Source of the DNA: Clostridiaceae bacterium
GTDB lineage: Bacteria > Bacillota > Clostridia > Lachnospirales > Lachnospiraceae
Length of the DNA stretch: 64,000 nucleotides
Reading direction: 5' to 3'
Assembly: GCA_910575585.1 (NCBI GenBank)
Contig: CAJTGF010000028.1
Span: 1 to 64,000 of the forward strand
The position numbers were made by a program, and so were the translations under genes. Position 1 is the first letter of the stretch. Every line of letters starts with the position of its first letter. This document shows positions 1 to 64,000 of this stretch, one piece after another. The notes below the pieces were generated by a model, which was not told the origin of the DNA, did no database searches, and saw only the letters and a list, made by a program, of their open reading frames with translations.

Positions 1-118
1 TATATGAAATATCAGTATATAGAACTTCTGACAGCAGACAGAATCCCCATATCATTCCAACACATAGCTAATTTATGGCAGAGTTCTTCTGAGAGACCTT
101 GCTTATCTAAATGACATT

Positions 119-272
119 GGATGAGACCAGGAAAACAGGAGGGCCTCACCCCGAGTGTTTTCCGCTTTAAGGGCTCATCGGAATGTTTGGCATATCTGAA
201 CCCGGACGGGACAGCTCTCCTCTGACTGGCCTCACGACAATCCCCGCCCATTGCTCACTCAACCATACAGCA
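119..272 (-). repeat. Truncated copy of the dispersed structured repeat
   Basis: This stretch is almost identical to 10256-10412 and, in the opposite orientation, to 9776-9930. It keeps the end with the GAGTGAGC and GGGCGGGGATTGTCG blocks and the first strand of the variable stem (207-230). It loses similarity at about 119, so the partner strand of that stem is absent. The short reading frame beginning MGGDCRE on the minus strand lies in this repeat and is not a convincing gene. Positions 1-118 hold nothing else I recognise. Confidence 0.8.
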
Positions 273-320
273 AATTCAGCTCCCCCTATAAACAATAATC
301 CCCTCCCCTCCCCTTCCAAT

Positions 321-3300
321 TCACACCAAGATCTCCTTCTGCAAAGTCAAAGAATAGATCACTCGCTCTTTCACCGGCCTTTTTACCATCTGCTCCAAAG
401 CCCGCTTATAGTAATCCAGCTGCACCCGGTACCGTTTGGCCAAAAGTTCCTCCTGCCCTTTTCCGATCCGGTCCGTTTTGTAGTCAACGAGTACAAGGCC
501 ATCCTCCTCCTCCATCCAGGCGTCGATGATTCCCTGGATTAGCACCAGCTCCCGGGAACTTCCAAGTCCCATGTCCCGGGCCGGTATTCCCATGACAAAC
601 TGCTGCTCCCGGTGAAGCCGCCCCTCCTTCTGGGCAAGCCGCATGCGCTTTCCCATGGGACTCTGAAGAAACCTCCAGATCTTTTCCCCGCTTACCATGT
701 CAGCGGCATCCTTGGCTATCCGTCCCTCCCCGCAGGCCCGACGAATCCACTGTCTGACATCCTCCTCCTTTGCCATGGAAGGAAGGTCTATAAGCTCCAA
801 GACCCGGTGGTAAGCGCTTCCTCTCACAGCTCCGCCAGGCTCCCTCTTCTCCCCCTCCTCCTTTAAAAACTCCGGAATCAAAGGCTGGAACAGACTGTTT
901 TTATCATCGGTATCCTGTCCCTGTTTCTTTAACTGGGACACAGATATCTTGGTGTGCAGGTCAATGTCCGCCTCATAAGGATACTGAAAGGAAAGCCGCT
1001 CTGTCAGAAGCCGCTCCATCCCCTCATCATAGGAAACATCCAAATCAAGGCTCTTTAGCTCATCCTCAGACACCTCCCTCTCGATCCTTCGGGCCACAGC
1101 CTGGCCCACCAGACTTTCCACCGGGATCATGTCCACAGAAAACAGAGGGCTCTTATCAGGCTGGCACATCAGTATCCAGTCCAGATAAGAAGACGCCGTG
1201 GCCAGGATGGTGTAGGGGATCTGCCTTCCGGTCCAGGTCTTCTGACGCCACCGATCCAGCTTCTTGTCCAGAAACCGGTCCGTACCTGTCATGATCAGCT
1301 TCTCCTTTGCCCTGGTCATGGCCACGTACAGCACCCGCAGCTCCTCACCCAAACCGTCCAGCTCCATCTTCCGCTTCAGAACATTTTTCTTTAAGGTACA
1401 TGCCTTCACCCTGGTGTCCACGTTTAAATGGTCCGCGCCGATCCCAAGGTCCGCATCGATCAACAGCTTTCCCCTAATATCCTGTTTGTTAAAAGTTTTC
1501 CCCATGCCGGCTAAAAACACGATGGGAAATTCCAGGCCCTTGCTCTTGTGAATGCTCATGACCCGCACCATGTCCTGGGACTTGCCTGCGGCAGTGGCCT
1601 CCCCAAAGTCGGTATCATACTTTTTCAGCCGTTCAATATATCGGATAAAATGGAACAGGCCCTTGTAGCTGGTTTTCTCATAGGCGGATGCCTTCTCAAT
1701 AAGCATGTCCAGGTTTGCCTTGCGCACCTCCCCCGCAGGCATGGCTGACACATAATCATAATACCCTGTCTGCAAATACACGCGGTGGATCAGCTCATGG
1801 ATGGGGACATAGGCTGCTTGGCTCTGAAACCCGCTTAAAAGGCGGGCAAAGGCGCGGCACTTTTTGTGTATGGATCTGGCCGTTTCCTCCGGCATTCCCA
1901 CCAGCCCCGCCAGCTCTCCCCACTCTTGTTGGGACCTCTCCCAATCAATCTGGCTGTCTTCCCACATTTCCGTTTTTTTTTCCTGAATCTTGTCATTTTT
2001 TTCCCACTTTTCTTCTCTGCTCTCCTTTTTCTCATCCCCATCTGGTTCCTGCCAGCCTTCATCCCACATATCCGCCGCCGTCTCCTGGGCTGCCTGGGCC
2101 GCTCCCTGTTCTTTCCCCAGAAGCGCAAGCCGCAGAGCCCCGTAGATCCCCCGGTCCTGGCCTTTTTCAGGGGCATGCTTCCACGCGGCCATGAGCCACG
2201 CCAGTTCCTCCTGATCCATGGCCGCCACAGGCGACTTTAAGACCGCGGCCAAAGGGATGTCCTGGATGGGGTTATCAATAACAGCCAGCATGGCCAGGAT
2301 GGTCTCCACCTCAATGGTGTTAAAGTACCCGGTTCCTGTCTCGGCAAAGGCGGGGATATCCTCCTGGGTCAGCACGTTTAAAAAAGAGTCCGTCCACCCG
2401 GTAAGGCTCCGCAGAAGGATCACCATATCCCCGTACCTGGCCAGACGGTAGCAGCCCGCTTCCTTATCCCACACCGACAGCCCCGTCTTTGGGTCCGTCA
2501 GTTCCCTGATCCTGGATGCGATCAGCCTGGCCTCGATCTCCCGGCTGGTATAGTCCTCCAGCTCCTCGTCATTTGGCCCCATGGCCTTTGTCCCTGTGTC
2601 CACCAAAAGCAGTTCTGTAGGCGTCCCGGCCTGATCCTCTGTTGGGGCAAAACTGGCCCCGGCATGAAGGGCAACGTTATCCGTGTACTGGATATTGCCC
2701 AGGTTTCTGGTCATGATCTGGAAAAATACCTGATTGATGCTGTCCAGAACAGAGGCCCGGCTGCGGAAGTTCTGACGCAGCTCGATCTTCTTTCCCCTGA
2801 CAGATTCCCCTTCGTCCTCTGCCTGGTCCTGGTTTTTGGACTGATCCTTTTCAGCCCCATACTCCTCATAGCACGCGTACTTTTTCATAAACAGCTCCGG
2901 CCTGGCCAGGCGGAATTTGTAGATGCTCTGCTTCACATCCCCCACCATAAACACATTAGGCCGCCCGAACCGCTCTGCGGACAGACTCTTTATCAGGGTC
3001 TCCTGGACATCATTGCTGTCCTGGTACTCATCCACCAAAATCTCGGCGTACCTTTTGCTCAGCTCGTCGGCCACCGGAGTGTAAGACAGTTTTTTGTCCT
3101 CCCTCTTTACCAGAACCCTCAGAGCCTCATGCTCCAGGTCATTGAAATCCACGATATTTTTGTCCCGTTTCGCCTCCTGATACCGTCTGTGAAATTCCCC
3201 GGCCAGCTCCAAAAGCTTTAAGACCACATCCCTGCTGCCAGCCAGCTCCTCCACAGCTTCCTGTGGGCTCTGCCTGCCATAGCGCTCTGCCATAGCCTTT

Positions 3301-4226
3301 ACCGCCTTTTTCACCCGGTCCCTGGCAGCGGCGGCGTACTCCTTTTTCTCCGGATCAATGGTCTTGCCCCTGGCAGCGGCCATTCTCCCGAACTCCGCGT
3401 TTTGGAGCGCGTTGTACAAAGTCCCATAATCCTGTGCTGCCCCGATGGTTTTCACCAGCTCAAGCTCCGCCTGAAGCACAGGCAGATACATATAGGGGCC
3501 GCCTTCCTGGCCGCACACCTCCATAGCCTCTGCCAGCTGCTCTGCCCATTCCCCGGATTGCCTTCTGACATCCTCCAAAAGAAACCGCATCCACGTCGTC
3601 CCGTCAAGCTCCGCCTCATTCATCTCCAGCATCTCCCGCCTGCACTGATCCAGCCACTCCTGGGGAAAGGGGTTGCTCTGGGAGAAGGTATACACCTGCA
3701 TAATATAATCCTCAATGCCGCTGTCCGATTTCCCGGCAGCGTAGTTCTCCACAAACTGGCTAAACACCGGGTCATCCTTCTCATAATACTCCTCCAGCAT
3801 TTCCTCCATCACGTCCCCCCGAAGGAGCATCAGCTCCCCCTCGTCTCCGATGCGGAAGGCCGGGTCAATATCCAAAAGATTAAAATGGTCCCGGATCAGG
3901 CTTAAGCAGAAACTGTCAATGGTGGTGATCTGCGCCCGGTGTACCAGAGCCGCCTGGACCTGGAGATGCTCCTGTGCCGGATTCTCTGCCAGCTTCTCCT
4001 CAACAGCCTTTAAGATCCGCTCCCGCATCTCCCCAGCCGCCGCGCTGGTAAACGTCATCACAAGGAGCCTGTCAATGTCAACCGGGTTCTCCTCATCGCA
4101 GATCAGATGGAGGATGCGCTCCACCAGAACGGCCGTTTTTCCGCTTCCCGCCGCTGCCGACACCAGAAGATTACATCCCCTGGCGTTTATCACTTCCTGC
4201 TGTTTTGGCGTCCATTTCATCCTCAT
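321..4226 (-). CDS. addA: AddA, helicase/nuclease subunit of AddAB
   Basis: This is the UvrD-like helicase subunit of the AddAB complex, which resects double-strand DNA ends and prepares them for RecA-dependent recombination. The 1301 residues show a Walker A motif (AGSGKT, near residue 30), the helicase motif VDEYQDSND near 395, the late helicase region RVLYVAMTRAKEKL, and a C-terminal RecB-family nuclease with the LVDYKTD motif near 1247. A lysine- and glutamate-rich insertion of about 60 residues lies near 715-775 and is unlike the conserved core. The start overlaps the end of addB by 56 bases, which implies translational coupling. The ATG at 4220 lies at a better distance from the AAGGAG site than the one at 4226 and may be the true start. 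Confidence 0.97.
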   Translation of the reverse strand: MRMKWTPKQQEVINARGCNLLVSAAAGSGKTAVLVERILHLICDEENPVDIDRLLVMTFTSAAAGEMRERILKAVEEKLAENPAQEHLQVQAALVHRAQITTIDSFCLSLIRDHFNLLDIDPAFRIGDEGELMLLRGDVMEEMLEEYYEKDDPVFSQFVENYAAGKSDSGIEDYIMQVYTFSQSNPFPQEWLDQCRREMLEMNEAELDGTTWMRFLLEDVRRQSGEWAEQLAEAMEVCGQEGGPYMYLPVLQAELELVKTIGAAQDYGTLYNALQNAEFGRMAAARGKTIDPEKKEYAAAARDRVKKAVKAMAERYGRQSPQEAVEELAGSRDVVLKLLELAGEFHRRYQEAKRDKNIVDFNDLEHEALRVLVKREDKKLSYTPVADELSKRYAEILVDEYQDSNDVQETLIKSLSAERFGRPNVFMVGDVKQSIYKFRLARPELFMKKYACYEEYGAEKDQSKNQDQAEDEGESVRGKKIELRQNFRSRASVLDSINQVFFQIMTRNLGNIQYTDNVALHAGASFAPTEDQAGTPTELLLVDTGTKAMGPNDEELEDYTSREIEARLIASRIRELTDPKTGLSVWDKEAGCYRLARYGDMVILLRSLTGWTDSFLNVLTQEDIPAFAETGTGYFNTIEVETILAMLAVIDNPIQDIPLAAVLKSPVAAMDQEELAWLMAAWKHAPEKGQDRGIYGALRLALLGKEQGAAQAAQETAADMWDEGWQEPDGDEKKESREEKWEKNDKIQEKKTEMWEDSQIDWERSQQEWGELAGLVGMPEETARSIHKKCRAFARLLSGFQSQAAYVPIHELIHRVYLQTGYYDYVSAMPAGEVRKANLDMLIEKASAYEKTSYKGLFHFIRYIERLKKYDTDFGEATAAGKSQDMVRVMSIHKSKGLEFPIVFLAGMGKTFNKQDIRGKLLIDADLGIGADHLNVDTRVKACTLKKNVLKRKMELDGLGEELRVLYVAMTRAKEKLIMTGTDRFLDKKLDRWRQKTWTGRQIPYTILATASSYLDWILMCQPDKSPLFSVDMIPVESLVGQAVARRIEREVSEDELKSLDLDVSYDEGMERLLTERLSFQYPYEADIDLHTKISVSQLKKQGQDTDDKNSLFQPLIPEFLKEEGEKREPGGAVRGSAYHRVLELIDLPSMAKEEDVRQWIRRACGEGRIAKDAADMVSGEKIWRFLQSPMGKRMRLAQKEGRLHREQQFVMGIPARDMGLGSSRELVLIQGIIDAWMEEEDGLVLVDYKTDRIGKGQEELLAKRYRVQLDYYKRALEQMVKRPVKERVIYSLTLQKEILV

Positions 4227-7200
4227 TCTCTCCTTCCAGGATCTCTTCCCATATTTCCTCCGGCTTTAAAGAGCTAAAACGCCGAAAGCGGTAGCCGGAA
4301 ACCTTTAGATCAAACCCGCAGACCCCGTGGTAAGGGCAAAAGTCGCAGGCAGTCCGGCTCCCCTGCTTGTATGGAGCCACTGGGACATTTCCATCCAGAA
4401 TCTCCCGGCCGTCCTGCCTCATCTTGCCCCGCACATACTGTTTCAAAGCCTCAAAATGCCTTCCGCTGGCAACGGATGAATACTTCTCCTGGATCATCCC
4501 GTCCTTCATGGCCACAGGAATCACGTCGGACTTGGACCGGATGTCCCTGTCCAGATGGCTGATCACCTCCAGATCGCTGTTTACCAGCCCGTTCATCCGC
4601 AGCTGCTCTAAGATCAGGGCGTCAATATCTTCCGGCACATCCACATCCTCCTTGTCCACCACAGGATCCTTGATGTTGTAGTAAAAAATCCCCGCAGGCA
4701 CCACATCCTTGGAGGGGAACCGCCGCTTTTCCAACTCCGTCACCGCGTCCATGTACACCACCAGCTGCAGCTGGAGCCCATAGTAGATGGCGGCCAGGTC
4801 AAACCGGGTGGAGCCGGATTTGTAGTCAATGATCTTCACATACACGTGGGTCTCGTCCTCGCACAGATCCAGCCGGTCAATGCGCCCCCGCAGGTGCATC
4901 TCCTCCTCTTCGGACAGCCGGATCTTCATGGCCGCCAGATTGTCGATGGCGGAAAAAGACACCTCAAACCCGGCAGGATAGAAATCTCCCTTTTTCAGCT
5001 GCTCTCCCAGAGCCCACATGGTCCGCTCCGTCATCCGCTCCATGCGTCCCGCCAGATACTGATTTCTGGCGCTGCTCTTTAAAATGGCGCTGCCGTACTC
5101 CTGGGTCACCTGGTCCACAGCCGCTTTCACCAGCTGTCCCCGCTCCTCATTACTTAGATCCCCGGCGCTTCTTCCCTGCTCTTTCAGCTGCTGAAAACAC
5201 AGATCAATAGCCCCGTGGAACAGATTGCCCATGTCCACAGCCCCCACCTGGTATTCCTGCCGCTCCATAAGCTCCATGCCATAGCTTAGGAAATGGGCGT
5301 AGGCGCAGGAGGCGTACTGTTCCAGCCTGGTAACGCTTCCCTCCAGCACCTTCCCGTACAGCGCCCTTGCCGCCGCCCGGCTGATGCCCCTCTCCTCATA
5401 GGTGTAAAATGCGGCCTGCCTTATGCGCTCTACCTGGTCTATGTGAGCCTCCTCCCTGGCAAAATGGCGGTACAGCTCCAGAAAGCTTCCGTTTCCCCGG
5501 TTCTTCTCATAATCTCGAAGCCCTTCGATCAGCCTGTCCATAGCCTCTGCCGGGGAGGCTATGGTTTTCTCCTCCAAGGCAAGGTCCTTTACCTGAAGGT
5601 CCGGGAACATCCGGCTTAATTCTCCCATAAGGGAGGAGGGCCGCTGGGCCTTGCCTGCCTGGGTAAACGCCGCGTAGGACACCACCAGGCCGCGGGAGGG
5701 CTTTGTCATCATCAGGTACAGATAAAATCTCTGGCGAAAGCTGTCCTCCCTGGAAGTAGGGGCCAGCTCTATGGACATTTCCTTTAAAAACTCCCGGTCC
5801 ATGTCTGTCAAAATGCCGCCGCTGTCTTTTCTGGAAGGCACCACCCCCTCGTTGACCCCCAGGAAAAACAGCACTTTGATCTGATCTAGGCGGGTCCTGG
5901 TAATATCGCCCACCACCACCCGGTCCACCGTGGCAGGGATCACCCCCACCGTGATCTCCCCGAATCCTGCGTCCAGGATCTGGGCGTACTCCTTCCGGCT
6001 CACCTTCTCCTCCCCCAGAAGGTGGGTCAGACGGTCAAACATGGCCATTACCAGCTCATAGACCTGCTCATACTCCTTAGCCAGGCTGTACTCCCCGATC
6101 TCCTCAAAATGTTCCCGGTAAGCTTCCAGCTGCCTTTGGACCTGGCACTGTTCCAGACAGGCCACCACAGCCGCTGTCATAGTCTTTACCGTCTTCTCCC
6201 GATCCCCCGCCGCCGCCTTCAGGGGCCCAAGCTTTAACAGGATCTCCTGCCGAAAATCGTTCAGCTCTTTTAAGTTTAGCTGTTTCCCTCCCCGGTACGT
6301 GTTCTCCCACACCTGATTCCAGCGCTTAAATCCCCGGATGCCAAGGGCTGTCACATAATTTTCCAGGCGGTGGATCTGTTCCATCTTCGGGGAGGCCAGC
6401 CCTGTCTTTAGAAACCGGAACACACTCTCATAGGAAAAATCCTTCTCCACCGCCTCCAGGGCCGCCCGGATAAATTCCACCATGACATTTTCCATGATGC
6501 TCTTTTTATTGTCCATAAAATAAGGGATATTCTCTGCCTGAAACCGGTTGGCGATCTCATACCCGTATCCGGTCAGATCACCGGTTATGACCGCGATCTC
6601 CCGGTAGCGGACTCCCTCATTCTGCACCAGCCGGTGGATATAGGACGCCGCCCCCTCGATCTCCTGGGCCGGAGTGCGGGCCTTAAAGATCTCGATCTGT
6701 CCCGGCTCCCCCTGAAACGTTTTCGGCGTATAGCGGTATAAATGTTTTTCAATAAACCCGATGGCAGGACTGTGGGCAAAACGTCCCTGCCGCCGCGCTA
6801 CGATAACTCCCGGGCCTGTACTTGTTCCTATGTTTGTACTCGTTCCCGCCCCCATATTGGTTTCTGCGTCCGCACTTGTTCTCACACCCGTATCCGCGCC
6901 ACCGCCAGAGTCCTGGTCTGCCAGGACCACATCCTTTTCTCTAACGATCTGGTTCTTTACCGCCAGCTTTGCCAGATGGCAGGTCATATCTTTGCTCATG
7001 TGGAAGAGGTTCTGAAGCTTCGCCTTCTCAAAGGGGTTTTCCCCCACGCCGATGGTGACGGTTACTGCCACCTTTCTGGAATAGAGCATCAGAAGCTCCA
7101 AAAGCCGGTACTGTACCGGCGTAAATCCGGTGTACCCGTCCAGAGTCACTACGCTGTTTTTGATGAACCGGGACTGGGGCAGCACCCGGCAAAGCACGTC

Positions 7201-7740
7201 CAGGATCTCCTCCGTGGTGATGTACCGGTTGGAGATCTCCCTTTGGAACGCCTCATAGATCACCAGCAGATCCTTTAGCTTCTCCTTAAGCAGCGGACTT
7301 TTTACCTCTACGGCGGCTGCTCGCAGGCCGTCGGGGCTGATCCCGTACTGATAAAGTTCTGACAGCATGGATTTTAGTTGATTGATAAATCCGGTCTGAT
7401 TCAGATGGCCGGAAAAGATGCCCAGATTTTTCCGCTCCCCGGAAGCCACTCTCCTTAATACCATGGATTTGCCCATATCGTCCAGGACCTCCAAGTGTTC
7501 CACCGCCAGCTCCTCAAACACCCGATACGCCAGGCGCTCAAAGCTTACAATGTCAATGTTCATGGTCCCATGGTCCGGGTGCAGCGTTACAATATCTTTC
7601 TGGGTCTGCATAGTAAACTGCTCCGGCACAATGGCCACGTACTGGATCTGGGGCTGCTCCATAGACTGACGGATCAGATCTTCATAGAGATATCTTGTCT
7701 TCCCGGAGCCGGAGGCTCCAAAGATAAATTGCAGGGACAT
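4171..7740 (-). CDS. addB: AddB, nuclease subunit of AddAB
   Basis: This is the second subunit of the AddAB helicase-nuclease and the first gene of the operon. The 1189-residue protein has an N-terminal Walker A motif (GASGSGKTRYL, residues 8-18), a C-terminal RecB-type nuclease (IIDYKSG near 972) and the cysteine pattern of the AddB iron-sulfur cluster: one Cys near 810 (ASCAYAHF) and three in CDFCPYHGVC near 1133. A low-complexity stretch rich in Gly, Thr and Ala (near residues 275-310) separates conserved blocks and is probably a flexible linker. It is preceded by a weak AGAGGT ribosome site. The pair is chromosomal housekeeping DNA. Confidence 0.97.
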   Translation of the reverse strand: MSLQFIFGASGSGKTRYLYEDLIRQSMEQPQIQYVAIVPEQFTMQTQKDIVTLHPDHGTMNIDIVSFERLAYRVFEELAVEHLEVLDDMGKSMVLRRVASGERKNLGIFSGHLNQTGFINQLKSMLSELYQYGISPDGLRAAAVEVKSPLLKEKLKDLLVIYEAFQREISNRYITTEEILDVLCRVLPQSRFIKNSVVTLDGYTGFTPVQYRLLELLMLYSRKVAVTVTIGVGENPFEKAKLQNLFHMSKDMTCHLAKLAVKNQIVREKDVVLADQDSGGGADTGVRTSADAETNMGAGTSTNIGTSTGPGVIVARRQGRFAHSPAIGFIEKHLYRYTPKTFQGEPGQIEIFKARTPAQEIEGAASYIHRLVQNEGVRYREIAVITGDLTGYGYEIANRFQAENIPYFMDNKKSIMENVMVEFIRAALEAVEKDFSYESVFRFLKTGLASPKMEQIHRLENYVTALGIRGFKRWNQVWENTYRGGKQLNLKELNDFRQEILLKLGPLKAAAGDREKTVKTMTAAVVACLEQCQVQRQLEAYREHFEEIGEYSLAKEYEQVYELVMAMFDRLTHLLGEEKVSRKEYAQILDAGFGEITVGVIPATVDRVVVGDITRTRLDQIKVLFFLGVNEGVVPSRKDSGGILTDMDREFLKEMSIELAPTSREDSFRQRFYLYLMMTKPSRGLVVSYAAFTQAGKAQRPSSLMGELSRMFPDLQVKDLALEEKTIASPAEAMDRLIEGLRDYEKNRGNGSFLELYRHFAREEAHIDQVERIRQAAFYTYEERGISRAAARALYGKVLEGSVTRLEQYASCAYAHFLSYGMELMERQEYQVGAVDMGNLFHGAIDLCFQQLKEQGRSAGDLSNEERGQLVKAAVDQVTQEYGSAILKSSARNQYLAGRMERMTERTMWALGEQLKKGDFYPAGFEVSFSAIDNLAAMKIRLSEEEEMHLRGRIDRLDLCEDETHVYVKIIDYKSGSTRFDLAAIYYGLQLQLVVYMDAVTELEKRRFPSKDVVPAGIFYYNIKDPVVDKEDVDVPEDIDALILEQLRMNGLVNSDLEVISHLDRDIRSKSDVIPVAMKDGMIQEKYSSVASGRHFEALKQYVRGKMRQDGREILDGNVPVAPYKQGSRTACDFCPYHGVCGFDLKVSGYRFRRFSSLKPEEIWEEILEGENEDEMDAKTAGSDKRQGM

Positions 7741-7806
7741 AAAACGTTACCTCTGTTTCCGGCAGGGTTTCTGCCTTTTTTGGATGGATGAACTTTACAT
7801 GGTACT

Positions 7807-7835
7807 ATTATATTCTGTAGGCCAAACCGGTTCAA
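7807..7835 (-). promoter_or_regulatory. Sigma-A type promoter of addB-addA
   Basis: Read on the minus strand, TTGAAC (7835-7830) is followed after exactly 17 bases by a perfect TATAAT (7812-7807). It lies 67 bases upstream of the addB start with no intervening gene, so it is the likely promoter of the operon. Confidence 0.75.
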
Positions 7836-7883
7836 GCAGATTTTTTCCTTCAACTTTTTATGGCAGTTTTCCAGAAAATAGTG

Positions 7884-7889
7884 TATAAT
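7884..7889 (+). promoter_or_regulatory. Probable -10 box for the ABC-class ATPase gene
   Basis: A perfect TATAAT lies in the divergent intergenic region, with only a poor -35 at the right distance. If it is used, transcription begins near 7896. That would exclude the in-frame start codon at 7888 and favour a start at 7936 or 7951. Confidence 0.4.
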
Positions 7890-7950
7890 GTCCACGCAGG
7901 CAGCCCGCCTGCGCAAAACAGAAAAAGAAAAGGAAATGAGTGGTATTTAT

Positions 7951-9711
7951 ATGAAATCATCCAGTGAACTGCGCGTTTTGCTGCGCTCGGTAGACCATAA
8001 GAGCTACCCTGCCTACAAATCCCTGGCAGGCAGTTATCAGTTTGGCAATTTTATGCTTTTTATCGATCATGTCCAGGGGGACCCCTTTGCCTCTCCCTCC
8101 AGCCTTCATGTGGAGATCCTTCACAGGGACGCCGGATTTCCAGAGGCGTATTACGCCCAGACCCCTGCCCGAATCGCCCTCCAGGACCATCTGACCAGGC
8201 AGTTTTCCTCCCAGTTTGAGGACTACAATTTTAAGGCCAAAGGCTCCGGCAAAAGCGGCCTTCTCTCCATCACCCGCTGCGGCCAGGAGGTTTTGGAGCG
8301 CAGCGCCTGCCAGATTACAGGCCAAAAGATCATCGCCCGGTTCCATGTGGGGTTTCCGGCATTCGGCCGCACCATCAATGCCGGAGAGCTGGAGAAGATC
8401 CTCTTTGATTTCCTGCCCCGGTGTGTGGAGAACAGTTTCTTCTACCGGAAGCTGGATCCAAAGAAGGTGGAGCAGGCCATCTTTCTCGCCGAAGACCAGC
8501 AGGCCGTCCGGGAGTACCTAAAAGAACACAAGCTGTCCGCCTTTGTGGCCAACGGCTCCATCCTGCCCCGCAAGAGCGGAGTTTCCGACCTTCCTATGAG
8601 GGGCAGCGTTCCATTTACCTCCCCCGCGTCCATGGAAGAGACCATCATTCTTCCCCACAGGGGAGAGCTTAAGGGCATGGCTATCCATGAGGGCATCACT
8701 CTGATCGTAGGCGGCGGCTATCACGGAAAGTCCACCCTTTTGGAGGCCCTGCAGATGGGCGTTTACAACCACATTGCCGGGGACGGGCGGGAGTACGTGA
8801 TCACCGACGACACGGCTTTAAAGCTGAGGGCTGAGGACGGACGCTCCATCCGCCAGGTGGACATCTCCCTGTTTATCAAGGACCTGCCCAACAAAAAGGA
8901 CACGGCCTGCTTCTCCACCGAGGATGCCAGCGGAAGCACCTCTCAGGCGGCCGGGGTCATCGAGGGCATTGAGGCCGGAGCCAGGCTGTTCCTCATTGAC
9001 GAGGACACCTCAGCCACCAACTTTATGGTCAGGGACGAGTTTATGCAGCAGGTTATCAGCCGGGCAAAGGAGCCGATTACCCCGTTTCTGGAGCGGGCCA
9101 GGGATTTGTTTGAGAAAGCCGGCGTCTCCACCATATTGGTGGCGGGGAGTTCCGGGGCGTTTTTCTATATCGCGGACACGATTTTGCAGATGGACTGCTA
9201 TAAGCCTGTGGACATCACCGGACAGGTAAAGGGGCTGTGCAAGGACCACACCGCCCCCAGGATCCAGGCTCCTGATTTTAAGATCCCGGATTTTTCGCGG
9301 GCGCTGGCGCCCAACCAAAGGGGCGGACGCTCTGGAGGCAGAGATTCTGGAGGAGACCGGGGATATGGCCGGGGCCGGGGAGGCGACCGGGGCGCCGGAA
9401 GCCGCCACGAGCACATGAAGATCAAATCCTTTGGAAAGGATTCCTTCTCCCTTGACAAGGAAAACGTGGATCTGCGGTATGTGGAGCAGCTGGCGGACTC
9501 TGAGCAGACCAACGCCCTGGCCCACCTTCTGCGCTACGGCGCCGAGCAGGTCATGGACGGGAAAAAGACGGTGAGACAGACCGTAAACTGGCTCTATGAC
9601 ACTCTGGAGAAAAAGGGGTGGGAACCTTTCTGCAGCTCTTATGTGCCATGCGGACTCACAAAGCCCAGGATCCAGGAAGTGTTTGCCTGTCTGAACCGGT
9701 ATCGGGGGTAG
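7951..9711 (+). CDS. ABC-class ATPase (PF09818-like) with RGG-like tract
   Basis: This resembles the stand-alone predicted ATPases of the ABC class, which have no membrane domain; their role is not established. A Walker A motif (GGGYHGKST) lies near residue 256 and a Walker B (LFLIDEDTSAT) near 345. The N-terminal 230 residues match the family-specific region. Near residues 455-485 there is a Gly/Arg/Asp-rich tract with several RGG and RGR steps, which in other proteins binds RNA. The start is uncertain: ATG 7951 has GAGTGG about 7 bases upstream, ATG 7936 has AAGG too close, and 7888 overlaps the -10 box. It is divergent from addB and single. Confidence 0.85.
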   Translation: MKSSSELRVLLRSVDHKSYPAYKSLAGSYQFGNFMLFIDHVQGDPFASPSSLHVEILHRDAGFPEAYYAQTPARIALQDHLTRQFSSQFEDYNFKAKGSGKSGLLSITRCGQEVLERSACQITGQKIIARFHVGFPAFGRTINAGELEKILFDFLPRCVENSFFYRKLDPKKVEQAIFLAEDQQAVREYLKEHKLSAFVANGSILPRKSGVSDLPMRGSVPFTSPASMEETIILPHRGELKGMAIHEGITLIVGGGYHGKSTLLEALQMGVYNHIAGDGREYVITDDTALKLRAEDGRSIRQVDISLFIKDLPNKKDTACFSTEDASGSTSQAAGVIEGIEAGARLFLIDEDTSATNFMVRDEFMQQVISRAKEPITPFLERARDLFEKAGVSTILVAGSSGAFFYIADTILQMDCYKPVDITGQVKGLCKDHTAPRIQAPDFKIPDFSRALAPNQRGGRSGGRDSGGDRGYGRGRGGDRGAGSRHEHMKIKSFGKDSFSLDKENVDLRYVEQLADSEQTNALAHLLRYGAEQVMDGKKTVRQTVNWLYDTLEKKGWEPFCSSYVPCGLTKPRIQEVFACLNRYRG

Positions 9712-9775
9712 AAAACGGATGCTGTAGTCGCACGCCACACCACCTACAACGGTCACGATTACCGAAAATAGTATT

Positions 9776-10041
9776 GCTGTATTGTTGAGTGAGCAATGGG
9801 CGGGGATTGTCGCGGAGCCCGGGAGGGAAGGGAGGCTGTGTGCCGTTCGGATTCAGATATGCCAGACATTCCGATGAGCCCAAAGCGGAAATCAGTCGGG
9901 TATCATCCCTCCTGCTTTCCTGGTCTCATCTCCATGGCATATATTCACCCGCCCGGCACACAGCCTCCCTTCCCTCCCGGGCAAAAGCAGAATTCGCTGG
10001 CTAAGGTTTGCTCACTTAAGGTAGTTTCGATAGGGAACGCC
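9776..10041 (+). repeat. Structured dispersed repeat, left copy
   Basis: This is one of two near-complete copies lying head to head with a 110-base spacer. It folds as a rod: a perfect 29-bp variable stem (9817-9845 with 9954-9982), then conserved inner stems ATATGCCA/TGGCATAT and GATGAG/CTCATC. The 3' end carries a block (9989-10041) that pairs with the other copy. Positions 9712-9775 show nothing else. The overlapping 86-residue frame is not conserved in frame between copies, so I do not call it a gene. Confidence 0.85.
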
Positions 10042-10151
10042 GTTTCGACTCTGTAGTGAAAAGATAACTGCTTTGTCTGCAGATCCTTTCAGGTTTACAA
10101 CAATATACTTAAGGCCATAAAAAACAGCTATTTTTCGCTACAAAGTTGAAG

Positions 10152-10412
10152 CAGCGTCCCCTACCGAAACTACCTTAAGTGAGCAAACCTTAGCCAGCGA
10201 ATTCTGGTTTTGCCAGGCAGAGGAGAGATGTCCCGGCAGGGTGAATATATGCCATGGAGATGAGACCAGGAAAACAGGAGGGCCCAACCCCGAGTGTTTT
10301 CCGCTTTAAGGGCTCATCGGAATGTTTGGCATATCTGAACCCGGACGGGACATCTCTCCTCTGACTGGCCTCACGACAATCCCCGCCCATTGCTCACTCA
10401 ACAATACAGCAA
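10152..10412 (-). repeat. Structured dispersed repeat, right copy
   Basis: This is the inverted partner of the copy at 9776. The conserved parts match it closely, but its long stem (10346-10369 with 10212-10235, 23 of 24 pairs) has an unrelated sequence that is still self-complementary. The terminal blocks 10152-10204 and 9989-10041 are reverse complements with two mismatches. The spacer 10042-10151 is AT-rich and has no gene. Confidence 0.85.
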
Positions 10413-10414
10413 TT

Positions 10415-11548
10415 TTATTCTCTCACGTGACCAGGTAACCTTAACACTTCATACCCCTCCCACCCCGCCGGAATCTCCAGCTTGTCAATCATCCGCTCCA
10501 GCACCGAAACCGGAATATGGCGGCTGCGCTTCTCATTTCTCCTAAGCAGTTCCCGGTAAGGTGCTTCCAGATACACGATGCGCACCCTGGCCCCGTAAGC
10601 GGAAAACAGACCGCACAGCTTCTGCCTGGTCTCCTGGATGATATTGGTGGCGTTCCAGATAAAAGGCTCTTTTTGGCGCAGCAGCTCCCTGGCCCGTTTC
10701 GTGGCGATAGATGCCACCTTAGCGGATTTCTCCCCCGGGGCGATGTTATACTCCTCCCGGATATCATCCAGGGAGATCACCGGCTTTCCCGCCCCGTGAT
10801 CTCTGATCCAGGTGTCTTTTCCGGCCAAAGGAAGCCCGCTCATAAGCCACACATCAAACTCCGTGTCATCATACAGTGTACTGCCCTGCCACAGAGAGTC
10901 CCGGTGAAAATACTGATATCTGGTGTAGGCATTGGCAAACGGATAGGGCCCCTTAAGGACGCCCAGCTCCTTTCCATAGTCGTAAAATAATTCAATGTGT
11001 CCGCGCAGATCCTCCGGCTCCCTGGATATCCGCCCCATGGCGTCCGCCAATGACAGAAGATGCAAAAACTCCAAAGGCACGCTCTCCGCTGCCTTTAAAA
11101 GGTCAAACTCCGGACGCCTCTTTGTCCAGAACCAGACAGGAAGCCCGTGATAGCGGATCAGCCGGGCTGTCTGCTCCCGCTCCTCAAAAGTAAGGCCAAA
11201 CCGCTCCTGCCCCCGATAGGCCATGGCCCGAAATACCTTCTCTCCCACAATGGTGTGTTTCGGAGAGGTCCATTTGCCGTCCTCCAGCCTGGTGCAGGCC
11301 GGCTTTCCGATGTCATGAAACGCTCCTGCCAGAAACAAAAGCTCCTGTTCCCTTTCAGAAAGCCTCTGCCACTGCCCAAGTTTTCTCATCTCCTCACACA
11401 CCAGCCCGGTGTGGCGGTACACATCCCCCTCGGCGTGGTACTGGGGATTCTGCTTTACCCCCTTTAACAGGTTCAAATCCGGATAAGCCTCTGCAAGACC
11501 ATCCAGGGAGAAGTCCCGCTGCCGGATCTCCCGCAATATGTTTCCCAT
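10415..11548 (-). CDS. HD-Pnk type end-healing enzyme (HD phosphoesterase plus polynucleotide kinase)
   Basis: The 377-residue protein has an N-terminal HD domain (FHDIGKPAC near residue 78, with further His residues such as RYHGLPVWF) and a C-terminal P-loop kinase (GLPLAGKDTW near 239, then an aspartate in ISLDDIREEYN and the NATNI motif). This order matches the HD-Pnk family described from Runella, in which the HD domain removes 2',3' phosphates and the kinase phosphorylates 5'-OH ends. A strong AAGGAGG ribosome site precedes the ATG. It lies 121 bases downstream of an RNA ligase gene on the same strand, so the two probably heal and seal broken RNA together. The substrate is inferred. Confidence 0.85.
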   Translation of the reverse strand: MGNILREIRQRDFSLDGLAEAYPDLNLLKGVKQNPQYHAEGDVYRHTGLVCEEMRKLGQWQRLSEREQELLFLAGAFHDIGKPACTRLEDGKWTSPKHTIVGEKVFRAMAYRGQERFGLTFEEREQTARLIRYHGLPVWFWTKRRPEFDLLKAAESVPLEFLHLLSLADAMGRISREPEDLRGHIELFYDYGKELGVLKGPYPFANAYTRYQYFHRDSLWQGSTLYDDTEFDVWLMSGLPLAGKDTWIRDHGAGKPVISLDDIREEYNIAPGEKSAKVASIATKRARELLRQKEPFIWNATNIIQETRQKLCGLFSAYGARVRIVYLEAPYRELLRRNEKRSRHIPVSVLERMIDKLEIPAGWEGYEVLRLPGHVRE

Positions 11549-11669
11549 ATCTCACCCCTCCTTTCCACACGCTCCGAGACAGGAAGCGCTGAACTGCCCC
11601 ACAGCTGTCTTTCCCGCAACACATACAGGCCGCCACAAAACCACAAGATCTTCATTCCGTCAAATACCC

Positions 11670-12461
11670 CTACAAAAACAGATCCGCCCCGTCGGCCAGC
11701 TTATTGGCCACAAGGGGCCTGTTCATCCAGTGGCTTTCCGAATCCAGAATGGCGTTTAAAAACGTAGGGCGGACGTATTTGAGCCTGTCCAATACATAGT
11801 CCCCCTCCTCCACCTTGATGTAGATGCCCTCCATGAGCCCGCACAGATCTGTCTGCAGAAACGTCTCCTCCAGCCTGGCGCTTCCCTTTCTACACTGCTC
11901 CTCAAGATTCTTTTTCGGGTCACTGGATATGAAATGGCTTGGCCCTATCCATGATGTGATCTGATCCGGATTCTCGTATCGCCCCTGATCCAGCACCAGC
12001 ACCGAATGGACAAAGCCCGCCCCTTTTAAGATCTCCCTCCGTTTCGCTGTGGAAAAGAAACGCTTCTCTTCCTTGTCAAAAATATCAAATTCCATAAAAT
12101 AGTGGGGCAGACGGTCGTAAAATACCGTGTGCTTGGCATACATCCACTCCCCGTACATCACATAGCGGCTTCCCAGGATCTGCCACAGCGGTTCCCTAAA
12201 AGTTCCGGTCCACCGCTTGAAAAGGTCAAACTGCCTCTCCCCATAACCCCCTGTCAAAAAATGCCCTCTGCTCTGGAGATGCATCCGCCTATCTTTCCCA
12301 AAGCTGATACCGCAGTTGGCACCGTCGATCTTTTCCTCCAGCACCAGATACTTTCCCCGAATATCCCCGAATCTCACATAATTTAAGTCCTCGTCTCCCG
12401 CCTGCTTTCTGGAGCCCTCCAGGTGGCGGGTACGAGGGTATTTGTATAATTCTTCCATCAT
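11670..12461 (-). CDS. ATP-dependent RNA ligase family protein
   Basis: This is a 263-residue nucleotidyltransferase. Motif I is EEKIDGANCG with the expected adenylated lysine at residue 44, and the later motifs EGIYIK and DRLKYVR match motifs IV and V of the RNA ligase superfamily. Such enzymes seal 5'-phosphate to 3'-OH ends after ATP activation. There is no separate DNA-ligase OB or zinc domain, and the size suits a minimal RNA ligase. The first of two tandem ATG codons was used; the ribosome site is weak. It is the upstream gene of the probable repair pair with HD-Pnk. Confidence 0.85.
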   Translation of the reverse strand: MMEELYKYPRTRHLEGSRKQAGDEDLNYVRFGDIRGKYLVLEEKIDGANCGISFGKDRRMHLQSRGHFLTGGYGERQFDLFKRWTGTFREPLWQILGSRYVMYGEWMYAKHTVFYDRLPHYFMEFDIFDKEEKRFFSTAKRREILKGAGFVHSVLVLDQGRYENPDQITSWIGPSHFISSDPKKNLEEQCRKGSARLEETFLQTDLCGLMEGIYIKVEEGDYVLDRLKYVRPTFLNAILDSESHWMNRPLVANKLADGADLFL

Positions 12462-12505
12462 TTTTTCTCACTTTTCGCAACCCTTAAACCAACCACATTG
12501 CCTTC

Positions 12506-12991
12506 TCATCTGCACCGCTCCAACACCCTCTTCACCGGCTTAAAAAGCGTCAGGCCGATGATCAGATTGCTTATCCCATGAATCACATCAAAAGGGATCC
12601 CGGAGATCCACCACGCGAATAAAGCCCCAATGCCTCCCGCAAGATAAGGAAGGGAGCACAAAAAACCAAAACAAAACCCGAAAAAACAGCACAAGATCCC
12701 ATACCCCCAGTCCGGCGCGCCCTGTCGTTTCAACAGGGCCGTGAGCCCTGCCAGGATCGGCCAGATATACAAATAGGAGACCCACCAGATGCCAAAACCG
12801 TGGAAGAGCCCCTCCAGTATGGTAAAGGCCGCCAGAATGTTCAGAACCCGCCTGCCAAAGGTCAGGGTGTAGAGAATCACCAGAATGGACACCACCTCAA
12901 TGTTTGGCAAATGGATCAGCGCGATCTGCGCCGCAAACAAAACCGACGCCAAAAGCCCGTCCGCGGCCATACGCCCTGTCTTTGATCTCAT
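12506..12991 (-). CDS. Probable ECF transporter S component
   Basis: This is a 161-residue integral membrane protein with about five or six hydrophobic segments and small loops, typical in size and pattern of substrate-binding S components of energy-coupling-factor vitamin or metal transporters. No ECF ATPase or T component is nearby, so it would share a module encoded elsewhere. Its start overlaps the stop of the upstream DUF4430 gene by four bases, showing tight coupling. The pairing suggests a cobalamin-like or other cofactor substrate, but that is inference; the sequence alone does not name the ligand. Confidence 0.7.
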   Translation of the reverse strand: MRSKTGRMAADGLLASVLFAAQIALIHLPNIEVVSILVILYTLTFGRRVLNILAAFTILEGLFHGFGIWWVSYLYIWPILAGLTALLKRQGAPDWGYGILCCFFGFCFGFLCSLPYLAGGIGALFAWWISGIPFDVIHGISNLIIGLTLFKPVKRVLERCR

Positions 12992-13425
12992 GAGGCGTTT
13001 GCAGAGGTATATACCAGCCGGTAATGTTCCTTGTCACGCACCGGCTGCATGCTCACCCCGTAATTGCACGCCTTCCCGTCAAGTTCCACGGCCCAATAAG
13101 CCTGATCCTTATCATACTCCGCCGTGACACCGTTTACCGTTACGATCATCAGGCCGAACTGATCCGTCCTGGATCCCTCAACCGTCAGGCCCTTTGCCTC
13201 CTCAAGAGCCTGTTCCAGATACCGGGCGTCTGTGGCTATGGCGTAGGAGTCCATGGAAGCATCCTCGTAGACGACATCCACAATGATCTCCTTTTTCCCA
13301 TCTTCCGGCTTTGGCCTGAACGTATGATAACACAGCAAAAGCGCTGACGCGACCACACACACGGCGATCAGCGCCAACGCCACCCCTTTTTTCTTCTTCC
13401 AGAATGTCTCCACAGCCATCTGCAC
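12988..13425 (-). CDS. Membrane-anchored DUF4430-like protein
   Basis: The 145-residue protein has a short basic N-terminus, one hydrophobic segment (about residues 14-34) and an extracellular domain with the features of DUF4430: YLEQALEEAKGL near the middle, then VNGVTAEYDKDQAYWAVELDGKA. This domain resembles the C-terminal beta domain of transcobalamin-type binding proteins. It probably sits on the outer face of the membrane and presents a ligand to the S component encoded immediately downstream with a four-base overlap. The ligand is unknown. Confidence 0.75.
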   Translation of the reverse strand: MQMAVETFWKKKKGVALALIAVCVVASALLLCYHTFRPKPEDGKKEIIVDVVYEDASMDSYAIATDARYLEQALEEAKGLTVEGSRTDQFGLMIVTVNGVTAEYDKDQAYWAVELDGKACNYGVSMQPVRDKEHYRLVYTSANAS

Positions 13426-13530
13426 TCCTTTCTGAAAAACAAGTTAATCAATTGGACTATATAACGTTATCCGCGGTTTGTCAACTTTATTTTTTGAAGG
13501 AAGATCTCGGTTGCAACACACCGAAAGCGT

Positions 13531-14940
13531 TCATGATCCGATCAGGATACATCCTGCCAGCTTTTTATTCAGATCCCTTATCTTTTCAATCTCTAATTCC
13601 GTATCTCCGTAGGAAGATACCCCGCACTGCTCCACCAGAACCACACATTCGCACTGCGGAAGCTTTTTAAGACTCTCCGGGTCAGAAAGAAAATTCCCAC
13701 CGGACACCATCGTCACATCCGGCAATCGTTTCCCCAGGTTCTCAGCCACGTCGTCGATCTTTTCCTGAACAGCTCCTCCCGTTAGAAAAATGGGGCCTGT
13801 CTTCTCCTCAGCATTCAGGATATTGACCGCGATCAAATCATATTCCCGGTTTATGTCCTTTCTCTGGGGACGGCCTTCCAGCTTACTTAACCATGCGTCA
13901 ATGGGGTTGATACCCTTTTTGGACGTACCATCCGGCAGATTTCCCAGGATCCTGAACTGGAAGCGATACTTCAATTCCCTTGCCGATGACACCTTATCGC
14001 TCATGACAAAATGAATACAAATGAAGAACATCACCCCAAAAATCCCCATAAATCCGCCTAAAATTCCGTATTTCACCCCGGTCTTTACCAGCGCGCCGAC
14101 AGCAGGGACGTCTTTTTGGGGGACTTCCTCCTTATTCAAGGCATCCAGGCTCTCTTCCTTTGCCGCAAGGTTTTCCATCAGGCTGTCCAACTGCGCCCTT
14201 TCGCTCCTCTGCCTGTCTGCCAGCCCCAGATCTACCTGCGCGCCCAGGCTCCTGTTTACCTCAGTAATTGTATGTTCTCTGATACTGGAGCAGATTTTCT
14301 CCCTGTACTGATACACGCCCTCTATGTATTTCTCCAGAAGCTCCTTTGCTTTCCCCTCTTCCCGGTGCCTGATCTGAATGCTTAAGAGATTATTATAGCC
14401 CTCGTCGCTTCTGCCGATACTGATAGTCACCAACTCTTTCAAATACCGTGCCTGTATGCTGCAAAACTCCGCAGCCTCCTCTATAAAATCCGTCCCGCTT
14501 AAGGCGGACTGGTAGGTCTGCAGCACAGTAGCCGTAAAATCCCGGTTCTGATAAGCCATGCCAGGCATAATCTCATAGTCCGTCTCCACGAAAAAATCCG
14601 CCTTTGCCTCCCATATATCATAGGGACTCATATTGATAAACACTGACTCTGCCAGATACTCCCGCTGCCTTTCAATAGAATCTGTGAGATTTTCCACCTC
14701 TCTCTCACCAGTCAAAAGCTTTTGCTCATAATACTCCATCTCTTTTTTATATTTGCTCTCTGCGTCAACACTCTCTTTTGGGGCAAACTCCCGAAACCAG
14801 GTGGAAACTGCCTTGTAACCGCCGAAAAGAAACGCCATAGCCACTGCTGCAGCCAGCAGCAGACGCCACTGCCGCAGAACTACGAACATCAGCTCCTTTA
14901 AATCGATCTCCCGCTCATAGCCGATATTATTGTACTCCAT
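13531..14940 (-). CDS. Wzz-like chain-length protein with a degenerate BY-kinase-like tail
   Basis: The protein is a polysaccharide co-polymerase of about 469 residues. It has a membrane segment near residues 20-40, a long coiled periplasmic-type region, a second membrane segment near 297, and about 150 residues after it. That tail resembles the CpsD/Wzc kinase fold (ILGNLPDG, IFLTGGAVQEK, CVVLVEQCG, GCILIGS), but the Walker A lysine-serine pattern is absent, so it probably lacks kinase activity. The start at 14940 has AAAGGAG nine bases upstream. The upstream TTG at 14967 lies next to the -10 box and cannot be used. It probably controls the length of the glycan made by the adjacent operon. 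Confidence 0.8.
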   Translation of the reverse strand: MEYNNIGYEREIDLKELMFVVLRQWRLLLAAAVAMAFLFGGYKAVSTWFREFAPKESVDAESKYKKEMEYYEQKLLTGEREVENLTDSIERQREYLAESVFINMSPYDIWEAKADFFVETDYEIMPGMAYQNRDFTATVLQTYQSALSGTDFIEEAAEFCSIQARYLKELVTISIGRSDEGYNNLLSIQIRHREEGKAKELLEKYIEGVYQYREKICSSIREHTITEVNRSLGAQVDLGLADRQRSERAQLDSLMENLAAKEESLDALNKEEVPQKDVPAVGALVKTGVKYGILGGFMGIFGVMFFICIHFVMSDKVSSARELKYRFQFRILGNLPDGTSKKGINPIDAWLSKLEGRPQRKDINREYDLIAVNILNAEEKTGPIFLTGGAVQEKIDDVAENLGKRLPDVTMVSGGNFLSDPESLKKLPQCECVVLVEQCGVSSYGDTELEIEKIRDLNKKLAGCILIGS

Positions 14941-14967
14941 ATCCATCTTCTCCTTTGCCTTTGGCAA

Positions 14968-14996
14968 ATTATAACACTTTCTTTTTAGAAAGTAAA
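14968..14996 (-). promoter_or_regulatory. Promoter of the Wzz-like gene with an operator in its spacer
   Basis: On the minus strand TTTACT (14996-14991) and TATAAT (14973-14968) are 17 bases apart. A perfect inverted repeat, ACTTTCT-N4-AGAAAGT (14976-14993), fills the spacer, so a bound repressor would block RNA polymerase. The divergently transcribed XRE gene is the obvious candidate regulator. Confidence 0.65.
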
Positions 14997-14999
14997 TAA

Positions 15000-15015
15000 G
15001 TTTCTTAATAGAAAC
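15000..15015. promoter_or_regulatory. Second operator-like inverted repeat
   Basis: GTTTCT-N4-AGAAAC repeats the arms of the operator at 14976-14993. A weaker related site (CATTCT...AGAAATG) lies at 15073-15090. Three TTTCT/AGAAA pairs within 120 bases of one divergent region suggest cooperative binding by the XRE protein. Confidence 0.55.
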
Positions 15016-15207
15016 TATTGGAATTCTTAAAACTTTTTATCATTCCTGTGTAAAACTTTGTAAGAAAAGATACATTCTATAGTAGAAATGTTTTTACTTC
15101 TCTAATTGACAGGTAACATCCGATGCGCTTTCCATCTACAATAAAACCGATGTAACCGGGCATTTTTCAAAGACTACAACCACTACACACAGAAATGGGG
15201 TTATCAG

Positions 15208-15519
15208 ATGAATATCATGGAACGAATCGACGCATTGTGCAAGGAACACCATATAAGTAAGTATCGCCTCTCGCAGATCACCGGCATCTCCCAATCCGCC
15301 TTCTCCAAAATGGCCAGGCAGCAGTCCAGCCTGTCCCTGGAGACTATCCAGCGGATCAGCGACGCCTTTGGAATCTCAATGGCGCAGTTCTTTTCTGATA
15401 CTGACGAATATCCGGATCTGACGGAACAGCAAAAAAGGCTTATCCATTATTGGACTCTGATGAATGCGAAAAAGAGGGAGTTTGTTCTTTTGCTGCTTGA
15501 AAAGTTGGTTGAGATCTAG
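15208..15519 (+). CDS. XRE-family helix-turn-helix regulator
   Basis: A 103-residue protein with a classic XRE DNA-binding domain over residues 5-60 (ISKYRLSQITGISQSAFSKMARQ, then LSLETIQRISDAFGI) and a short helical tail. It is divergent from the Wzz-like gene, and operator-like repeats lie between them, so it probably represses that gene and perhaps itself. Its stop codon (15517-15519) lies inside the left terminal repeat of a MITE-like palindrome, so the last residues may have been set by that insertion. Confidence 0.85.
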   Translation: MNIMERIDALCKEHHISKYRLSQITGISQSAFSKMARQQSSLSLETIQRISDAFGISMAQFFSDTDEYPDLTEQQKRLIHYWTLMNAKKREFVLLLLEKLVEI

Positions 15520-15681
15520 AGCGTGTTTGAAAATTGCTTTCTGACAGATGCGCGTCACAATTTGTGGGAGATTTGAGCCAAATGAAGGGTGCATAGTGGG
15601 CTATGTAACCTGAATTTGGCTCAAATATACCGCAAAGTGGGGCGCGCATCTGGCGGGAATGAATTTTCAAACACCCTCTAG
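15516..15681. mobile_element. MITE-like palindromic element
   Basis: This is a 166-base near-palindrome. Its ends are 20-base inverted repeats with one mismatch (15516-15535 and 15662-15681), starting with CTAGAG. Inside, GATGCGCG pairs with CGCGCATC and ATTTGAGCCAAAT pairs with ATTTGGCTCAAAT. It has no coding capacity. The ends and compact folding suit a non-autonomous miniature transposon or a transcriptional hairpin between the XRE gene and the convergent glycan operon. Confidence 0.7.
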
Positions 15682-15707
15682 GTAAAAACAGTACATCCGC
15701 AATACGA

Positions 15708-16784
15708 TTATTGGATATTGCAGGATAACGTTTTTTTCAGAATCGAGATTGTCCGCTCTATCCCCTCTTTAATATTATACTGGGGTTTCCATCCTAAACC
15801 TGCCAGTTTACTCCCATCAAGCCTTGCCTTTGTTGCGGTACTGTATCCAGCAGCTTCTATCCCATCCGGAATTTCAAAAACCACCTTTTTACCATTGATT
15901 CCGGCAATAACGGTAGCGATAGCTTTAAGAGTCATATCCGAACGTTCTTCGGCAATGTTATATGCCTCCCCGCTTTCTCCACATAGGAGAACAGTCAGAA
16001 GTCCGCTCACAGAATCAGCAACATACTGGTATGAATAATACTGATTCCCGGCAGACTTTAATACAATATCCTCTCCGGCAATGCCCTTCTTTATAAATTG
16101 GCTGATAGCCTTTGTGTCAGACATTAACATAGTTGGTCCATAGGATCGGGTAAAGCGTGGAATCACCACATCAAGTCCCTTTTGTGTCTTATATGCTTGA
16201 CAAAGAGACTCTCCGCAGCGTTTGCTCTCCGGATATCCTGCCCGCATTGTATTAGAATTAATATATCCACAGTAATTTTCATCAAATAATTCAACATCTC
16301 CACGATTCTCACCATAAATTTCATTTGATGACGCAAAAACAAATCGGGCGGTATGATGATCAACGGCAAAATCCAACATATTTTGCGCACCAAGAATATT
16401 TGTAGTTATTGTACCGATCGGATCAATAGAATATTGTACAGGATGAGTATTTGACGCAAGATGAAGAACATAATCGACGATACCGATCTCTTCATCGACA
16501 AAAGGCATTTTCACGTCATAAGGCATAAAAACCAAATATGGGTCATCTGCATACTTTGAAAATCTGTCCTTTGCTTTCTTTCTATCTCGTCCAAGCGCGT
16601 AAACCGTACAATCAAGTTTGTCCCTCTGATTTTTTTCCATTATTACGTCTACAAGAAAACTACCTATCAGACCTGTAGCACCCGAAAGCATCAAACTCTT
16701 ACCTTTCAATTTTTGCCACGGAAGCATTAATTCCGCGACATAGGTTACATCTTCTATGTATTGAGTGTTTTGATATAGATTCAT
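15708..16784 (-). CDS. NAD-dependent epimerase/dehydratase (extended SDR)
   Basis: This is an extended short-chain dehydrogenase of about 358 residues. It has the nucleotide-binding GATGLIG near residue 35, a serine-rich SSNEIYGE segment and the catalytic YPESK near 185, as in nucleotide-sugar epimerases and dehydratases. It is the last gene of the glycan operon and directly follows a cytidylyltransferase gene, so it may act on a CDP-linked or related precursor; the exact substrate is not readable. ATG 16784, preceded by GGGGG, was chosen over an upstream TTG that overlaps the previous gene. Confidence 0.85.
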   Translation of the reverse strand: MNLYQNTQYIEDVTYVAELMLPWQKLKGKSLMLSGATGLIGSFLVDVIMEKNQRDKLDCTVYALGRDRKKAKDRFSKYADDPYLVFMPYDVKMPFVDEEIGIVDYVLHLASNTHPVQYSIDPIGTITTNILGAQNMLDFAVDHHTARFVFASSNEIYGENRGDVELFDENYCGYINSNTMRAGYPESKRCGESLCQAYKTQKGLDVVIPRFTRSYGPTMLMSDTKAISQFIKKGIAGEDIVLKSAGNQYYSYQYVADSVSGLLTVLLCGESGEAYNIAEERSDMTLKAIATVIAGINGKKVVFEIPDGIEAAGYSTATKARLDGSKLAGLGWKPQYNIKEGIERTISILKKTLSCNIQ

Positions 16785-16801
16785 TTTTCCCCCATAAAGT
16801 A

Positions 16802-17518
16802 TTATTTTAGCCAATTGTCTCTATCTGATTTAATATATGCCTTGAACATTTCCAAGTCATCTTTCGTTGTCAGCTTGATATTCTTATCTGAACCTGCGGC
16901 AAAATACAATCTCTCACCTAGTTCTACCATCATAGTATTTGTATAATGGGATCCATAAATTCCTATTTCTTTTTCAAATGCCTCATGATATTTAGAATCC
17001 AGCAAGCCAAATTTATAGGCTTGTGGAGTCGAAACTCTCCTAAGCGTTTCCCGTGGAATGAATTTTATTGTGCTTTCCTCGTCATCCACTACGAATATCT
17101 GTTCATTATAAGGCATTGAAGTAACAGCATTTCCATACTGTTGGCACTTAACAATTACATCAGTCAGCACAGTCCCGTCAACAAGAGGACGGATACCGTC
17201 ATGAATAATCACCACATCTTCATTTTCTATCTTCCCTTCTAGGTTATAGACTCCATTCCTAATAGACTCCTGCCCAGTATTTCCGCCTGAAACCACCCAC
17301 TTCAGTTTATCAATCCCAAATTGTTTGGCGTATGCCCACAAAACATCATGCCATCCATCAATACAGACAACCTCAATAGCATTAATTAATGGATGCTTCT
17401 GAAAACTTTCCAATGTATAGATAAGCACAGGCTTGTCATACACATTAATAAATTGCTTTGGAATATCCTGTCCCATCCGATGCCCAGCTCCCCCAGCAAT
17501 GATCACAACAACATTCAT
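16802..17518 (-). CDS. IspD/TarI-like cytidylyltransferase
   Basis: The 238-residue protein belongs to the IspD/TarI family, which transfers CMP to a phosphorylated alcohol. The nucleotide-binding motif IIAGGAGHRMG is at the N-terminus with PKQF following, and IIHDGIRPLV and TPQAYKFGLL further on. Its place beside Wzx, Wzy and two LicD genes argues for making a CDP-activated polyol or choline-like group for the glycan rather than for isoprenoid synthesis. It could still be a second IspD. It is spaced 18 bases from the flippase gene. Confidence 0.85.
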   Translation of the reverse strand: MNVVVIIAGGAGHRMGQDIPKQFINVYDKPVLIYTLESFQKHPLINAIEVVCIDGWHDVLWAYAKQFGIDKLKWVVSGGNTGQESIRNGVYNLEGKIENEDVVIIHDGIRPLVDGTVLTDVIVKCQQYGNAVTSMPYNEQIFVVDDEESTIKFIPRETLRRVSTPQAYKFGLLDSKYHEAFEKEIGIYGSHYTNTMMVELGERLYFAAGSDKNIKLTTKDDLEMFKAYIKSDRDNWLK

Positions 17519-17536
17519 ATGTATTTTCTCCTTATA

Positions 17537-18976
17537 TTAAACTTTCATATTATTAATAGCATTGATAACTGTTTTTCTTCGTTTAAAGAAAAGACATAAT
17601 ATAAAAATGATCACAGCGTATCGGATTATACCATTTACCTGATACAAAAAATTGCAGGACAGGCATCCACACGTGACAAGCATTGCCGTACGCAAAATGA
17701 ATCTAATATCATATATCTTTTCCGTCTCAATAAACCTTATATTAAAATAATGCATCGTTGTGAGTATAAGGTTTGATACCATTGTTGTATACCCAGCGGC
17801 TATGAAACCAAAATGTTTTATACAGACATAATTAAGAATAATATTCATTACAGCTGCTACGACAGAGGCAGTCATAATCCTTGTAGATTTCTTATAAAAA
17901 AAAGCAACCGCAGAGAAGACATCATACAGCGCATGTAAGAATATTCCTATAACAATAGGCGGAATAATGTAAACACCTGACAAATATTCACTTGTCGCCA
18001 ATACGCTTATAATTTCAGGCGCAGCAAGCGCCCCCATAACGCAACCCAATCCAACAATCGATAGCAAAGGAAGAATAGAATCATTGATATCCTTAAATCT
18101 ACGTTCTCCCAATTTATAATTCACAAATGGAGAGAATGTTGTATTCAATGCTCTCCAGAACAAAATTCCTATAGAGGATAATGTAGCTGCAATTGAATAT
18201 ATTCCTGCCTTGTCATCTCCAACCATCTGACTAATCATGATCTTATCCGTACTTTGAAGTATCACAGAACTAAGGTAGTGAGGTATGAGTGGAAAAGCAA
18301 CGATAATTGTCGCTTTCCAAAAAGGAAAATCAAACAGTACTTTTCCTTTTAATAAAATATAGAGATACAGGAATATTCCTACTACGATATTAACTGCTCC
18401 GGCACTCCACAATCGAATATTAGCTAAATCCGTTCCCAGACGATTTTGCGCTATCAAAACTGCCGCAATTGAAACAACCTGCGCAACCACGGCAGATCCT
18501 ATCGTTACTAATATGGTAATCTTATAGTTATATTCATATCTCTGTCTTGTGGTCCAGAGTGTGGTTGCTGAAGAAAATACACTTGTTAAAAGGATTAAAA
18601 TAAGCAATGATGGACTTAAATTCAACAAAGCACTGACTGGATCATAAAAAAACAGACAAAGGATTGCTAATATTCCGGTTGCGCAGGTAATAATACCTAA
18701 TATGGAGGATAAATACTTCCATCTGTTCTCACTGTGTTCATAAAGCCCAACCTGAAGTATTCCAGGAAAGATAAGGGTCATTGTCGCAAAAACTTGAATA
18801 ATAGAATTCCATGAATTATACACTGCTATAACACCATAATCCGAGGTGCTTAGAAGACGGGTAAATATTGGTGTTGTTATATAATTAATACCACTAACCG
18901 CAAAAGAGGCAGTCCCAAATGCCAATGTGGCTTTAAGGGAAACCGATGAATTTCTTAGTTTTTTTAATATGAGCAT
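17537..18976 (-). CDS. Wzx-type oligosaccharide flippase
   Basis: This is a 479-residue membrane protein with about 12-14 hydrophobic segments and the start pattern of the polysaccharide transport family (TLAFGTASFAVSGINYITTPIFTRLLS). It would flip the undecaprenyl-linked repeat unit across the membrane. It overlaps the end of the polymerase gene by 13 bases, so the two are translationally coupled. It has the low GC content typical of the whole locus. Confidence 0.9.
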   Translation of the reverse strand: MLILKKLRNSSVSLKATLAFGTASFAVSGINYITTPIFTRLLSTSDYGVIAVYNSWNSIIQVFATMTLIFPGILQVGLYEHSENRWKYLSSILGIITCATGILAILCLFFYDPVSALLNLSPSLLILILLTSVFSSATTLWTTRQRYEYNYKITILVTIGSAVVAQVVSIAAVLIAQNRLGTDLANIRLWSAGAVNIVVGIFLYLYILLKGKVLFDFPFWKATIIVAFPLIPHYLSSVILQSTDKIMISQMVGDDKAGIYSIAATLSSIGILFWRALNTTFSPFVNYKLGERRFKDINDSILPLLSIVGLGCVMGALAAPEIISVLATSEYLSGVYIIPPIVIGIFLHALYDVFSAVAFFYKKSTRIMTASVVAAVMNIILNYVCIKHFGFIAAGYTTMVSNLILTTMHYFNIRFIETEKIYDIRFILRTAMLVTCGCLSCNFLYQVNGIIRYAVIIFILCLFFKRRKTVINAINNMKV

Positions 18977-20325
18977 GCGTGTATCTTCCTTTTGTATTTA
19001 CTGTCTGAATCATGCGCTAAACCAGCTTCGTACTCTGAATAAACTAAAAGTATCACAGCTATTCCATAAAACGGCCAGACAAACATTTTATACCATACTG
19101 GATCTATAAAACTAATGATCAGAAAAAATAATTGAAAAGAAAGAGACGTTGATGCCGCTACTCTTGCTATATAGTTGTTAGTTCCTCTGTTTCTAAATTT
19201 TCTAATTCTTCGAAAAGTAGAATATAAGATATAAAACAGAGGCGCCGTAATTAACCCAAAACCAATCAATCCTGTCTCACAGAGTAATTGAAGATAGTTG
19301 TTGTGAACATTGCTTAATTGTCCGTCATTAAATACATTATAGGTATCCGTTAGATGATTTTTGAACTTACCCCATCCAATTCCAAAGATAGGATTTTCTA
19401 AAAAAAGATTCCATGCCCTTTCCCAAAGCATAAAACGTCCCGAGGTAATATCCACTATACCACTTCCAGATACTCTGTTTCGCGTAAGTTGCGCAATAAA
19501 AGTTTCGTATCTAGATAAGTATCCTTGATTTAACATATATATAAAGATAACTGCTCCAAAGATAATAATTCCAGTAAATGCAGCTATTTGCCTCCATTTA
19601 CCTTTGCTGTCAGTCACATTAACATTGCTGAGAAAAAGAAATGATATTACAATGATTGATGCTATTAATTCTGATTTCCTGTTTTGTATAACAATCGCTA
19701 AACAACACAAAAAAAATACTGCAAACAAATAGTTTCGTTTTGGAAATTTTCCGCCACGTATCATAAGAGTATTAAGCGCAATTATTACTCCAAAAAAAGC
19801 ATAATAGTTTATTACAATTGAGTCACCCCCAACAGCAATACCATAGTGATGCTTAAAATTTAATTCAATGATTCTTTGCGCTTCCGATGAAACGAAATGT
19901 TTTATTATCCCATAGTACAGATTTGGGAACAACGAGATTGCTATTGCGTATACAGACATTATGGCAGCAGCAGTCAGCATAATTTTTAATGTTTTGCTGA
20001 CATCTTTTGTATTCGGATTAGAAATTAATACATATAGCATCGTTGTATCCAATGAAAAAATTATCCCAAGTGTACTCTTTTCAGTCCGTGCATACGGCAA
20101 TAAAACATATATTGTCGCCATAACAGCGATCCATAAAGCCATAATTTTGGTTTTCCCAACCAAAATAATTCCCTTCGAGCAAGCTATAAAAACCAATCCC
20201 ACCGCCAAAAAGGGTCCATATCCTGCAATGACTCTGATGTTAAAATCAAAGTAGACAAACGATGTTATGGCAAATATTGTAATTGCCAATAAAGGGGTTA
20301 TCGTCACATATCGTTTCTTATCCAT
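18964..20325 (-). CDS. O-antigen ligase/Wzy-type polymerase
   Basis: This is a 453-residue protein with about ten or more membrane segments. Near residues 310-350 it has a large loop with the pattern GIGWGKFKNHL...VHNNYLQLLCETGLIGF, the signature of the Wzy_C/O-antigen ligase family. It probably polymerises flipped repeat units on the outer face. It is followed, with overlap, by the flippase. Confidence 0.88.
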   Translation of the reverse strand: MDKKRYVTITPLLAITIFAITSFVYFDFNIRVIAGYGPFLAVGLVFIACSKGIILVGKTKIMALWIAVMATIYVLLPYARTEKSTLGIIFSLDTTMLYVLISNPNTKDVSKTLKIMLTAAAIMSVYAIAISLFPNLYYGIIKHFVSSEAQRIIELNFKHHYGIAVGGDSIVINYYAFFGVIIALNTLMIRGGKFPKRNYLFAVFFLCCLAIVIQNRKSELIASIIVISFLFLSNVNVTDSKGKWRQIAAFTGIIIFGAVIFIYMLNQGYLSRYETFIAQLTRNRVSGSGIVDITSGRFMLWERAWNLFLENPIFGIGWGKFKNHLTDTYNVFNDGQLSNVHNNYLQLLCETGLIGFGLITAPLFYILYSTFRRIRKFRNRGTNNYIARVAASTSLSFQLFFLIISFIDPVWYKMFVWPFYGIAVILLVYSEYEAGLAHDSDSKYKRKIHACSY

Positions 20326-20355
20326 TAAGAGCCTCTCCTATTTAAATCTGGAAGT

Positions 20356-21228
20356 TCACTTGTTGCAGTAATAAATACCCTTATACTGTTTATAGCTATT
20401 ATGAATATCTATAAAAACCGATTCATGTTTTGGTACGCGTTCTTCTTCTGATGGCAATTTCATATAGTCGCCAAATGCCATACTTAAATATGTATCATAG
20501 CCTATTGGAATCGGAATTGTAGTATCCTCAAACTCCACCCATACCGCGCTTTCAAATGCCTCTTTGGGATATTCATTTACCATATATTTAAATCTTGTTG
20601 TAAGCTCGGTTACTCTGTCTGCGGAATCAAATGAAAATTTTGTCATTCGCTTTTCTGCCCTGCAAGCAGCCCTATGCCTTGACCTCCAGGTTCTATGAAA
20701 ACATAGAAGTAGATTTCCTGCCCACCTCATGGCTTTTCCTTTAGAAATGGGTGATTCCTGATTAATATAAATTTGACGAATCAATGCCCAAAATATTTGA
20801 ACATATCTCTCTATTCTTTTATTAGGGCATCCGTCTAAAGGTATAATTTCCAGCTTTATCCCATGAGATACGTCTAAATCTTTTTGTCTTTCCTTAATAA
20901 ATGTCGTCGTCTCATCGGAAATGGACGCCCACATGGATCTTTGATATACCTCTTCTGTATTGTCATTGAAAACATACCTTCCATCGGTTATCTGTTGCGG
21001 CCAAAGAATCTTTAACTTTTCAAAATCTTCCCTTGGCATCATAACATCAATATCATCATCCCATGGTATAAAACCCTGATGTCTGACTGCCCCTATACAG
21101 CATCCGCCGCAAACATAGTATAGCAGCTTATTCTTCTGACAAAACCTATCAAATATTTTCAAAATGTTTAAACATTTTTTCTGTATGTCACGAATCGGAA
21201 TGATATCATTATTCTGTATAGTATTCAT
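20356..21228 (-). CDS. LicD-family phosphotransferase (second copy)
   Basis: This is a 290-residue LicD nucleotidyltransferase-fold protein. The family signature is present: CIGAVRHQGFIPWDDDID near residues 45-62, the DDDID acidic cluster being the metal and substrate site. LicD proteins transfer phosphocholine or other phospho-alcohols from CDP donors to glycans. With the IspD/TarI-like gene in the same operon, a phosphodiester decoration is likely. It has extra basic residues near 195-215 (TWRSRHRAACRAEKR). It differs clearly from its neighbour, so the two may use different acceptors. Confidence 0.88.
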   Translation of the reverse strand: MNTIQNNDIIPIRDIQKKCLNILKIFDRFCQKNKLLYYVCGGCCIGAVRHQGFIPWDDDIDVMMPREDFEKLKILWPQQITDGRYVFNDNTEEVYQRSMWASISDETTTFIKERQKDLDVSHGIKLEIIPLDGCPNKRIERYVQIFWALIRQIYINQESPISKGKAMRWAGNLLLCFHRTWRSRHRAACRAEKRMTKFSFDSADRVTELTTRFKYMVNEYPKEAFESAVWVEFEDTTIPIPIGYDTYLSMAFGDYMKLPSEEERVPKHESVFIDIHNSYKQYKGIYYCNK

Positions 21229-21248
21229 TAGAATCGCGCTCCATATGT

Positions 21249-22064
21249 TTACTTTGTAAAGCTGATCGTCTGATATTTATGGTACGAATGTCTTTTATTC
21301 TCCGGAGGCAATACCATGTAATCATCGCCATATCTGCACCTAAGGTATGCGTCTGCATTCGTTGCCACAGGAACTCGTCTATTCTCAAATATAAGATATT
21401 TTGGACTTTTAAACCACTCTGCCTTATAGCTGATTATTCTTTTCAATGAAATATCCATTCCATACAATATGACAAGGTCCTCTGTGTCATGATATTTTCT
21501 AATCTTATTTTTTAAGTGGTTAATTTTAGATAACCTTCTAATCTCATTTCGATATGGAAGGAGAATCAGCTTTCCCAAAAATTTAATTATAGGTCCATGG
21601 TTTAACGGAGGTCTGTTGCTTAAAAGGATATTGTGTCTGATCCCCCGCTGAACCATAATAATTCTTTCAAACTTATTCTTTGGATAATAATATAATATAT
21701 AGATATCTAGAAAAATACCATGATGGCAGTCCGTTCCTATATCGTCTGGTTCCATGCATGTAGTATTATTCTTTCTTAATCTGGCAATCGCATGTCTGTA
21801 TCCTGGATCTGTGAAGGTACTTTGAAGGAAAAAATCTTCTCTAAACTGATACATACATTCGAATAACTTATCAACATCGTCCGCATACATAAAGATATCA
21901 ATATCATCATCCCATGGTATAAACCCTTGGTGTCTGACTGCCCCAATACAAGACCCTGCTGCTAAATAGAATGTAATATTATTTTGTTCACAAACTCTCA
22001 TAAGTTCATCTAACAACTCTAGTTGAACTATTTGAAGTTGTTTAAGTTCATATTTCATACCCAT
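21249..22064 (-). CDS. LicD-family phosphotransferase (first copy)
   Basis: This is a 271-residue LicD protein with SCIGAVRHQGFIPWDDDID near residues 38-56 and a C-terminal RCRYGDDYMVLPPENKRHSYH region, which is typical of the family. It lies 20 bases upstream of another LicD gene. The two share the catalytic block, but their middle parts differ, which suggests an old duplication with divergence in acceptor use. It probably adds a phospho-group from a CDP donor to the glycan repeat unit inside the cell. Confidence 0.88.
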   Translation of the reverse strand: MGMKYELKQLQIVQLELLDELMRVCEQNNITFYLAAGSCIGAVRHQGFIPWDDDIDIFMYADDVDKLFECMYQFREDFFLQSTFTDPGYRHAIARLRKNNTTCMEPDDIGTDCHHGIFLDIYILYYYPKNKFERIIMVQRGIRHNILLSNRPPLNHGPIIKFLGKLILLPYRNEIRRLSKINHLKNKIRKYHDTEDLVILYGMDISLKRIISYKAEWFKSPKYLIFENRRVPVATNADAYLRCRYGDDYMVLPPENKRHSYHKYQTISFTK

Positions 22065-22098
22065 CGTTCCTCTGTACTATATAGTTTATCGGCAAACT

Positions 22099-23697
22099 TT
22101 ATTTCACCAATCTATCTTTAACCTGAGTGATATCTGTGATGTACTTTAAGTCTAAACAAGTATCATTCCCATACAAACCATCGCGGTTCCTAAACCAAAT
22201 TGACTTCATCCCCAATTGCCGCGGAGCCTGAAAATCTTTTGTAGGGTTATCCCCTACATAAACTATTTCGGATGGAGAAAGCTTCCAACGACTTTGAAGA
22301 ATCCTGAAACTAATGTCACATGGTTTTCGGAACTGCGGACCACCAAGTTCATCCGTAATAATAATATCATCAACCAAAGCCTTCAAACCCAGCGCCGTTA
22401 TTTTATTATTCTGCCCATCTGGCCTGCCATCCGTTATTATTCCTATTTTATATCCTCTATTCCGCAGTTCTTTTAGCATTTCAGCTACACCATCATAAAG
22501 ATGTATGGACGGTTGATGATATCGATAAACATTTAAAACCGCGTCCTTATCTGATTTCCGATTCTGCTGTCGCAATAATTCGTCTATAGCAGGTTTCTTT
22601 GCCTCAAAGAAACTCCAAAGTTTATCTGCATACCTTTCATTACCCAAAAACATAGCCACAGCCCTAAAGCCACTTCTTATATATTCTTTTTCGGAATATA
22701 CCGTATCATCCAGATCAAAGATAACCCCCTTAATCTGTGTCTCACCTTCAAATACACACACGGACTGGTCAAACCGACTGTAGACAGCCCCGTCCGCTAT
22801 GTTTGTGCAATATGCGACTTTCTCCCCATCAAGCAATTTCAATATCATTTCCGCGCTTTTTGCCCCTGCCTTCATAGAAAGCGGAGCGCCACCGCCAAAT
22901 CGTGGATTGATCTCAATATAGAAATTGGTATTGGTATGAAGATCTCTAATCAATTGTACCGTAATTGGTCCGCATGGCCGAAGCAAGGAGCATATCCTTT
23001 TTGCTTCATCAATCATTGCTTCATCCATAACTATCCGAGTTTTTAGCACTTCTCCTGCCCTGACTTTAATCCGTTCTCGCGGAACAATCGAAATGGGAGT
23101 TCCATCCCAGTCACAAAAAATATCAATTGTATACTCTTTTCCTTCTATAAATGGCTGTATAATATAGCTCCTAATCTGTCCCGCATACATTTTTAATTCT
23201 TCTATATTCGCTATCTTAAATGCATTTATACTGCTTGACCCATCCTTTGGCTTTATAAAAGCAGGATATCCATTTTTATATTCATTCCAATCATTTACAG
23301 GTAACGGAGCACAAAGGCCACAATCCGAAAAAAATCGGTAGGTATTATTTTTATTACGGCAAATATGGACCATTTCAGGTGAGCTTATCATTACCTTTGT
23401 GCCAATTGCTTCAAACTTCTCTTTGTTTTCAGAAAGCGCTAACAGATCTGTATCAATAGTTGGAATGAGGAGGTCAATATGATCATTCGAACAAATATTT
23501 AAAAGATTCTGGATATATTGTTCATTTCCCATTGCCGCAACTTTTCTGATAGAATCACAGTATACAAGCGCTGGAGCTGTCTCATCCAGATCCGCGCCAA
23601 ATATTGCTACTTCCTTTTTCAAAACTAACGCAGCTCTCCGGAAAGCCTGTATTAACTCCACTCTTCTGCCAACACCTGTAAAAAGAATACGTTTCAT
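22099..23697 (-). CDS. ATP-grasp ligase fused to a HAD phosphatase
   Basis: This is a 532-residue two-domain protein. Residues 1-310 are a carbamoyl-phosphate-synthase-like ATP-grasp ligase: N-terminal TGVGRRVELIQAF, a PAFIKPKDGSSS ATP loop and an EINPRFGGGAP metal-binding block. Residues 325-532 are a HAD hydrolase with VIFDLDDTVYSE as motif I, ITDGRPDGQ as motif II and VGDNPTKDF as motif IV. ATP-grasp enzymes join a carboxylate to an amine or similar group; the HAD part may remove a phosphate from the substrate or product. It is followed by two LicD genes. The fusion is intact, without frameshift. Confidence 0.85.
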   Translation of the reverse strand: MKRILFTGVGRRVELIQAFRRAALVLKKEVAIFGADLDETAPALVYCDSIRKVAAMGNEQYIQNLLNICSNDHIDLLIPTIDTDLLALSENKEKFEAIGTKVMISSPEMVHICRNKNNTYRFFSDCGLCAPLPVNDWNEYKNGYPAFIKPKDGSSSINAFKIANIEELKMYAGQIRSYIIQPFIEGKEYTIDIFCDWDGTPISIVPRERIKVRAGEVLKTRIVMDEAMIDEAKRICSLLRPCGPITVQLIRDLHTNTNFYIEINPRFGGGAPLSMKAGAKSAEMILKLLDGEKVAYCTNIADGAVYSRFDQSVCVFEGETQIKGVIFDLDDTVYSEKEYIRSGFRAVAMFLGNERYADKLWSFFEAKKPAIDELLRQQNRKSDKDAVLNVYRYHQPSIHLYDGVAEMLKELRNRGYKIGIITDGRPDGQNNKITALGLKALVDDIIITDELGGPQFRKPCDISFRILQSRWKLSPSEIVYVGDNPTKDFQAPRQLGMKSIWFRNRDGLYGNDTCLDLKYITDITQVKDRLVK

Positions 23698-23743
23698 TTT
23701 ATCACCTTACTGCTTTCAATACATTGCTATTCAAGTGTCTGTC

Positions 23744-24808
23744 TTACAATTTAATAGGAATCCCATATTTATCACAAAATAATTCATAATATCTTCTCTT
23801 AAGTTTCACACCATACCGTATTTGCACCTCTGGAAGATCTTCTCCCAAAAGTTGTTTCACCCGTAAATATAAGAGATTTACTCCACCTGCTGCTATCACT
23901 GAAAGAGTCGCTGCCAGTCGTGGATTTATTTCCATTAGCTGAGGATGGCCGTCGCTATCATACTTAAAGTCCAGATCAACATTGCCGTCAAGTTTTAAGT
24001 CCCCCACAATTTTTTTCGAAATTTCATATGCTTCTTTATCAGGGGAAAGGGTTGCCTCCTGAGGGATGCTGGCATTAATTATATTGCTCTCACGTCCAAC
24101 CATGTAAATTACGTTCCCATGATCGGCAAGAAGATCTACCGAATATTCCTTTCCAGGAAGCATCTCCATAATCATCAACTCCGGCATATCAATAGCTTCC
24201 TCCAACATAGAGATCATGTCATTGTAAGTTGTATAGAACGAATTTGGTTTTTCTCCGACAAAAATATCAAACCGCGATTTATGGGAATCAATTAACCGAA
24301 TGCCGCGGCTTCCACTTCCATTTCTCATTTTTACACAAATTGCCTTTTGCGGATATCCAATTTCTGTACACGCTTTTTTAAACTCATCAACGGTATTAGC
24401 TGTACGAAATTCAGGAATTTTAAACCCTTTTGCTTTCATATATTGGTACAATTTTATTTTATCATTAGCGATCAAAAGACCTTTCCCATCAGAGACAGAA
24501 ACTTTTGTTCCTATTGGTTTAAACTCGCCTCTTCTTTTTTGCAATAGCGAAAGTTCCTGAGATATCCCAGGTATTAATACATCTACTTTCTCATCAAAAC
24601 AAACTTGTTTCAGCGCGTCAATATACTCTGGATCAGCCACTGGAGGAACAAGTCGAAAGCAGTCCACCATTTGATTAATAGTCGCATCGACTTTCATATC
24701 AGTTCCAACAACCCTTACCCTGCGTTCGCCATTATTTTTTAAACATTGGATAAGGCCGGGGGAAGAAGGAGATCCTGCCGCTGTTAACAATACTGTAATA
24801 CTGTTCAT
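23744..24808 (-). CDS. ATP-grasp ligase
   Basis: This is a stand-alone ATP-grasp enzyme of about 354 residues. It has AICVKMRNGSGSRGI in the ATP loop and LMEINPRLAATLS as the metal-binding motif. It is related to, but distinct from, the N-terminal half of the fusion gene downstream. Such enzymes couple amino acids or carboxylates through an acyl-phosphate, so it may attach an amino-acid-like substituent to the glycan precursor. The start at 24808 has AAGGAG six bases upstream; the alternative ATG at 24826 overlaps the LysA-like gene. Confidence 0.85.
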   Translation of the reverse strand: MNSITVLLTAAGSPSSPGLIQCLKNNGERRVRVVGTDMKVDATINQMVDCFRLVPPVADPEYIDALKQVCFDEKVDVLIPGISQELSLLQKRRGEFKPIGTKVSVSDGKGLLIANDKIKLYQYMKAKGFKIPEFRTANTVDEFKKACTEIGYPQKAICVKMRNGSGSRGIRLIDSHKSRFDIFVGEKPNSFYTTYNDMISMLEEAIDMPELMIMEMLPGKEYSVDLLADHGNVIYMVGRESNIINASIPQEATLSPDKEAYEISKKIVGDLKLDGNVDLDFKYDSDGHPQLMEINPRLAATLSVIAAGGVNLLYLRVKQLLGEDLPEVQIRYGVKLKRRYYELFCDKYGIPIKL

Positions 24809-24822
24809 GTATACTCCTTGGA

Positions 24823-26046
24823 TCATAAGATATAGGTGTCTAAAATATCATCCGTTGTCTCTTTTCGTTTTATCAAATAGGTTTTCCTGTCACATACACC
24901 GATCATAGCACATTGCGGCAATATAAATGGAGGCTTATCTACGTTCGAATAACCTCCAACATTGCCGAATACAACATAATCGTCTTTTCCCAACTTCCCA
25001 GAAAAATCCTGATAAGGAACATCTCTTTCCAGACAAGTGTAACCCACTAAGTCTATTTGCTGATAATCAGATCGAATTACGGAGTTTTCAATAACTTTGA
25101 TTGGAAGTTTTACGGATCCGCTTACATCTCCCAGGTTATGTACCGAACAATTTAGTATAGCTAAGTCCTTATTTTTGATTGTTTTGATACTATGTATCTG
25201 AGCAATTAAATCTATATACCGATTATCCAAAGTTGTCCCCGGTTCTGTAAACAGAACTGGCTTTTTTTCTTTTGGGACACTCTTATAATGGTCGTTTACA
25301 ATTAATGCCGTAACTTCCGCATAATCCTCATAGGAAGGAATATTCGTTGAAAATTGCTCCAACATATCAGGGGCAATGTCTCCAAACATACCGCTGCCTA
25401 AATCCAAATACTCTGGAATATCTTTAATATATTGATCTGCCAATTTGAGAATCTGAATTGTCCTGCTTTTCCACGCATCTAATCCGCGTGATCGTCCAAT
25501 ATGACAATGTAATCCAACCAGTTTTGTATAAATGCACTTGTTAATCCTGTTTACGGCCTCACATATGTCACTTGAATCAATATCTATGCCAAATCTTGAG
25601 ACAAACGATTGGCCTACTTGAATGTTTACACGGATCCCCAGCTTTAGTTCCTTTTTATACTGTTCTGCTATAGCAATTATTCGATCAACTTCTTCAAGAT
25701 TATCTATATTAACGATTCCATCATTCAAAAGATGTGTTTTAAGTTTGTGGCCTTTGAACGGGCCGTTATAAATGATATGTTTACATTGATATCCGATTTT
25801 TTCAGCTATGTCGTGCTCCATATCTGATACCACTTCTGCGTATCCTCCCATTTTCTTAACAATCGAGCATATTGCGGGAGCATAGTTTGTTTTGTAAGAA
25901 TACGCGATCTCATATTTAGGATAGCGACTTCTCATTGCGCTGAGCAGATGATTATAATTCAAACAAAAAGCGGATTCATCAAAGACATAACAAGGCAACC
26001 CGTACATTCGTTTTATTTCTTCGATTGTATCTTTATCAAATACCAT
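24823..26046 (-). CDS. Fold-type III PLP enzyme, LysA-like decarboxylase
   Basis: The protein of about 407 residues resembles diaminopimelate/ornithine decarboxylases. It has the PLP lysine in YSYKTNYAP near residue 50, GLHCHIGRS, the glycine loop LDLGSGMFG, TEPGTTLD and C-terminal GYTCLERDV with the catalytic cysteine region. The motifs are present but deviate from canonical LysA (GSGM instead of GGGL, EPGTTLD instead of EPGR). This suggests a different substrate, perhaps an amino acid destined for the ATP-grasp ligases next to it. ATG 26046 was preferred; it overlaps the upstream gene by 11 bases. Confidence 0.8.
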   Translation of the reverse strand: MVFDKDTIEEIKRMYGLPCYVFDESAFCLNYNHLLSAMRSRYPKYEIAYSYKTNYAPAICSIVKKMGGYAEVVSDMEHDIAEKIGYQCKHIIYNGPFKGHKLKTHLLNDGIVNIDNLEEVDRIIAIAEQYKKELKLGIRVNIQVGQSFVSRFGIDIDSSDICEAVNRINKCIYTKLVGLHCHIGRSRGLDAWKSRTIQILKLADQYIKDIPEYLDLGSGMFGDIAPDMLEQFSTNIPSYEDYAEVTALIVNDHYKSVPKEKKPVLFTEPGTTLDNRYIDLIAQIHSIKTIKNKDLAILNCSVHNLGDVSGSVKLPIKVIENSVIRSDYQQIDLVGYTCLERDVPYQDFSGKLGKDDYVVFGNVGGYSNVDKPPFILPQCAMIGVCDRKTYLIKRKETTDDILDTYIL

Positions 26047-26650
26047 TGCTTTTCCTTTCTTCATTCAGCGGTTTTCGCACATACCCGCCGTAATTGATCT
26101 TTTTTCTTATAAACACCAATTTGACTGCTGCCCCAAATATACGCAAATCATTTATCAGAGATAAATTCTCAGCATAATCTGCTTCATATTCCAGCTGTTT
26201 GTCCCATGTAATCGTAGCTGACATCGCCACTGAATCAGGGGGAAGCAAACCGCTCCTCACGTCAAATCTCTTCTTTTCCCTATCTGTATAATAATCATTA
26301 TATAACGGCGGCAGCGGTCTGGGACCTATCACTGACATATCACCTTTAACAATTGAAAAAAGTTCTGGCAGTTCGTCCAATGATGATGACCGCAAAAACT
26401 TTCCAATTTTAGTTTGCCGCTTTTCATCGGGAAGCAGGTCACCATTACTGTCAGTTTCGTTTGTCATTGTTCGAAATTTTTTTATTAAGAAAGATTTTTG
26501 TCCCATCCCGCTTCTTTCCTGTATAAAAAGAACAGGTGATCCAATACTATATTTTACAGCAGCAGCTATCACTAACAATAAAGGACTAATTATAATCAAT
26601 ACTATAAATGCTGATATAATATCAAATAGTCGCTTGAATATACAAAACAT
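26036..26650 (-). CDS. Initiating phosphoglycosyl transferase (PglC/WbaP type)
   Basis: The 204-residue monotopic enzyme has an N-terminal re-entrant membrane helix (residues 5-35), KKFRTM near 60, the catalytic Asp-Glu pair in SLDELPELF and the GPRPLPPLY and RFDVRSGLL motifs. It transfers a phospho-sugar from a UDP-sugar to undecaprenyl phosphate and so starts the repeat unit. Its size matches the short PglC form without the extra N-terminal membrane bundle. It is the only sugar-transferring enzyme recognised in the operon. Confidence 0.92.
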   Translation of the reverse strand: MFCIFKRLFDIISAFIVLIIISPLLLVIAAAVKYSIGSPVLFIQERSGMGQKSFLIKKFRTMTNETDSNGDLLPDEKRQTKIGKFLRSSSLDELPELFSIVKGDMSVIGPRPLPPLYNDYYTDREKKRFDVRSGLLPPDSVAMSATITWDKQLEYEADYAENLSLINDLRIFGAAVKLVFIRKKINYGGYVRKPLNEERKSNGI

Positions 26651-26655
26651 AGGAT

Positions 26656-27318
26656 TTACCTTATCTCTCTGACAGCAACAAATGCTTCAGCCGCGTTTAC
26701 GTTTACTACTGCTCCTCGATATTTGGCTAAGGCATCCACTGCTCCGGTGGAGCGCGCTGCTGGGAAGGGCTGTATTTGTGATTGAAAGATACCCATTGCT
26801 TTCATCTTTTTTTCCAATGTTGTGCTTATATCTTCATAAACTGATGGAATAAATTCATTGGCTGTGTTGGGAACATCCCAGCCAGTCTCAGATAATGTTT
26901 CATAAGCATAGATACGTTTCACTCTATGCTCATATTTTGGCCGCAATGCAACCATAGCAGCATCGGAAACTATTTTGTGATCAATTTGCATGTCTCCTCT
27001 GTGGGGAATATAGACCTCGTCCGGCTGGATTTGTTGAACGACTTTCAATATTTTATCATTGAGCTTATATCTTGGTATTTCTTCTAACATAACAGCTGGA
27101 AAGTCCAGAAATATTGTCTTCTTAACTCCTAAAAGAGCATCTGCTTTTTGGCACTCGTAACGTCCCTGTTCCACATAATCCTGGTGAAATAAAGGTTCAC
27201 ATCCTTTCGTCACAATACATACATATACATTGTCTCCTTGCGCAATCCGTTTTGCTATCGTTCCTCCGACACCTATAATTTCATCATCCGGATGCGGAGC
27301 TATAACAAGAACATTCAT
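26656..27318 (-). CDS. PIG-L family deacetylase
   Basis: This is a metal-dependent deacetylase of about 220 residues. The zinc motif APHPDDE is at residues 7-13, with a second ligand site PHRGDMQIDH near residue 115. Family members remove N-acetyl groups from GlcNAc-like or bacillithiol-type substrates, so it could free an amine on a sugar or lipid-linked intermediate. That amine could then receive an acyl group from the ATP-grasp enzymes, which is inference. The ATG at 27318 has AAGGAGG just upstream. Confidence 0.88.
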   Translation of the reverse strand: MNVLVIAPHPDDEIIGVGGTIAKRIAQGDNVYVCIVTKGCEPLFHQDYVEQGRYECQKADALLGVKKTIFLDFPAVMLEEIPRYKLNDKILKVVQQIQPDEVYIPHRGDMQIDHKIVSDAAMVALRPKYEHRVKRIYAYETLSETGWDVPNTANEFIPSVYEDISTTLEKKMKAMGIFQSQIQPFPAARSTGAVDALAKYRGAVVNVNAAEAFVAVREIR

Positions 27319-27369
27319 ATATCCCCCTCCTTGTTGCCCACTGCTGCAGTACATAAAAGGATTCTGTCT

Positions 27370-28668
27370 TCACATAAAACATCTGTGAATAATCTCAACA
27401 ACTTTATCCACTTGCTCCATTGTCATCTTGTTATCACTTGGCAAGCACAAGCCTCGCCGAAAAATATCTTCGCCAATATCAACATATCCCTTCTCTTTTA
27501 TATACGCATTTGTTCTTGCCCGTCCATTCCCGTTTCTTGTCACAAATGCGTTCATTCGATAAACAGGCTGCATATGCAGCGGTTTCCAAATAGGCCGTCC
27601 CTCAGCATTGAAAGCTGCCATTGCAGCCAAGATTTCTGTTGGACAGGATTTTCCTAAAGCACTGATATACAACGCATCCTTTTCCCCGCAAACTGTCTTG
27701 CACATAGCATCAGGATCAATAATCATACAGGATAGCCAATAGTTGGGCATACTATCGGCACCGATCGGATTCATCTTAACCGGCAAGTCTTTTAATCCAT
27801 TTTGGTATCGCTCATAAATGGCTTTCTTCTGCCTTATATGTTCCTCCAAATATGGAAGCTGACCTCTCAATATTCCAGCTATTATATTTGACATTCGATA
27901 ATTGTATCCAATCTCCTCATGCTGATACCAAGCGGCTTCTTCCCGAGACTGGGTAGACCATTTTCTTACTTTACTGGCGTCCTCAGCATTATCTGTTAAA
28001 AGGAAGCCTCCAGAACTGCCGGTTACGATTTTATTTCCATTTCCGGATAAAATGCTAACATTACCGAATATGCCTGTTTGCGCATCTTCATACGTGGCAC
28101 CTAAAGACTCAGCCGCGTCTTCCACAATCACTGCGTTATACTCATCAGCTACAGCCTTAAGCTCTTTTATTTTTCCGGGTGTGCCATACAAGTGTGCCAC
28201 TACAATAATCTTTACATCTGTATAGATCTCAAACGCTTTCTTTAGAGCGGCAGGGTCCATATTCCATGTATCATATTCTGTATCAATGAATATCGGAATA
28301 CCGCCCTCATAGCAAATCGGATTCACTGTTGCACCGAAAGTTATATCCGAGCAAAATACTTTCTTTCCTTCAAGAGCGCCGTGACCGACTTGCGACTGAC
28401 CGTAAATTTTCTCACCGCAAAGCTTCATGGCAAGGTGAAGCGCCGCTGTACCAGAAGAGAGAGCCACTGCGTATTTCCTGCCAATTATTTTTGCTATTTG
28501 CTCTTCTACAATGTTGATGTGTTCTCCAACAGTACTCACCCAATTGCTCTGTATTGCCTCATTCACCCATCTCTGCTCCTCTCCATGCATAGTGGGTGAC
28601 GAAAGCCAAATTTTCTTTTCAAATGGCTTAATATCCGCAAATCTCGAATCTTTAAAAAAATTATTCAT
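27370..28668 (-). CDS. DegT/DnrJ/EryC1-family PLP aminotransferase
   Basis: This is a 432-residue sugar aminotransferase. It has the family's glycine and serine-rich ALSSGTAALHLA, a Schiff-base lysine in SGNGNKIVTGSSGG and the EDAAESLGA aspartate that binds the PLP nitrogen. It adds an amino group to a keto-nucleotide sugar, as PglE does in bacillosamine synthesis. A 40-residue insertion after AMKLCGEK (GQSQVGHGALEGKKVFC) is longer than in compact members. No 4,6-dehydratase partner is adjacent, so the keto-sugar must come from elsewhere or from the terminal SDR. Confidence 0.9.
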   Translation of the reverse strand: MNNFFKDSRFADIKPFEKKIWLSSPTMHGEEQRWVNEAIQSNWVSTVGEHINIVEEQIAKIIGRKYAVALSSGTAALHLAMKLCGEKIYGQSQVGHGALEGKKVFCSDITFGATVNPICYEGGIPIFIDTEYDTWNMDPAALKKAFEIYTDVKIIVVAHLYGTPGKIKELKAVADEYNAVIVEDAAESLGATYEDAQTGIFGNVSILSGNGNKIVTGSSGGFLLTDNAEDASKVRKWSTQSREEAAWYQHEEIGYNYRMSNIIAGILRGQLPYLEEHIRQKKAIYERYQNGLKDLPVKMNPIGADSMPNYWLSCMIIDPDAMCKTVCGEKDALYISALGKSCPTEILAAMAAFNAEGRPIWKPLHMQPVYRMNAFVTRNGNGRARTNAYIKEKGYVDIGEDIFRRGLCLPSDNKMTMEQVDKVVEIIHRCFM

Positions 28669-28669
28669 T

Positions 28670-29167
28670 TTATATTTCTTTCCTATAAATCTCTAGACCG
28701 ACTGTAATCCGTTTTCTATTTCCAATTAATGGAATTTCAATCTCTGCTGTCCTTTTGTGCCGATCAATTTTCCGGATCATCCATTCCCGTTTTTTCAAAG
28801 GTCCGCTGGTTACAGCGATGGTCTGATTTTTAATGATTCCTTTTGATATTCCAATAAGCATCCCATCTTGACACAAAGTTTTCAAATATGGAGTTTCACA
28901 TGGAGTTAAAAAGATATCTCGTTTTTCTTGTCCATCTTCCCAAATCATTCTTTTTAACGCCATCTCGTTTGTTCCCAATAAAAAAACATATCCTGGAAGC
29001 ACCATTCGCTTTTCCAGATGCCACGTTCCGCCACAACGCATCATGCGTTGGTATTGGAAGCAAATAATCTCTTTTATATCTCCCGTGGTGACAGACGCAG
29101 AGTATTTTTCTATATAGCTCGTTTCATCTCCTTTTGGGCATTTTAATAAATACCAGATTTCCTCCAT
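28670..29167 (-). CDS. loaP: LoaP-like NusG paralogue, operon antiterminator
   Basis: This is a 165-residue NusG-family protein with an N-terminal NGN domain (EIWYLLKCPKGDE, then VLPGYVFLLG in the RNA polymerase-binding face) and a C-terminal KOW-like segment (SGPLKKREWMIRKIDRHKRTAEIEI). LoaP proteins are specialised NusG paralogues of Firmicutes that promote read-through in long polysaccharide or natural-product operons. It is the first gene of a 13-gene leftward operon, which is exactly that context. An AAAGGAG site precedes the ATG. RfaH is the Gram-negative analogue. Confidence 0.85.
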   Translation of the reverse strand: MEEIWYLLKCPKGDETSYIEKYSASVTTGDIKEIICFQYQRMMRCGGTWHLEKRMVLPGYVFLLGTNEMALKRMIWEDGQEKRDIFLTPCETPYLKTLCQDGMLIGISKGIIKNQTIAVTSGPLKKREWMIRKIDRHKRTAEIEIPLIGNRKRITVGLEIYRKEI

Positions 29168-29195
29168 CTCCTTTAAAAATTTACTATAAAATAAC

Positions 29196-29216
29196 CGCTT
29201 AACTGATTGTTAAGCG
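29196..29216 (-). terminator. Hairpin in the loaP leader
   Basis: CGCTTAAC and GTTAAGCG form a perfect 8-bp stem with a five-base loop, followed on the minus strand by GTTATTTTATAG, 29 bases before the loaP start. It may be a leader terminator or pause site controlling the operon. Confidence 0.45.
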
Positions 29217-29311
29217 ACATTTATCCCCAATTTATCATTTTGTATTATCAGTTATTTATTTGTAATATATATTATTGACATAAAATTATGGGTGAATTTA
29301 GATTATCTCTT

Positions 29312-29443
29312 TAGAAGTTCTTATATGTCGGTATAGCCCGTATTTCCGGGCTTTTCCGGCATTTTAGATATGGGGAGAAGTTCTCATATACTCTCAAAAC
29401 CTTTTAGGTTTTCCCTCTCAATGGTAGTAAAAGAAGTAGTAAA
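29312..29443. promoter_or_regulatory. Direct repeats at the ICE end, candidate integrase arm sites
   Basis: AGAAGTTCT followed by TATAT or CATAT occurs near 29312 and again near 29376. GTAGTAAA occurs at 29424-29431 and 29436-29443, twelve bases apart. Small direct repeats just beyond the int gene are where Tn916-type integrases bind their arm sites. The exact element end cannot be set without an empty-site sequence. Confidence 0.4.
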
Positions 29444-29454
29444 TCCGTCTGCGG

Positions 29455-30648
29455 CTATGCAATCAGCCTTTCCATTTCAGCCCTTGCGGAAGCGAATGTT
29501 GCGTGTGCGTAATAGTTCAGCGTCATAGTGATATTGGAGTGTCCCATGATGTACTGTAACGCTTTCGGGTTCATTCCGGCATTGGCTAAGTTGGTGCAGA
29601 ACGTATGGCGCAGGGTGTGGGGTGTCATTACTTTAGGTAACGCTTCCTCATGGCACTTGTTATACTTCTTTGCAAGCCCCCGGAACATTGTAGCATAGTT
29701 CACATTCGTTTTCGGGCAACCGTCCCGGTTGAGGAAAAGGAAATTGCTGTAACCGTCAATGGTGGTCGCTTTCGCTCCCTTACGGTTCTTCATCACGCGC
29801 CCCAACGCTTCATACACTTTTTCACTCATTGGGATTTGTCTGATACCGCTTTGCGTTTTGGGCTTCTCTATGTAGTACCCGGTTTCTGCGCTCCTTAAAA
29901 GCTGGTGGTCTACATTGATTACCCGGTTTTCAAAGTCAAGGTCGGTTTCAGTCAGCCCGCAGAGTTCGGAAATCCGCAGCCCCGTCCCCAGCAGTATAAT
30001 AACCTCGTCATAGTATTTCTGATAGACGCTATCACCCTGCATAAAGGATAAAAGGCTTTCTTCCTGTTCCGCTGTGAGAGGTACTTTCGGCTCCGTGTCG
30101 TCCTCGATCACGGTGTTGAGCTGGAAATCAAAGGGGTTCTTCCTTATACAGTCGTCCTGTATCGCTGTGTAAAAAGCAGCTTTCAGAGAACGCTTGTCGT
30201 TGCTTATGGTCTTGTAGGATATTCCCTTTTCTTTCATGCGCAACGCCCATTCTTTCGCGTCGGACAGCTTCACACTATCAATAGGGCAGGAACCAAGTTT
30301 ATCCGCTTCCAGCAGCTTCATAAGCCGCTTGCGCCCCTGTGTGGTGTTGTACCTTACATTTCCCCGGTGGCGTGTCTGTTTTGCGTAAAGCTCGCAGACC
30401 GTCATTTTCTTACCGATTGTGTCTATCCCGTCGTCAAGGTCTTTCTGTATCTCTTTTTCCTTTTCTCTAAGGGATATGTCGTCACGCTTCCCGGCAGGGG
30501 TCTTGTCCGTAGGTACTAACTTCCAAGCGTAGACAAATTGCACTTTGCCAAAAGTATCAGTATATTTGTAAGCATATCTCCCGTCTTTTCTCTGGCTCTC
30601 TCCCGAACGCAAAATGCGGTTTCTGTTATCACGTCTTTTCTCCGACAT
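29455..30648 (-). CDS. int: Tn916-family tyrosine recombinase (integrase)
   Basis: This is an integrase of about 397 residues. It has the N-terminal Tn916 Int arm-binding domain (SEKRRDNRNRIL, then GESQRKDGRYAYKY), a SAM-like core-binding domain and a C-terminal catalytic domain with Arg in GTGLRISELCGL, HTLRHTFCT, the GHSNI His-box and the nucleophile in TLNYYAHA. It catalyses excision and integration of the ICE. ATG 30648 has AAAGGAG upstream; an in-frame start 60 bases earlier lacks one and is not conserved. It is the outermost gene of the element and is followed inward by xis. Confidence 0.95.
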   Translation of the reverse strand: MSEKRRDNRNRILRSGESQRKDGRYAYKYTDTFGKVQFVYAWKLVPTDKTPAGKRDDISLREKEKEIQKDLDDGIDTIGKKMTVCELYAKQTRHRGNVRYNTTQGRKRLMKLLEADKLGSCPIDSVKLSDAKEWALRMKEKGISYKTISNDKRSLKAAFYTAIQDDCIRKNPFDFQLNTVIEDDTEPKVPLTAEQEESLLSFMQGDSVYQKYYDEVIILLGTGLRISELCGLTETDLDFENRVINVDHQLLRSAETGYYIEKPKTQSGIRQIPMSEKVYEALGRVMKNRKGAKATTIDGYSNFLFLNRDGCPKTNVNYATMFRGLAKKYNKCHEEALPKVMTPHTLRHTFCTNLANAGMNPKALQYIMGHSNITMTLNYYAHATFASARAEMERLIA

Positions 30649-30736
30649 TGTTTTGCTCCTTTCCGTGTCGGAAAGAGCCTTGATATGCCTACACTTATTA
30701 TAGCACATTCAAGGCTCTATTTCACTATCTTTTTTG

Positions 30737-30940
30737 TTAAATTGCGTCCAGTGTGTCAATGACTTTTTCAAACTGTTTCCTCTTGATCTGAATACGGTTC
30801 CCGTTCAAGATCACCCAGCCCGACGTGGGATTTTCCTCTGCAAGTTTCCGCAGCTTGTTTTCCCCAATGCGGAAATATTTTGACGCTTCTTCAATGGTAA
30901 GCGTGTACTTTTCCCAAATAGGCACATCAGCATTGTTCAT
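30737..30940 (-). CDS. xis: Tn916-type excisionase
   Basis: This is a basic winged-helix protein of about 67 residues. [31 protein letters not shown] followed by a conserved C-terminal [15 protein letters not shown] matches the Tn916 Xis family closely. It bends the ICE ends and steers the integrase towards excision. It lies upstream of int on the same strand, so the two are expressed together. The start at 30940 was chosen because the longer reading frame adds only a non-conserved leader. Confidence 0.93.
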
Positions 30941-30961
30941 TTTTATAAATCCCCCTTTCAA

Positions 30962-31376
30962 AAATGGGTAAAAGGTTAATAGTAAAAAGGGGCTGTGATC
31001 GGGCGGTTATCAGCATAACCTCACGGGAGTTTCACCCCTGCATGGTTCTCATGCAGCCCTACCCATTGCCTGCGACGCTTTGAACGCTCGGACTGTGGCG
31101 ATAAGGGAGTATCATTATATATTCTGCGCGGTCGTCGCCCGCAAGCTGCTAACTTGCTTCCCGGCGCGGTGTTGGTCGCTCGGCTGTCCCGGCAGGAAAA
31201 ATCCCGCCGGGATAGTGTCATGGCGCACCCGCCGTATGGCTCGGCGCAAAAGGGACGTACCCGATCTGCCCTATGCTGCGCCGCCGTTATCTTGCGCCGC
31301 TTTCTTTGTCAAGGTGCCGGAAAGGTTGAGCCGGGACAGGCAGCGGAAAGGGGGACGCTGCTTGTCCTAAATCAGC
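30962..31376. other. Non-coding regulatory stretch upstream of xis
   Basis: These 415 bases are GC-rich and hold no convincing gene in any frame. They contain a hairpin CCCGGC..GCCGGG at about 31190-31213 and GCATGGTTCTCATGC near 31040. In this element family the segment between the HTH gene and xis is a regulatory region. No promoter can be called with confidence. Confidence 0.5.
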
Positions 31377-31628
31377 TTAAACCTCGAATGAAAGGACAGC
31401 CCGCATGAGCTTTGACCGTAAGCGGTCGCGTATGTCCTCGTCTATGCCCCAATACACATTTCCTCTCTCGTCGTAGAGCTTGCGCATAGACAGGGACGTT
31501 ATGTAGCTCTCATAGTGCTTGACGACAATCGCCATAGCTTCCGGGTCGCCCTTTGTTGCGGCTATGATTACCGGGTAAGGTAACAAGCCGCGTTCAGCAT
31601 TTTCATTGTTACCAGTCTGTGCAGTCAT
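31377..31628 (-). CDS. Tn916 Orf8-like helix-turn-helix protein
   Basis: This is an 83-residue small regulator of the type found beside the sigma-like gene in Tn916-family elements: LPYPVIIAATKGDPEAMAIVVKHYESYI, then a conserved LRSKLMRAVLSFEV tail. Its start overlaps the upstream sigma gene by 20 bases. It probably acts with that sigma-like factor to turn on xis and int. The family function is poorly defined. Confidence 0.85.
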   Translation of the reverse strand: MTAQTGNNENAERGLLPYPVIIAATKGDPEAMAIVVKHYESYITSLSMRKLYDERGNVYWGIDEDIRDRLRSKLMRAVLSFEV

Positions 31629-32052
31629 AGGCGCGTTCCTCCAAATAGCGTTTTAATAGCTCAAAAGAGCTGTTCCGGCGATACTTCACTGTTGTTCTCG
31701 GAATGTTGCAGAGCCTTGAAATCTCGGTTTCGCTCATATCAAAGAAATAATACAGCAGGATAGTTTCGCGCTTTTCTTCCGGCAAGCTCCGCAGGGCTTC
31801 GGAAAGCAGCTTTGCAGTTATTTCCTTTCCCGCGATAATGAAAGACTGTTCAGCTTCGTCGTCTGCGAAATATTTATCGTAAGTATAAAGCTGGTTTTCT
31901 TCCTGCGGTGACAGGTCGGAAAATGTTACTTCCCGTGATTGCTGCCGCTTTGTGTCCCTGTGGGCGTTCATTGCTTCGCGCTTCAATGCCTGTTTACAAA
32001 AGCCATTAAAAGCACAACGGATTTGCCATTGAGTACGGTTCGGTTCATTCAT
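31609..32052 (-). CDS. ICE-encoded sigma-70-like factor (Tn916 Orf7-like)
   Basis: This is a sigma-factor-like protein of about 147 residues. The C-terminal region 4 helix-turn-helix is clear (LPEEKRETILLYYFFDMSETEISRLCNIPRTTVKYRR). It is compact and the N-terminal part has only weak similarity to region 2. Such proteins activate excision and transfer genes of Tn916-like elements. The start at 32052 has a strong AAAGGAGGTGAG site; the longer frame upstream has no such support. It is coupled to the Orf8-like gene by overlap. Confidence 0.85.
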   Translation of the reverse strand: MNEPNRTQWQIRCAFNGFCKQALKREAMNAHRDTKRQQSREVTFSDLSPQEENQLYTYDKYFADDEAEQSFIIAGKEITAKLLSEALRSLPEEKRETILLYYFFDMSETEISRLCNIPRTTVKYRRNSSFELLKRYLEERAYDCTDW

Positions 32053-32187
32053 GTTCTCACCTCCTTTCGCAGCCGCGAAAGCGGGTGATTTTTTCTGATG
32101 TCCCCTTTCGTAAACCCTCAACACCGCGCCCCCCAAAATAGGCGGAGATTTTGCAAACTTTTTGAAAAAATTTTGCCGGGAGAACAC

Positions 32188-32223
32188 AATACGCCCGTCT
32201 GCAAAAGCGCAGACGGGCGTATT
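32188..32223. terminator. Strong hairpin after the small leader ORF
   Basis: A perfect 15-bp stem (32188-32202 with 32209-32223, AATACGCCCGTCTGC) closes a six-base loop. It directly follows the 36-codon leader ORF on the minus strand. There is no adjacent U-run, so it may be an attenuator or RNA-stability hairpin rather than a simple terminator. Confidence 0.6.
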
Positions 32224-32240
32224 GGAATTGTAAGCAGTAT

Positions 32241-32351
32241 TTAATTGATTTGTGTGTTCATACTCATGGGTGGAATATTCCCCGGCGGTGGACGGGATTT
32301 TTTTGATAAATCAAAGACCGTCATACCTTGTCGGTGTATCTTGTGTTGCAT
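32241..32351 (-). CDS. Putative 36-residue leader peptide
   Basis: A short reading frame starts at ATG 32351 with a strong AAAGGAGG site 7-8 bases upstream and ends at TAA 32241. The peptide begins MQHKIHRQGMTVFDLS, has a PPPG stretch and ends NTQIN. I do not recognise a family. Its ribosome site lies in the loop of a hairpin, with several alternative hairpins upstream and a strong hairpin after the stop, as in attenuation leaders. Downstream is the sigma-like gene of the ICE. It could also be a remnant of a lost resistance-gene leader. Confidence 0.45.
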   Translation of the reverse strand: MQHKIHRQGMTVFDLSKKSRPPPGNIPPMSMNTQIN

Positions 32352-32352
32352 A

Positions 32353-32450
32353 GCGGCTACCTCCTTTAGCCGCCGTATCTTTAGGGAAAGGTTATTGTTT
32401 CTTTAGAGAACAAAAAGAAACGGCGGCTATGATCTCTCAAAAGCCGCCGT
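32353..32450 (-). promoter_or_regulatory. Four-segment alternative-hairpin leader
   Basis: On the minus strand four related segments occur in order: ACGGCGGCTT (32450-32441), AGCCGCCGT (32428-32420), ACGGCGGCTA (32376-32367) and TAGCCGC (32359-32353). Segments 1 and 2 form a terminator followed by TTTCTTTTT. Segments 2 and 3 can pair instead. Segments 3 and 4 form a hairpin whose loop holds the Shine-Dalgarno of the 36-codon ORF. Confidence 0.6.
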
Positions 32451-32465
32451 GTGAAAATAGGCATG

Positions 32466-32517
32466 AAAAAACTTCTGCTGGACGACGGCTTTTTTTCTTT
32501 TGCCGTCGTGCGGCAGA
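32466..32517 (-). terminator. Intrinsic terminator of the TetR-M23-KTR operon
   Basis: On the minus strand a long stem (TCTGCC..GACGGC with GCCGTC..GGCAGA, one small internal loop) is followed by AGTTTTTT. It lies about 60 bases downstream of the KTR gene and is a textbook terminator. Confidence 0.8.
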
Positions 32518-32537
32518 TTGCATTTGTTATCAAAGAA

Positions 32538-32583
32538 AGAGCCGATAACAAGCAGCTCAAAATTTCTGCTTGTTATCGGCTCT
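32538..32583 (-). terminator. Perfect 18-bp hairpin overlapping the KTR stop codon
   Basis: AGAGCCGATAACAAGCAG and its exact complement are separated by ten bases. The TAA stop of the KTR gene (32573-32575) lies in the first strand of the stem on the minus strand. The following bases are T-rich (TTCTTTG), so it is probably a first terminator of the cargo operon. Confidence 0.65.
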
Positions 32584-32761
32584 GCGTCTGTGCGTCTGGC
32601 TCTTTGATAACTGATATACTAAATTGTTGAATGTTGATTACGGTTTCATGTTTACATTTGGGACAAAACAACGGGAAATGTTTAAGTATTGTATCTGCCC
32701 GTATTTTCAATCGCGTTTTACCTTTACATACAGGACATAATATCCATTGTTCAATTTGCAC
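32573..32761 (-). CDS. Cysteine-rich KTR-type small protein
   Basis: This is a 62-residue zinc-ribbon-like protein with two CxxC pairs (CPVCKGKTRLKIR and FCPKCKHET). The KTRLKIR segment between them gives the family its name. Such proteins are common companions of cargo genes in Tn916-like elements, and their role is not known. It is the last gene of a three-gene leftward cargo operon under TetR control. Confidence 0.85.
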   Translation of the reverse strand: MQIEQWILCPVCKGKTRLKIRADTILKHFPLFCPKCKHETVINIQQFSISVIKEPDAQTQSR

Positions 32762-32787
32762 ATTATCACCTCAATTTCTTAAAATTT

Positions 32788-33636
32788 TCATTCGGTTTCA
32801 GTATCAGATTGTTGAAACCTTATCCTGTCCGTGTTTGTTGGAATACCGTCAACCACCTTTTTCCAATTCCCATTTTGAAATACTTCGTATTCCCCAAAAG
32901 CACAAGGTATTCCGTTTGCTGTGGCTATATCGCAACTATCCATAAGTTGAAAATGTAAATGTGGGGCAAAAGAATTGCCGGAATGACCTACTTTTCCAAT
33001 AACATCACCTTTCGCCACATTTTCACCAACAGAAACTTGAATAGAGCCTGTTTGAAGATGACAAAGTGCAGCATATACATTTTCACTATATTTAATAATC
33101 ACATAGTTTCCTGCGACTGATTGAATATCGTCCTTTTCCGGGTCAAAATAGTGAGCATTTTTATATGCGTTAGACATATCCCCAAGCAGATTTGTTTTTG
33201 CATTTTCAGCATAACCGTCCTCTGCGACAACAACAATACCGTCACAAGGAGAATATACTTCCTGCCCCCAACAATAATAATCACTTAATTTTACACCCGA
33301 AAAAAGATATTGCATTAAACCAACTCGATAAGCAGGGTTTCCAATACGGTTCCAGTCTACTTGAATAAAATCGTATGCGTATCTTGTTCCTAATTGGTTT
33401 GTACCATGACTGGGTACTTTTGTCCCCGGTGTATTAGGAGAAAGCCATTCTCCCCGTAATGGAAATTCAACAATGATCGGATTAGACATTTCAAGCATAG
33501 CGTTCCTCCTATCAAATAAGTTCTTAACGTAATTAGAAAAAATTAGTGCAATTACTATAATACATACCGTGATTTTTTTGTGTTTTAATATCCATTTTTT
33601 AGACATTAAGATAAAACTTTTATATCGCCTATTCAT
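32788..33636 (-). CDS. Membrane-anchored M23-family metallopeptidase
   Basis: This is a 282-residue protein with an N-terminal membrane anchor (about residues 20-38) and an extracytoplasmic LytM/M23 domain: SHGTNQLGTRYAYDF with the first His and the metal Asp, YSPCDGIVVVAEDG, KGDVIGKVGHSG, and the HLHF motif near 225. It is predicted to cut peptide cross-links in peptidoglycan or a similar glycine-rich target. The start overlaps the end of the tetR-like gene by eight bases. As ICE cargo controlled by its own repressor it could help conjugation, resist a bacteriocin or act against other cells; none of these is shown by sequence. Confidence 0.85.
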   Translation of the reverse strand: MNRRYKSFILMSKKWILKHKKITVCIIVIALIFSNYVKNLFDRRNAMLEMSNPIIVEFPLRGEWLSPNTPGTKVPSHGTNQLGTRYAYDFIQVDWNRIGNPAYRVGLMQYLFSGVKLSDYYCWGQEVYSPCDGIVVVAEDGYAENAKTNLLGDMSNAYKNAHYFDPEKDDIQSVAGNYVIIKYSENVYAALCHLQTGSIQVSVGENVAKGDVIGKVGHSGNSFAPHLHFQLMDSCDIATANGIPCAFGEYEVFQNGNWKKVVDGIPTNTDRIRFQQSDTETE

Positions 33637-34252
33637 AACTTATACCATAAAAGATTTTCTTTAATTCCTCAAAATATCTGTCAAGTCTTTTCAGCAGAAC
33701 ACCAGAATTTACATTTGTTTCATCACTCCGAATTTCATGCAATAGTTGATTTGTAAATCCGATATTAAGCCAAAGAATAATCTGCTTGCATATTTCTATA
33801 TCCACTCCTTTTCTAAATTTAGTTGTATCTATATCATCAAACAGTTTGGGATAACAGTCCGAATAAGTTTTCCTTTTTTCAAGTTCACTATTGATTTCAT
33901 CGGAATTAGTAATGCGTGAAAGTTTGCTAAACTCTGTTATCCACGGATATTTTTGTATTAACGCAATCTGCAAAACATACGATTGATGTAACTTATTAAA
34001 AATATCTCTTTCTTCATAGTTCATTAGCTCAAAATATTCTTGTTTCATTAAATCTGAAAAAAAGTCATATACCACAAGAAAAAGTTCCTGTTTGCTACTC
34101 ACATAATGAAACATAAGAGCTTTTGAAATTCCTGCTTCCTTTGCAATGACATTTGTTGAAGCATTGTCATATCCCCGTACTGCAAATTCCTTTAATGCAG
34201 CATTAAGGATAGCGTCACGTCTTTGTGCGTCTAACTCTAATAGCGTCGTCAA
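33629..34252 (-). CDS. TetR-family repressor of the cargo operon
   Basis: This is a 207-residue regulator. Its N-terminal helix-turn-helix is typical (RDAILNAALKEFAVRGYDNASTNVIAKEAGISKALMFHYVSSK) and the C-terminal ligand domain is of the TetR_C class. It is the first gene of the operon, and two matching 16-base palindromes overlap the promoter upstream, so autorepression is likely. The inducer is unknown. Confidence 0.9.
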   Translation of the reverse strand: MTTLLELDAQRRDAILNAALKEFAVRGYDNASTNVIAKEAGISKALMFHYVSSKQELFLVVYDFFSDLMKQEYFELMNYEERDIFNKLHQSYVLQIALIQKYPWITEFSKLSRITNSDEINSELEKRKTYSDCYPKLFDDIDTTKFRKGVDIEICKQIILWLNIGFTNQLLHEIRSDETNVNSGVLLKRLDRYFEELKKIFYGISYE

Positions 34253-34278
34253 TTTTTTTCCTCCTGTTCATCAATATG

Positions 34279-34328
34279 TTTACCTATTAGGTCAATCTCA
34301 TTATAGCCCTATTTACCTAATAGGTCAA
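34279..34328 (-). promoter_or_regulatory. TetR-type promoter with two palindromic operators
   Basis: On the minus strand TTGACC (34328-34323), a 17-base spacer and TATAAT (34305-34300) form a good promoter. Two 16-base sites with an ACCTAWTAGGT palindromic core, TTTACCTATTAGGTCA (34279-34294) and TTTACCTAATAGGTCA (34312-34327), flank the -10 box and cover the -35. They are 33 bases apart, about three helix turns. Confidence 0.8.
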
Positions 34329-34450
34329 CAAAAAACAAGCGTAATTGCAAGATTTTTTAGACGATAGGAATTATTTAAGCTAATCAATAGAATTGTATAG
34401 ACATATCCAAAAAGAAAGGTGAACAGTAAAATGTAATAGGGTGAATAATT

Positions 34451-34804
34451 ATGGCAAAAAGACCAGTACCACAATATGACTTTAGGGCATTTGGGGCGGC
34501 GATCAAGGCGGCAAGGACAGGACGCAAGGAGAGCCGAAAAAAGGTATGCGACGAAATGTATATATCCCCTCGCTATCTTGCAAATATTGAAAATAAGGGG
34601 CAACACCCCAGCTTACAGATATTCTTTGAGCTTATGCTGCGCTACAACATATCAGTAGATCAATTTCTTATGGAGCAGCCCGCTGGGAAAAATACCCAAC
34701 GGCGGCAGCTTGACGCGCTGCTGGACGACATGAGCGATAAAGGAATACGGATAGTTACCGCAACGGCGCGGGAGATTTCAGAGGTCGAAAAAGAGGGCGA
34801 ATAG
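34451..34804 (+). CDS. Tn916 Orf9-like XRE repressor
   Basis: This is a 117-residue helix-turn-helix protein (RAFGAAIKAARTGRKESRKKVCDEMYISPRYLANIENKG) transcribed opposite to the integration genes, the usual place of the Orf9 repressor in Tn916-family elements. It probably represses transfer functions until induction. The C-terminal half (QLDALLDDMSDKGIRIVTATAREI) is a conserved dimerisation segment of the family. It ends before a good terminator. Confidence 0.88.
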   Translation: MAKRPVPQYDFRAFGAAIKAARTGRKESRKKVCDEMYISPRYLANIENKGQHPSLQIFFELMLRYNISVDQFLMEQPAGKNTQRRQLDALLDDMSDKGIRIVTATAREISEVEKEGE

Positions 34805-34840
34805 CCACTGTCCGGCAAAATTACATAGGGATTTAGGAAG

Positions 34841-34876
34841 CGTTGCAATTCTTTTCGGTTGCAGCGTTTTTCTTTT
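34841..34876 (+). terminator. Intrinsic terminator after the orf9-like gene
   Basis: CGTTGCAA (34841-34848) pairs with TTGCAGCG (34859-34866), with one wobble, followed by TTTTTCTTTT. It lies 37 bases after the orf9-like stop. Confidence 0.75.
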
Positions 34877-34934
34877 GCATAAGTCCGCCAAATTGGACGT
34901 TTTCGGTGTTGTAGGTAGTAGGAGAAACTTTTAT

Positions 34935-35035
34935 AGCAAGCATAGGAAAGGGGTACCCTTTCCGTATTTCTGCCCGCCCGCGCCCTGCGGCTTGTCGGTC
35001 AGAAATTGCTTGTTGGGAAGTGTCCCAAACCCTCT
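34935..35035 (+). ncRNA. Structured leader or oriT-like element, copy 1 (before mobC)
   Basis: This is homologous to 43838-43936 in inverted orientation. It has three hairpins in order: GGAAAGGG/CCCTTTCC, a variable stem ATTTCTG/CAGAAAT, and TTGGGA/TCCCAA. The outer hairpins and ends are conserved between the two copies while the middle stem differs yet still pairs. It ends 26 bases before the mobC start. It could be a 5' leader RNA or an origin of transfer next to the relaxase genes. Confidence 0.65.
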
Positions 35036-35061
35036 ATGAGAACGGAAAGGAGTGTCAGAGC

Positions 35062-35391
35062 ATGGACGGACGGAAAAGAACGGTACAGATCAAATTCAGA
35101 GTGACGGAAGCGGAACGGGATTTAATTCTTGAAAAAATGAAGCTCGTACCCACAAGTAATATGGCGGCGTATCTGCGCAAGATTGCCATTGACGGGTACA
35201 TTATCCAAGTAGACCACACGGACATAAAGGCAATGACAGCGGAGATACAGAAAATCGGGGTGAATGTCAATCAGATTGCACGTCGCGTAAACGCGACGGG
35301 GAACGCCTACAAAGAGGATATAGAGGAAATCAAGGGGGTGCTTGCGGAAATATGGCGGTTACAAAGATTAAGCCTATTAAAAGCACTCTAA
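35062..35391 (+). CDS. MobC-like relaxosome accessory protein
   Basis: This is a basic protein of about 109 residues with a ribbon-helix-helix-like N-terminus (RTVQIKFRVTEAERDLILEKMKL) and the MobC tail (IGVNVNQIARRVNATGNAYKEDIEEIKGVLAEIWRL). MobC proteins bind at oriT and help the relaxase open the nick site. It overlaps the relaxase gene by 40 bases. The start at 35062 has AAAGGAG nine bases upstream. Confidence 0.9.
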   Translation: MDGRKRTVQIKFRVTEAERDLILEKMKLVPTSNMAAYLRKIAIDGYIIQVDHTDIKAMTAEIQKIGVNVNQIARRVNATGNAYKEDIEEIKGVLAEIWRLQRLSLLKAL

Positions 35392-36704
35392 GCCAAGCCC
35401 TTGACTATATCGAAAACCCGGATAAGACGGACGGGAAAATGCTGGTGTCCTCTTTCGGGTGCAGCTATGAAACGGCAGATATTGAGTTTGGCTATACCCT
35501 CTCGCAAGCGCGGGATAAGGGGAACAATTTAGCCTTTCACATGATACAGTCCTTTGCTCCGGGGGAAGTGGACTATCAGAAAGCCCATGAGATCGGGCGG
35601 CAGCTTGCCGACGCTGTAACCAAAGGGCAGCATGAGTATGTATTGACAACGCACATTGACAAGGGGCATATCCATAATCACATTATTTTCTGTGCGGTCA
35701 ACTTCGTAGATCATCACAAGTATGTTTCCAACAAGCGGACGTATTACGGCATACGGAACATGAATGACAAGCTGTGTCGGGATAACGGGCTTTCCGTTGT
35801 CGTTCCCGGCAAAGGCAGCAAGGGAAAGAGCTATGCAGAATACCAAGCGGAGAAAACGGGTACAAGCTGGAAAGGCAAGCTAAAGACAGCCGTTGACGCG
35901 CTCATTCCCCAAGTGTCCGATTTTGAGGAATTATTGCAGCGGTTACAGGCTGCGGGCTATGAGATCAAACCGGGGAAATATATCTCATGCCGCGCACCGG
36001 GGCAGGAACGGTTTACCCGCCTAAAAACCCTCGGCGCGAACTATACAGAGGAAGCCATAAAAGAACGGATAGCGGGCAGGCGCACTCGCGCCGCCAAAGC
36101 TCCAAAAGCAGAGCGCAGGGGCGTTAATCTTCTCATTGACATTGAGAACAGTATCAAGGCGCAGCAGAGCCGGGGCTATGAACAGTGGGCGAAAATCCAC
36201 AATCTGAAACAGGCGGCAAAGACTATGAACTTCCTCACCGAAAACAGGATTGAACAGTACGCCGATCTACTCACCCGGATAGAGGAAATTGCCACGGCAA
36301 GCGAAAAGGCAGGAGACAGCCTAAAGGAAGTGGAAAAGCGTCTTTCGGATATGGCGTTGCTGATTAAGAACGTCACTACCTACCAAAAGACAAAGCCCCT
36401 CTATGAAGCCTACTGCAAAACCCGGAATAAGGAGAAGTACCGGGCAGAGCATGAACGGGGTATTATCCTCCATGAAGCGGCGGCAAAGGCATTAAAGGCG
36501 GCGCAGATCGGCGGCAAGCTCCCCAACGTCCCCGCCCTGCAAGCAGAGTATGAAAAGCTGCAAGGGCAGAAAGAAGCTCTTTACGCCGACTATGGGAAGC
36601 TGAAAAAACAGGTACAGGAGTATGACGTTATCAAGCGGAACATAGACAGCATTTTACAGGCAGAGAAGCAGCCGGAACGGAACAGGCAGACAGAACGGGG
36701 ATAA
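35352..36704 (+). CDS. MOBP-type relaxase of the ICE
   Basis: This is a 450-residue relaxase of the VirD2/MobA class. The metal-binding histidine motif is HIDKGHIHNHI near residue 98, and the N-terminus has the conserved KIKPIKSTLSQALDYI segment. The nicking tyrosine should be in the N-terminal 30 residues (ALDYIENP). The C-terminal half is a long coiled helix region. It nicks oriT and leads the transferred strand. It runs opposite to the type IV secretion genes. It is followed by an inserted AT-rich GNAT gene. Confidence 0.92.
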   Translation: MAVTKIKPIKSTLSQALDYIENPDKTDGKMLVSSFGCSYETADIEFGYTLSQARDKGNNLAFHMIQSFAPGEVDYQKAHEIGRQLADAVTKGQHEYVLTTHIDKGHIHNHIIFCAVNFVDHHKYVSNKRTYYGIRNMNDKLCRDNGLSVVVPGKGSKGKSYAEYQAEKTGTSWKGKLKTAVDALIPQVSDFEELLQRLQAAGYEIKPGKYISCRAPGQERFTRLKTLGANYTEEAIKERIAGRRTRAAKAPKAERRGVNLLIDIENSIKAQQSRGYEQWAKIHNLKQAAKTMNFLTENRIEQYADLLTRIEEIATASEKAGDSLKEVEKRLSDMALLIKNVTTYQKTKPLYEAYCKTRNKEKYRAEHERGIILHEAAAKALKAAQIGGKLPNVPALQAEYEKLQGQKEALYADYGKLKKQVQEYDVIKRNIDSILQAEKQPERNRQTERG

Positions 36705-36770
36705 TTTCGTAAAGTTATTGTTTTTTGAATTAAGAAATCATATAATAAGAACTGGCAATTCAGAATTAGA

Positions 36771-37343
36771 CAAATCGGGATTTGTGAGGTACATCTATGG
36801 ACTACATCAGAAAAGCAAGTATGCAGGATTCTTCAAGGTTAGCAGAAATATTGATTTTTACAAAAAGAATGAATTATAGAAAAATTTTCCACAATGACAA
36901 GATTTCGTTCGGGGAAATGCAGGTCTACCCTTTGGCACAGGATTATATTGCCAATTCTGAAAAGTTGGAAAATATTTGGGTATATGATGATGAATTTGTG
37001 AAAGGAATGATTCACATAGAAGGCAGGGAGATTATAGAGCTGTATGTAGACTCTTTCTTTCAAAATGAGGGTATCGGAACAAAGTTAATTGAATTTGCCA
37101 TTCAAACGTTTAATGTTCAAAATTTGTTTGTGTTAGAAAAAAATATTAGTGCAATTCGTTTTTATCAGCGTCATGGCTTTTTGCTAACCCATGAACGACA
37201 GTTAGAGGAAGGAACGACAGAATATATAGTAAAGATGGAGCGGTAACTTCTCATTTGTTTTTTTTAAATCAACCAGACTCGCAAACGCTCCGCTTTTTGC
37301 TCGTATCCCTCGCTTATAGCTCGGTCAATTCCAAATTTGTAGG
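36771..37343 (+). repeat. Cassette-like boundary motifs flanking the GNAT gene
   Basis: The motif CAAATCGGGATTTGTGAGG (36771-36789) ends in the ribosome site of the GNAT gene. A second form, CCAAATTTGTAGG (37331-37343), lies 85 bases after its stop. The same two motif forms bound every gene of the AT-rich array at 55.2-57.1 kb, 18 kb away. Confidence 0.5.
36797..37246 (+). CDS. GNAT-family N-acetyltransferase
   Basis: This is a 149-residue GNAT. The acetyl-CoA binding loop is LYVDSFFQNEGIGTKLIEFAI, followed by FVLEKNISAIRFYQRHGF, the usual family tail. The acceptor is unknown. It is much more AT-rich than the ICE genes on both sides and has its own leader motif, so it is a later acquisition. 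A bidirectional terminator follows. Confidence 0.9.
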   Translation: MDYIRKASMQDSSRLAEILIFTKRMNYRKIFHNDKISFGEMQVYPLAQDYIANSEKLENIWVYDDEFVKGMIHIEGREIIELYVDSFFQNEGIGTKLIEFAIQTFNVQNLFVLEKNISAIRFYQRHGFLLTHERQLEEGTTEYIVKMER

Positions 37344-37355
37344 ATAAAGGAAAAC

Positions 37356-37400
37356 CGGGACGCGGCAGCTATCAGACAGCCACCGCGTCCCGATTTTTTC
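37356..37400. terminator. Bidirectional terminator
   Basis: CGGGACGCGG (37356-37365) and CCGCGTCCCG (37383-37392) form a perfect 10-bp stem, followed by ATTTTTT on the plus strand and GTTTTCC on the minus strand. It separates the GNAT gene from the convergent ICE operon. The rest of 37247-37520 has no gene. Confidence 0.85.
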
Positions 37401-37520
37401 ATGGGTGCAGAGATTGGTTTGTTACGCAATAGAACGCCATTTTCGGGGGTAAAGGTATAAATCCCTTGCCGCCTTATTTTTCCGCCCGGAAAGCCGCATA
37501 AATCAAGGCTTTTTTCGCCC

Positions 37521-37886
37521 CTATCGCGTCACATTCGCCCGCAGTTTCCTCATGCGCTCGGCGGTCTGTCTGCGGGTGATACGCTTCCGGCAGTCCGGGC
37601 AGTAAATAGCCCGGTTGGATCTGGAAGCAAAGGACGCACCGCACACGCTGCAACGGCGCATATTCCCCGTTTGGTAAATCTCGGCGTACAGCTCCTTATC
37701 TGCGGGCAGTACAGCGATACGGAACCATTTACAGAGCAGGGAATAGGAAATAAGCTGCGGACAAACGCACTCGTCCCCGTCGTCCAGCAAGATACAATTC
37801 CCATTGTCGCAGTTGCAGCACGTCCGGCGCACAAGGGTATTGACTTTCCGGCTTTGGGGCGGCGTTAGCCGCTTAATGTCGCTCAT
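37521..37886 (-). CDS. Cysteine-rich VLP-type protein
   Basis: This is a 121-residue protein with two cysteine clusters: CCNCDNGNCILLDDGDECVCPQ near residues 23-44 and CSVCGASF..YCPDCRKR near 78-100, the latter zinc-ribbon-like. The segment FRIAVLPADKELY is the conserved middle of this family, which is found in Tn1549-like elements. Its function is unknown. It is the last gene of the operon that starts with the anti-restriction fusion and overlaps the preceding stop by four bases. Confidence 0.85.
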   Translation of the reverse strand: MSDIKRLTPPQSRKVNTLVRRTCCNCDNGNCILLDDGDECVCPQLISYSLLCKWFRIAVLPADKELYAEIYQTGNMRRCSVCGASFASRSNRAIYCPDCRKRITRRQTAERMRKLRANVTR

Positions 37887-38095
37887 ACCTCGTCAGCGGG
37901 ATAAAGGGCAAGCCCCGCAAACTCCGCTTCGGTCATGTGTACCACTTTAGCAATGGTGCGGGCGGCAAAGTCCCGCATTTCCCCGTCCATAAAGGGCAGC
38001 GCGGCGTTCATAGCCACGATAAGCCCCTCCTTGCTGCCTGTCATGTAGATATTCAAAAGATTTGTTTCTTCCACTGTGAAATTGTTCATGCTCAT
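37883..38095 (-). CDS. Transposon-transfer assisting (TTRAP-like) protein
   Basis: This is a 70-residue acidic protein beginning MNNFTVEETNLLNIY, which matches the small transposon-transfer assisting family of Clostridia ICEs. The family name comes from genetic context; no biochemical role is visible. It overlaps both neighbours by four bases (ATGA), so the three genes are translationally coupled. Confidence 0.8.
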   Translation of the reverse strand: MSMNNFTVEETNLLNIYMTGSKEGLIVAMNAALPFMDGEMRDFAARTIAKVVHMTEAEFAGLALYPADEV

Positions 38096-39048
38096 ACCTC
38101 CAATCCATGATTTTTTGTTTTCACCGCCTTTTTCTTCGGGGCGGTTCTCTTTTTCTCCTGTGCAAGCTGCGCCCGGACAGAGGAGCGGGGCTTCCTTACC
38201 TCTCTGTCCCGGTTCTCGTCCTTTCCGATCAGCGCGTATGTGCCGTGCCTGTCCTTGATCTGCGAAAAGGAAAGTGTCTTATAGGGCAGCATAGAAAAAA
38301 GGCGGTCGGTGTCCTTTGTGGTAGCAATCTGCGTAAAGTAGGGGGACAGTTCCACCATGAAATGAGATTTATCCGGGCTGTTCGGGTCGCTTAACTCTTT
38401 CATTTTCCCTACAATGCGCCGTGCTTCCGTTTCGATCAGCCCGTCGCGCAATGCTGCGGTATGCGTTTCCAAGTCCCCCGGAACCGCCGATTGCTCCCGG
38501 CTGCGCCTTTCCTCCCGTAACAGGGATTGCAGGGCTTCCGGGTCATTGGGGATTGCTTCAAAGCGTTCAAACTTCCCAAGCTGCGGGTTGGGGGAAGCGT
38601 CAAAGGGTCGCGCCGCTGGCTGCTCCCGTTCCCCATGCTCATAGATAAGCATATAGTTATCAGCGGGTAATGCCTGTTCGGTGACGTGCTTATAATGCTG
38701 CTGGTAGTCCAGCTCATAGAGATTGCCCGTGATCTTCCCGTCCTGTATGCCTGTAAGCTCCACGGCATAGGCAAGTACCCTGTCGCGGGTCTGTTCCCCG
38801 TAAAACTTCCATGTGTTGTGTTCCCGCGTGTCTTTCAGAAAAGCGTCGCGCTCCTTAATACAGCACGTCCCGGACGGGCGGGAAAACCACAAAAGCCTTT
38901 TATCCCCGGCATTAGGGCTTTCTGCCGCCCGCTTTATAATCTCTTTGTCAATGTCAAAATCACTCTGATAAAAAGCGGTGTTCTGCTTCATGATCGCTTC
39001 AAGGGAAGCGGTCACGTCCACGTTTTCAAATTTATTCAGTTTCCCCAT
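38092..39048 (-). CDS. ICE accessory protein sharing a tail with the anti-restriction fusion
   Basis: This is a 318-residue protein without a firm family name. Residues 50-110 contain LLWFSRPSGTCCIKERDAFLKDTREHNTW, the middle is acidic and helical, and the last 30 residues (SVRAQLAQEKKRTAPKKK) copy the basic tail of the 1559-residue protein encoded just upstream (SIRAQLKADKERAAQKKQ). That tail could be a common binding or export signal. It starts three bases after the upstream stop codon, so the two are made together. Confidence 0.75.
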   Translation of the reverse strand: MGKLNKFENVDVTASLEAIMKQNTAFYQSDFDIDKEIIKRAAESPNAGDKRLLWFSRPSGTCCIKERDAFLKDTREHNTWKFYGEQTRDRVLAYAVELTGIQDGKITGNLYELDYQQHYKHVTEQALPADNYMLIYEHGEREQPAARPFDASPNPQLGKFERFEAIPNDPEALQSLLREERRSREQSAVPGDLETHTAALRDGLIETEARRIVGKMKELSDPNSPDKSHFMVELSPYFTQIATTKDTDRLFSMLPYKTLSFSQIKDRHGTYALIGKDENRDREVRKPRSSVRAQLAQEKKRTAPKKKAVKTKNHGLEV

Positions 39049-39050
39049 AA

Positions 39051-42000
39051 TCAGCTCCTTTCCAAGTCCTGTGACTTATTCCTTGCCTGTTTCTTCTGCG
39101 CCGCCCGTTCCTTGTCGGCTTTGAGCTGCGCCCGGATAGAGGGCTTCTTTTCAGCCTTTTTCCCCGGCTTCTTTTCCTTTCCCTGCTCCTTATCCGCTTT
39201 CAGTGCTGCGGCATATTCGGCAAGGGAGATCTGTTCGCCGCTTCTCGCCTTTGCTTCCAGCTCGTCAGCGGTAGGCGTGGGGGTGTTGTTGATGATACCG
39301 TCAAAATTGTTGTCGTTCTGCTCGATAGCGTCCTCGACGTGCTTTAAGGGGTTCGCCTTTTCCGGCTGCTCTGCGGCGACTGCAAACGCCTGTGTCCCGT
39401 TCCCCATAATGAGATACTTCCCGTCCTCCGACGTATGGTGAAGCCCGTACCCGGCTTCTTTCATCTGCTCGGCGGTCATATCGGTTACAGAAAAGCTCCC
39501 CCGTGGCGTTCTGATCTGCTCCCCGGTCATGCGGGTGTCGGGGGTAAGCTGCGGTGTCTGCTCCTGCAAAAACTCCGGCACTTCCTTATAGCCGAAACTG
39601 TCAACATAATGCGCCGTGTCCTCCCCGTTCTGATGAAGCACCACTATATCCGATACGGAAAGGCTGTGTCCCTTAAAATCTTTGGGATGGTCGATATTAA
39701 AGCGGGTATAAATATCTTCAAGGGAAGTCCCCGGCGTAAACTCTGCGGTATAGATCAGATTATAATTCGCCGCTTCCACGGAAAGCCCCGCCGCCTGTAA
39801 GCGGTCGTATGGCTCAAAATGGTAGTCCCGCATACCGTCCCCGTCCTTTAGCTGGTAAATGGAAAAGGTGTCTTTGTCCGGCTCTTTTTTGTCGGCGGTC
39901 TGCTCCGGCGCGTCCTGCCCCGGCTCGGCGGCGGTCTGCGCTTCCTGTGCCTTTGCATAAAGGTCTTTCACGTCGCCCTGTGTCAGCTCCCCGGTTTCCA
40001 GCTTCCCCAAAAGCTCCCGGCACTTCTCCGGGGTTCCCGTGTAAAGAATGTCCCCCAGCTTTGCCATGCCGTTATCCTGTGCCACATATTCCTGCAAGAG
40101 ATAGCTGTTTTCCGGGCTGTCGCTGTATGGGTTCTGCCGCACCTTGTAAAAGGTTTCCGGCGTGGAAGCGTCCCCCGGTTCCGCGCCCTGTGTTTCCTCC
40201 TGCGGCTGCTCCGGGGCGGCGGCTTTTTCTGCGGCGGCTTCCTGCCTTGCCCGTTTCTGTAACTCGGTGGGGCGTTCCCCGGTAAGGGGCTGTATGCACT
40301 TGATACAATCGGCGGCATAGATCGCATTGTCGTTTAACTGCCGCTGCCATGCTTCCGTGCTGGGCGCATAGCGGAAGCCGTTCCCTTTCAGTTCCTCCCG
40401 GATTTCCTTATCCGGCTTTTCATCAAAGAAAATCTGCAAGCGGTTATCCGCTGTATTGGCTTCCACACGTCCCCCGTCAAATTCCCAGCCCACATATCCA
40501 AGCTCTTTCCTCCGGGTAAGGGCGGTAATGCGGTTTTTTAATCTGCGGATTTCCGCGTTGTTGTTGGATAGCTGGTAGCTCTCAAAGGGTTTCGGGTTCG
40601 CCCGGTAGCTGCCGGACATGGACATTTTCAGCTTTTCGATCTGTTCCGGGGATAAGTGGGGGCAGCCGTCAAGGGTCTTATGCTTGCGGTAATAGGCGTT
40701 GACCGCTTTCATGGTTTCCTGTGCCTGTTCCAGCTTTGCAAGTTTGTTTTCCAACTTAGAAACGGCGTTGGGGTCGTCGGCACTGATACCGCCCATGCCG
40801 GTACTGCGGATTTTATCAAGCAAGCCCTGTATCTCCCGGTATTCCTCCATGTTCTTATCTGCGGCGGCGTTCTGCTTCTCCTTTTTGCGTACAGGGAAGT
40901 TGCTTCCCCCGGCGATCATGATCGACGGGACGCGGGCGGTGATCTCATAGCCTTTATTCATGTTCGCCGCCAGCTTCCGGGCGTAAGCGTCAAGCAGCCC
41001 GTCAATCTTTTCATGGAAAGAGGGGTCAACACGCTTTTTCTGCCTTGCGGCAATCTCGGCGGCTTCGTCTACATAGTGGCGGTATTCTGCCGTTGCGCTT
41101 CCGGGCTTGTAATCGGAAAAGCTGATCGCTTCCTTTGCGCGGCGGGCGGCGTTCTCGTTGATCGGGTAGTATGTAACTGTTGTTTCCGTCGGCTCCGGGG
41201 TGGAAGTCTGCGCTGCTTTTCCGGCGGGCGGCTCTGCCTGTTCCGGCGTGTCTGCTTTTTCAGAAACAGGGCTTTCCGGCTCCTGCGGCTTTTCCTGTGC
41301 TTCGGGTTCTCCCGGCTCCTGCGGTTCGGCGGTCTGTGCGGTTTCCTGCTCCGGCGCGGCGTAAGGCTCGTACCCGTTGGCGGCGTATTCTTCAACCGTC
41401 ATTCCCGCGTCTGCCGCTTCCTGTGCGATTTCCTCCTTGACGTGTTCCTTGTAGGCTTCCAGCTCCACGTCAAAATCCCTAAGCTGGGGGACGGGCGGCA
41501 AGTTATATTCGCCTTGATTGACAAGCCCCCGGCACTCGGCAACATAGGCTTGTATGGCGGTATGGTAGGCGGTTTCCGTAGGTGTCAGATCGTCCCCAGC
41601 TTGCAGGGCTTCCCCGGCGATACGTTCCATTTCGGATAAATTACAATGCAGTTTCAGATAGGGGATAAACTCATTCAGCAGCATTGCTCGGTGTTCCTTG
41701 TCGGCTTCCAGTGCTTCCCTGCCCTCGTTGCGCAAAAGGTAATTTTCCCATTCTTTATCGTTCAGATAATAGGTATGGTACTGTTCGATATGCTCCACAA
41801 GGGAACCGTCCCCGTCGCCCAAGTCCTGCCGCCCCTCGTAGTGGTCGGCTGTCCCGTTCATCACATAATCAATACGGAAAGCGGTCTTGTCGTAACCGGG
41901 GCTTGCAAGGTTCGCTTCGTCCAATTCTGCGATAAGGGTATTTGCACGGGACAGGGGGATTGTTTCGCCCTCCCGTAGCTGGCTGCTCTCGCTCCAAAGG

Positions 42001-43730
42001 ATTGTGACGGTCGGCTCTGCGGCAAGGTCGGGTGTCGGCTCTTTTTCCGCTTCCTGTGCTTTTGCGGCTTCCCGTTCTTTTTGCAGCTCCGCAAAGTGTC
42101 CGTCAATGCTGTTGATGATCTCGGCGGCGGTGGCGCGGATTGTTTCAAGGGAACTTTTCAGCTCCGCAAGCTCCCGCCCGCTGCTCCACCCGGCGACGTA
42201 CCCAAAGGAATAGTCGGACGTGTCAAGCCCGTAGTGCTGGCATACCGTATAAGCGACACTTTCCGCCTGAACCTCACGGGTGCGTCGGTCGGGTCTGTCC
42301 GGCTGTTCCTCCTGCGGGGCGTTTAAGTCAATGTCGTGCAGCTTCGCATGGGCGATCTCATGGATAGCGGTCTTTAGGTTCTGAAGCTCGCTCATTCCCT
42401 CGTCTATGGCAATGCGTTTTTCCTCCAAGTGGTAGTAGCCGTGTGCTGTCCCCTCGATCTTCTCAAAGCCCATAGGCACGGGAGAGGTCTTTTCCAGTGC
42501 GGCGAAAAAATCCTCGTATTTTTCCACGTCCCCGGTCAGCTCGTTTGCGGAAAGGCTGGGAAGCTCCCGCCCCTCGGTCTGCGACACGTCAAAAACGGCG
42601 ACGACTTTATAGGCGGGGATTTGGATTTCCTTTGTTTCCGTGACGGGCTTCCCGTCTTTGCCGATCACCGTCTTTCCCGTCTGCGGGTCTTTCTTCTCTA
42701 CCTCCTGCCGGATTTTATACGGCGACGGGGCAAGTATGCGTATGCCTTTTTCCCCGCGCATTACGTTCCGTCCAAAGTTATTTTTCCATGCGTTAAATCC
42801 GGCGATAAGGGAAGCGTCGGGCTTCTGCATGGCGATCAGCAGCGTATTGTTGAAGCTGTAATTATGGAACTTTGACATGACTTGCAGATATTCCTTGTAG
42901 CGTTCGCTGTCAAACAATTCCGTGATACCCTGCTCCAAGCGGTCTGTGATCTCTTTCAGCTTTTCAGCGGGCTTGTCGGCGGTGAGAATGATCGGGTTGA
43001 CCGGGCGCGGCGGTGGCGGGGAACCTGTCGGCGTTCCCGGCTGGGGTTCCTCCTGCTCCGGCGCGGCTTCGTCCTTTTCCAGCTTATCCGGGGCGGGACG
43101 TTCCGGCTCCGGGAAACTCATTACCTTGTATTCCTTTGGTATGTCGCTTTCGCGCCCGTTGTACCACTGTGAAAAAGTGTTGCCGTTGTTGTAGATATAG
43201 CCCTGCTCGGTAAACTGTCCCCGGTCTTTCTTTACAGCGTCCCGCCCGTATTCCTCGTACTTGAAATACTTCTTTGCTTCTTCGGGCAGCTCCAATTCGT
43301 CCAGCTCGTCAATGAGGTAATAGCCATAGTCGGCTTCGGTTCGGACAGTGGGGTATATCCAGTAACAGTCAAGGTTTTGCGCAAGGTTGATAAGGTCTTT
43401 CATGCTCCCGGCGTGTTCCCCCAGCGTTACCGCCGCCGTGAATTTATCCCGGTCGCCGTCGCCCTGCATTTCCAAGAGCTTTCCAAGATAATTCAGCTCG
43501 TCAATGGTGCTGCCCTGTACCACGGAAAGCGGCACGTCAAAAGGGTAGGCTTCTGTATTGGAAAAGCCATTGATGAAAAAATCCTGCGGGTTATCCGCTG
43601 TAATGCCGACGCTTTTCATAGCCGCGTGAAGCTGTGACCTGGTAGTCGGCATGGAAAGCCATTCGCCGCCCGGCTGCCCGGTTTCAAAGCGGCTGCGGCT
43701 GTCAATTAAAACTGAAAATGTTTCGCTCAT
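39051..43730 (-). CDS. Giant anti-restriction fusion (ArdA, ArdC-like, YodL, DUF4316 modules)
   Basis: The protein has about 1559 residues. Residues 1-165 match ArdA, a DNA mimic that blocks type I restriction enzymes (acidic, FFINGFSNTEAYPFDVPL). Residues 270-440 match the ArdC N-terminal domain (SFNNTLLIAMQKP, RGEKGIRILAP), followed by a metallopeptidase helix AIHEIAHAKLHD near 457. Long acidic Pro/Glu linkers then join conserved modules of unknown role, a YodL domain near 1287-1357 (HFEPYDRLQAAG) and a C-terminal DUF4316-like segment with a basic tail. It probably enters or acts early in the recipient to protect incoming DNA. ATG 43730 has AAAGGAG upstream. Confidence 0.85.
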   Translation of the reverse strand: MSETFSVLIDSRSRFETGQPGGEWLSMPTTRSQLHAAMKSVGITADNPQDFFINGFSNTEAYPFDVPLSVVQGSTIDELNYLGKLLEMQGDGDRDKFTAAVTLGEHAGSMKDLINLAQNLDCYWIYPTVRTEADYGYYLIDELDELELPEEAKKYFKYEEYGRDAVKKDRGQFTEQGYIYNNGNTFSQWYNGRESDIPKEYKVMSFPEPERPAPDKLEKDEAAPEQEEPQPGTPTGSPPPPRPVNPIILTADKPAEKLKEITDRLEQGITELFDSERYKEYLQVMSKFHNYSFNNTLLIAMQKPDASLIAGFNAWKNNFGRNVMRGEKGIRILAPSPYKIRQEVEKKDPQTGKTVIGKDGKPVTETKEIQIPAYKVVAVFDVSQTEGRELPSLSANELTGDVEKYEDFFAALEKTSPVPMGFEKIEGTAHGYYHLEEKRIAIDEGMSELQNLKTAIHEIAHAKLHDIDLNAPQEEQPDRPDRRTREVQAESVAYTVCQHYGLDTSDYSFGYVAGWSSGRELAELKSSLETIRATAAEIINSIDGHFAELQKEREAAKAQEAEKEPTPDLAAEPTVTILWSESSQLREGETIPLSRANTLIAELDEANLASPGYDKTAFRIDYVMNGTADHYEGRQDLGDGDGSLVEHIEQYHTYYLNDKEWENYLLRNEGREALEADKEHRAMLLNEFIPYLKLHCNLSEMERIAGEALQAGDDLTPTETAYHTAIQAYVAECRGLVNQGEYNLPPVPQLRDFDVELEAYKEHVKEEIAQEAADAGMTVEEYAANGYEPYAAPEQETAQTAEPQEPGEPEAQEKPQEPESPVSEKADTPEQAEPPAGKAAQTSTPEPTETTVTYYPINENAARRAKEAISFSDYKPGSATAEYRHYVDEAAEIAARQKKRVDPSFHEKIDGLLDAYARKLAANMNKGYEITARVPSIMIAGGSNFPVRKKEKQNAAADKNMEEYREIQGLLDKIRSTGMGGISADDPNAVSKLENKLAKLEQAQETMKAVNAYYRKHKTLDGCPHLSPEQIEKLKMSMSGSYRANPKPFESYQLSNNNAEIRRLKNRITALTRRKELGYVGWEFDGGRVEANTADNRLQIFFDEKPDKEIREELKGNGFRYAPSTEAWQRQLNDNAIYAADCIKCIQPLTGERPTELQKRARQEAAAEKAAAPEQPQEETQGAEPGDASTPETFYKVRQNPYSDSPENSYLLQEYVAQDNGMAKLGDILYTGTPEKCRELLGKLETGELTQGDVKDLYAKAQEAQTAAEPGQDAPEQTADKKEPDKDTFSIYQLKDGDGMRDYHFEPYDRLQAAGLSVEAANYNLIYTAEFTPGTSLEDIYTRFNIDHPKDFKGHSLSVSDIVVLHQNGEDTAHYVDSFGYKEVPEFLQEQTPQLTPDTRMTGEQIRTPRGSFSVTDMTAEQMKEAGYGLHHTSEDGKYLIMGNGTQAFAVAAEQPEKANPLKHVEDAIEQNDNNFDGIINNTPTPTADELEAKARSGEQISLAEYAAALKADKEQGKEKKPGKKAEKKPSIRAQLKADKERAAQKKQARNKSQDLERS

Positions 43731-43837
43731 TCGTTTTCTCCTTTCTTTTACGGCAGCGTTACGGAAGCTGCCCTTTTTATTGTTTCCCGGTATGCTGCGC
43801 TGCACCCGCGCTTTCTGCCAAGATTTTTATTTTTTCA

Positions 43838-43936
43838 AGAGGGTTTGGGACACTTCCCAACAAGCAAAATCCCCGTCCGGCGCGTCAGCGTCGAAAGGGG
43901 ATTTACGGAAAAGGGTACTCTTTTCCTATGCTTGCT
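43838..43936 (-). ncRNA. Structured leader or oriT-like element, copy 2 (before the anti-restriction gene)
   Basis: This is the inverted counterpart of 34935-35035. On the minus strand it has the same order of hairpins: GGAAAAG/CTTTTCC, a variable stem AAATCCCC/GGGGATTT, and TTGGGA/TCCCAA. The ends are identical to copy 1 over about 28 bases. It lies about 108 bases upstream of the anti-restriction start and just after the topB stop. Confidence 0.65.
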
Positions 43937-43943
43937 ACGGAAC

Positions 43944-46040
43944 TTATTTTTTCTTCGGTAGCTCAATCTTGTAGTTGACATACTTCCCGCCCGTATCAGC
44001 TAAAACAACGGTTCCGTCATAGGTTTTGCCTGTTTTCGGGGAATACAAGCCCTTGACATTTGCCTTGCCGGATTTTAAGAGGGCGGCGGCAATCTTCGGG
44101 GTAAAGGCAACTTTCCTTTCCTCAAAGAAACGGTCGTTTTTCCACATGGTAAAGGCGCAATCCCGGTTAGAACAGTAGAAATTTTTCTTTCCCTCATGGA
44201 CGGGGCTACCACAACGGGGGCATTTCCCGACAGAGGGCTTTTCTTCCCCACCCGTGAAAACTGCCTTGCTTTTGTCGGCGGCGGTGTTCTCCTTTACCAG
44301 CTCCCGCATCATAGCTTCAATGCGCTGCATGAAGTCCCCAGCGTCGGCGGCTCCCTTTGCGATCTGCGTCAGATTGTTTTCCCATTCGGCGGTAAGCTGC
44401 GGGGAAGTCAGCATATCCGGCAGGACAGACACAAGGGCGGCTCCGTTCTGCGTGGGGATAAGCTGCTTTCCCTTTCTTTCTGCAAAGCCGGACTTCACCA
44501 GCTTTTCAATGACAGCGGCGCGGGTGGCGGGTGTGCCAAGCCCCCGGCGTTCCGCGTCCGGGTTGGTGTCCCCGTTCCCGGCGCGTTCCATTGCCGAAAG
44601 CAAAGTTGCTTCGTTGTGGGGCTTCGGCGGCGTTGTGAAATGCTCTGTCACCTTTGCCGTGGGGCTTTCAAAGGTCTGTCCCTCGGAAAGCTCCGGCAGG
44701 GTGTTTTCTTCCTCCATATCCTCCGGATCGGGCTTGCCCTTTAAGGTCGCCCGGTAGCGGCGTTCAAGGTCTTTCCAGCCGCCCGCAAGCACTGTCTTTC
44801 CCCGCGCCGTAAACTCCGTACCGGCGCATGAGAAAACCGCCGTGACCGCTTCAAAGGTATGCGGCGCGGCGGCAGCGAAAATAAGACGCGCCCCGACAAG
44901 GGTGAGGATATTCCTTTCACTTTCCGGCAGCGTTGATAAATCTGTTTTTGCAAGCTCCATAGTGGGGATAATGGCGTGGTGGTCGCTTACCTTGCTACTG
45001 TCAAGCGTCTGGGAAACGTCGGGGGTAAACTCCGCGCCCTCCATAAAAGGCAGTTTGCCGGAAAGCATGGTAACAGTCTTTGCCGCCGTTTCCCCCATGT
45101 CGTCCGTCAGAAATGCGCTGTCTGTCCGGGGATAGGTAAGCAGCCGTTTTTCATATAAGGTCTGCGCAAGGTCAAGGGTCTGCTTTGCCGTGTAGCCGTA
45201 GATTTTATTGGCTTCCCGCTGTAAGGAAGTGAGGTCAAAGAGCTTCGGCGGGGCGGCGGTCTTTTTCTCTTTAGTGAGGGAAACACATACCGCCGTTTCC
45301 GCTTCACAAGCCGCTTTCAGTGTATCGGCTCCCGGTTTATCCGAAATCCTTTCGCTGGCGGCTTCCGCGCCGGATAAGTCAAGGCGTACATGGTAATATT
45401 TTTCTTTCTTGAAATGGGAGATCGCTTCGCCCCGGTCAACCAGCATTTTCAGTGTGGGGGTCTGCACCCGCCCCACGTTCAAGGTCTTGTGATACAGGCA
45501 GGAGAAAAGGCGCGTCGCGTTGATACCAATGATCCAGTCGGCTTTTGCTCTGCACAATGCGGAAGCATAGAGCGCGTCATAGTCCCGCCCGTCTTTAAGG
45601 TCTGCAAAGCCCGCCTTGATCGTCGCGTCCTCCATTGAGGAAATCCACAAGCGGCGCATAGGCTTGTTGCATTTTGCCACGCCGTACACAAAGCGGAAAA
45701 TCAATTCCCCCTCGCGCCCAGCGTCGCAGGCGTTCACCACTTCGGAAACGTCGGCGCGGTGCATAAGCTCTTTTAATATCTTGAACTGCTTCTCTTTGTC
45801 GGCGGCAACGGTGTACTGCCATTCCTCCGGCAGAATGGGTAAGCTCTCATAGCTCCATTTTTTATACTGCTCCCCGTAGGCGGCAGCGTCCGCAAGCTCC
45901 ACCAAATGACCGACACACCAAGAAATGAGGTAGCCCCCGCCCTCGATATATCCGTCTTTTTTTTCTTTTACCCCAAGCGCGGCGGCGATACTTGCCGCGA
46001 CGCTGGGCTTTTCTGCAATGACTAATCTATGTGAAGTCAA
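43944..46040 (-). CDS. topB: ICE DNA topoisomerase III
   Basis: This is a 698-residue type IA topoisomerase. It has an N-terminal Toprim domain (LVIAEKPSVAASIAAAL, acidic DAGREGELIFR), the catalytic tyrosine in LLTYPRTDSAFLT and a C-terminal zinc finger (CPRCGSPVHEGKKNFYC). It relaxes single-stranded DNA intermediates and is a standard part of Tn1549-like elements. It begins at TTG 46040 with AGGAGG eight bases upstream. The C-terminal repeat is shorter than in chromosomal TopB. Confidence 0.95.
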   Translation of the reverse strand: MTSHRLVIAEKPSVAASIAAALGVKEKKDGYIEGGGYLISWCVGHLVELADAAAYGEQYKKWSYESLPILPEEWQYTVAADKEKQFKILKELMHRADVSEVVNACDAGREGELIFRFVYGVAKCNKPMRRLWISSMEDATIKAGFADLKDGRDYDALYASALCRAKADWIIGINATRLFSCLYHKTLNVGRVQTPTLKMLVDRGEAISHFKKEKYYHVRLDLSGAEAASERISDKPGADTLKAACEAETAVCVSLTKEKKTAAPPKLFDLTSLQREANKIYGYTAKQTLDLAQTLYEKRLLTYPRTDSAFLTDDMGETAAKTVTMLSGKLPFMEGAEFTPDVSQTLDSSKVSDHHAIIPTMELAKTDLSTLPESERNILTLVGARLIFAAAAPHTFEAVTAVFSCAGTEFTARGKTVLAGGWKDLERRYRATLKGKPDPEDMEEENTLPELSEGQTFESPTAKVTEHFTTPPKPHNEATLLSAMERAGNGDTNPDAERRGLGTPATRAAVIEKLVKSGFAERKGKQLIPTQNGAALVSVLPDMLTSPQLTAEWENNLTQIAKGAADAGDFMQRIEAMMRELVKENTAADKSKAVFTGGEEKPSVGKCPRCGSPVHEGKKNFYCSNRDCAFTMWKNDRFFEERKVAFTPKIAAALLKSGKANVKGLYSPKTGKTYDGTVVLADTGGKYVNYKIELPKKK

Positions 46041-46055
46041 TAAAAATTCCTCCTT

Positions 46056-46241
46056 TCATTTTCCCGTGTTTTTCTTTTCCGTCAGCTTTCTGATACAGTA
46101 CCCCACGCAGGGCGGCTCCCGGTTGTAGGGACAGCCCTTGCAGCGCGGGGGAATGGAAGCGGGCGGCGGTTTCCCACGCCGCCCGTCGCCCGGTTTCTGT
46201 ATCATCATTCTTTCTAAGGGGTTGTCGGTGAACAGGGTCAT
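46056..46241 (-). CDS. Small cysteine-containing ICE protein
   Basis: This is a 61-residue protein with a four-cysteine knuckle (CKGCPYNREPPCVGYC near residues 35-50). I do not recognise a named family. It overlaps the DUF4366 gene by four bases and precedes topB by 15, so it is part of the transfer operon. A GGAGG site is near the ATG. Confidence 0.6.
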   Translation of the reverse strand: MTLFTDNPLERMMIQKPGDGRRGKPPPASIPPRCKGCPYNREPPCVGYCIRKLTEKKNTGK

Positions 46242-46945
46242 GCTTCCTCGTCCTCCGTTCCCCCGTCGTCGTCGGGTTCCGGCTCGTCCTCGTCGTAATC
46301 GTCAAAATCGAAATCGTCAAGGTCAGTGCCGCCCTTTACGTCCTGCTTCGGCTTCATAACCTTAAAGTAGTAGAACGCACCGCCGCCCCCGGCAATGGCG
46401 ACGATCAGAAAGAGCAGCAGCCCGCCCGTGCCTGTTTTCTTCTCCTTTGGTTCCTCCGGCTCGCCTTGTTCCGGCTCCGCTTCCTTGCCGCTGCAAGCGG
46501 TCATGTTGTCCTTGCAGACGGGGCAGCTCACATTTACTTTCCCGGCTTCGCATTTCTCCGTACAGTTGCAGACTGCGGGCGGCTCCGTGGTGGTGTTCCC
46601 GTCCTCCATGAGTGCCATGAGGTCGGCTTCGTCCACTTGATTGAGGAAATGCACGGTGTTCTCGCCCTCGTCGTCCCGGTCAATGAGGATATAAAAATAA
46701 TTGCCGTTTTTGGTCGTCACGGTGATAAGCTGCTTGTTGCCGCCGAAATCGTCAACCAGCGTCGCGTTCCCGTCCGGGGTGAGGGGTTCTTCCTTTTCGG
46801 GTTCCTCGTAGACAACGCCGCTGTCGTCGGTCGCATCGTCCTGTCCCTCCGGGGTCTGCGCGTAGGCGGTGACGGAAAAGCCGCCCATGAGGATAAGGGC
46901 GGCGCAAAGGGTCAAAAGCATTTTAAGGGTTTTCTTATTCTTCAT
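46238..46945 (-). CDS. DUF4366-like secreted/membrane protein
   Basis: This is a 235-residue protein with a signal peptide (residues 5-29, ending AYAQ), an extracellular region with TTKNGNYFYILIDRDDEGENTVHFLNQVDE and a cysteine cluster (CNCTEKCEAGKVNVSCPVC), one membrane segment near 177-197 and a very acidic C-terminal tail. DUF4366 proteins are constant members of Tn1549-like secretion operons, probably part of the surface channel. It overlaps the DUF4315 gene by 11 bases. Confidence 0.88.
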   Translation of the reverse strand: MKNKKTLKMLLTLCAALILMGGFSVTAYAQTPEGQDDATDDSGVVYEEPEKEEPLTPDGNATLVDDFGGNKQLITVTTKNGNYFYILIDRDDEGENTVHFLNQVDEADLMALMEDGNTTTEPPAVCNCTEKCEAGKVNVSCPVCKDNMTACSGKEAEPEQGEPEEPKEKKTGTGGLLLFLIVAIAGGGGAFYYFKVMKPKQDVKGGTDLDDFDFDDYDEDEPEPDDDGGTEDEEA

Positions 46946-47204
46946 CTTCGTTTTCCTCCTGTTCGTCGTTGTCTGCGCCGTAAGAAGCGGGCGCGGGGGT
47001 CATGCCGGGGATTGCCCCGTTTTGCAGCATGGCGGTAAGCTCCTGCGGGGAAAGCCGCATAGAGCGCACAAGCTGGACGATCTGCAAATTCTCCGCTTCG
47101 GTTTTCTGCGCTTCCAGCCCTTTGAGCTTGTTCTGATACTCGGTGATCTTCTCGCGGGTCTTTTCAATCTCCCGGTTGATACGGTCAATCTTGTTTGCTG
47201 CCAT
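46935..47204 (-). CDS. DUF4315-like coiled-coil protein
   Basis: This is an 89-residue protein that is mostly one coiled coil (residues 5-45, RINREIEKTREKITEYQNKLKGLEAQKTEAENLQ) followed by an LSPQELTAML segment and an acidic tail. It matches the small DUF4315 family found between the hydrolase and DUF4366 genes in Tn1549-like operons. It is probably a structural partner of the secretion complex. A good AAAGGAG site precedes it. Confidence 0.85.
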   Translation of the reverse strand: MAANKIDRINREIEKTREKITEYQNKLKGLEAQKTEAENLQIVQLVRSMRLSPQELTAMLQNGAIPGMTPAPASYGADNDEQEENEDEE

Positions 47205-47237
47205 AGTGTAAAACTCCTTTCATAGTCAAAAATGTGT

Positions 47238-49355
47238 TCAGTTCCAATTCATCAAGCCGTACCCTTTGATACAGCCATAGTCAAGGGGGTAGCTTTTTAT
47301 CTTGCAAGCGTCGCCGGAATTGCCCTCGACGGTGTAAACGCGCTGCCCGTCCGTGCCGATTACAAGCCCCACATGGTCTGCGCTCCCGTCCCCGTCCCAG
47401 TCAAAAAAGATCGCGTCGCCGGGGGCGATATTCTCATAGCCCCTCGCGCCCCATTGCCCCCGTGACTGGAACCACGGTACGCCCTGTGACTGGCACGCGG
47501 CAAAGCGCGGCTCGCTTTTCCCGGCTTGATTGTAGCACCATGAAACGAAACAGGCGCACCATTCCACGCGGCTGTTGAAGCCGTACCAGCTCCAATAGGG
47601 CTGTCCCCCTACATTGCCTACCTGTGACTTTGCCCGGTCTACCACGGCGGTATTTCCGGGGCGTGTGCCGTTTACAAGCTGCACCCCGCTTAAATCCTCC
47701 GACGGGTTCCCGTCCGGGGAACCGCCGCCGAAAATAAGGGGCTTGTTTCCGCTGGTTTCCAAGTACACCCGGAACATTTCAAGCTGCTCCGGGGTAAGCA
47801 GTCCCGGCGCAAGCTCGGATATGGGCTTGTTCTCCAGCTTGATATTGAGGATAAAATACTCATAGGGGACTTCCTCGGTGGTGGTTTCCCCGGTGTCCGG
47901 GTCTGTGCTTGTTTCTGTGCGGTAACGTATTTCCACTTCCTCCGTCAGAGTGAGGGTATATTGAAGTTCAAAGATACGCTGTATTTCTGCCTGTGCGGTT
48001 GCCGGGGTGTAGGTCTGTAAAAGCGCGGTCAGATAGGACGCTAATTCATGGGGGTTATGCCCGATACTGTCAAGGTCATAGCGGTACTCGTCATAGCCGG
48101 GGTTGTCGCGCTCGATATTGTCAATCCTGCGCTGCAAGTCCGTTTCCAGTGCCGCATAGTTGTTTTCCACGGCGACTAAATCCGCGTCCTCCGACGTGTA
48201 GGAAGTCCCGACAATGCCGTTAATCATGCCGGAAAACATAGCTCCACAAGAAGATAATGCGGAAGAAATCATAATGAAAAGCAGCAGCGCACCTATGGCG
48301 ATACATACGCCCGCCGGGTGTCGCCCCACAAATGCGATTGCCTTTTTGGTTCCCTCGGCGGTCTTTTTGGCGGCTTTTCTTGTGTTCTCCGCTGCGTTCT
48401 TGACAGACTTTGCGCCCTGTGCCTTGACAGACTTTGCATACTGCTTTTTGATACGCTGCTTCTGCATATACCGGGAGAATGGATTTGACGCGGCGATCTG
48501 CGGGTTGTCATGGAGTGCCTTTTGGTAGAGATAGTTGGCGTTTGCTTTCTGCGCCGCCTTTTCAGCCTTTGCCGCCGCCCGGTAGGGTTTGAGCTTGTGG
48601 CTGCGGTAGCCCTCCTTGACTTTCCGCGCCCCGTACTTCGCGGCTTTTTCGGCGGTTTCCTCGGATTTGTGCGCACCCTCCACGCCGGAATTGTCCTTTT
48701 CCACGGAATGTACCTTGTTATGGACGAAAATACCCGCTTCCTGCGCGGGGCGGGATAACGGGTTTTTATGGTCTTTGCCGCCGTTCATGGGCTTTTCCCG
48801 TTCCTCGAAGCGCAGGCGGGTCTTGCCTTTCCCGGTGGCTTCGTCAAAGGTACGCTCCCCCACAAGTTTCTTTTCCTTTGGGATTTTCGCCCTTGCTTCG
48901 TCCAGCCTGTCAGCGGCTTTGTCGGATTTCTTGATATACTTTTCCAGCTCCGGCGTTGCCCGTTCTTCCTCGGTGAATTGCAGCCGGGAAGTGCGGGCGC
49001 GGCTTTCTGCTTCTGCCTGTGCTTTCCGTGCCGCCTTTTTGCTGGCTCTGCGGGTGTGCGCCCCGTCGATATGCTCTAAGACGCGCTCGGCGGTTCCCGT
49101 GTCCTGTGCGGCTTCCGTCCCCGGCGCATGGGGCAGGGGCGGCGCATTGGGGGATATGTCCGGCGCGGGATTGCCCGGTATGGGCTGCGCTGCCTGTGCG
49201 TCTTGTGCTGCCTGTTGCTCCGGCGTTTTCAGTAAGGCAGCTTCCCGCGCCCGTTTGCTGATACGCTTTTGTTTCCCTGTCGCCCCGTTTACCTCGATAG
49301 CCCCGTCGCGGCTCATTTTCTGCGTGATCTTGTCACGGGCTTTGTACTGCTTCAT
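47238..49355 (-). CDS. CD1108-like conjugation protein with CHAP-type hydrolase
   Basis: This is a 705-residue VirB1/bifunctional-hydrolase type protein. The basic N-terminal 340 residues are cytoplasmic and helical. A membrane segment lies near 350-372 and an extracellular linker follows. The C-terminal CHAP/amidase domain has its catalytic Cys in EWCACFVSWCYN near 603 and His in DHVGLVIG near 660. It should open the peptidoglycan for the conjugation channel. The unusually long basic N-terminal part, rich in Lys, Ala and Arg, is typical of the Clostridium difficile CD1108 family. Confidence 0.9.
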   Translation of the reverse strand: MKQYKARDKITQKMSRDGAIEVNGATGKQKRISKRAREAALLKTPEQQAAQDAQAAQPIPGNPAPDISPNAPPLPHAPGTEAAQDTGTAERVLEHIDGAHTRRASKKAARKAQAEAESRARTSRLQFTEEERATPELEKYIKKSDKAADRLDEARAKIPKEKKLVGERTFDEATGKGKTRLRFEEREKPMNGGKDHKNPLSRPAQEAGIFVHNKVHSVEKDNSGVEGAHKSEETAEKAAKYGARKVKEGYRSHKLKPYRAAAKAEKAAQKANANYLYQKALHDNPQIAASNPFSRYMQKQRIKKQYAKSVKAQGAKSVKNAAENTRKAAKKTAEGTKKAIAFVGRHPAGVCIAIGALLLFIMISSALSSCGAMFSGMINGIVGTSYTSEDADLVAVENNYAALETDLQRRIDNIERDNPGYDEYRYDLDSIGHNPHELASYLTALLQTYTPATAQAEIQRIFELQYTLTLTEEVEIRYRTETSTDPDTGETTTEEVPYEYFILNIKLENKPISELAPGLLTPEQLEMFRVYLETSGNKPLIFGGGSPDGNPSEDLSGVQLVNGTRPGNTAVVDRAKSQVGNVGGQPYWSWYGFNSRVEWCACFVSWCYNQAGKSEPRFAACQSQGVPWFQSRGQWGARGYENIAPGDAIFFDWDGDGSADHVGLVIGTDGQRVYTVEGNSGDACKIKSYPLDYGCIKGYGLMNWN

Positions 49356-49417
49356 GGTGGTTCACCTCCAAACTGCGCCCCCCAAGAGGGCGCAAGGCTG
49401 ATAAAATAATCTGCGGG

Positions 49418-51841
49418 TTACGCGCCGCCCACTTCCTCCGGCTTTGTCGTCATAACACGGTACAGCTCGGTATCTTTCGGAAAACGGTCTACAAAGGGCA
49501 AAATGACATTTCCATAAAATAAAAGCCCCTCGCCCGCTTCGGAATGGGTGACGTAGCTCATTTGCTGCGGGGAGATGTTGAGCTGCTTCGCAAGGATAGC
49601 CCGGTCGCCCGCCGCTTGATTGAGCATGAGGACAAAATCGCTGTTCTCAAAGATATTTTCCACTTCCCGGCTTGCCAAAAGGTCTTTCACGTTCTGCGTA
49701 ATGGCTGTGGGTATGCCGCCCCACTTTCTGAAACGCTTCCAGATTTCGACGCTGTAAGCGGCGGTCTGTTCGTCTTTCAGTAACAGGTGAAATTCGTCCA
49801 TAAAATACCGCGTGGACTTCTTCGCTGCCCGGTTCACGGTGACACGGTTCCACACTTGATCTTGAACAATCAGCATACCCAGCTTTTTGAGCTGCTTCCC
49901 AAGCTGTTTAATGTCAAAGCAGACAAGGCGGTTGTTAAGCTCTACATTTGTCCTGTGGTTAAAGACGTTAAGGCTCCCGGAAACGTAAAGCTCCAATGCC
50001 GCCGCGATACGCGCCGCTTCCGGCTCCGGCTGCTTCAAAAGCTCGTCGTAAAGGTCGCCCAAAATCGGCATTTTTGCCGGGTCGGGGGCTGCAAGGAAAG
50101 GACGGTACACGTTCCTAACAGCGCGGTCAATGACGGTCTTATCCACGGGCTGCAAGCCCTCCTTGCCGCCGACGATCAGCTCACAAAGGGAGAGGATAAA
50201 ATCGCTTTTCAGCGCAAGCGGGTTGTCGTCCTCGGAATAGTTGAGGTTTATATCCATAGGGTTGACGTAGTGCGGGCTGGTGGGGGAAAGCCTTATCACC
50301 TGTCCCTGTAATCTTTGCACAAGGGGGTAATACTCGGCTTCGGGATCGCAGATAATAATGTCGTCGTCCGTAATGAGGAAAGCGTTTGTCATTTCCCGCT
50401 TCGCCGCAAAGGATTTCCCGCTTCCCGGCGTTCCCAAGATTAAGCCGTTGGGATTTTTAAGCTGCTTGCGGTCGCATAAGATCATGTTGTTACTAAGGGC
50501 ATTTAAGCCATAGTAAAGGCTTGCGCCCCTCTGAAAAAGCTCCTGCGTGATAAAGGGGATAAAGATTGCCGTGCTGGAAGTCGTCAAGCCCCTTTGAATG
50601 GGGATAAGGTTCTCACCGATAGGGACGCTTGACATCAGCCCCGCTTCCTGCTGGTAGTCCAGCCGGGTGAGGGCGCAGTTATATTTCTGTGCAATCCCCG
50701 CCGCCGCGAAAATGTCATTTTCCAGCTTTCTTTTTGTGTCCGCCATGTTCACCACAAGGAACGTCAAGAGGAACATTCTTTCATTGCGGCTCTGTAAGTC
50801 CTGCAAGAGATTTTTCGCTTCGCCGCCAAACGTGGCAAGGTCGGACGGGATTATATCCATGTCGTACCCTGCGCGGACGGCTTTCTTCTGTTCCTCGATT
50901 TTCATTTTGTCAAGGTCGGTGATTTTGCGCTTTACGGTCTTGATTGCTTCCGTCTGGTCGATACTGTGGATATGTAAGTTTACGATCACACCCGTTTCAA
51001 GGTCTAACATATCCGCTAAAATGCGGTCGTTTAACTCCGGCGCAAGTATCTGTAAGAACGATACCGCGCCGATCTTGCGCCCCATGCGGAAATACCGCCC
51101 CTCGCCAAAACGGAATGAGGGCGGGGCGATAAAGTCCTTTGTGGTAAGCCCAGACGGGGCAAGCCATGAGAAATCAAAGTTGAACGGCTCCCCCTCCGGG
51201 TGGAATACCCCGTGCATGGTCTGTAACCGTTCATAGCCCGTCATGGGGCGGGCAGACACCCCCAGCACCTTGAAATTGTTCAGTATATCTGTTTCGATAC
51301 GGGAAAGCCGGGATTTTGCCGCGCTCATGTTGTCCGCTTCAATACTGAACGTGATATATTTGTGCTTCACAAGCCCGTTGTTCCCTTTGGAAAGCTGGCT
51401 TTTTAACATATCCCCGTATTCGGTGCGGATAGAGTTGAAAGCGTCCTCCTGCGCCGGAATGTTGATTGCTTTTTCCGCTTCCTCCCGCTGTGTCCCTTGA
51501 TTGATGAAAGAGAGCTGCACCGATACGGAAGCGTCAAAATAGTTGAGGAAGTCGCACCAGTTTTCAAAAATGGCGGTCTTGTCGTCTGCCTGTGCAAGCT
51601 GGTAGTTTATATCCTCGTAGACAATGCTCTTGCTGTATTTCTTTTCCGTTATCCGGCATATCCCGTCCGGGTACAGGTTGATGTAGGGGATTGTCTGCTG
51701 GGCGGTGTGCGCCTTTCCGTCCCCCTTTGCCTGTCTGATTGCGGCGGCGATCTGCTTCTTCTCGCTGCGGGTCAGTTTCCGCTTCGCCTTAGTTCCGGGG
51801 CTTTTTCCCGGTGCGCCGCCTTTGGTTGGTTCCTTTGACAA
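49418..51841 (-). CDS. VirB4-type ATPase of the conjugation system
   Basis: This is an ATPase of about 807 residues. Walker A is GTPGSGKSFAAKREM near residue 470, Walker B is in YFMDEFHLLL near 680, and the N-terminal half is the VirB4/TraE-like domain. It powers assembly of the type IV secretion channel. The start was set at TTG 51841, which has AAAGGAGG eight bases upstream; a longer frame runs 90 bases further but lies within the PrgI gene. It overlaps PrgI by 53 bases. Confidence 0.93.
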   Translation of the reverse strand: MSKEPTKGGAPGKSPGTKAKRKLTRSEKKQIAAAIRQAKGDGKAHTAQQTIPYINLYPDGICRITEKKYSKSIVYEDINYQLAQADDKTAIFENWCDFLNYFDASVSVQLSFINQGTQREEAEKAINIPAQEDAFNSIRTEYGDMLKSQLSKGNNGLVKHKYITFSIEADNMSAAKSRLSRIETDILNNFKVLGVSARPMTGYERLQTMHGVFHPEGEPFNFDFSWLAPSGLTTKDFIAPPSFRFGEGRYFRMGRKIGAVSFLQILAPELNDRILADMLDLETGVIVNLHIHSIDQTEAIKTVKRKITDLDKMKIEEQKKAVRAGYDMDIIPSDLATFGGEAKNLLQDLQSRNERMFLLTFLVVNMADTKRKLENDIFAAAGIAQKYNCALTRLDYQQEAGLMSSVPIGENLIPIQRGLTTSSTAIFIPFITQELFQRGASLYYGLNALSNNMILCDRKQLKNPNGLILGTPGSGKSFAAKREMTNAFLITDDDIIICDPEAEYYPLVQRLQGQVIRLSPTSPHYVNPMDINLNYSEDDNPLALKSDFILSLCELIVGGKEGLQPVDKTVIDRAVRNVYRPFLAAPDPAKMPILGDLYDELLKQPEPEAARIAAALELYVSGSLNVFNHRTNVELNNRLVCFDIKQLGKQLKKLGMLIVQDQVWNRVTVNRAAKKSTRYFMDEFHLLLKDEQTAAYSVEIWKRFRKWGGIPTAITQNVKDLLASREVENIFENSDFVLMLNQAAGDRAILAKQLNISPQQMSYVTHSEAGEGLLFYGNVILPFVDRFPKDTELYRVMTTKPEEVGGA

Positions 51842-52193
51842 TCGCTGATACCTCCTTTTCCAGTTTCCGCTGCTTCTCCAAGACAGCGTATAGATTTTGT
51901 GTCTGATAGGGTCGCTCCTTTGGTCGGACAAATTTTGTCTGTATGATGTTTTTCACCACGGTTTCAAGGGGCTGTCCGTGTTTCTCGTACATTGCCATGA
52001 GGAAGCAGGGCAGCATGACGACAATCATCACAAATGCCGCCGCGCTGGTTCCCGCGCTGTCCTTTAGCAAGAAAAAAAGCGGCAAGCCTGTAATGAGTGC
52101 TGCCGCGAAACAAACGATCTGCCGCTTCGTGAGGTTGAAAGCGACTTTTGTTTTTATCTTTGATAAATCCTTTGGTACGGGTACATACGCCAT
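51789..52193 (-). CDS. PrgI-family membrane protein
   Basis: This is a 134-residue protein with two membrane helices (about residues 27-47 and 51-70), typical of the PrgI/VirB3-like component. It begins AYVPVPKDLSKIKTKVAFNLTKRQI and has the RPYQTQNLYAVLEKQ tail. It anchors the VirB4 ATPase. Its gene is immediately upstream of virB4 and overlaps it. An AAAGGAGG site precedes the start. Confidence 0.92.
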   Translation of the reverse strand: MAYVPVPKDLSKIKTKVAFNLTKRQIVCFAAALITGLPLFFLLKDSAGTSAAAFVMIVVMLPCFLMAMYEKHGQPLETVVKNIIQTKFVRPKERPYQTQNLYAVLEKQRKLEKEVSAIVKGTNQRRRTGKKPRN

Positions 52194-52212
52194 ACCGAAA
52201 ACCTCCTTTCCG

Positions 52213-52749
52213 TCAAAGCTCTATGCTGTTCTTTGTTTCATTCCCCCATGTGTCCCAGCCCGCCGTTTCCTGCCTTGCGAAAAGCTCTATCCGGGGAATG
52301 TCGCCCATAAGGGCAATGATTTTTTCCCGCGTTATGTCCGGCTTTTTGCTGTGCTGCTCTATGGGGGAGATAATGAATTGATGAATACCCGCCGATTTTC
52401 TCTTTGGGTGTCCCCGTGTGGCAAATAAGCAGAGTTCCGCGTTTCCCCGCGTCCAAAATCCCAAGCCGTAAAACCATGTATAGGACTTTTTATTGAGTTT
52501 CAGCCATACAAAGGCGGCGGTCTTGTAGGAAAAGCCCCAAGCCTTGATAAGCCGCAGGGCTTCGGGGAGCTGTGGGAATGTCGCCCACAAAAAAAGCGCG
52601 CTGTCCTCTGCCGCAAGGTCAGCCACGGGAAGCGCGCAAAGTTCCTCTATGCTCATGGTCGGGTAGTGGTGTTCTGCCGCGCCGGAAAGCCGCTTCTGTG
52701 CGTACTTCCACGGGGGATCGGCGTAGATTATGCCGTATTTCTTTTCAAT
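52213..52749 (-). CDS. MT-A70 family adenine methyltransferase with an ATT start
   Basis: This is a compact DNA N6-adenine methyltransferase of about 178 residues. The catalytic DPPW motif (IIYADPPWKYAQ) lies upstream of the first ATG in the same frame, so the annotated-type start at 52656 would remove it. The frame continues to ATT at 52749, after AAGGAGG, where close relatives would have ATG before EKKYGI. So an ATT start, or loss of the start codon, is indicated. The FLWATFPQLPEAL and GTPKRKS-type region are typical. It lies inside the conjugation operon and could protect the ICE from restriction. Confidence 0.75.
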   Translation of the reverse strand: MEKKYGIIYADPPWKYAQKRLSGAAEHHYPTMSIEELCALPVADLAAEDSALFLWATFPQLPEALRLIKAWGFSYKTAAFVWLKLNKKSYTWFYGLGFWTRGNAELCLFATRGHPKRKSAGIHQFIISPIEQHSKKPDITREKIIALMGDIPRIELFARQETAGWDTWGNETKNSIEL

Positions 52750-52924
52750 GGTTTCTTGTCCCTCCTTTCCGTATGCTTCCTTTTAAGCCCATAAAGGGTA
52801 ATCAAGGCAAAGGTCAATCTTTGCCCTTTGCCTGTCCCTATTCTATGGGGTTTTCCCGCGTCAAGGTCGGGTCGTATTTTCTCCGCTTCGCTCTGAAAAT
52901 CTCCACCCTGCCCTTGACACGCCT

Positions 52925-53794
52925 TTAGTGCGCCGCGAAAATGGATTTAGCAAGTGCGCCGGATTTGAACAGGGAAAAGCAGAGGATCACCGTATAAGCA
53001 GCAAGGGAGAATATCGCGCTGTGTAGGTTGTCCGCCACTGTTATGTTGTTCACCAGCACCGCGTAAATGCCGACGCACACCATAATGAGGAAGCCTTGAA
53101 AGCCGATAGCGAACAGGGCTTTTAAGTAGTTGTTGCCGATCTGCCCCCACTCTTTATTTGTCATTGTTGCAAATGGGATAGGCGACACGGAACAGTAAAG
53201 GTAAATTTCTATCATTCTGCCGTAGAGGACAACGGTTATCAGTACGGACATGATTTTCATGCAAAGGCTCACAAGGCTTGTTTCCATAACCAGTAATAAA
53301 AGTTCGGGGATTTCCATTGCGTCAAGCCCCTCCTGCATGGAAGCAAGGGCGACGGCAACGTCAATTTCTGTGCTGCCGCTTATCACCCCCGCCGCGCCGG
53401 AAACGACGTGCTGCGCAACGTCAAAGACTGCCATAGTAATATCAAAGGTGTGGGTGACAAGGTACACCGCCACCCACGCCTTGAAAAACCACTTGAAAAA
53501 CATAAATGTGTCAACGTCGTGCATATTGTTCTTTTCCGTAACCATGCTGATAAGCTCCACGCATAGGACGTAGGTAATGACAAGCCCCGCAATGGGGACT
53601 ATGACATTTTCTGATAACGTGCGTATCATGTTGAAAATGCCAGCGTTCCAGCCCTGCGGGGTCTGCCCTACCTCTGCGGCAATCGTGCCGACTTTCTCGT
53701 TTACGTCCCCGAACATAGTTGACAGGTTCCCGTTAATGGCTCCTATGAGGATTTCCTTTATCCATTCCGTGATCGCGTCAAGTATGCTCTGCAT
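52925..53794 (-). CDS. VirB6/TrbL-like conjugal membrane protein (CD1112 family)
   Basis: This is a 289-residue polytopic membrane protein with about six hydrophobic segments and an amphipathic N-terminus (ILDAITEWIKEILIGAINGNLSTMFGDVNEKV). The pattern and the position between Maff2 and PrgI identify the TrbL/VirB6-like inner channel component of Tn1549-like elements. The ribosome site is weak. The stretch 52750-52924 upstream of the methyltransferase has no gene. Confidence 0.9.
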   Translation of the reverse strand: MQSILDAITEWIKEILIGAINGNLSTMFGDVNEKVGTIAAEVGQTPQGWNAGIFNMIRTLSENVIVPIAGLVITYVLCVELISMVTEKNNMHDVDTFMFFKWFFKAWVAVYLVTHTFDITMAVFDVAQHVVSGAAGVISGSTEIDVAVALASMQEGLDAMEIPELLLLVMETSLVSLCMKIMSVLITVVLYGRMIEIYLYCSVSPIPFATMTNKEWGQIGNNYLKALFAIGFQGFLIMVCVGIYAVLVNNITVADNLHSAIFSLAAYTVILCFSLFKSGALAKSIFAAH

Positions 53795-53813
53795 AGGCTC
53801 TTACCCGCGCTTT

Positions 53814-54029
53814 TTAACCGAACAGCCCGGAAAGCAGGGGTACAAGGGTCATGCCGATCAGCGCAACGCCGCCGCCCGCCATGAGCTGCTTCATGCCCTG
53901 TGATTTCGCGCCGGGGTTGTCGTTGCCGTAGCCCTCCATGAGATTGATTACGCCCCAAATGCCAAGCCCTGCTCCAAGTGCGATAACAAGTGTCTGCAAA
54001 ACGTCTACTGCGCTGTTGAAAAATGCCAT
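53814..54029 (-). CDS. Maff2-family small membrane protein
   Basis: This is a protein of about 71 residues with two membrane segments (residues 8-30 and 48-70) and the conserved GIWGVINLMEGYGNDNPGAKSQGMKQLMAGGGVALIG block, identifying the VirB2-like Maff2 family. It may be a pilin-like or channel subunit. It is the first of the secretion genes read leftwards, after a long non-coding palindromic region. ATG 54029 has AAAGGA upstream. Confidence 0.9.
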   Translation of the reverse strand: MAFFNSAVDVLQTLVIALGAGLGIWGVINLMEGYGNDNPGAKSQGMKQLMAGGGVALIGMTLVPLLSGLFG

Positions 54030-54323
54030 GAATATATCCTTTCTGCCGCGTCTGCGGCTGTCCGGCAAGCGGACAAAAGGCGGTCAGCGAATGGTCGCCG
54101 CCGCATAAAAAAACCGCCCTGTATGAAAGGCGGTGTCCCCACGCTGCGTAACTTCTGCGGCGCGGCGGTATTCAGTTGTAAGGGGGTGGGCGGTACGCTG
54201 CCCGGTAGGGGCGCGTATCAGATAGCCCGTGTTTACGTTTTTGATTTCAGATCAGCTCCTTAAAAATATTTTTTATGAATGACAGGTAGGAAAGGGTCTT
54301 TTATCCGTAGCCGTCGGCGGTGT

Positions 54324-54459
54324 GGGAATGTGGGTAACTGGCTGTCTTATGGGGCTGTGGGAAACGCTGTTTGCAGGACGTGGGAAAGCCGCACTTTGGC
54401 TTTTCCACGTGCTGTGAATGGCGTTTTCCATAGCCCCATAGCCTGTTATCCACATTTCC
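54324..54459 (+). ncRNA. 136-base imperfect palindrome with wobble-type mismatches
   Basis: Two arms of about 62-67 bases (54324-54390 and 54398-54459) are near reverse complements around a seven-base loop. One arm has a five-base bulge. Of about eleven other differences roughly nine are G-U or U-G pairs when the plus strand is folded, and would be A-C mismatches on the minus strand. It sits in the otherwise empty 54030-54483 interval ahead of Maff2. No plus-strand promoter could be set. Confidence 0.55.
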
Positions 54460-54483
54460 ATGCCGCAAATCTTTTACGCCCTT

Positions 54484-54678
54484 TCACTGTTTCGGGACAA
54501 GCCCCATGCGGCGGGCTATTTCCTCCGCGTAAAGCTCCACATAGCGGCGTTCCATTTCCTCCCGCCACTGCCAATACTCCTGTATTGCTGTGTCAATGGC
54601 GACTGCCATATCCAGCAGCCACTTCATTTCAAGCTGCTTCCGCTGCTTCTCCTGTTTCTTTCTGATACGCTTATTCAT
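54484..54678 (-). CDS. Small basic ICE protein (64 residues)
   Basis: This is a 64-residue helical protein beginning MNKRIRKKQEKQRKQLEMKW with the conserved-looking DTAIQEYWQWREEMERRYVELYAEEIARRM. I do not recognise a family. The start at 54678 overlaps the upstream small gene and has an AGGAGG site; the longer frame upstream is a shadow. It is probably part of the transfer operon. Confidence 0.55.
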   Translation of the reverse strand: MNKRIRKKQEKQRKQLEMKWLLDMAVAIDTAIQEYWQWREEMERRYVELYAEEIARRMGLVPKQ

Positions 54679-54838
54679 TTCTTGCGTCCTCCTGTAAATG
54701 CGCCCGGTTCTTCTCGTAAAGCCGTTCGCAATCCTTGATAAATTTCCGCAGGGCGGCTTGCCGCCGCTGTTCCTCCCGGATTTTGGGGTTGACAAGCAGG
54801 GTGAACCGCCGCCTGTCAGTTCCGGGGTGTTCATTCAT
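54671..54838 (-). CDS. Small basic ICE protein (55 residues)
   Basis: This is a 55-residue basic protein (NEHPGTDRRRFTLLVNPKIREEQRRQAALRKF). It is coupled by eight-base overlaps with the traG remnant upstream and the next small gene downstream. It is of unknown family and resembles the small genes that follow traG in Tn1549-like operons. Confidence 0.5.
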   Translation of the reverse strand: MNEHPGTDRRRFTLLVNPKIREEQRRQAALRKFIKDCERLYEKNRAHLQEDARNE

Positions 54839-55106
54839 GGTCTGTGTCCTCCTGTAAGCCCTCCCCGTCAATCTCGTAGTAGTCAAATTCTTCCTCCGGC
54901 TTCACAATGGCGGGGCGGCGTTTGATGTGCTTTTCCATGTCAAAGGCGTTTTTCGGGTCTGCGTCGGAAAGGTACTTGTATTTCGGGTGTTTTGTGATGT
55001 CAAATTTATCCGAAAAGAACGGGCGCACCCCGCGCACCTGTAAAATACACTTGCCCCCGTCCATAACGGCGATTTCGTCCTGTGTCATAAGCTCTTTGAC
55101 ACATTG
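54831..55106 (-). pseudogene. C-terminal fragment of the TraG/VirD4 coupling protein
   Basis: The open frame (QCVKELMTQDEIAVMDGGKC, then ILQVRGVRPFFSDKFDITKHPKYKYLSD) matches the end of VirD4-type coupling proteins of this ICE family, normally about 600 residues. Only about 91 residues remain. Upstream the frame meets a stop and the DNA changes abruptly to AT-rich sequence at about 55106-55115. The Walker-containing part is missing from here and may lie beyond the window if an insertion caused the break. The fragment could still start at ATG 55088. Confidence 0.8.
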
Positions 55107-55210
55107 TCAAGTGAAGAATTCATTCCTTTTGCTTTTTCATACACGGAATCTTGTAGATGTTCTATAAATGTGCTAAACTATAGCAAATCAGAATATAAGG
55201 AGAAATATAT

Positions 55211-55453
55211 ATGCGTATTTGGAAAATAGTATTTTCGGTTCTGACAGTTGTTTTTGGTTCTATTGGATTGATGAAATTACTGCCTTATGATATAACGTTA
55301 CCTATTATGTTTGTGTTTATGGGATTAGTTATGTCATTAAATGCGAAAGAATGCTATGATAAAAAATCGAAAACAGATGCTGCTATTTTTGGCGGAGTAG
55401 CAATTTTTGTTTATGCAGTCACAGCATTTAATTTGGTTAGCCGATTGCTATAA
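55211..55453 (+). CDS. DUF3953-like small membrane protein
   Basis: This is an 80-residue protein with three hydrophobic segments (about residues 5-22, 28-45 and 58-78) and no catalytic motif. It resembles the DUF3953 family of Firmicutes. It is the first gene of the AT-rich array and is preceded by AAGGAG in the boundary motif. Its function is unknown. Confidence 0.7.
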   Translation: MRIWKIVFSVLTVVFGSIGLMKLLPYDITLPIMFVFMGLVMSLNAKECYDKKSKTDAAIFGGVAIFVYAVTAFNLVSRLL

Positions 55454-55476
55454 TTCAAATTTGCGAGGGAAAATAT

Positions 55477-55962
55477 ATGATTAGAATAAGACCATATAAA
55501 GCTTCGGATGTAGATACGATATTATCGTGGTGTCAAGATGAAAAAGCATTTTATCAATGGACAGCAGGTGTACTTGGTAATTACCCAATAACACAAAATG
55601 AATTTTGCTTTGTTGAATCTCTAATGCCGTTTACTGCATTTGATGAAACTGGAATTGTTGGTTTTTTTACACTAAGGAATCCTGATGAATCTTTGGATGA
55701 ATTACGCTTTGGATTTGTTATTATAAATCCTCACAAGAGAGGAAAAGGCTATGGAAAAGCTATGCTCCAGTTAGGTCTAAAATTTGCATTTGAAATATAT
55801 GGAGCAAAAAAAGTATCATTGGGTGTTTTTGAGAATAATCTTCCAGCTTATTACTGTTATAAGGCAGTCGGTTTTAGCGACGTAGTTCTTGATACAACAG
55901 AAAGATATTGTATTCTGGGTGAGGAATGGAAGTGCAAAGAATTGATTATGGAAAATAGATAG
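55477..55962 (+). CDS. GNAT-family N-acetyltransferase (array gene 1)
   Basis: This is a 161-residue GNAT: VIINPHKRGKGYGKAMLQLGLKFAF is the acetyl-CoA loop and VSLGVFENNLPAYYCYKAVGF the C-terminal motif. It resembles RimJ/RimL-type enzymes; the substrate is unknown. It is AT-rich, unlike the ICE genes, and has its own ribosome site within the shared boundary motif. Confidence 0.9.
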   Translation: MIRIRPYKASDVDTILSWCQDEKAFYQWTAGVLGNYPITQNEFCFVESLMPFTAFDETGIVGFFTLRNPDESLDELRFGFVIINPHKRGKGYGKAMLQLGLKFAFEIYGAKKVSLGVFENNLPAYYCYKAVGFSDVVLDTTERYCILGEEWKCKELIMENR

Positions 55963-56010
55963 ATTCCAGTTTATAGATTTGAACAAATCGGTATTTAAGG
56001 AGTTGTTGAA

Positions 56011-56499
56011 ATGGAGATTAGATACATCACCAAAGATGATAATCCTCTTGAAATAAGCAAAATATATGAAAGTAGTTGGAAATACGCATATAAAAACATT
56101 ATTCCTCAAAACTATCTTAATAGTATTCCAACGGGGCAATGGGCTAATAGTATCAATAAAATTGGTATGAATAACCTTGTTCTGATAGAACATGGGCGTC
56201 TTATAGGTACTGCAAGTTTCTGTAAATCAAGATGGGAAAAATACAGCGAATATGGAGAAATCGTTTCCATATATTTTTTGCCTGATTACATTGGAAAAGG
56301 ATACGGTAGGTTATTGCTTAACAAGTGTATTAAAGAATTAAAACAATGCGGATTTAGTAAAGTGCTTTTATGGGTTTTGGAGGATAATCATAGAGCAAGA
56401 AAATTTTATGAAAAAAACGGATTTATTTATTCAGAAGTATTTCGGGATGATAATATCGGTGGGAAAGATATAAGAGAGGTATTGTATTTCCTTGTATAG
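56011..56499 (+). CDS. GNAT-family N-acetyltransferase (array gene 2)
   Basis: This is a 162-residue GNAT with YFLPDYIGKGYGRLLLNKCI as the cofactor loop and VLLWVLEDNHRARKFYEKNGF near the C-terminus. It is about as distant from the neighbouring GNATs as from other families, so the array is not a recent tandem duplication. AAGGAG precedes the ATG. Confidence 0.9.
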   Translation: MEIRYITKDDNPLEISKIYESSWKYAYKNIIPQNYLNSIPTGQWANSINKIGMNNLVLIEHGRLIGTASFCKSRWEKYSEYGEIVSIYFLPDYIGKGYGRLLLNKCIKELKQCGFSKVLLWVLEDNHRARKFYEKNGFIYSEVFRDDNIGGKDIREVLYFLV

Positions 56500-56528
56500 A
56501 TAAATTCAAATTTGTGAGGATGAATGTG

Positions 56529-57059
56529 ATGCGTGAATTGATGTTGGTTAGGCCATCTAAACTATATGCAAAACAAGTCATGTCATATAAAGAAGAAATG
56601 TTACAATGTGGAGATAGTTTTGATGGTTGTGCAGGTCTTGAAGATGTCCAATCATTTGATGAGTGGATTGACTTTGAGAGAAGATTAAGAGAAAAATATA
56701 AAAGCGGATATGTTCCATCAGAAGTGTTTTTAGCGGTAAGGCGAAAAGACGATTTTGTTGTTGGTATGATTGATTTTCGACACCCATTATCGGATTTTCT
56801 CAAAAATTTTGGGGGTAATATTGGATATAGTGTTCGTCCGTCAGAAAGACGAAAAGGTTATGCGTCTGAAATGCTGGGATTAGTTTTACCTTTTTGCCGT
56901 GCGTTTGGAGAAAGCAAGGTTTTAGTAACCTGCGATAAGGGAAATGTAGCTTCGCAAAGGACGATTATTAAAAACGGTGGAGTGATGGAAAATGAAATTG
57001 TTGATACAGTGGGATTAAGTAAAAGCGGCATTATTCAAAGATTTTGGATTTCAATATAG
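56529..57059 (+). CDS. GNAT-family N-acetyltransferase (array gene 3)
   Basis: This is a GNAT of about 176 residues: IGYSVRPSERRKGYASEMLGLVLPF and VLVTCDKGNVASQRTIIKNGGVMENEI are the family motifs, the latter like proteins often annotated as YitI or RimI relatives. ATG 56529 lies nine bases after GAGG; earlier GTG or ATG starts at 56514 and 56520 are too close to it. The substrate is unknown. Confidence 0.88.
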   Translation: MRELMLVRPSKLYAKQVMSYKEEMLQCGDSFDGCAGLEDVQSFDEWIDFERRLREKYKSGYVPSEVFLAVRRKDDFVVGMIDFRHPLSDFLKNFGGNIGYSVRPSERRKGYASEMLGLVLPFCRAFGESKVLVTCDKGNVASQRTIIKNGGVMENEIVDTVGLSKSGIIQRFWISI

Positions 57060-57120
57060 TGTCTTTCTCAACCATTTCCAGTTTGACATACTGGGAAATC
57101 GCAATTTAAAGGAGAAAATT

Positions 57121-57489
57121 ATGAATATAGAACAATTTTGGAAAGCCGTTCTTGCCCAAGATGAAAGAGAAATTAGAAAATACTTTCATGCAGAAGCCTA
57201 TGTAAATTGGCATTGCACCAACGAGCATTTTACGGTGGATGAATATATTGTTGCGAATTGTGAGTACCCCGGAGAATGGGACGGACTCGTTGAAAGAGTA
57301 GAAATTGTGAATGATTTAATTATTACAGTTGTTCGTATCTATCCCAAAGATAGAAGTATTTCTTTTCATGTGACTTCGTTTATTCAAACAAAAAACGATA
57401 AAATTACAGCAATGGACGAATATTATGCCGATGATGGAATGGCACCACAATGGAGATTGGATAAACGCATTGGAACACCTATCAAATAA
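57121..57489 (+). CDS. NTF2-like (SnoaL-type) protein
   Basis: This is a 122-residue protein of the nuclear transport factor 2 fold: EQFWKAVLAQDEREIRKYFHAEAYVNWHCTNEHFTVDEYI at the start and HVTSFIQTKNDKITAMDEYYADDG near the end, which is the conserved cone-shaped pocket pattern. Members are small enzymes or binding proteins; the ligand is unknown. It is the last gene of the array and is followed by a strong terminator. Confidence 0.8.
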   Translation: MNIEQFWKAVLAQDEREIRKYFHAEAYVNWHCTNEHFTVDEYIVANCEYPGEWDGLVERVEIVNDLIITVVRIYPKDRSISFHVTSFIQTKNDKITAMDEYYADDGMAPQWRLDKRIGTPIK

Positions 57490-57505
57490 ATCCCAGTTTA
57501 TTCTG

Positions 57506-57538
57506 GAAGCCGGAGAATAGGGAACCCGGCTTCTTTTT
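57506..57538 (+). terminator. Terminator of the array
   Basis: GAAGCCGG (57506-57513) pairs with CCGGCTTC (57526-57533), followed by TTTTT. It lies 17 bases after the stop of the NTF2-like gene. Confidence 0.8.
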
Positions 57539-57551
57539 CATGTGCAGGCGG

Positions 57552-57584
57552 AAAGAAAACCCTTCTCCCAAAAAGAGAGAAGGG
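57552..57584 (-). terminator. Terminator of the serine recombinase gene
   Basis: On the minus strand CCCTTCTC and GAGAAGGG (57584-57577 and 57567-57560) form a stem followed by TTTTCTTT. It lies just after the recombinase stop at 57593. Confidence 0.8.
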
Positions 57585-57592
57585 CATTGCCG

Positions 57593-59248
57593 TTATTCTG
57601 TTACCGCCGGTATCTCACCGACAAAGTTATAAATGATTTTGATTTCCTGAAATTTCTCCCCGTCAATCTTTTTCACCTCCCCCACCAGAATCCGGCTGAT
57701 AAGGCGGTTTAAGATACTCTCGTCCAGTTCCCGGACTGCGGCGTACTGCCTGATTTCCCGGATAAAGGTGCGGACATCGTTTTCCTGTTCATTCGAGCGG
57801 CGTAGGGAGAGTGCCAGTTCTTTTAGCTGCTTCTGGTTTTCCTCCTGTTCCCGTTCCATTGCCGCCGTCAGCTTCACAAACCGCTGCTCGGACAGGATTC
57901 CCTTTGCCTTGTCGGTATACAGGTTCAAAAACATATCGTCAATCTCCCGGTTCCTTGCTTCCAGCCGTTCCCGCTCCTTCTCCATCTCCGAAGCGTCCGC
58001 CAGATACCGCCGCTCCATGCGGCTGCTGATCCGCTGGTAGAACGATTCCACGTCTTTCAGCGCCATTGCCGCAAGTTCCTGAATATCCTTCAGCACAAGG
58101 TTGTACAAGTCCCTCGCTTCCACCTTATGGCTGGTGCAGGCATCCTTCCCCAGCCGATTATATGTCTGGCAGATATAATACGCTTTGTCTATCGGCTCCC
58201 GTTCCTCGCCGGTAAAGCGGTTCTTCCCGGTTCTGCCTACCTTCTCATAGCGTACCTGCATGGACTTCCCACAGGTGGCGCAGTAAATAATGCCGTGGAA
58301 CAGGTTGTAGAAGGGGCAGGCGTTCCCCTCCATGATAGGCGGGCGGCGGTCAATGAGTTCCTGCACCTTCTCCCAGTCCTCCGGGCTTACGATAGCTTCA
58401 TGGCAGCCCTCAAGCACTTCCCATTCCTCACGGGGAATGATGTCATAGGTATTGGAGCGGATTCCCTTCTGGTGTGTCCGGCAGACAAGATGTGCGCCTT
58501 TGTAAAATGGGTTCCGCAGGATATGGCTGATCCGTGCGCTTCCCCACGAATAATAATTCACGTCACATTCCGTATTGCTTTTTACCCGTGTGATGGGGAT
58601 TTTATCCTCCATAAGCTGTTTGGCTATCCGCATACACCCCCAGCCGTTTAAGGCAAGGTCAAAAATTTTATGGATAGTCGGCGCAGTGTCCGGGTCAAGG
58701 ATAAGATGCCCCTTTTCCTCCGGGTCACGCATCAGACCAAGGGGCGGCTGCCCGCCGCAGAATTTCCCCTGGCGGGAGCGTGTCATGCGCCCAGCCAGCA
58801 CTTTCTTTGAAATATCCCGGCTGTACATATCATTCAGGATATTTTTAAACGGCGTAATGTCCATTTCCTGCCTTGTCAGGCTGTCCACGCCGTCCGTGAC
58901 CGCTATATACCTTACATTGTGTTTCGGGAAAAAGATTTCGATATAACTGCCCGCTTCAATATAGTTCCTCCCAAGCCTTGAAAGGTCTTTGGTTATCACG
59001 CAGCCCACCTTCCCCGCTTCAATGTCGGCAATCAGACGCTTAAACGAAGGGCGGTTGAAATTCCTTCCCGTATACCCGTCGTCCACGTAATACTCGTACC
59101 GGGGCATACCGTTCTTTTCAGCGTAATCTTTGAGCATAAGTTTCTGGTTCGAGATGCTCATGCTTTCATTCTGGCTGCCGTCATCAAGGGAAATCCTGCA
59201 ATAGAGGGCGGTTATTTTCTGATTCGATAGATGATTTTTCCTGCTCAT
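57593..59248 (-). CDS. Large serine recombinase (TndX/TnpX type)
   Basis: This is a 551-residue recombinase. The N-terminal resolvase domain has the catalytic serine region YCRISLDDGSQNESMSISNQ and DDGYTGRNFNRPSF, and later KDLSRLGRNYIEAGSYIE. A Recombinase domain and a zinc-ribbon (CATCGKSM..YICQTY..CTSHKV) follow, then a coiled-coil C-terminus. Such enzymes excise and insert Tn4451- or Tn5397-like elements at short dinucleotide targets. The gene lies at the left end of the second element, as expected. GAAGGAG precedes the start. Confidence 0.93.
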   Translation of the reverse strand: MSRKNHLSNQKITALYCRISLDDGSQNESMSISNQKLMLKDYAEKNGMPRYEYYVDDGYTGRNFNRPSFKRLIADIEAGKVGCVITKDLSRLGRNYIEAGSYIEIFFPKHNVRYIAVTDGVDSLTRQEMDITPFKNILNDMYSRDISKKVLAGRMTRSRQGKFCGGQPPLGLMRDPEEKGHLILDPDTAPTIHKIFDLALNGWGCMRIAKQLMEDKIPITRVKSNTECDVNYYSWGSARISHILRNPFYKGAHLVCRTHQKGIRSNTYDIIPREEWEVLEGCHEAIVSPEDWEKVQELIDRRPPIMEGNACPFYNLFHGIIYCATCGKSMQVRYEKVGRTGKNRFTGEEREPIDKAYYICQTYNRLGKDACTSHKVEARDLYNLVLKDIQELAAMALKDVESFYQRISSRMERRYLADASEMEKERERLEARNREIDDMFLNLYTDKAKGILSEQRFVKLTAAMEREQEENQKQLKELALSLRRSNEQENDVRTFIREIRQYAAVRELDESILNRLISRILVGEVKKIDGEKFQEIKIIYNFVGEIPAVTE

Positions 59249-59356
59249 AGGCTTCTCCTTCTATGAACAGGGACACGATACTATGATAATACCATGCCCC
59301 CGCCATTCTTTCAACTGTTTTATGCCGGATTTCCGTTTTTTCTCCGGTTCCGTCCT

Positions 59357-59530
59357 TTAGCTGGCTTGCCGTTTTTGCCATTCCTCAAACCGTTCACAGG
59401 TCTGCCGTTCAATAAGCTGCTCAAAGGCTTCCCGCATGGTCTGGCTTCCCGCAAACTCACGGGACACGATAAACTGCACCTTTTTCTTTTTGTTCCGGCT
59501 CTGCGCCGGGCGGTCTGCTTGTTTTGCCAT
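59357..59530 (-). CDS. Small basic protein upstream of the recombinase
   Basis: This is a 57-residue protein (MAKQADRPAQSRNKKKKVQF, then a helical C-terminus with REAFEQLIERQTCERFEEW). GGAGG lies eight bases before ATG 59530. It looks like a small DNA-binding or recombination-directing partner of the recombinase, but no family is recognised. It ends 109 bases before the recombinase start. A basic N-terminus precedes a single helix. Confidence 0.55.
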   Translation of the reverse strand: MAKQADRPAQSRNKKKKVQFIVSREFAGSQTMREAFEQLIERQTCERFEEWQKRQAS

Positions 59531-59605
59531 AGGCATTTACCTCCATAAAGATACCCGGACGGCTCCGTCCGGGCGTGTGTCGTGTGCTGCCGGGCAGGTG
59601 GGAGC

Positions 59606-59782
59606 CTGACAACGGGGTCTGACAACGGACGTTAAAAAACCCCGCACACAAAACCCGGCTTCCCGTTTCCTGTCCTGATTGATTTTCTTTCTATTTTTCC
59701 GTTGCTTTCGTTGTCAGGAAAAGAAAAAGCCCGGAAATACGGCATTTGCAGGCTCTCTTCCCGGCAACGGGCTTGACAACGG
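59606..59782. repeat. Iteron-like TGACAACGG repeats
   Basis: CTGACAACGG occurs at 59606-59615 and 59619-59628 (13-base period), its reverse complement at 59709-59718, and TTGACAACGG near 59773-59782. A related GCCGACAACCGG lies at about 59795. They fill the non-coding interval 59531-59806 between the small gene and the VapE gene. Short spaced repeats beside a helicase-primase pair are what an origin or regulator-binding site looks like. Confidence 0.5.
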
Positions 59783-59806
59783 GAGGGGCAACCAGCCGAC
59801 AACCGG

Positions 59807-61231
59807 CTACGGTTTTCCCGCTTCCAGCCATTCCTCCGGCAGCCCAAGCTGGACGGCTTCCCCTTCGGGCAAAGGCTGGAGACCTGATTTTCCATGCCCT
59901 CCGTTGTCAGGCGGCTCCGCCCGTTCCCAGCCCTTCTGCCGGTTATAGGGCGGCGGGAAATGCCGTGGATTCTCAAAGGCTTTCCAGCCCGCCGCATAAT
60001 TCTTCATGATGGAGTTAATATCACGAATGTCATACTGCTTCGGTTCCTCATAATCCGGGTGTCCCAGCCCTTCATGGTAGATTTGCAAGGAGCATACCAT
60101 CTTCCCGCCGTACCCGTCCAAGAAGTTCAGAATCCGGGTGGCTAGGGTGTCCTCCGGCATGAATGACCGTTGGTGTTCTTTCAGATACCGCTCCATTGCT
60201 GGGCTTAGTTTCAGCTTTACATCGCCTTTCCGGTAAACCTCCATGACCTCCGCCCACATCTGCCCGATGTAGGCTCTGGAAGCGGCTTCATCTTCCAGAA
60301 TGTGAACCTCCGCCGCTTCCGCCTGCACCTGCACCGGCAGGAAACGCCGGTTCCCGGTTCGGTCAAGGGGCAGGAAGTCCAGCGTGTTGGAAGTTCCGGC
60401 AAACACGCACTGCCGCTTATGGTCTTTTGGGTGGACTTCATAAGGGGCTTTGTAGGTTTCCTTCTGGCGGCTCAAAAAGGACTTAATATCCTCAATGCTC
60501 TTTGCGTTCGCCGTGGCAATCATTTCCGACATTTCAATAATCCAATGCCCTTGCAGCTTCCGGTATATGTTATCATCGTCTAACTTCCGCAGGTCATCGG
60601 AAAACCACTCATCACGGACAGCAAGGAACCGGAAGAAGGTGGACTTCCCGGCTCCCTGACCGCCCACCAGACAGAGCATGACCTCAAACTTTGTCCCCGG
60701 CTTGAATACCCGTGCCACCGCCCCCAGCATGAACAGCAGGAGGACTTCGTAATTGTAATCATTTACCTCCGCACCGAGGAAATGGCGCAGGGCATAGCGC
60801 ACCCGCTCCGTCCCGTCCCATTGCAGGCTGTTCAGGTAATCACGGACAGGGTGATACCGGTATTCATTGGCGGCTACCTTGATAGCCCCCTCAATCCGCT
60901 TCTCTGATGTCAGCCCGTAGTGTTCCTCCAAGTATAGAACCAGATATTGAATATCCACGTCCGTCAGGCGGCTCCCGTCCCGATACCAGCCAAGGGGCTT
61001 CACAATGTCAACCCGGTCAGTCAGGAGGTTGCTGCTGAACGCCCCTCTAAGCAGCGGGTCATGCAGGAACACCGCCCTGTAATTACCCGGCGTGTTGGCG
61101 GTCTGCCCCTTCTGCGTGGTTTCCAGCATCTGCCGGACTTCCCCCACCGTCTTTTCACCGTTCAGGCTGTCTGCGGCTATCTCCACGGCTTGTCTGGCCT
61201 CTGGCGGCAAACTCTGATACCCTCCGCTCAA
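59807..61231 (-). CDS. VapE-like helicase/ATPase
   Basis: This is a virulence-associated-E type superfamily 3 helicase of about 474 residues. Walker A is LVGGQGAGKSTFFRF near 215, followed by the Walker B/sensor region HWIIEMSEM and the GTSNTLDFLPLDRTGNRRFLPV motif. The N-terminal 200 residues are the conserved VapE leader. With the CHC2 primase encoded just upstream it forms a replication pair. The start was set at TTG 61231 because AAGGAGG lies nine bases before it. The upstream ATG at 61252 contains that site within its coding sequence. It overlaps the primase gene. Confidence 0.88.
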   Translation of the reverse strand: MSGGYQSLPPEARQAVEIAADSLNGEKTVGEVRQMLETTQKGQTANTPGNYRAVFLHDPLLRGAFSSNLLTDRVDIVKPLGWYRDGSRLTDVDIQYLVLYLEEHYGLTSEKRIEGAIKVAANEYRYHPVRDYLNSLQWDGTERVRYALRHFLGAEVNDYNYEVLLLFMLGAVARVFKPGTKFEVMLCLVGGQGAGKSTFFRFLAVRDEWFSDDLRKLDDDNIYRKLQGHWIIEMSEMIATANAKSIEDIKSFLSRQKETYKAPYEVHPKDHKRQCVFAGTSNTLDFLPLDRTGNRRFLPVQVQAEAAEVHILEDEAASRAYIGQMWAEVMEVYRKGDVKLKLSPAMERYLKEHQRSFMPEDTLATRILNFLDGYGGKMVCSLQIYHEGLGHPDYEEPKQYDIRDINSIMKNYAAGWKAFENPRHFPPPYNRQKGWERAEPPDNGGHGKSGLQPLPEGEAVQLGLPEEWLEAGKP

Positions 61232-61781
61232 TCCGTTCCACCTCCTTCCCATGCCCCGTGATAACGGCGGCTTTTTCCTCCGCTGTCCCGGTCAGCAGCG
61301 TGTCTAAAAGATAACCCACATACTCCCGTTTCTGCATGGCTTCCACAAACAGCGGATTCCAGCCGTCATCCGGCGATTCCGGCGCATACGCTGTTTCCCA
61401 ACGCTCCAACAGGCGGAGGTAATCACTAAGCACCCGGAAACATTTCTGCTGTGCCTGCAGGAACCGCAGTTCCGCCGACACGCTCCGTCTTGCTGGCTTC
61501 GGGGAAGCCCTCCCCCGGCTCTCATAAGGGATTCCAAAATCCGCAGCCAGCTTTTTCGCCGCTTCCAGACCGGGCAGCCCATAAAGCCTTGCCACAAAGT
61601 CAATCACATCCCCGTCCGCCTGGCAGCCGAAACAGTGGAACCGCTTATCCACTTTCAAGCTGGGATTCCTGTCATCATGGAAAGAGCAGCACGCCATGCC
61701 GTTCCGGTTTACCCGGATGCCATACATTTCCGCCGCCTGCCTTGCCGTTACATTTTCCTTTACTGCTTCAAATACATTCAT
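61155..61781 (-). CDS. CHC2 zinc-finger primase-like protein
   Basis: This is a protein of about 208 residues. The zinc-finger motif is CCSFHDDRNPSLKVDKRFHCFGCQADGDVIDF near residues 30-60, as in DnaG-type primases, but there is no following Toprim domain: the C-terminal 130 residues are helical and charged. So it is a short initiator-type primase that presumably works with the VapE helicase. ATG 61781 was preferred over an upstream start without support. Confidence 0.85.
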   Translation of the reverse strand: MNVFEAVKENVTARQAAEMYGIRVNRNGMACCSFHDDRNPSLKVDKRFHCFGCQADGDVIDFVARLYGLPGLEAAKKLAADFGIPYESRGRASPKPARRSVSAELRFLQAQQKCFRVLSDYLRLLERWETAYAPESPDDGWNPLFVEAMQKREYVGYLLDTLLTGTAEEKAAVITGHGKEVERIERRVSEFAARGQTSRGDSRRQPER

Positions 61782-61839
61782 ACCGTCCCTTCCCGGAAAT
61801 AAAAAAGCATCTGCCATCTCCACACGGAAAGCAGATGCT

Positions 61840-63228
61840 TCAAATTTCCATCTCCTTTTTTGTTGCTACCCTTACGTTCCTGTGCTCCATGCGCTCCCGG
61901 TTCGCCCGGTCTGCTTCCATTTTCCCCCTTGCAAGCCTGTCCTTAATGGATTCCCTCGCCTTCTCTTTAATCTGCTCCTTATTTGCACGGCTCACCTCCG
62001 GTTTTTGGAGTGCCGACTGGACTTTCCTTAACACTTTCTGCGCCGCATTTTTAAGCTGCTCCTGAACCGTACACAGGCATTTCACGGCAAAATCCCTTTT
62101 CTCCTGCGGCGCTTTCCGTTCCGGCGAAGCCAGCCACTTTTTGTAATCTTCCACCGCCCGGATGTCCTCCTTCTGTGTTTCCGCCCGGACAGTATCTGTT
62201 ACGACCTCGCAGGCTTTCTCATAAGCTGTGTCCGCCACTTCCTCCAACAGCGATTCCATGTCCGCAATCTTCATGGTGACAGTGGCAAGGGCAGCCTGCT
62301 TTTCCGAAAGTTCCCGTCCTTTTTCTTCAATCAGCCCTTCCCGTTCTTCCAGTTCCTTTTCTTTCTCGAAAACAGCTTTTGCCGTTTTATTAAATATCTT
62401 CTCCTGCTCTGCTATGGCTCTGGTATTCTGTATAAAAATTTCCCTCTGTGCGGAGATTGTTTCTTTCTGCTTTTCAATGATGAAGTCCTGCTTTTCCAGA
62501 TAGCCCCTGCCGCCGTAACTCGGCTCTGCCTGTAAATGTAAACTGTGCTTCGCACAGATACGGAAAAGCATCTTCCGGCACTCCGCATCAAAGGTCTGCT
62601 TGCGGTTATTGTTCCTGCCTTTTTTCTTATCCGGGTCAGGGAGCGGGATTCCCAGTTCTTCCAGCGCCTTTTCCTGCTGGGGGCATAACTCCCCATACCG
62701 GTTTTCACAGTCAAAAACATGCCTTTCATGGATATGCGGAGTGCCTTCGTCAAGGTGCAGCGCCCAGTCCAGTATATGGACGTGAGAGCCGAACCTTTCC
62801 TCCATCTCCGCAAAAAATTCCACTGCAATCTCCGCCAGCAGTTCCCCCGGAACAGATTCCTCTACCGTGCCAATCTGGTAAATGCTTTCTTCCGGACAGG
62901 TCTTATTGTTGGTGAGCAGGTCATCCACCGTCCGGTTGCGCTCAGTATGCCTGTTTTTTTCGTTCCGCCCGTTCTGTGCCTGCACATGGTCAGCATAATG
63001 CTCATAGTAATAAATCCTTTCAAGCTTCTCAAAAGAATAATCGTTTTCCCCGCCCCTCTCCCTTGTCCGGGCGGAGGATAAGCCGGTGTAGCAGTCCCAG
63101 TAAATATTCTGTTTTGTCCGCTCCATGTCGATATGCTCACTGTTTGCCACGTCAAATCTCCGGTCATTGTGTTTGGGATTGTAAGCACCGTTTTTCCCGG
63201 CTCTGCCGTTGTGTCTGGTCAGCTTCAT
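61840..63228 (-). CDS. MOBV-type relaxase (Mob/Pre family)
   Basis: This is a 462-residue mobilisation protein. N-terminal RHNGRAGKNGAYNPKHNDR and the metal-binding motif HLDEGTPHIHERHVF near residue 162 identify the MOBV family. The long coiled-coil C-terminus (residues 245-440) is typical of plasmid recombination/mobilisation proteins. It nicks the element's oriT so it can be moved by a helper conjugation system such as the ICE to its left. GAAGGAGG precedes the start. Confidence 0.9.
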   Translation of the reverse strand: MKLTRHNGRAGKNGAYNPKHNDRRFDVANSEHIDMERTKQNIYWDCYTGLSSARTRERGGENDYSFEKLERIYYYEHYADHVQAQNGRNEKNRHTERNRTVDDLLTNNKTCPEESIYQIGTVEESVPGELLAEIAVEFFAEMEERFGSHVHILDWALHLDEGTPHIHERHVFDCENRYGELCPQQEKALEELGIPLPDPDKKKGRNNNRKQTFDAECRKMLFRICAKHSLHLQAEPSYGGRGYLEKQDFIIEKQKETISAQREIFIQNTRAIAEQEKIFNKTAKAVFEKEKELEEREGLIEEKGRELSEKQAALATVTMKIADMESLLEEVADTAYEKACEVVTDTVRAETQKEDIRAVEDYKKWLASPERKAPQEKRDFAVKCLCTVQEQLKNAAQKVLRKVQSALQKPEVSRANKEQIKEKARESIKDRLARGKMEADRANRERMEHRNVRVATKKEMEI

Positions 63229-63310
63229 CCTGTCCTCCTTCTTCTCAAATTTCTCTCTGCGGGAAGGGCAGCTTTGCTGCCGAATCTGCCGGCTTTTGCG
63301 CCAGATAATA

Positions 63311-63348
63311 CCCAGTACGAGTTGACGCAGGCATCAACTCTAGCTGGG
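63311..63348. promoter_or_regulatory. Two-step hairpin upstream of the MOBV gene
   Basis: CCCAG and CTGGG enclose GTTGA and TCAAC, forming a hairpin with an internal loop of five bases on each side. It lies 83 bases before the relaxase start. It could be part of oriT, which for MOBV enzymes is often a hairpin next to the mob gene. Confidence 0.4.
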
Positions 63349-63349
63349 C

Positions 63350-63465
63350 AAGGCGTTTCACCCTTGACCCGATAAGGACTGCCGCCCTTAACCCGCCAAT
63401 GGGCGTTGCCCCTTGACCCCAACAGGGCTGCTGCGCCCCTGTACCCCGCATAAAAGGTTGCCGCC
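63350..63465. repeat. Degenerate tandem repeat, 24-27 base units
   Basis: About four and a half imperfect units of the form AAGGGCGTTGCCGCCCTTGACCCC occur in a row. Each unit is itself a small hairpin (GGGC..GCCC). The unit recurs in all frames, and the reading frames that cross it look like shadows. The rest of 63229-63714 has no gene I can support. Confidence 0.6.
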
Positions 63466-63714
63466 AACGTGAGTGCGCTGCGCCCGCCCACGTCAAAGAC
63501 GGCTTCCTTTTTCCGTATCAGAAAATCAGAACGCGCCGCGCTCGTTCTGATTTCCCACAGAAACCCAAGCCATGCCCCATGACAGCCGGAAAAACACGCC
63601 CAAAACAGGCATTTCCGCCGTCCGGGGCTTCCCTGATGTCTGATACCTCCACCGTGAACCACGGGGAAAATACCGGCTCCGCACCCGTTGTTTTGACCGT
63701 AAAACACCCCCAAA

Positions 63715-64000
63715 TCAGGCAATATCCTTCCCGCCTGGCAAGGGCTTGAAGCCGTGTTCTCTGGCGTATGCCCTCGCCGCCGCCCGCCGTTCCTCACTGT
63801 AAGGCGGAACCAGCCGGATAGACAGCCGTGACTTATCCAGAACATAAGTCACGCTCCCCTCCGGCGTGGACTTCTCCAAACGGCACAGGAGCGGATATTT
63901 TTTGCTGAACTCCGCCAGCCGCCGCTTCAAGTCCGCATTAAATGTGTAAATACTGGCTTCCTTCTCACCCTCGTTGAAATTTACGATAGTTTCCTTTTCA
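63715..64000 (-). CDS. Conserved mobile-element protein, partial at the window edge
   Basis: The frame is open to the edge of the window: KETIVNFNEGEKEASIYTFN is followed by ADLKRRLAEFSKKYPLLCRL and a C-terminus rich in Arg and Ala. The NFNEGEKEAS segment followed by IYTFN is typical of a small conserved protein found beside mobilisation genes in Clostridia elements. Its role is not known. The start probably lies only a few codons beyond the edge. Confidence 0.65.
   Translation of the reverse strand, partial: EKETIVNFNEGEKEASIYTFNADLKRRLAEFSKKYPLLCRLEKSTPEGSVTYVLDKSRLSIRLVPPYSEERRAAARAYAREHGFKPLPGGKDIA

Follow-up and report, generated by a model that had tools for sequence, protein, structure and literature searches.

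A palindromic hairpin family with a conserved apical core and fast-changing stems, carried by non-autonomous mobile elements and possibly kept paired by DNA-level rewriting of its arms

The window, by which we mean the whole 64,000-nucleotide stretch analysed, carries at 321-7740 two large reading frames of 1301 and 1189 aa, which we take to resemble the AddA/AddB helicase–nuclease pair, and at higher coordinates a two-armed palindromic repeat. Each half of 9776-10412 is a hairpin with the boundaries TTGAGTGAGCAA and TTGCTCACTTAA, and the two halves also pair with each other in inverted orientation: 9966-10062 with 10132-10228, 9882-9960 with 10229-10307, and 9764-9833 with 10353-10422. A sequence-only reading of this DNA had described strong hairpins at 9776-10041 and 10152-10412, with common loops on main stems that differ but are well paired, together with a truncated third piece, and all of these features are confirmed (see the table). 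The hairpin at 9776-10041 (+) lies 10.3 standard deviations below dinucleotide shuffles in stability (z -10.3) and that at 10152-10412 (-) 7.1 below (z -7.1); none of 200 shuffles was equally stable in either case. The same reading held that the short MGGDCRE frames covering the repeat are not kept, and indeed, among 47 copies, the far foot falls in frame 0 in 26, in frame 1 in 14 and in frame 2 in 6, and was not found in 1. The frames of these copies span 26 to 107 codons, one being open to the end. Because the frame varies between copies, MGGDCRE is ruled out as a protein-coding frame. A hammerhead-like motif noticed by eye was discarded because its GATGAG is one side of a helix.

Features of the repeat in the window, with strand and supporting matches
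Feature	Coordinates	Strand	Remarks
Two-armed palindromic element, window copy	9776..10412	+	outer LE/RE tips not found
Left arm hairpin, main stem of 29 bp, between the feet TTGAGTGAGCAA and TTGCTCACTTAA	9785..10019	+	
Left-arm conserved apical core	9848..9952	+	covariance model R1, 117.2 bits; core also in the model's seed alignment
Inter-arm spacer, own ends inverted	10020..10174	.	
Right arm hairpin, inverted, main stem different from left	10175..10401	-	
Right-arm conserved apical core	10237..10343	-	covariance model R1, 124.1 bits; core also in the seed alignment
Truncated right-type arm copy	119..273	-	BLAST 108-273, 95% to right arm; covariance model 99-204 (-), 84.1 bits

The two hairpins are not separate repeats, as had been supposed, but the facing arms of one element: all 18 full-length copies in the source genome (L001-L018) carry one arm of the 9776 type and one of the 10152 type. 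Since the window hairpins are two arm types of one element, the difference between their stems is not itself an independent compensatory event. The element is a single palindromic mobile unit of about 640-720 bp, present in dozens of copies in the source genome (L012, of 719 bp, is an example), where BLAST gave 109 matches in a strand-wise count that scores each palindrome on both strands. The gap from arm to arm is ~110 to 460 bases in most two-armed copies. Intact copies extend past the arms to sharp ends, TTAG-ACCCTTAAGAACGATTTCTTGCGCAAAATGGCAAAAT on the left and AAAGTTCCGGTTTATCCGGGTTAG-G on the right. TTAG begins 34 of the 42 distinct left ends, and TTAGG terminates 34 of the 36 distinct right ends, two of which belong to a larger element coding for a protein of ~500 aa. 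The tip search over the source-genome copies listed no tip for the window copy (L001).

That the repeat is a non-autonomous mobile element, one of the possibilities raised by the sequence-only reading, is supported. Empty sites, which that reading had proposed to look for, exist: locus L042 is an element nested within another hairpin, comparison with L079 gives an empty site of a single TTAG, and a genus mate of genome G156 lacks the insertion at three of three aligned loci. The search for target duplications, proposed with it, gave a divided answer. Elements of the TTAG type have no terminal inverted repeats and carry only TTAG at their two junctions; some copies in G007, G022 and G315, with TAGG..CCTA ends, are flanked by direct repeats of ~11-12 bp as read by eye.

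Several further observations concern the source-genome copies. Of the 15 copies among L002-L018 with assignable tips, 10 have the 9776-type arm next to the left tip and 5 have the other arm there; the inner two-armed part can thus lie either way round between the outer tips, as if recombination between the arms had inverted it. Loci L081 and L085 are short derivatives in which the 5' half of one arm is fused at the tip to the other arm, and L085 has left tips on both ends. Decayed pieces of an IS200-type tnpA lie between facing arms (L074, L079) or beside a single arm (L077) and have apparently been copied together with the element. At 38 loci with usable flanks, orientation to the neighbouring genes was 45 versus 31 (p = 0.14), and in view of the lack of significant bias the reading as a terminator or cis-regulator was set aside.

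The right tip provides a link to a likely mover. Its 23-mer, TTTTCCGGTTTATCCGGGTTAGG, is a very widespread element end: named genomes from several phyla contain it in at least 116 stretches (L118-L233); among the matches listed, the hosts include Lachnospiraceae, Deltaproteobacteria, Anammoxibacter and Bacteroidetes. Pieces of the gene for the ~500-aa protein are found at 20 of the 116 listed loci. In Eubacterium plexicaudatum and others the right tip ends an element of ~1.6-1.7 kb whose reading frame encodes 500 aa and whose left tip resembles that of the source genome. The tips of this partner that match the TTAG elements are CGCAAAATGGCAAAA on the left and TTCCGGTTTATCCGGGTTAG on the right, so that both tips of the TTAG elements, the tipless window copy excepted, agree with those of the element that encodes the ~500-aa protein. 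The partner's ends are present in the source genome, as four right ends at contig edges, one internal relic, and three left ends whose final 36 residues are identical and of which at least two lie at contig edges. Since most of these ends are at contig edges, the larger element is very probably present, the assembly lacking its middle part.

Against Pfam, NCBIfam, PHROGs and PDB sequences the E. plexicaudatum protein gave nothing beyond weak hits. The weak family hits are mostly to winged-helix regulators, and a weak winged-helix signal lies at the C terminus; relatives on plasmids of Paraburkholderia, Caballeronia and Rhodococcus are labelled, where annotated, as ArsR regulator or hypothetical. 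In an alignment of eight sequences the motifs HYYFY, KxYxK and LRxExTxN are invariant. Phage records hold no relative, and viral contigs one partial relative. A scan of eight relatives for the Y1 HUH transposase domain gave no PF01797 match. We infer that the protein is a transposase, which would move the source-genome tips by acting at TTAG sites. Hairpin arms of the present kind were not seen in this likely autonomous partner, and therefore its enzyme does not need them. The proposal of a structure-recognising transposase thus appears not to be supported, since the source-genome tips, and not the hairpins, match those of the probable partner.

Each arm bears a conserved apical core of ~100 nt. 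BLAST relatives of the repeat occur in 9 of 26 genomes of the same genus, and a covariance model built from 26 chosen cores (alignment A3), run on 299 genomes of the family, found the core in 12, representing 12 genera with the source genome's own included. A broader model, applied to 391 genomes of the class, found it in 3, all in the same family and one in a further genus; the family that carries the core appears to be Lachnospiraceae. Copy numbers and genome counts are lower bounds because stricter filters were used and only the best 13 candidates per genome in the family search, or the best 9 in the class search, were scored. In G003, G007, G022 and G011 the apical core is retained (shortened in G011) and the stem is different, and the core is common to elements with different ends. 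In G131 the sequence CGGAAGG just outside the 3' arm is conserved in six copies (L315, L316, L319-L322) as a subfamily-specific foot.

Permissive scans with Rfam 15 of the window stretch and 20 relative loci gave no gathering-level match at the hairpins, where the best hits below gathering were MIR2655 (40.3 of 122 bits) and MIR868 (49.1 of 200 bits). A known RNA family is ruled out on this basis for the hairpins scanned. A Clostridiales-1 RNA (Rfam RF01699) at L050:1154-1313 has a hairpin copy nearby, with the core ~170 bases away. Titles and the opening portions of abstracts gave no description of the element; the core may figure among the microbiome RNA candidates of PMC8040213.

The sequence-only reading held that the folded shape matters, and it recommended a covariance model of copies collected across the family. 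The copies so collected indeed show a core fold conserved over 12 genera with strong covariation. In 45 chosen cores (alignment A5, which omits loop-converted copies and the short-tip copies L052, L059 and L067), 94.5% of 1210 cells are paired, versus 72.3% when shuffled and 34-44% with slid partners, the slid control being partly favourable by construction because the core structure was derived from the same alignment. Double changes occur in 25 of 27 pairs and in 285 cells (87 when shuffled). None of 500 shuffles reached the observed paired percentage, numbers of double-change pairs and cells, or covariation score. The number of further pair types, 51 versus 47.8 shuffled, was reached by 64 of the 500 shuffles and does not stand out. 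Thus the conserved, covarying fold sought as a mark of structured RNA is found in these 45 chosen cores.

The manner of the changes is also informative. One-sided changes in the core are scarce, amounting to 25 cells, 15 of them in a single pair. Among the 1210 cells, 27 are G.U and 16 are A.C, or 12 and 13 when pair 19-98 is excluded. In six tRNA genes from the same loci, a small control whose finder favours standard pairs, 11 of 130 cells are G.U (8.5%) and none is A.C. In whole stems from outside the source genus, G.U and A.C cells number 79 and 67 (p = 0.36); in stems of the source genus they number 82 and 37, an excess such as RNA would give; and all stems pooled give 161 and 104 (p = 0.0006), counts that include related copies, so that cells are not independent events. 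An internal loop is strongly kept over the 12 genera: of the 45 rows, 32 have CATTCC on one side and 38 have TCCA on the other. The strand that carries the conserved core folds better than its complement.

The stems behave quite differently from the core in some genomes, where they are hypervariable and yet nearly perfect. Genome G156 has 11 copies with arms of 93-150 nt and 2-5 non-Watson-Crick positions each; summed over these copies, with L299 excluded as lying at a contig end, 1294 of 1325 aligned positions are Watson-Crick. At E 1e-3, a common patch (25-52 nt, 77-84%) is present in only 6 of the 55 arm pairs, and forced alignments give an arm identity of 0.58-0.69, compared with 0.55-0.61 for shuffled arms and a mean of 88% for the cores. 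Genome G371 is similar, with arms of 32-80 nt, a patch common to 1 of 55 pairs, and cores at 75%. Short patches are found in three arm pairs of G145 and four of G337, mostly close to the core, and the patches common to G156 or G145 arms are often near the core as well. The stems of G131 and G315 are alike between copies. Five loci stand apart in the arm set: L301 yielded no arms, L299 runs off the end of its contig, the arms obtained for L277 and L329 are only 6-7 nt, and L255 is the same place as L302.

Comparison with the genus mate G444 shows the arms of G156 to be absent at all three aligned loci, where at most some tens of unalignable bases lie between the flanks; a fourth locus compared was split over contigs. 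Arms that are inverted copies of the flank of the insertion site are ruled out, as they are missing from the G444 sites. A search with the arms of four G156 loci found no other match in G156 except one weak hit at 78%, and for the 11 G156 arms searched neither the 50,697 phage records nor the 72,556 plasmid records gave a match, so that an origin of these arms from phages or plasmids was rejected. The feet of the G156 and G371 hairpins show no direct repeats longer than 8 bases.

A further clue comes from the loop. Overlapping loci having been removed from an initial 110 contexts, 107 cores were scored, 87 from the source genome and 20 from other members of the genus. In 18 of the 87 and none of the 20, the 5' side of the loop near the tip is the exact complement of the 3' side. 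The loop is retained in 67 and 19 cores, respectively, and 2 and 1 show neither pattern. The 18 converted arms, all in one genome, may trace to one or a few events. Since at least 9 of the 18 full-length copies have converted arms, the loop seems not to be needed for mobility. Loop conversion is the mark that template switching should leave on an imperfect palindrome; in PMC8794818, template switching is described as a cause of multi-base compensatory change that creates and maintains RNA hairpins.

Our preferred explanation, in which we have about even confidence, is a palindromic family built of three parts, a conserved apical core, a stem that changes fast and a foot particular to each subfamily; it is situated inside non-autonomous mobile elements, and its stem stays perfect through rewriting of the arms at the DNA level. 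The family, its mobility and the covarying core are shown, and the rewriting is inferred. DNA synthesis would rewrite one arm from the other, either by template switching at an extruded hairpin or by fold-back synthesis primed at the core, so that no selection on stem sequence or on an RNA would be needed to keep the stem perfect. Copying alone would erase the core loops, which are strongly kept, and therefore selection must act on the core too; the core might be kept for its recognition by some factor, or as the place where synthesis turns back. Arm copying keeps the two arms alike without accounting for the differences among copies in the outer arms of G156. An unlikely extension would have the element inherit one arm only, with a single strand folding back at the core, priming the second arm and inserting as a perfect hairpin. 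If that were true, any sequence adjacent to the core would become a perfect stem, and every copy might carry its own arms.

A structured noncoding RNA, transcribed from the hairpin, with a core that binds a protein or ligand and a stem that selection on the RNA maintains by ordinary compensatory mutation, would account for the strong covariation and conserved internal loops, for the better folding of the core-bearing strand over its complement, and for the G.U excess in source-genus stems. We nevertheless consider it improbable. Core G.U pairs are nearly absent across genera, compared with 8.5% in the small control of six tRNAs; arms of 93-150 nt with little common sequence are hard to obtain by stepwise compensation while the cores remain 88% identical; orientation relative to neighbouring genes (45 versus 31, p = 0.14) is not significantly biased; and the scanned hairpins have no gathering-level Rfam match. 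The sequence-only reading had taken the wholesale change of the stem as strong evidence that the folded shape matters, as RNA or single-stranded DNA. Independent replacement of stems does occur in other genera, although the window pair is no case of it, but its use as evidence for selection on RNA shape is not supported: the core passes from Watson-Crick to Watson-Crick pairs with hardly any G.U, G.U and A.C are equally rare in stems outside the genus (79 versus 67), no significant gene-strand bias is seen, and a side of the loop has been replaced by the exact complement of the other; the excess within the genus (82 versus 37) runs the opposite way. The nearly Watson-Crick core, the largely unrelated stems and the loop conversion fit DNA-level arm copying better than compensatory mutation of an RNA, the G.U excess in the source genus notwithstanding.

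The Watson-Crick-only pairing of the core would suit a single-stranded DNA hairpin that serves as substrate for a structure-recognising transposase or relaxase, an enzyme in need of shape and not of sequence. The sharing of the core by elements with different ends, as if it were a common functional part, also points this way, as do 11 Y1-transposase loci in the source genome, with decayed tnpA between facing arms in two and beside a single arm in one. Such a substrate seems doubtful when the likely autonomous partner of the TTAG elements lacks hairpin arms and at least 9 of 18 full-length copies have loop-converted arms, and the tnpA pieces resemble a nested IS200-type insertion. Capture of DNA, with each move copying a neighbouring or foreign stretch into both arms, would produce the near-perfect, largely unrelated arms of G156 (a patch in 6 of 55 pairs) and G371 (1 of 55), and the core-proximal position of many patches common to G156 and G145 arms is in keeping with it. 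Donors are another matter: the arms of four G156 loci match only themselves in that genome, bar the one weak 78% hit, the 11 G156 arms are unmatched in the phage and plasmid records, collections outside which donors may fall, and sites that lack the insertion carry no arms. Capture is accordingly the least probable of the readings considered, and we regard it as very unlikely.

Changes on both sides of a stem commonly count as proof of functional RNA, and a large natural family such as this one bears on that practice. The near-perfect pairing, the wholesale replacement of stems and the few core G.U pairs make the choice between selection and DNA copying directly testable, with many copies per genome. 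Further openings are the occurrence of the conserved core on several backbones and a mobile-element protein of ~500 aa that is widespread and unclassified.

The family shares features with several known systems. Like MITEs and other non-autonomous elements with an autonomous partner, the present elements have many copies, no enzyme of their own, ends that match a larger coding element, and insertion-free sites in a relative; they differ in that the TTAG type has no terminal inverted repeats and that the interior hairpin, with its conserved core, is found on several backbones. Elements of the IS200/IS605 group and their PATE derivatives lack terminal inverted repeats and carry small hairpins close to the two tips and a short target motif. 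The same three traits are found here, the motif being the TTAG at the junctions, whereas a Y1 (PF01797) match is missing from the partner protein. RAYT proteins move the REP/BIME repeats, which are many-copy intergenic palindromes; the present palindromes, also in many copies, are far larger and have a conserved tip and a variable stem. In integron attC sites, as here, structure is kept while stem sequence varies, but conservation there is basal and here it is apical. The hairpins attributed to template switching in PMC8794818 share with the present family double changes of several bases, by which perfect pairing is regained in a single event; those described there lie in RNA genes and involve short helices, whereas the arms here reach 150 nt and can be replaced wholly.
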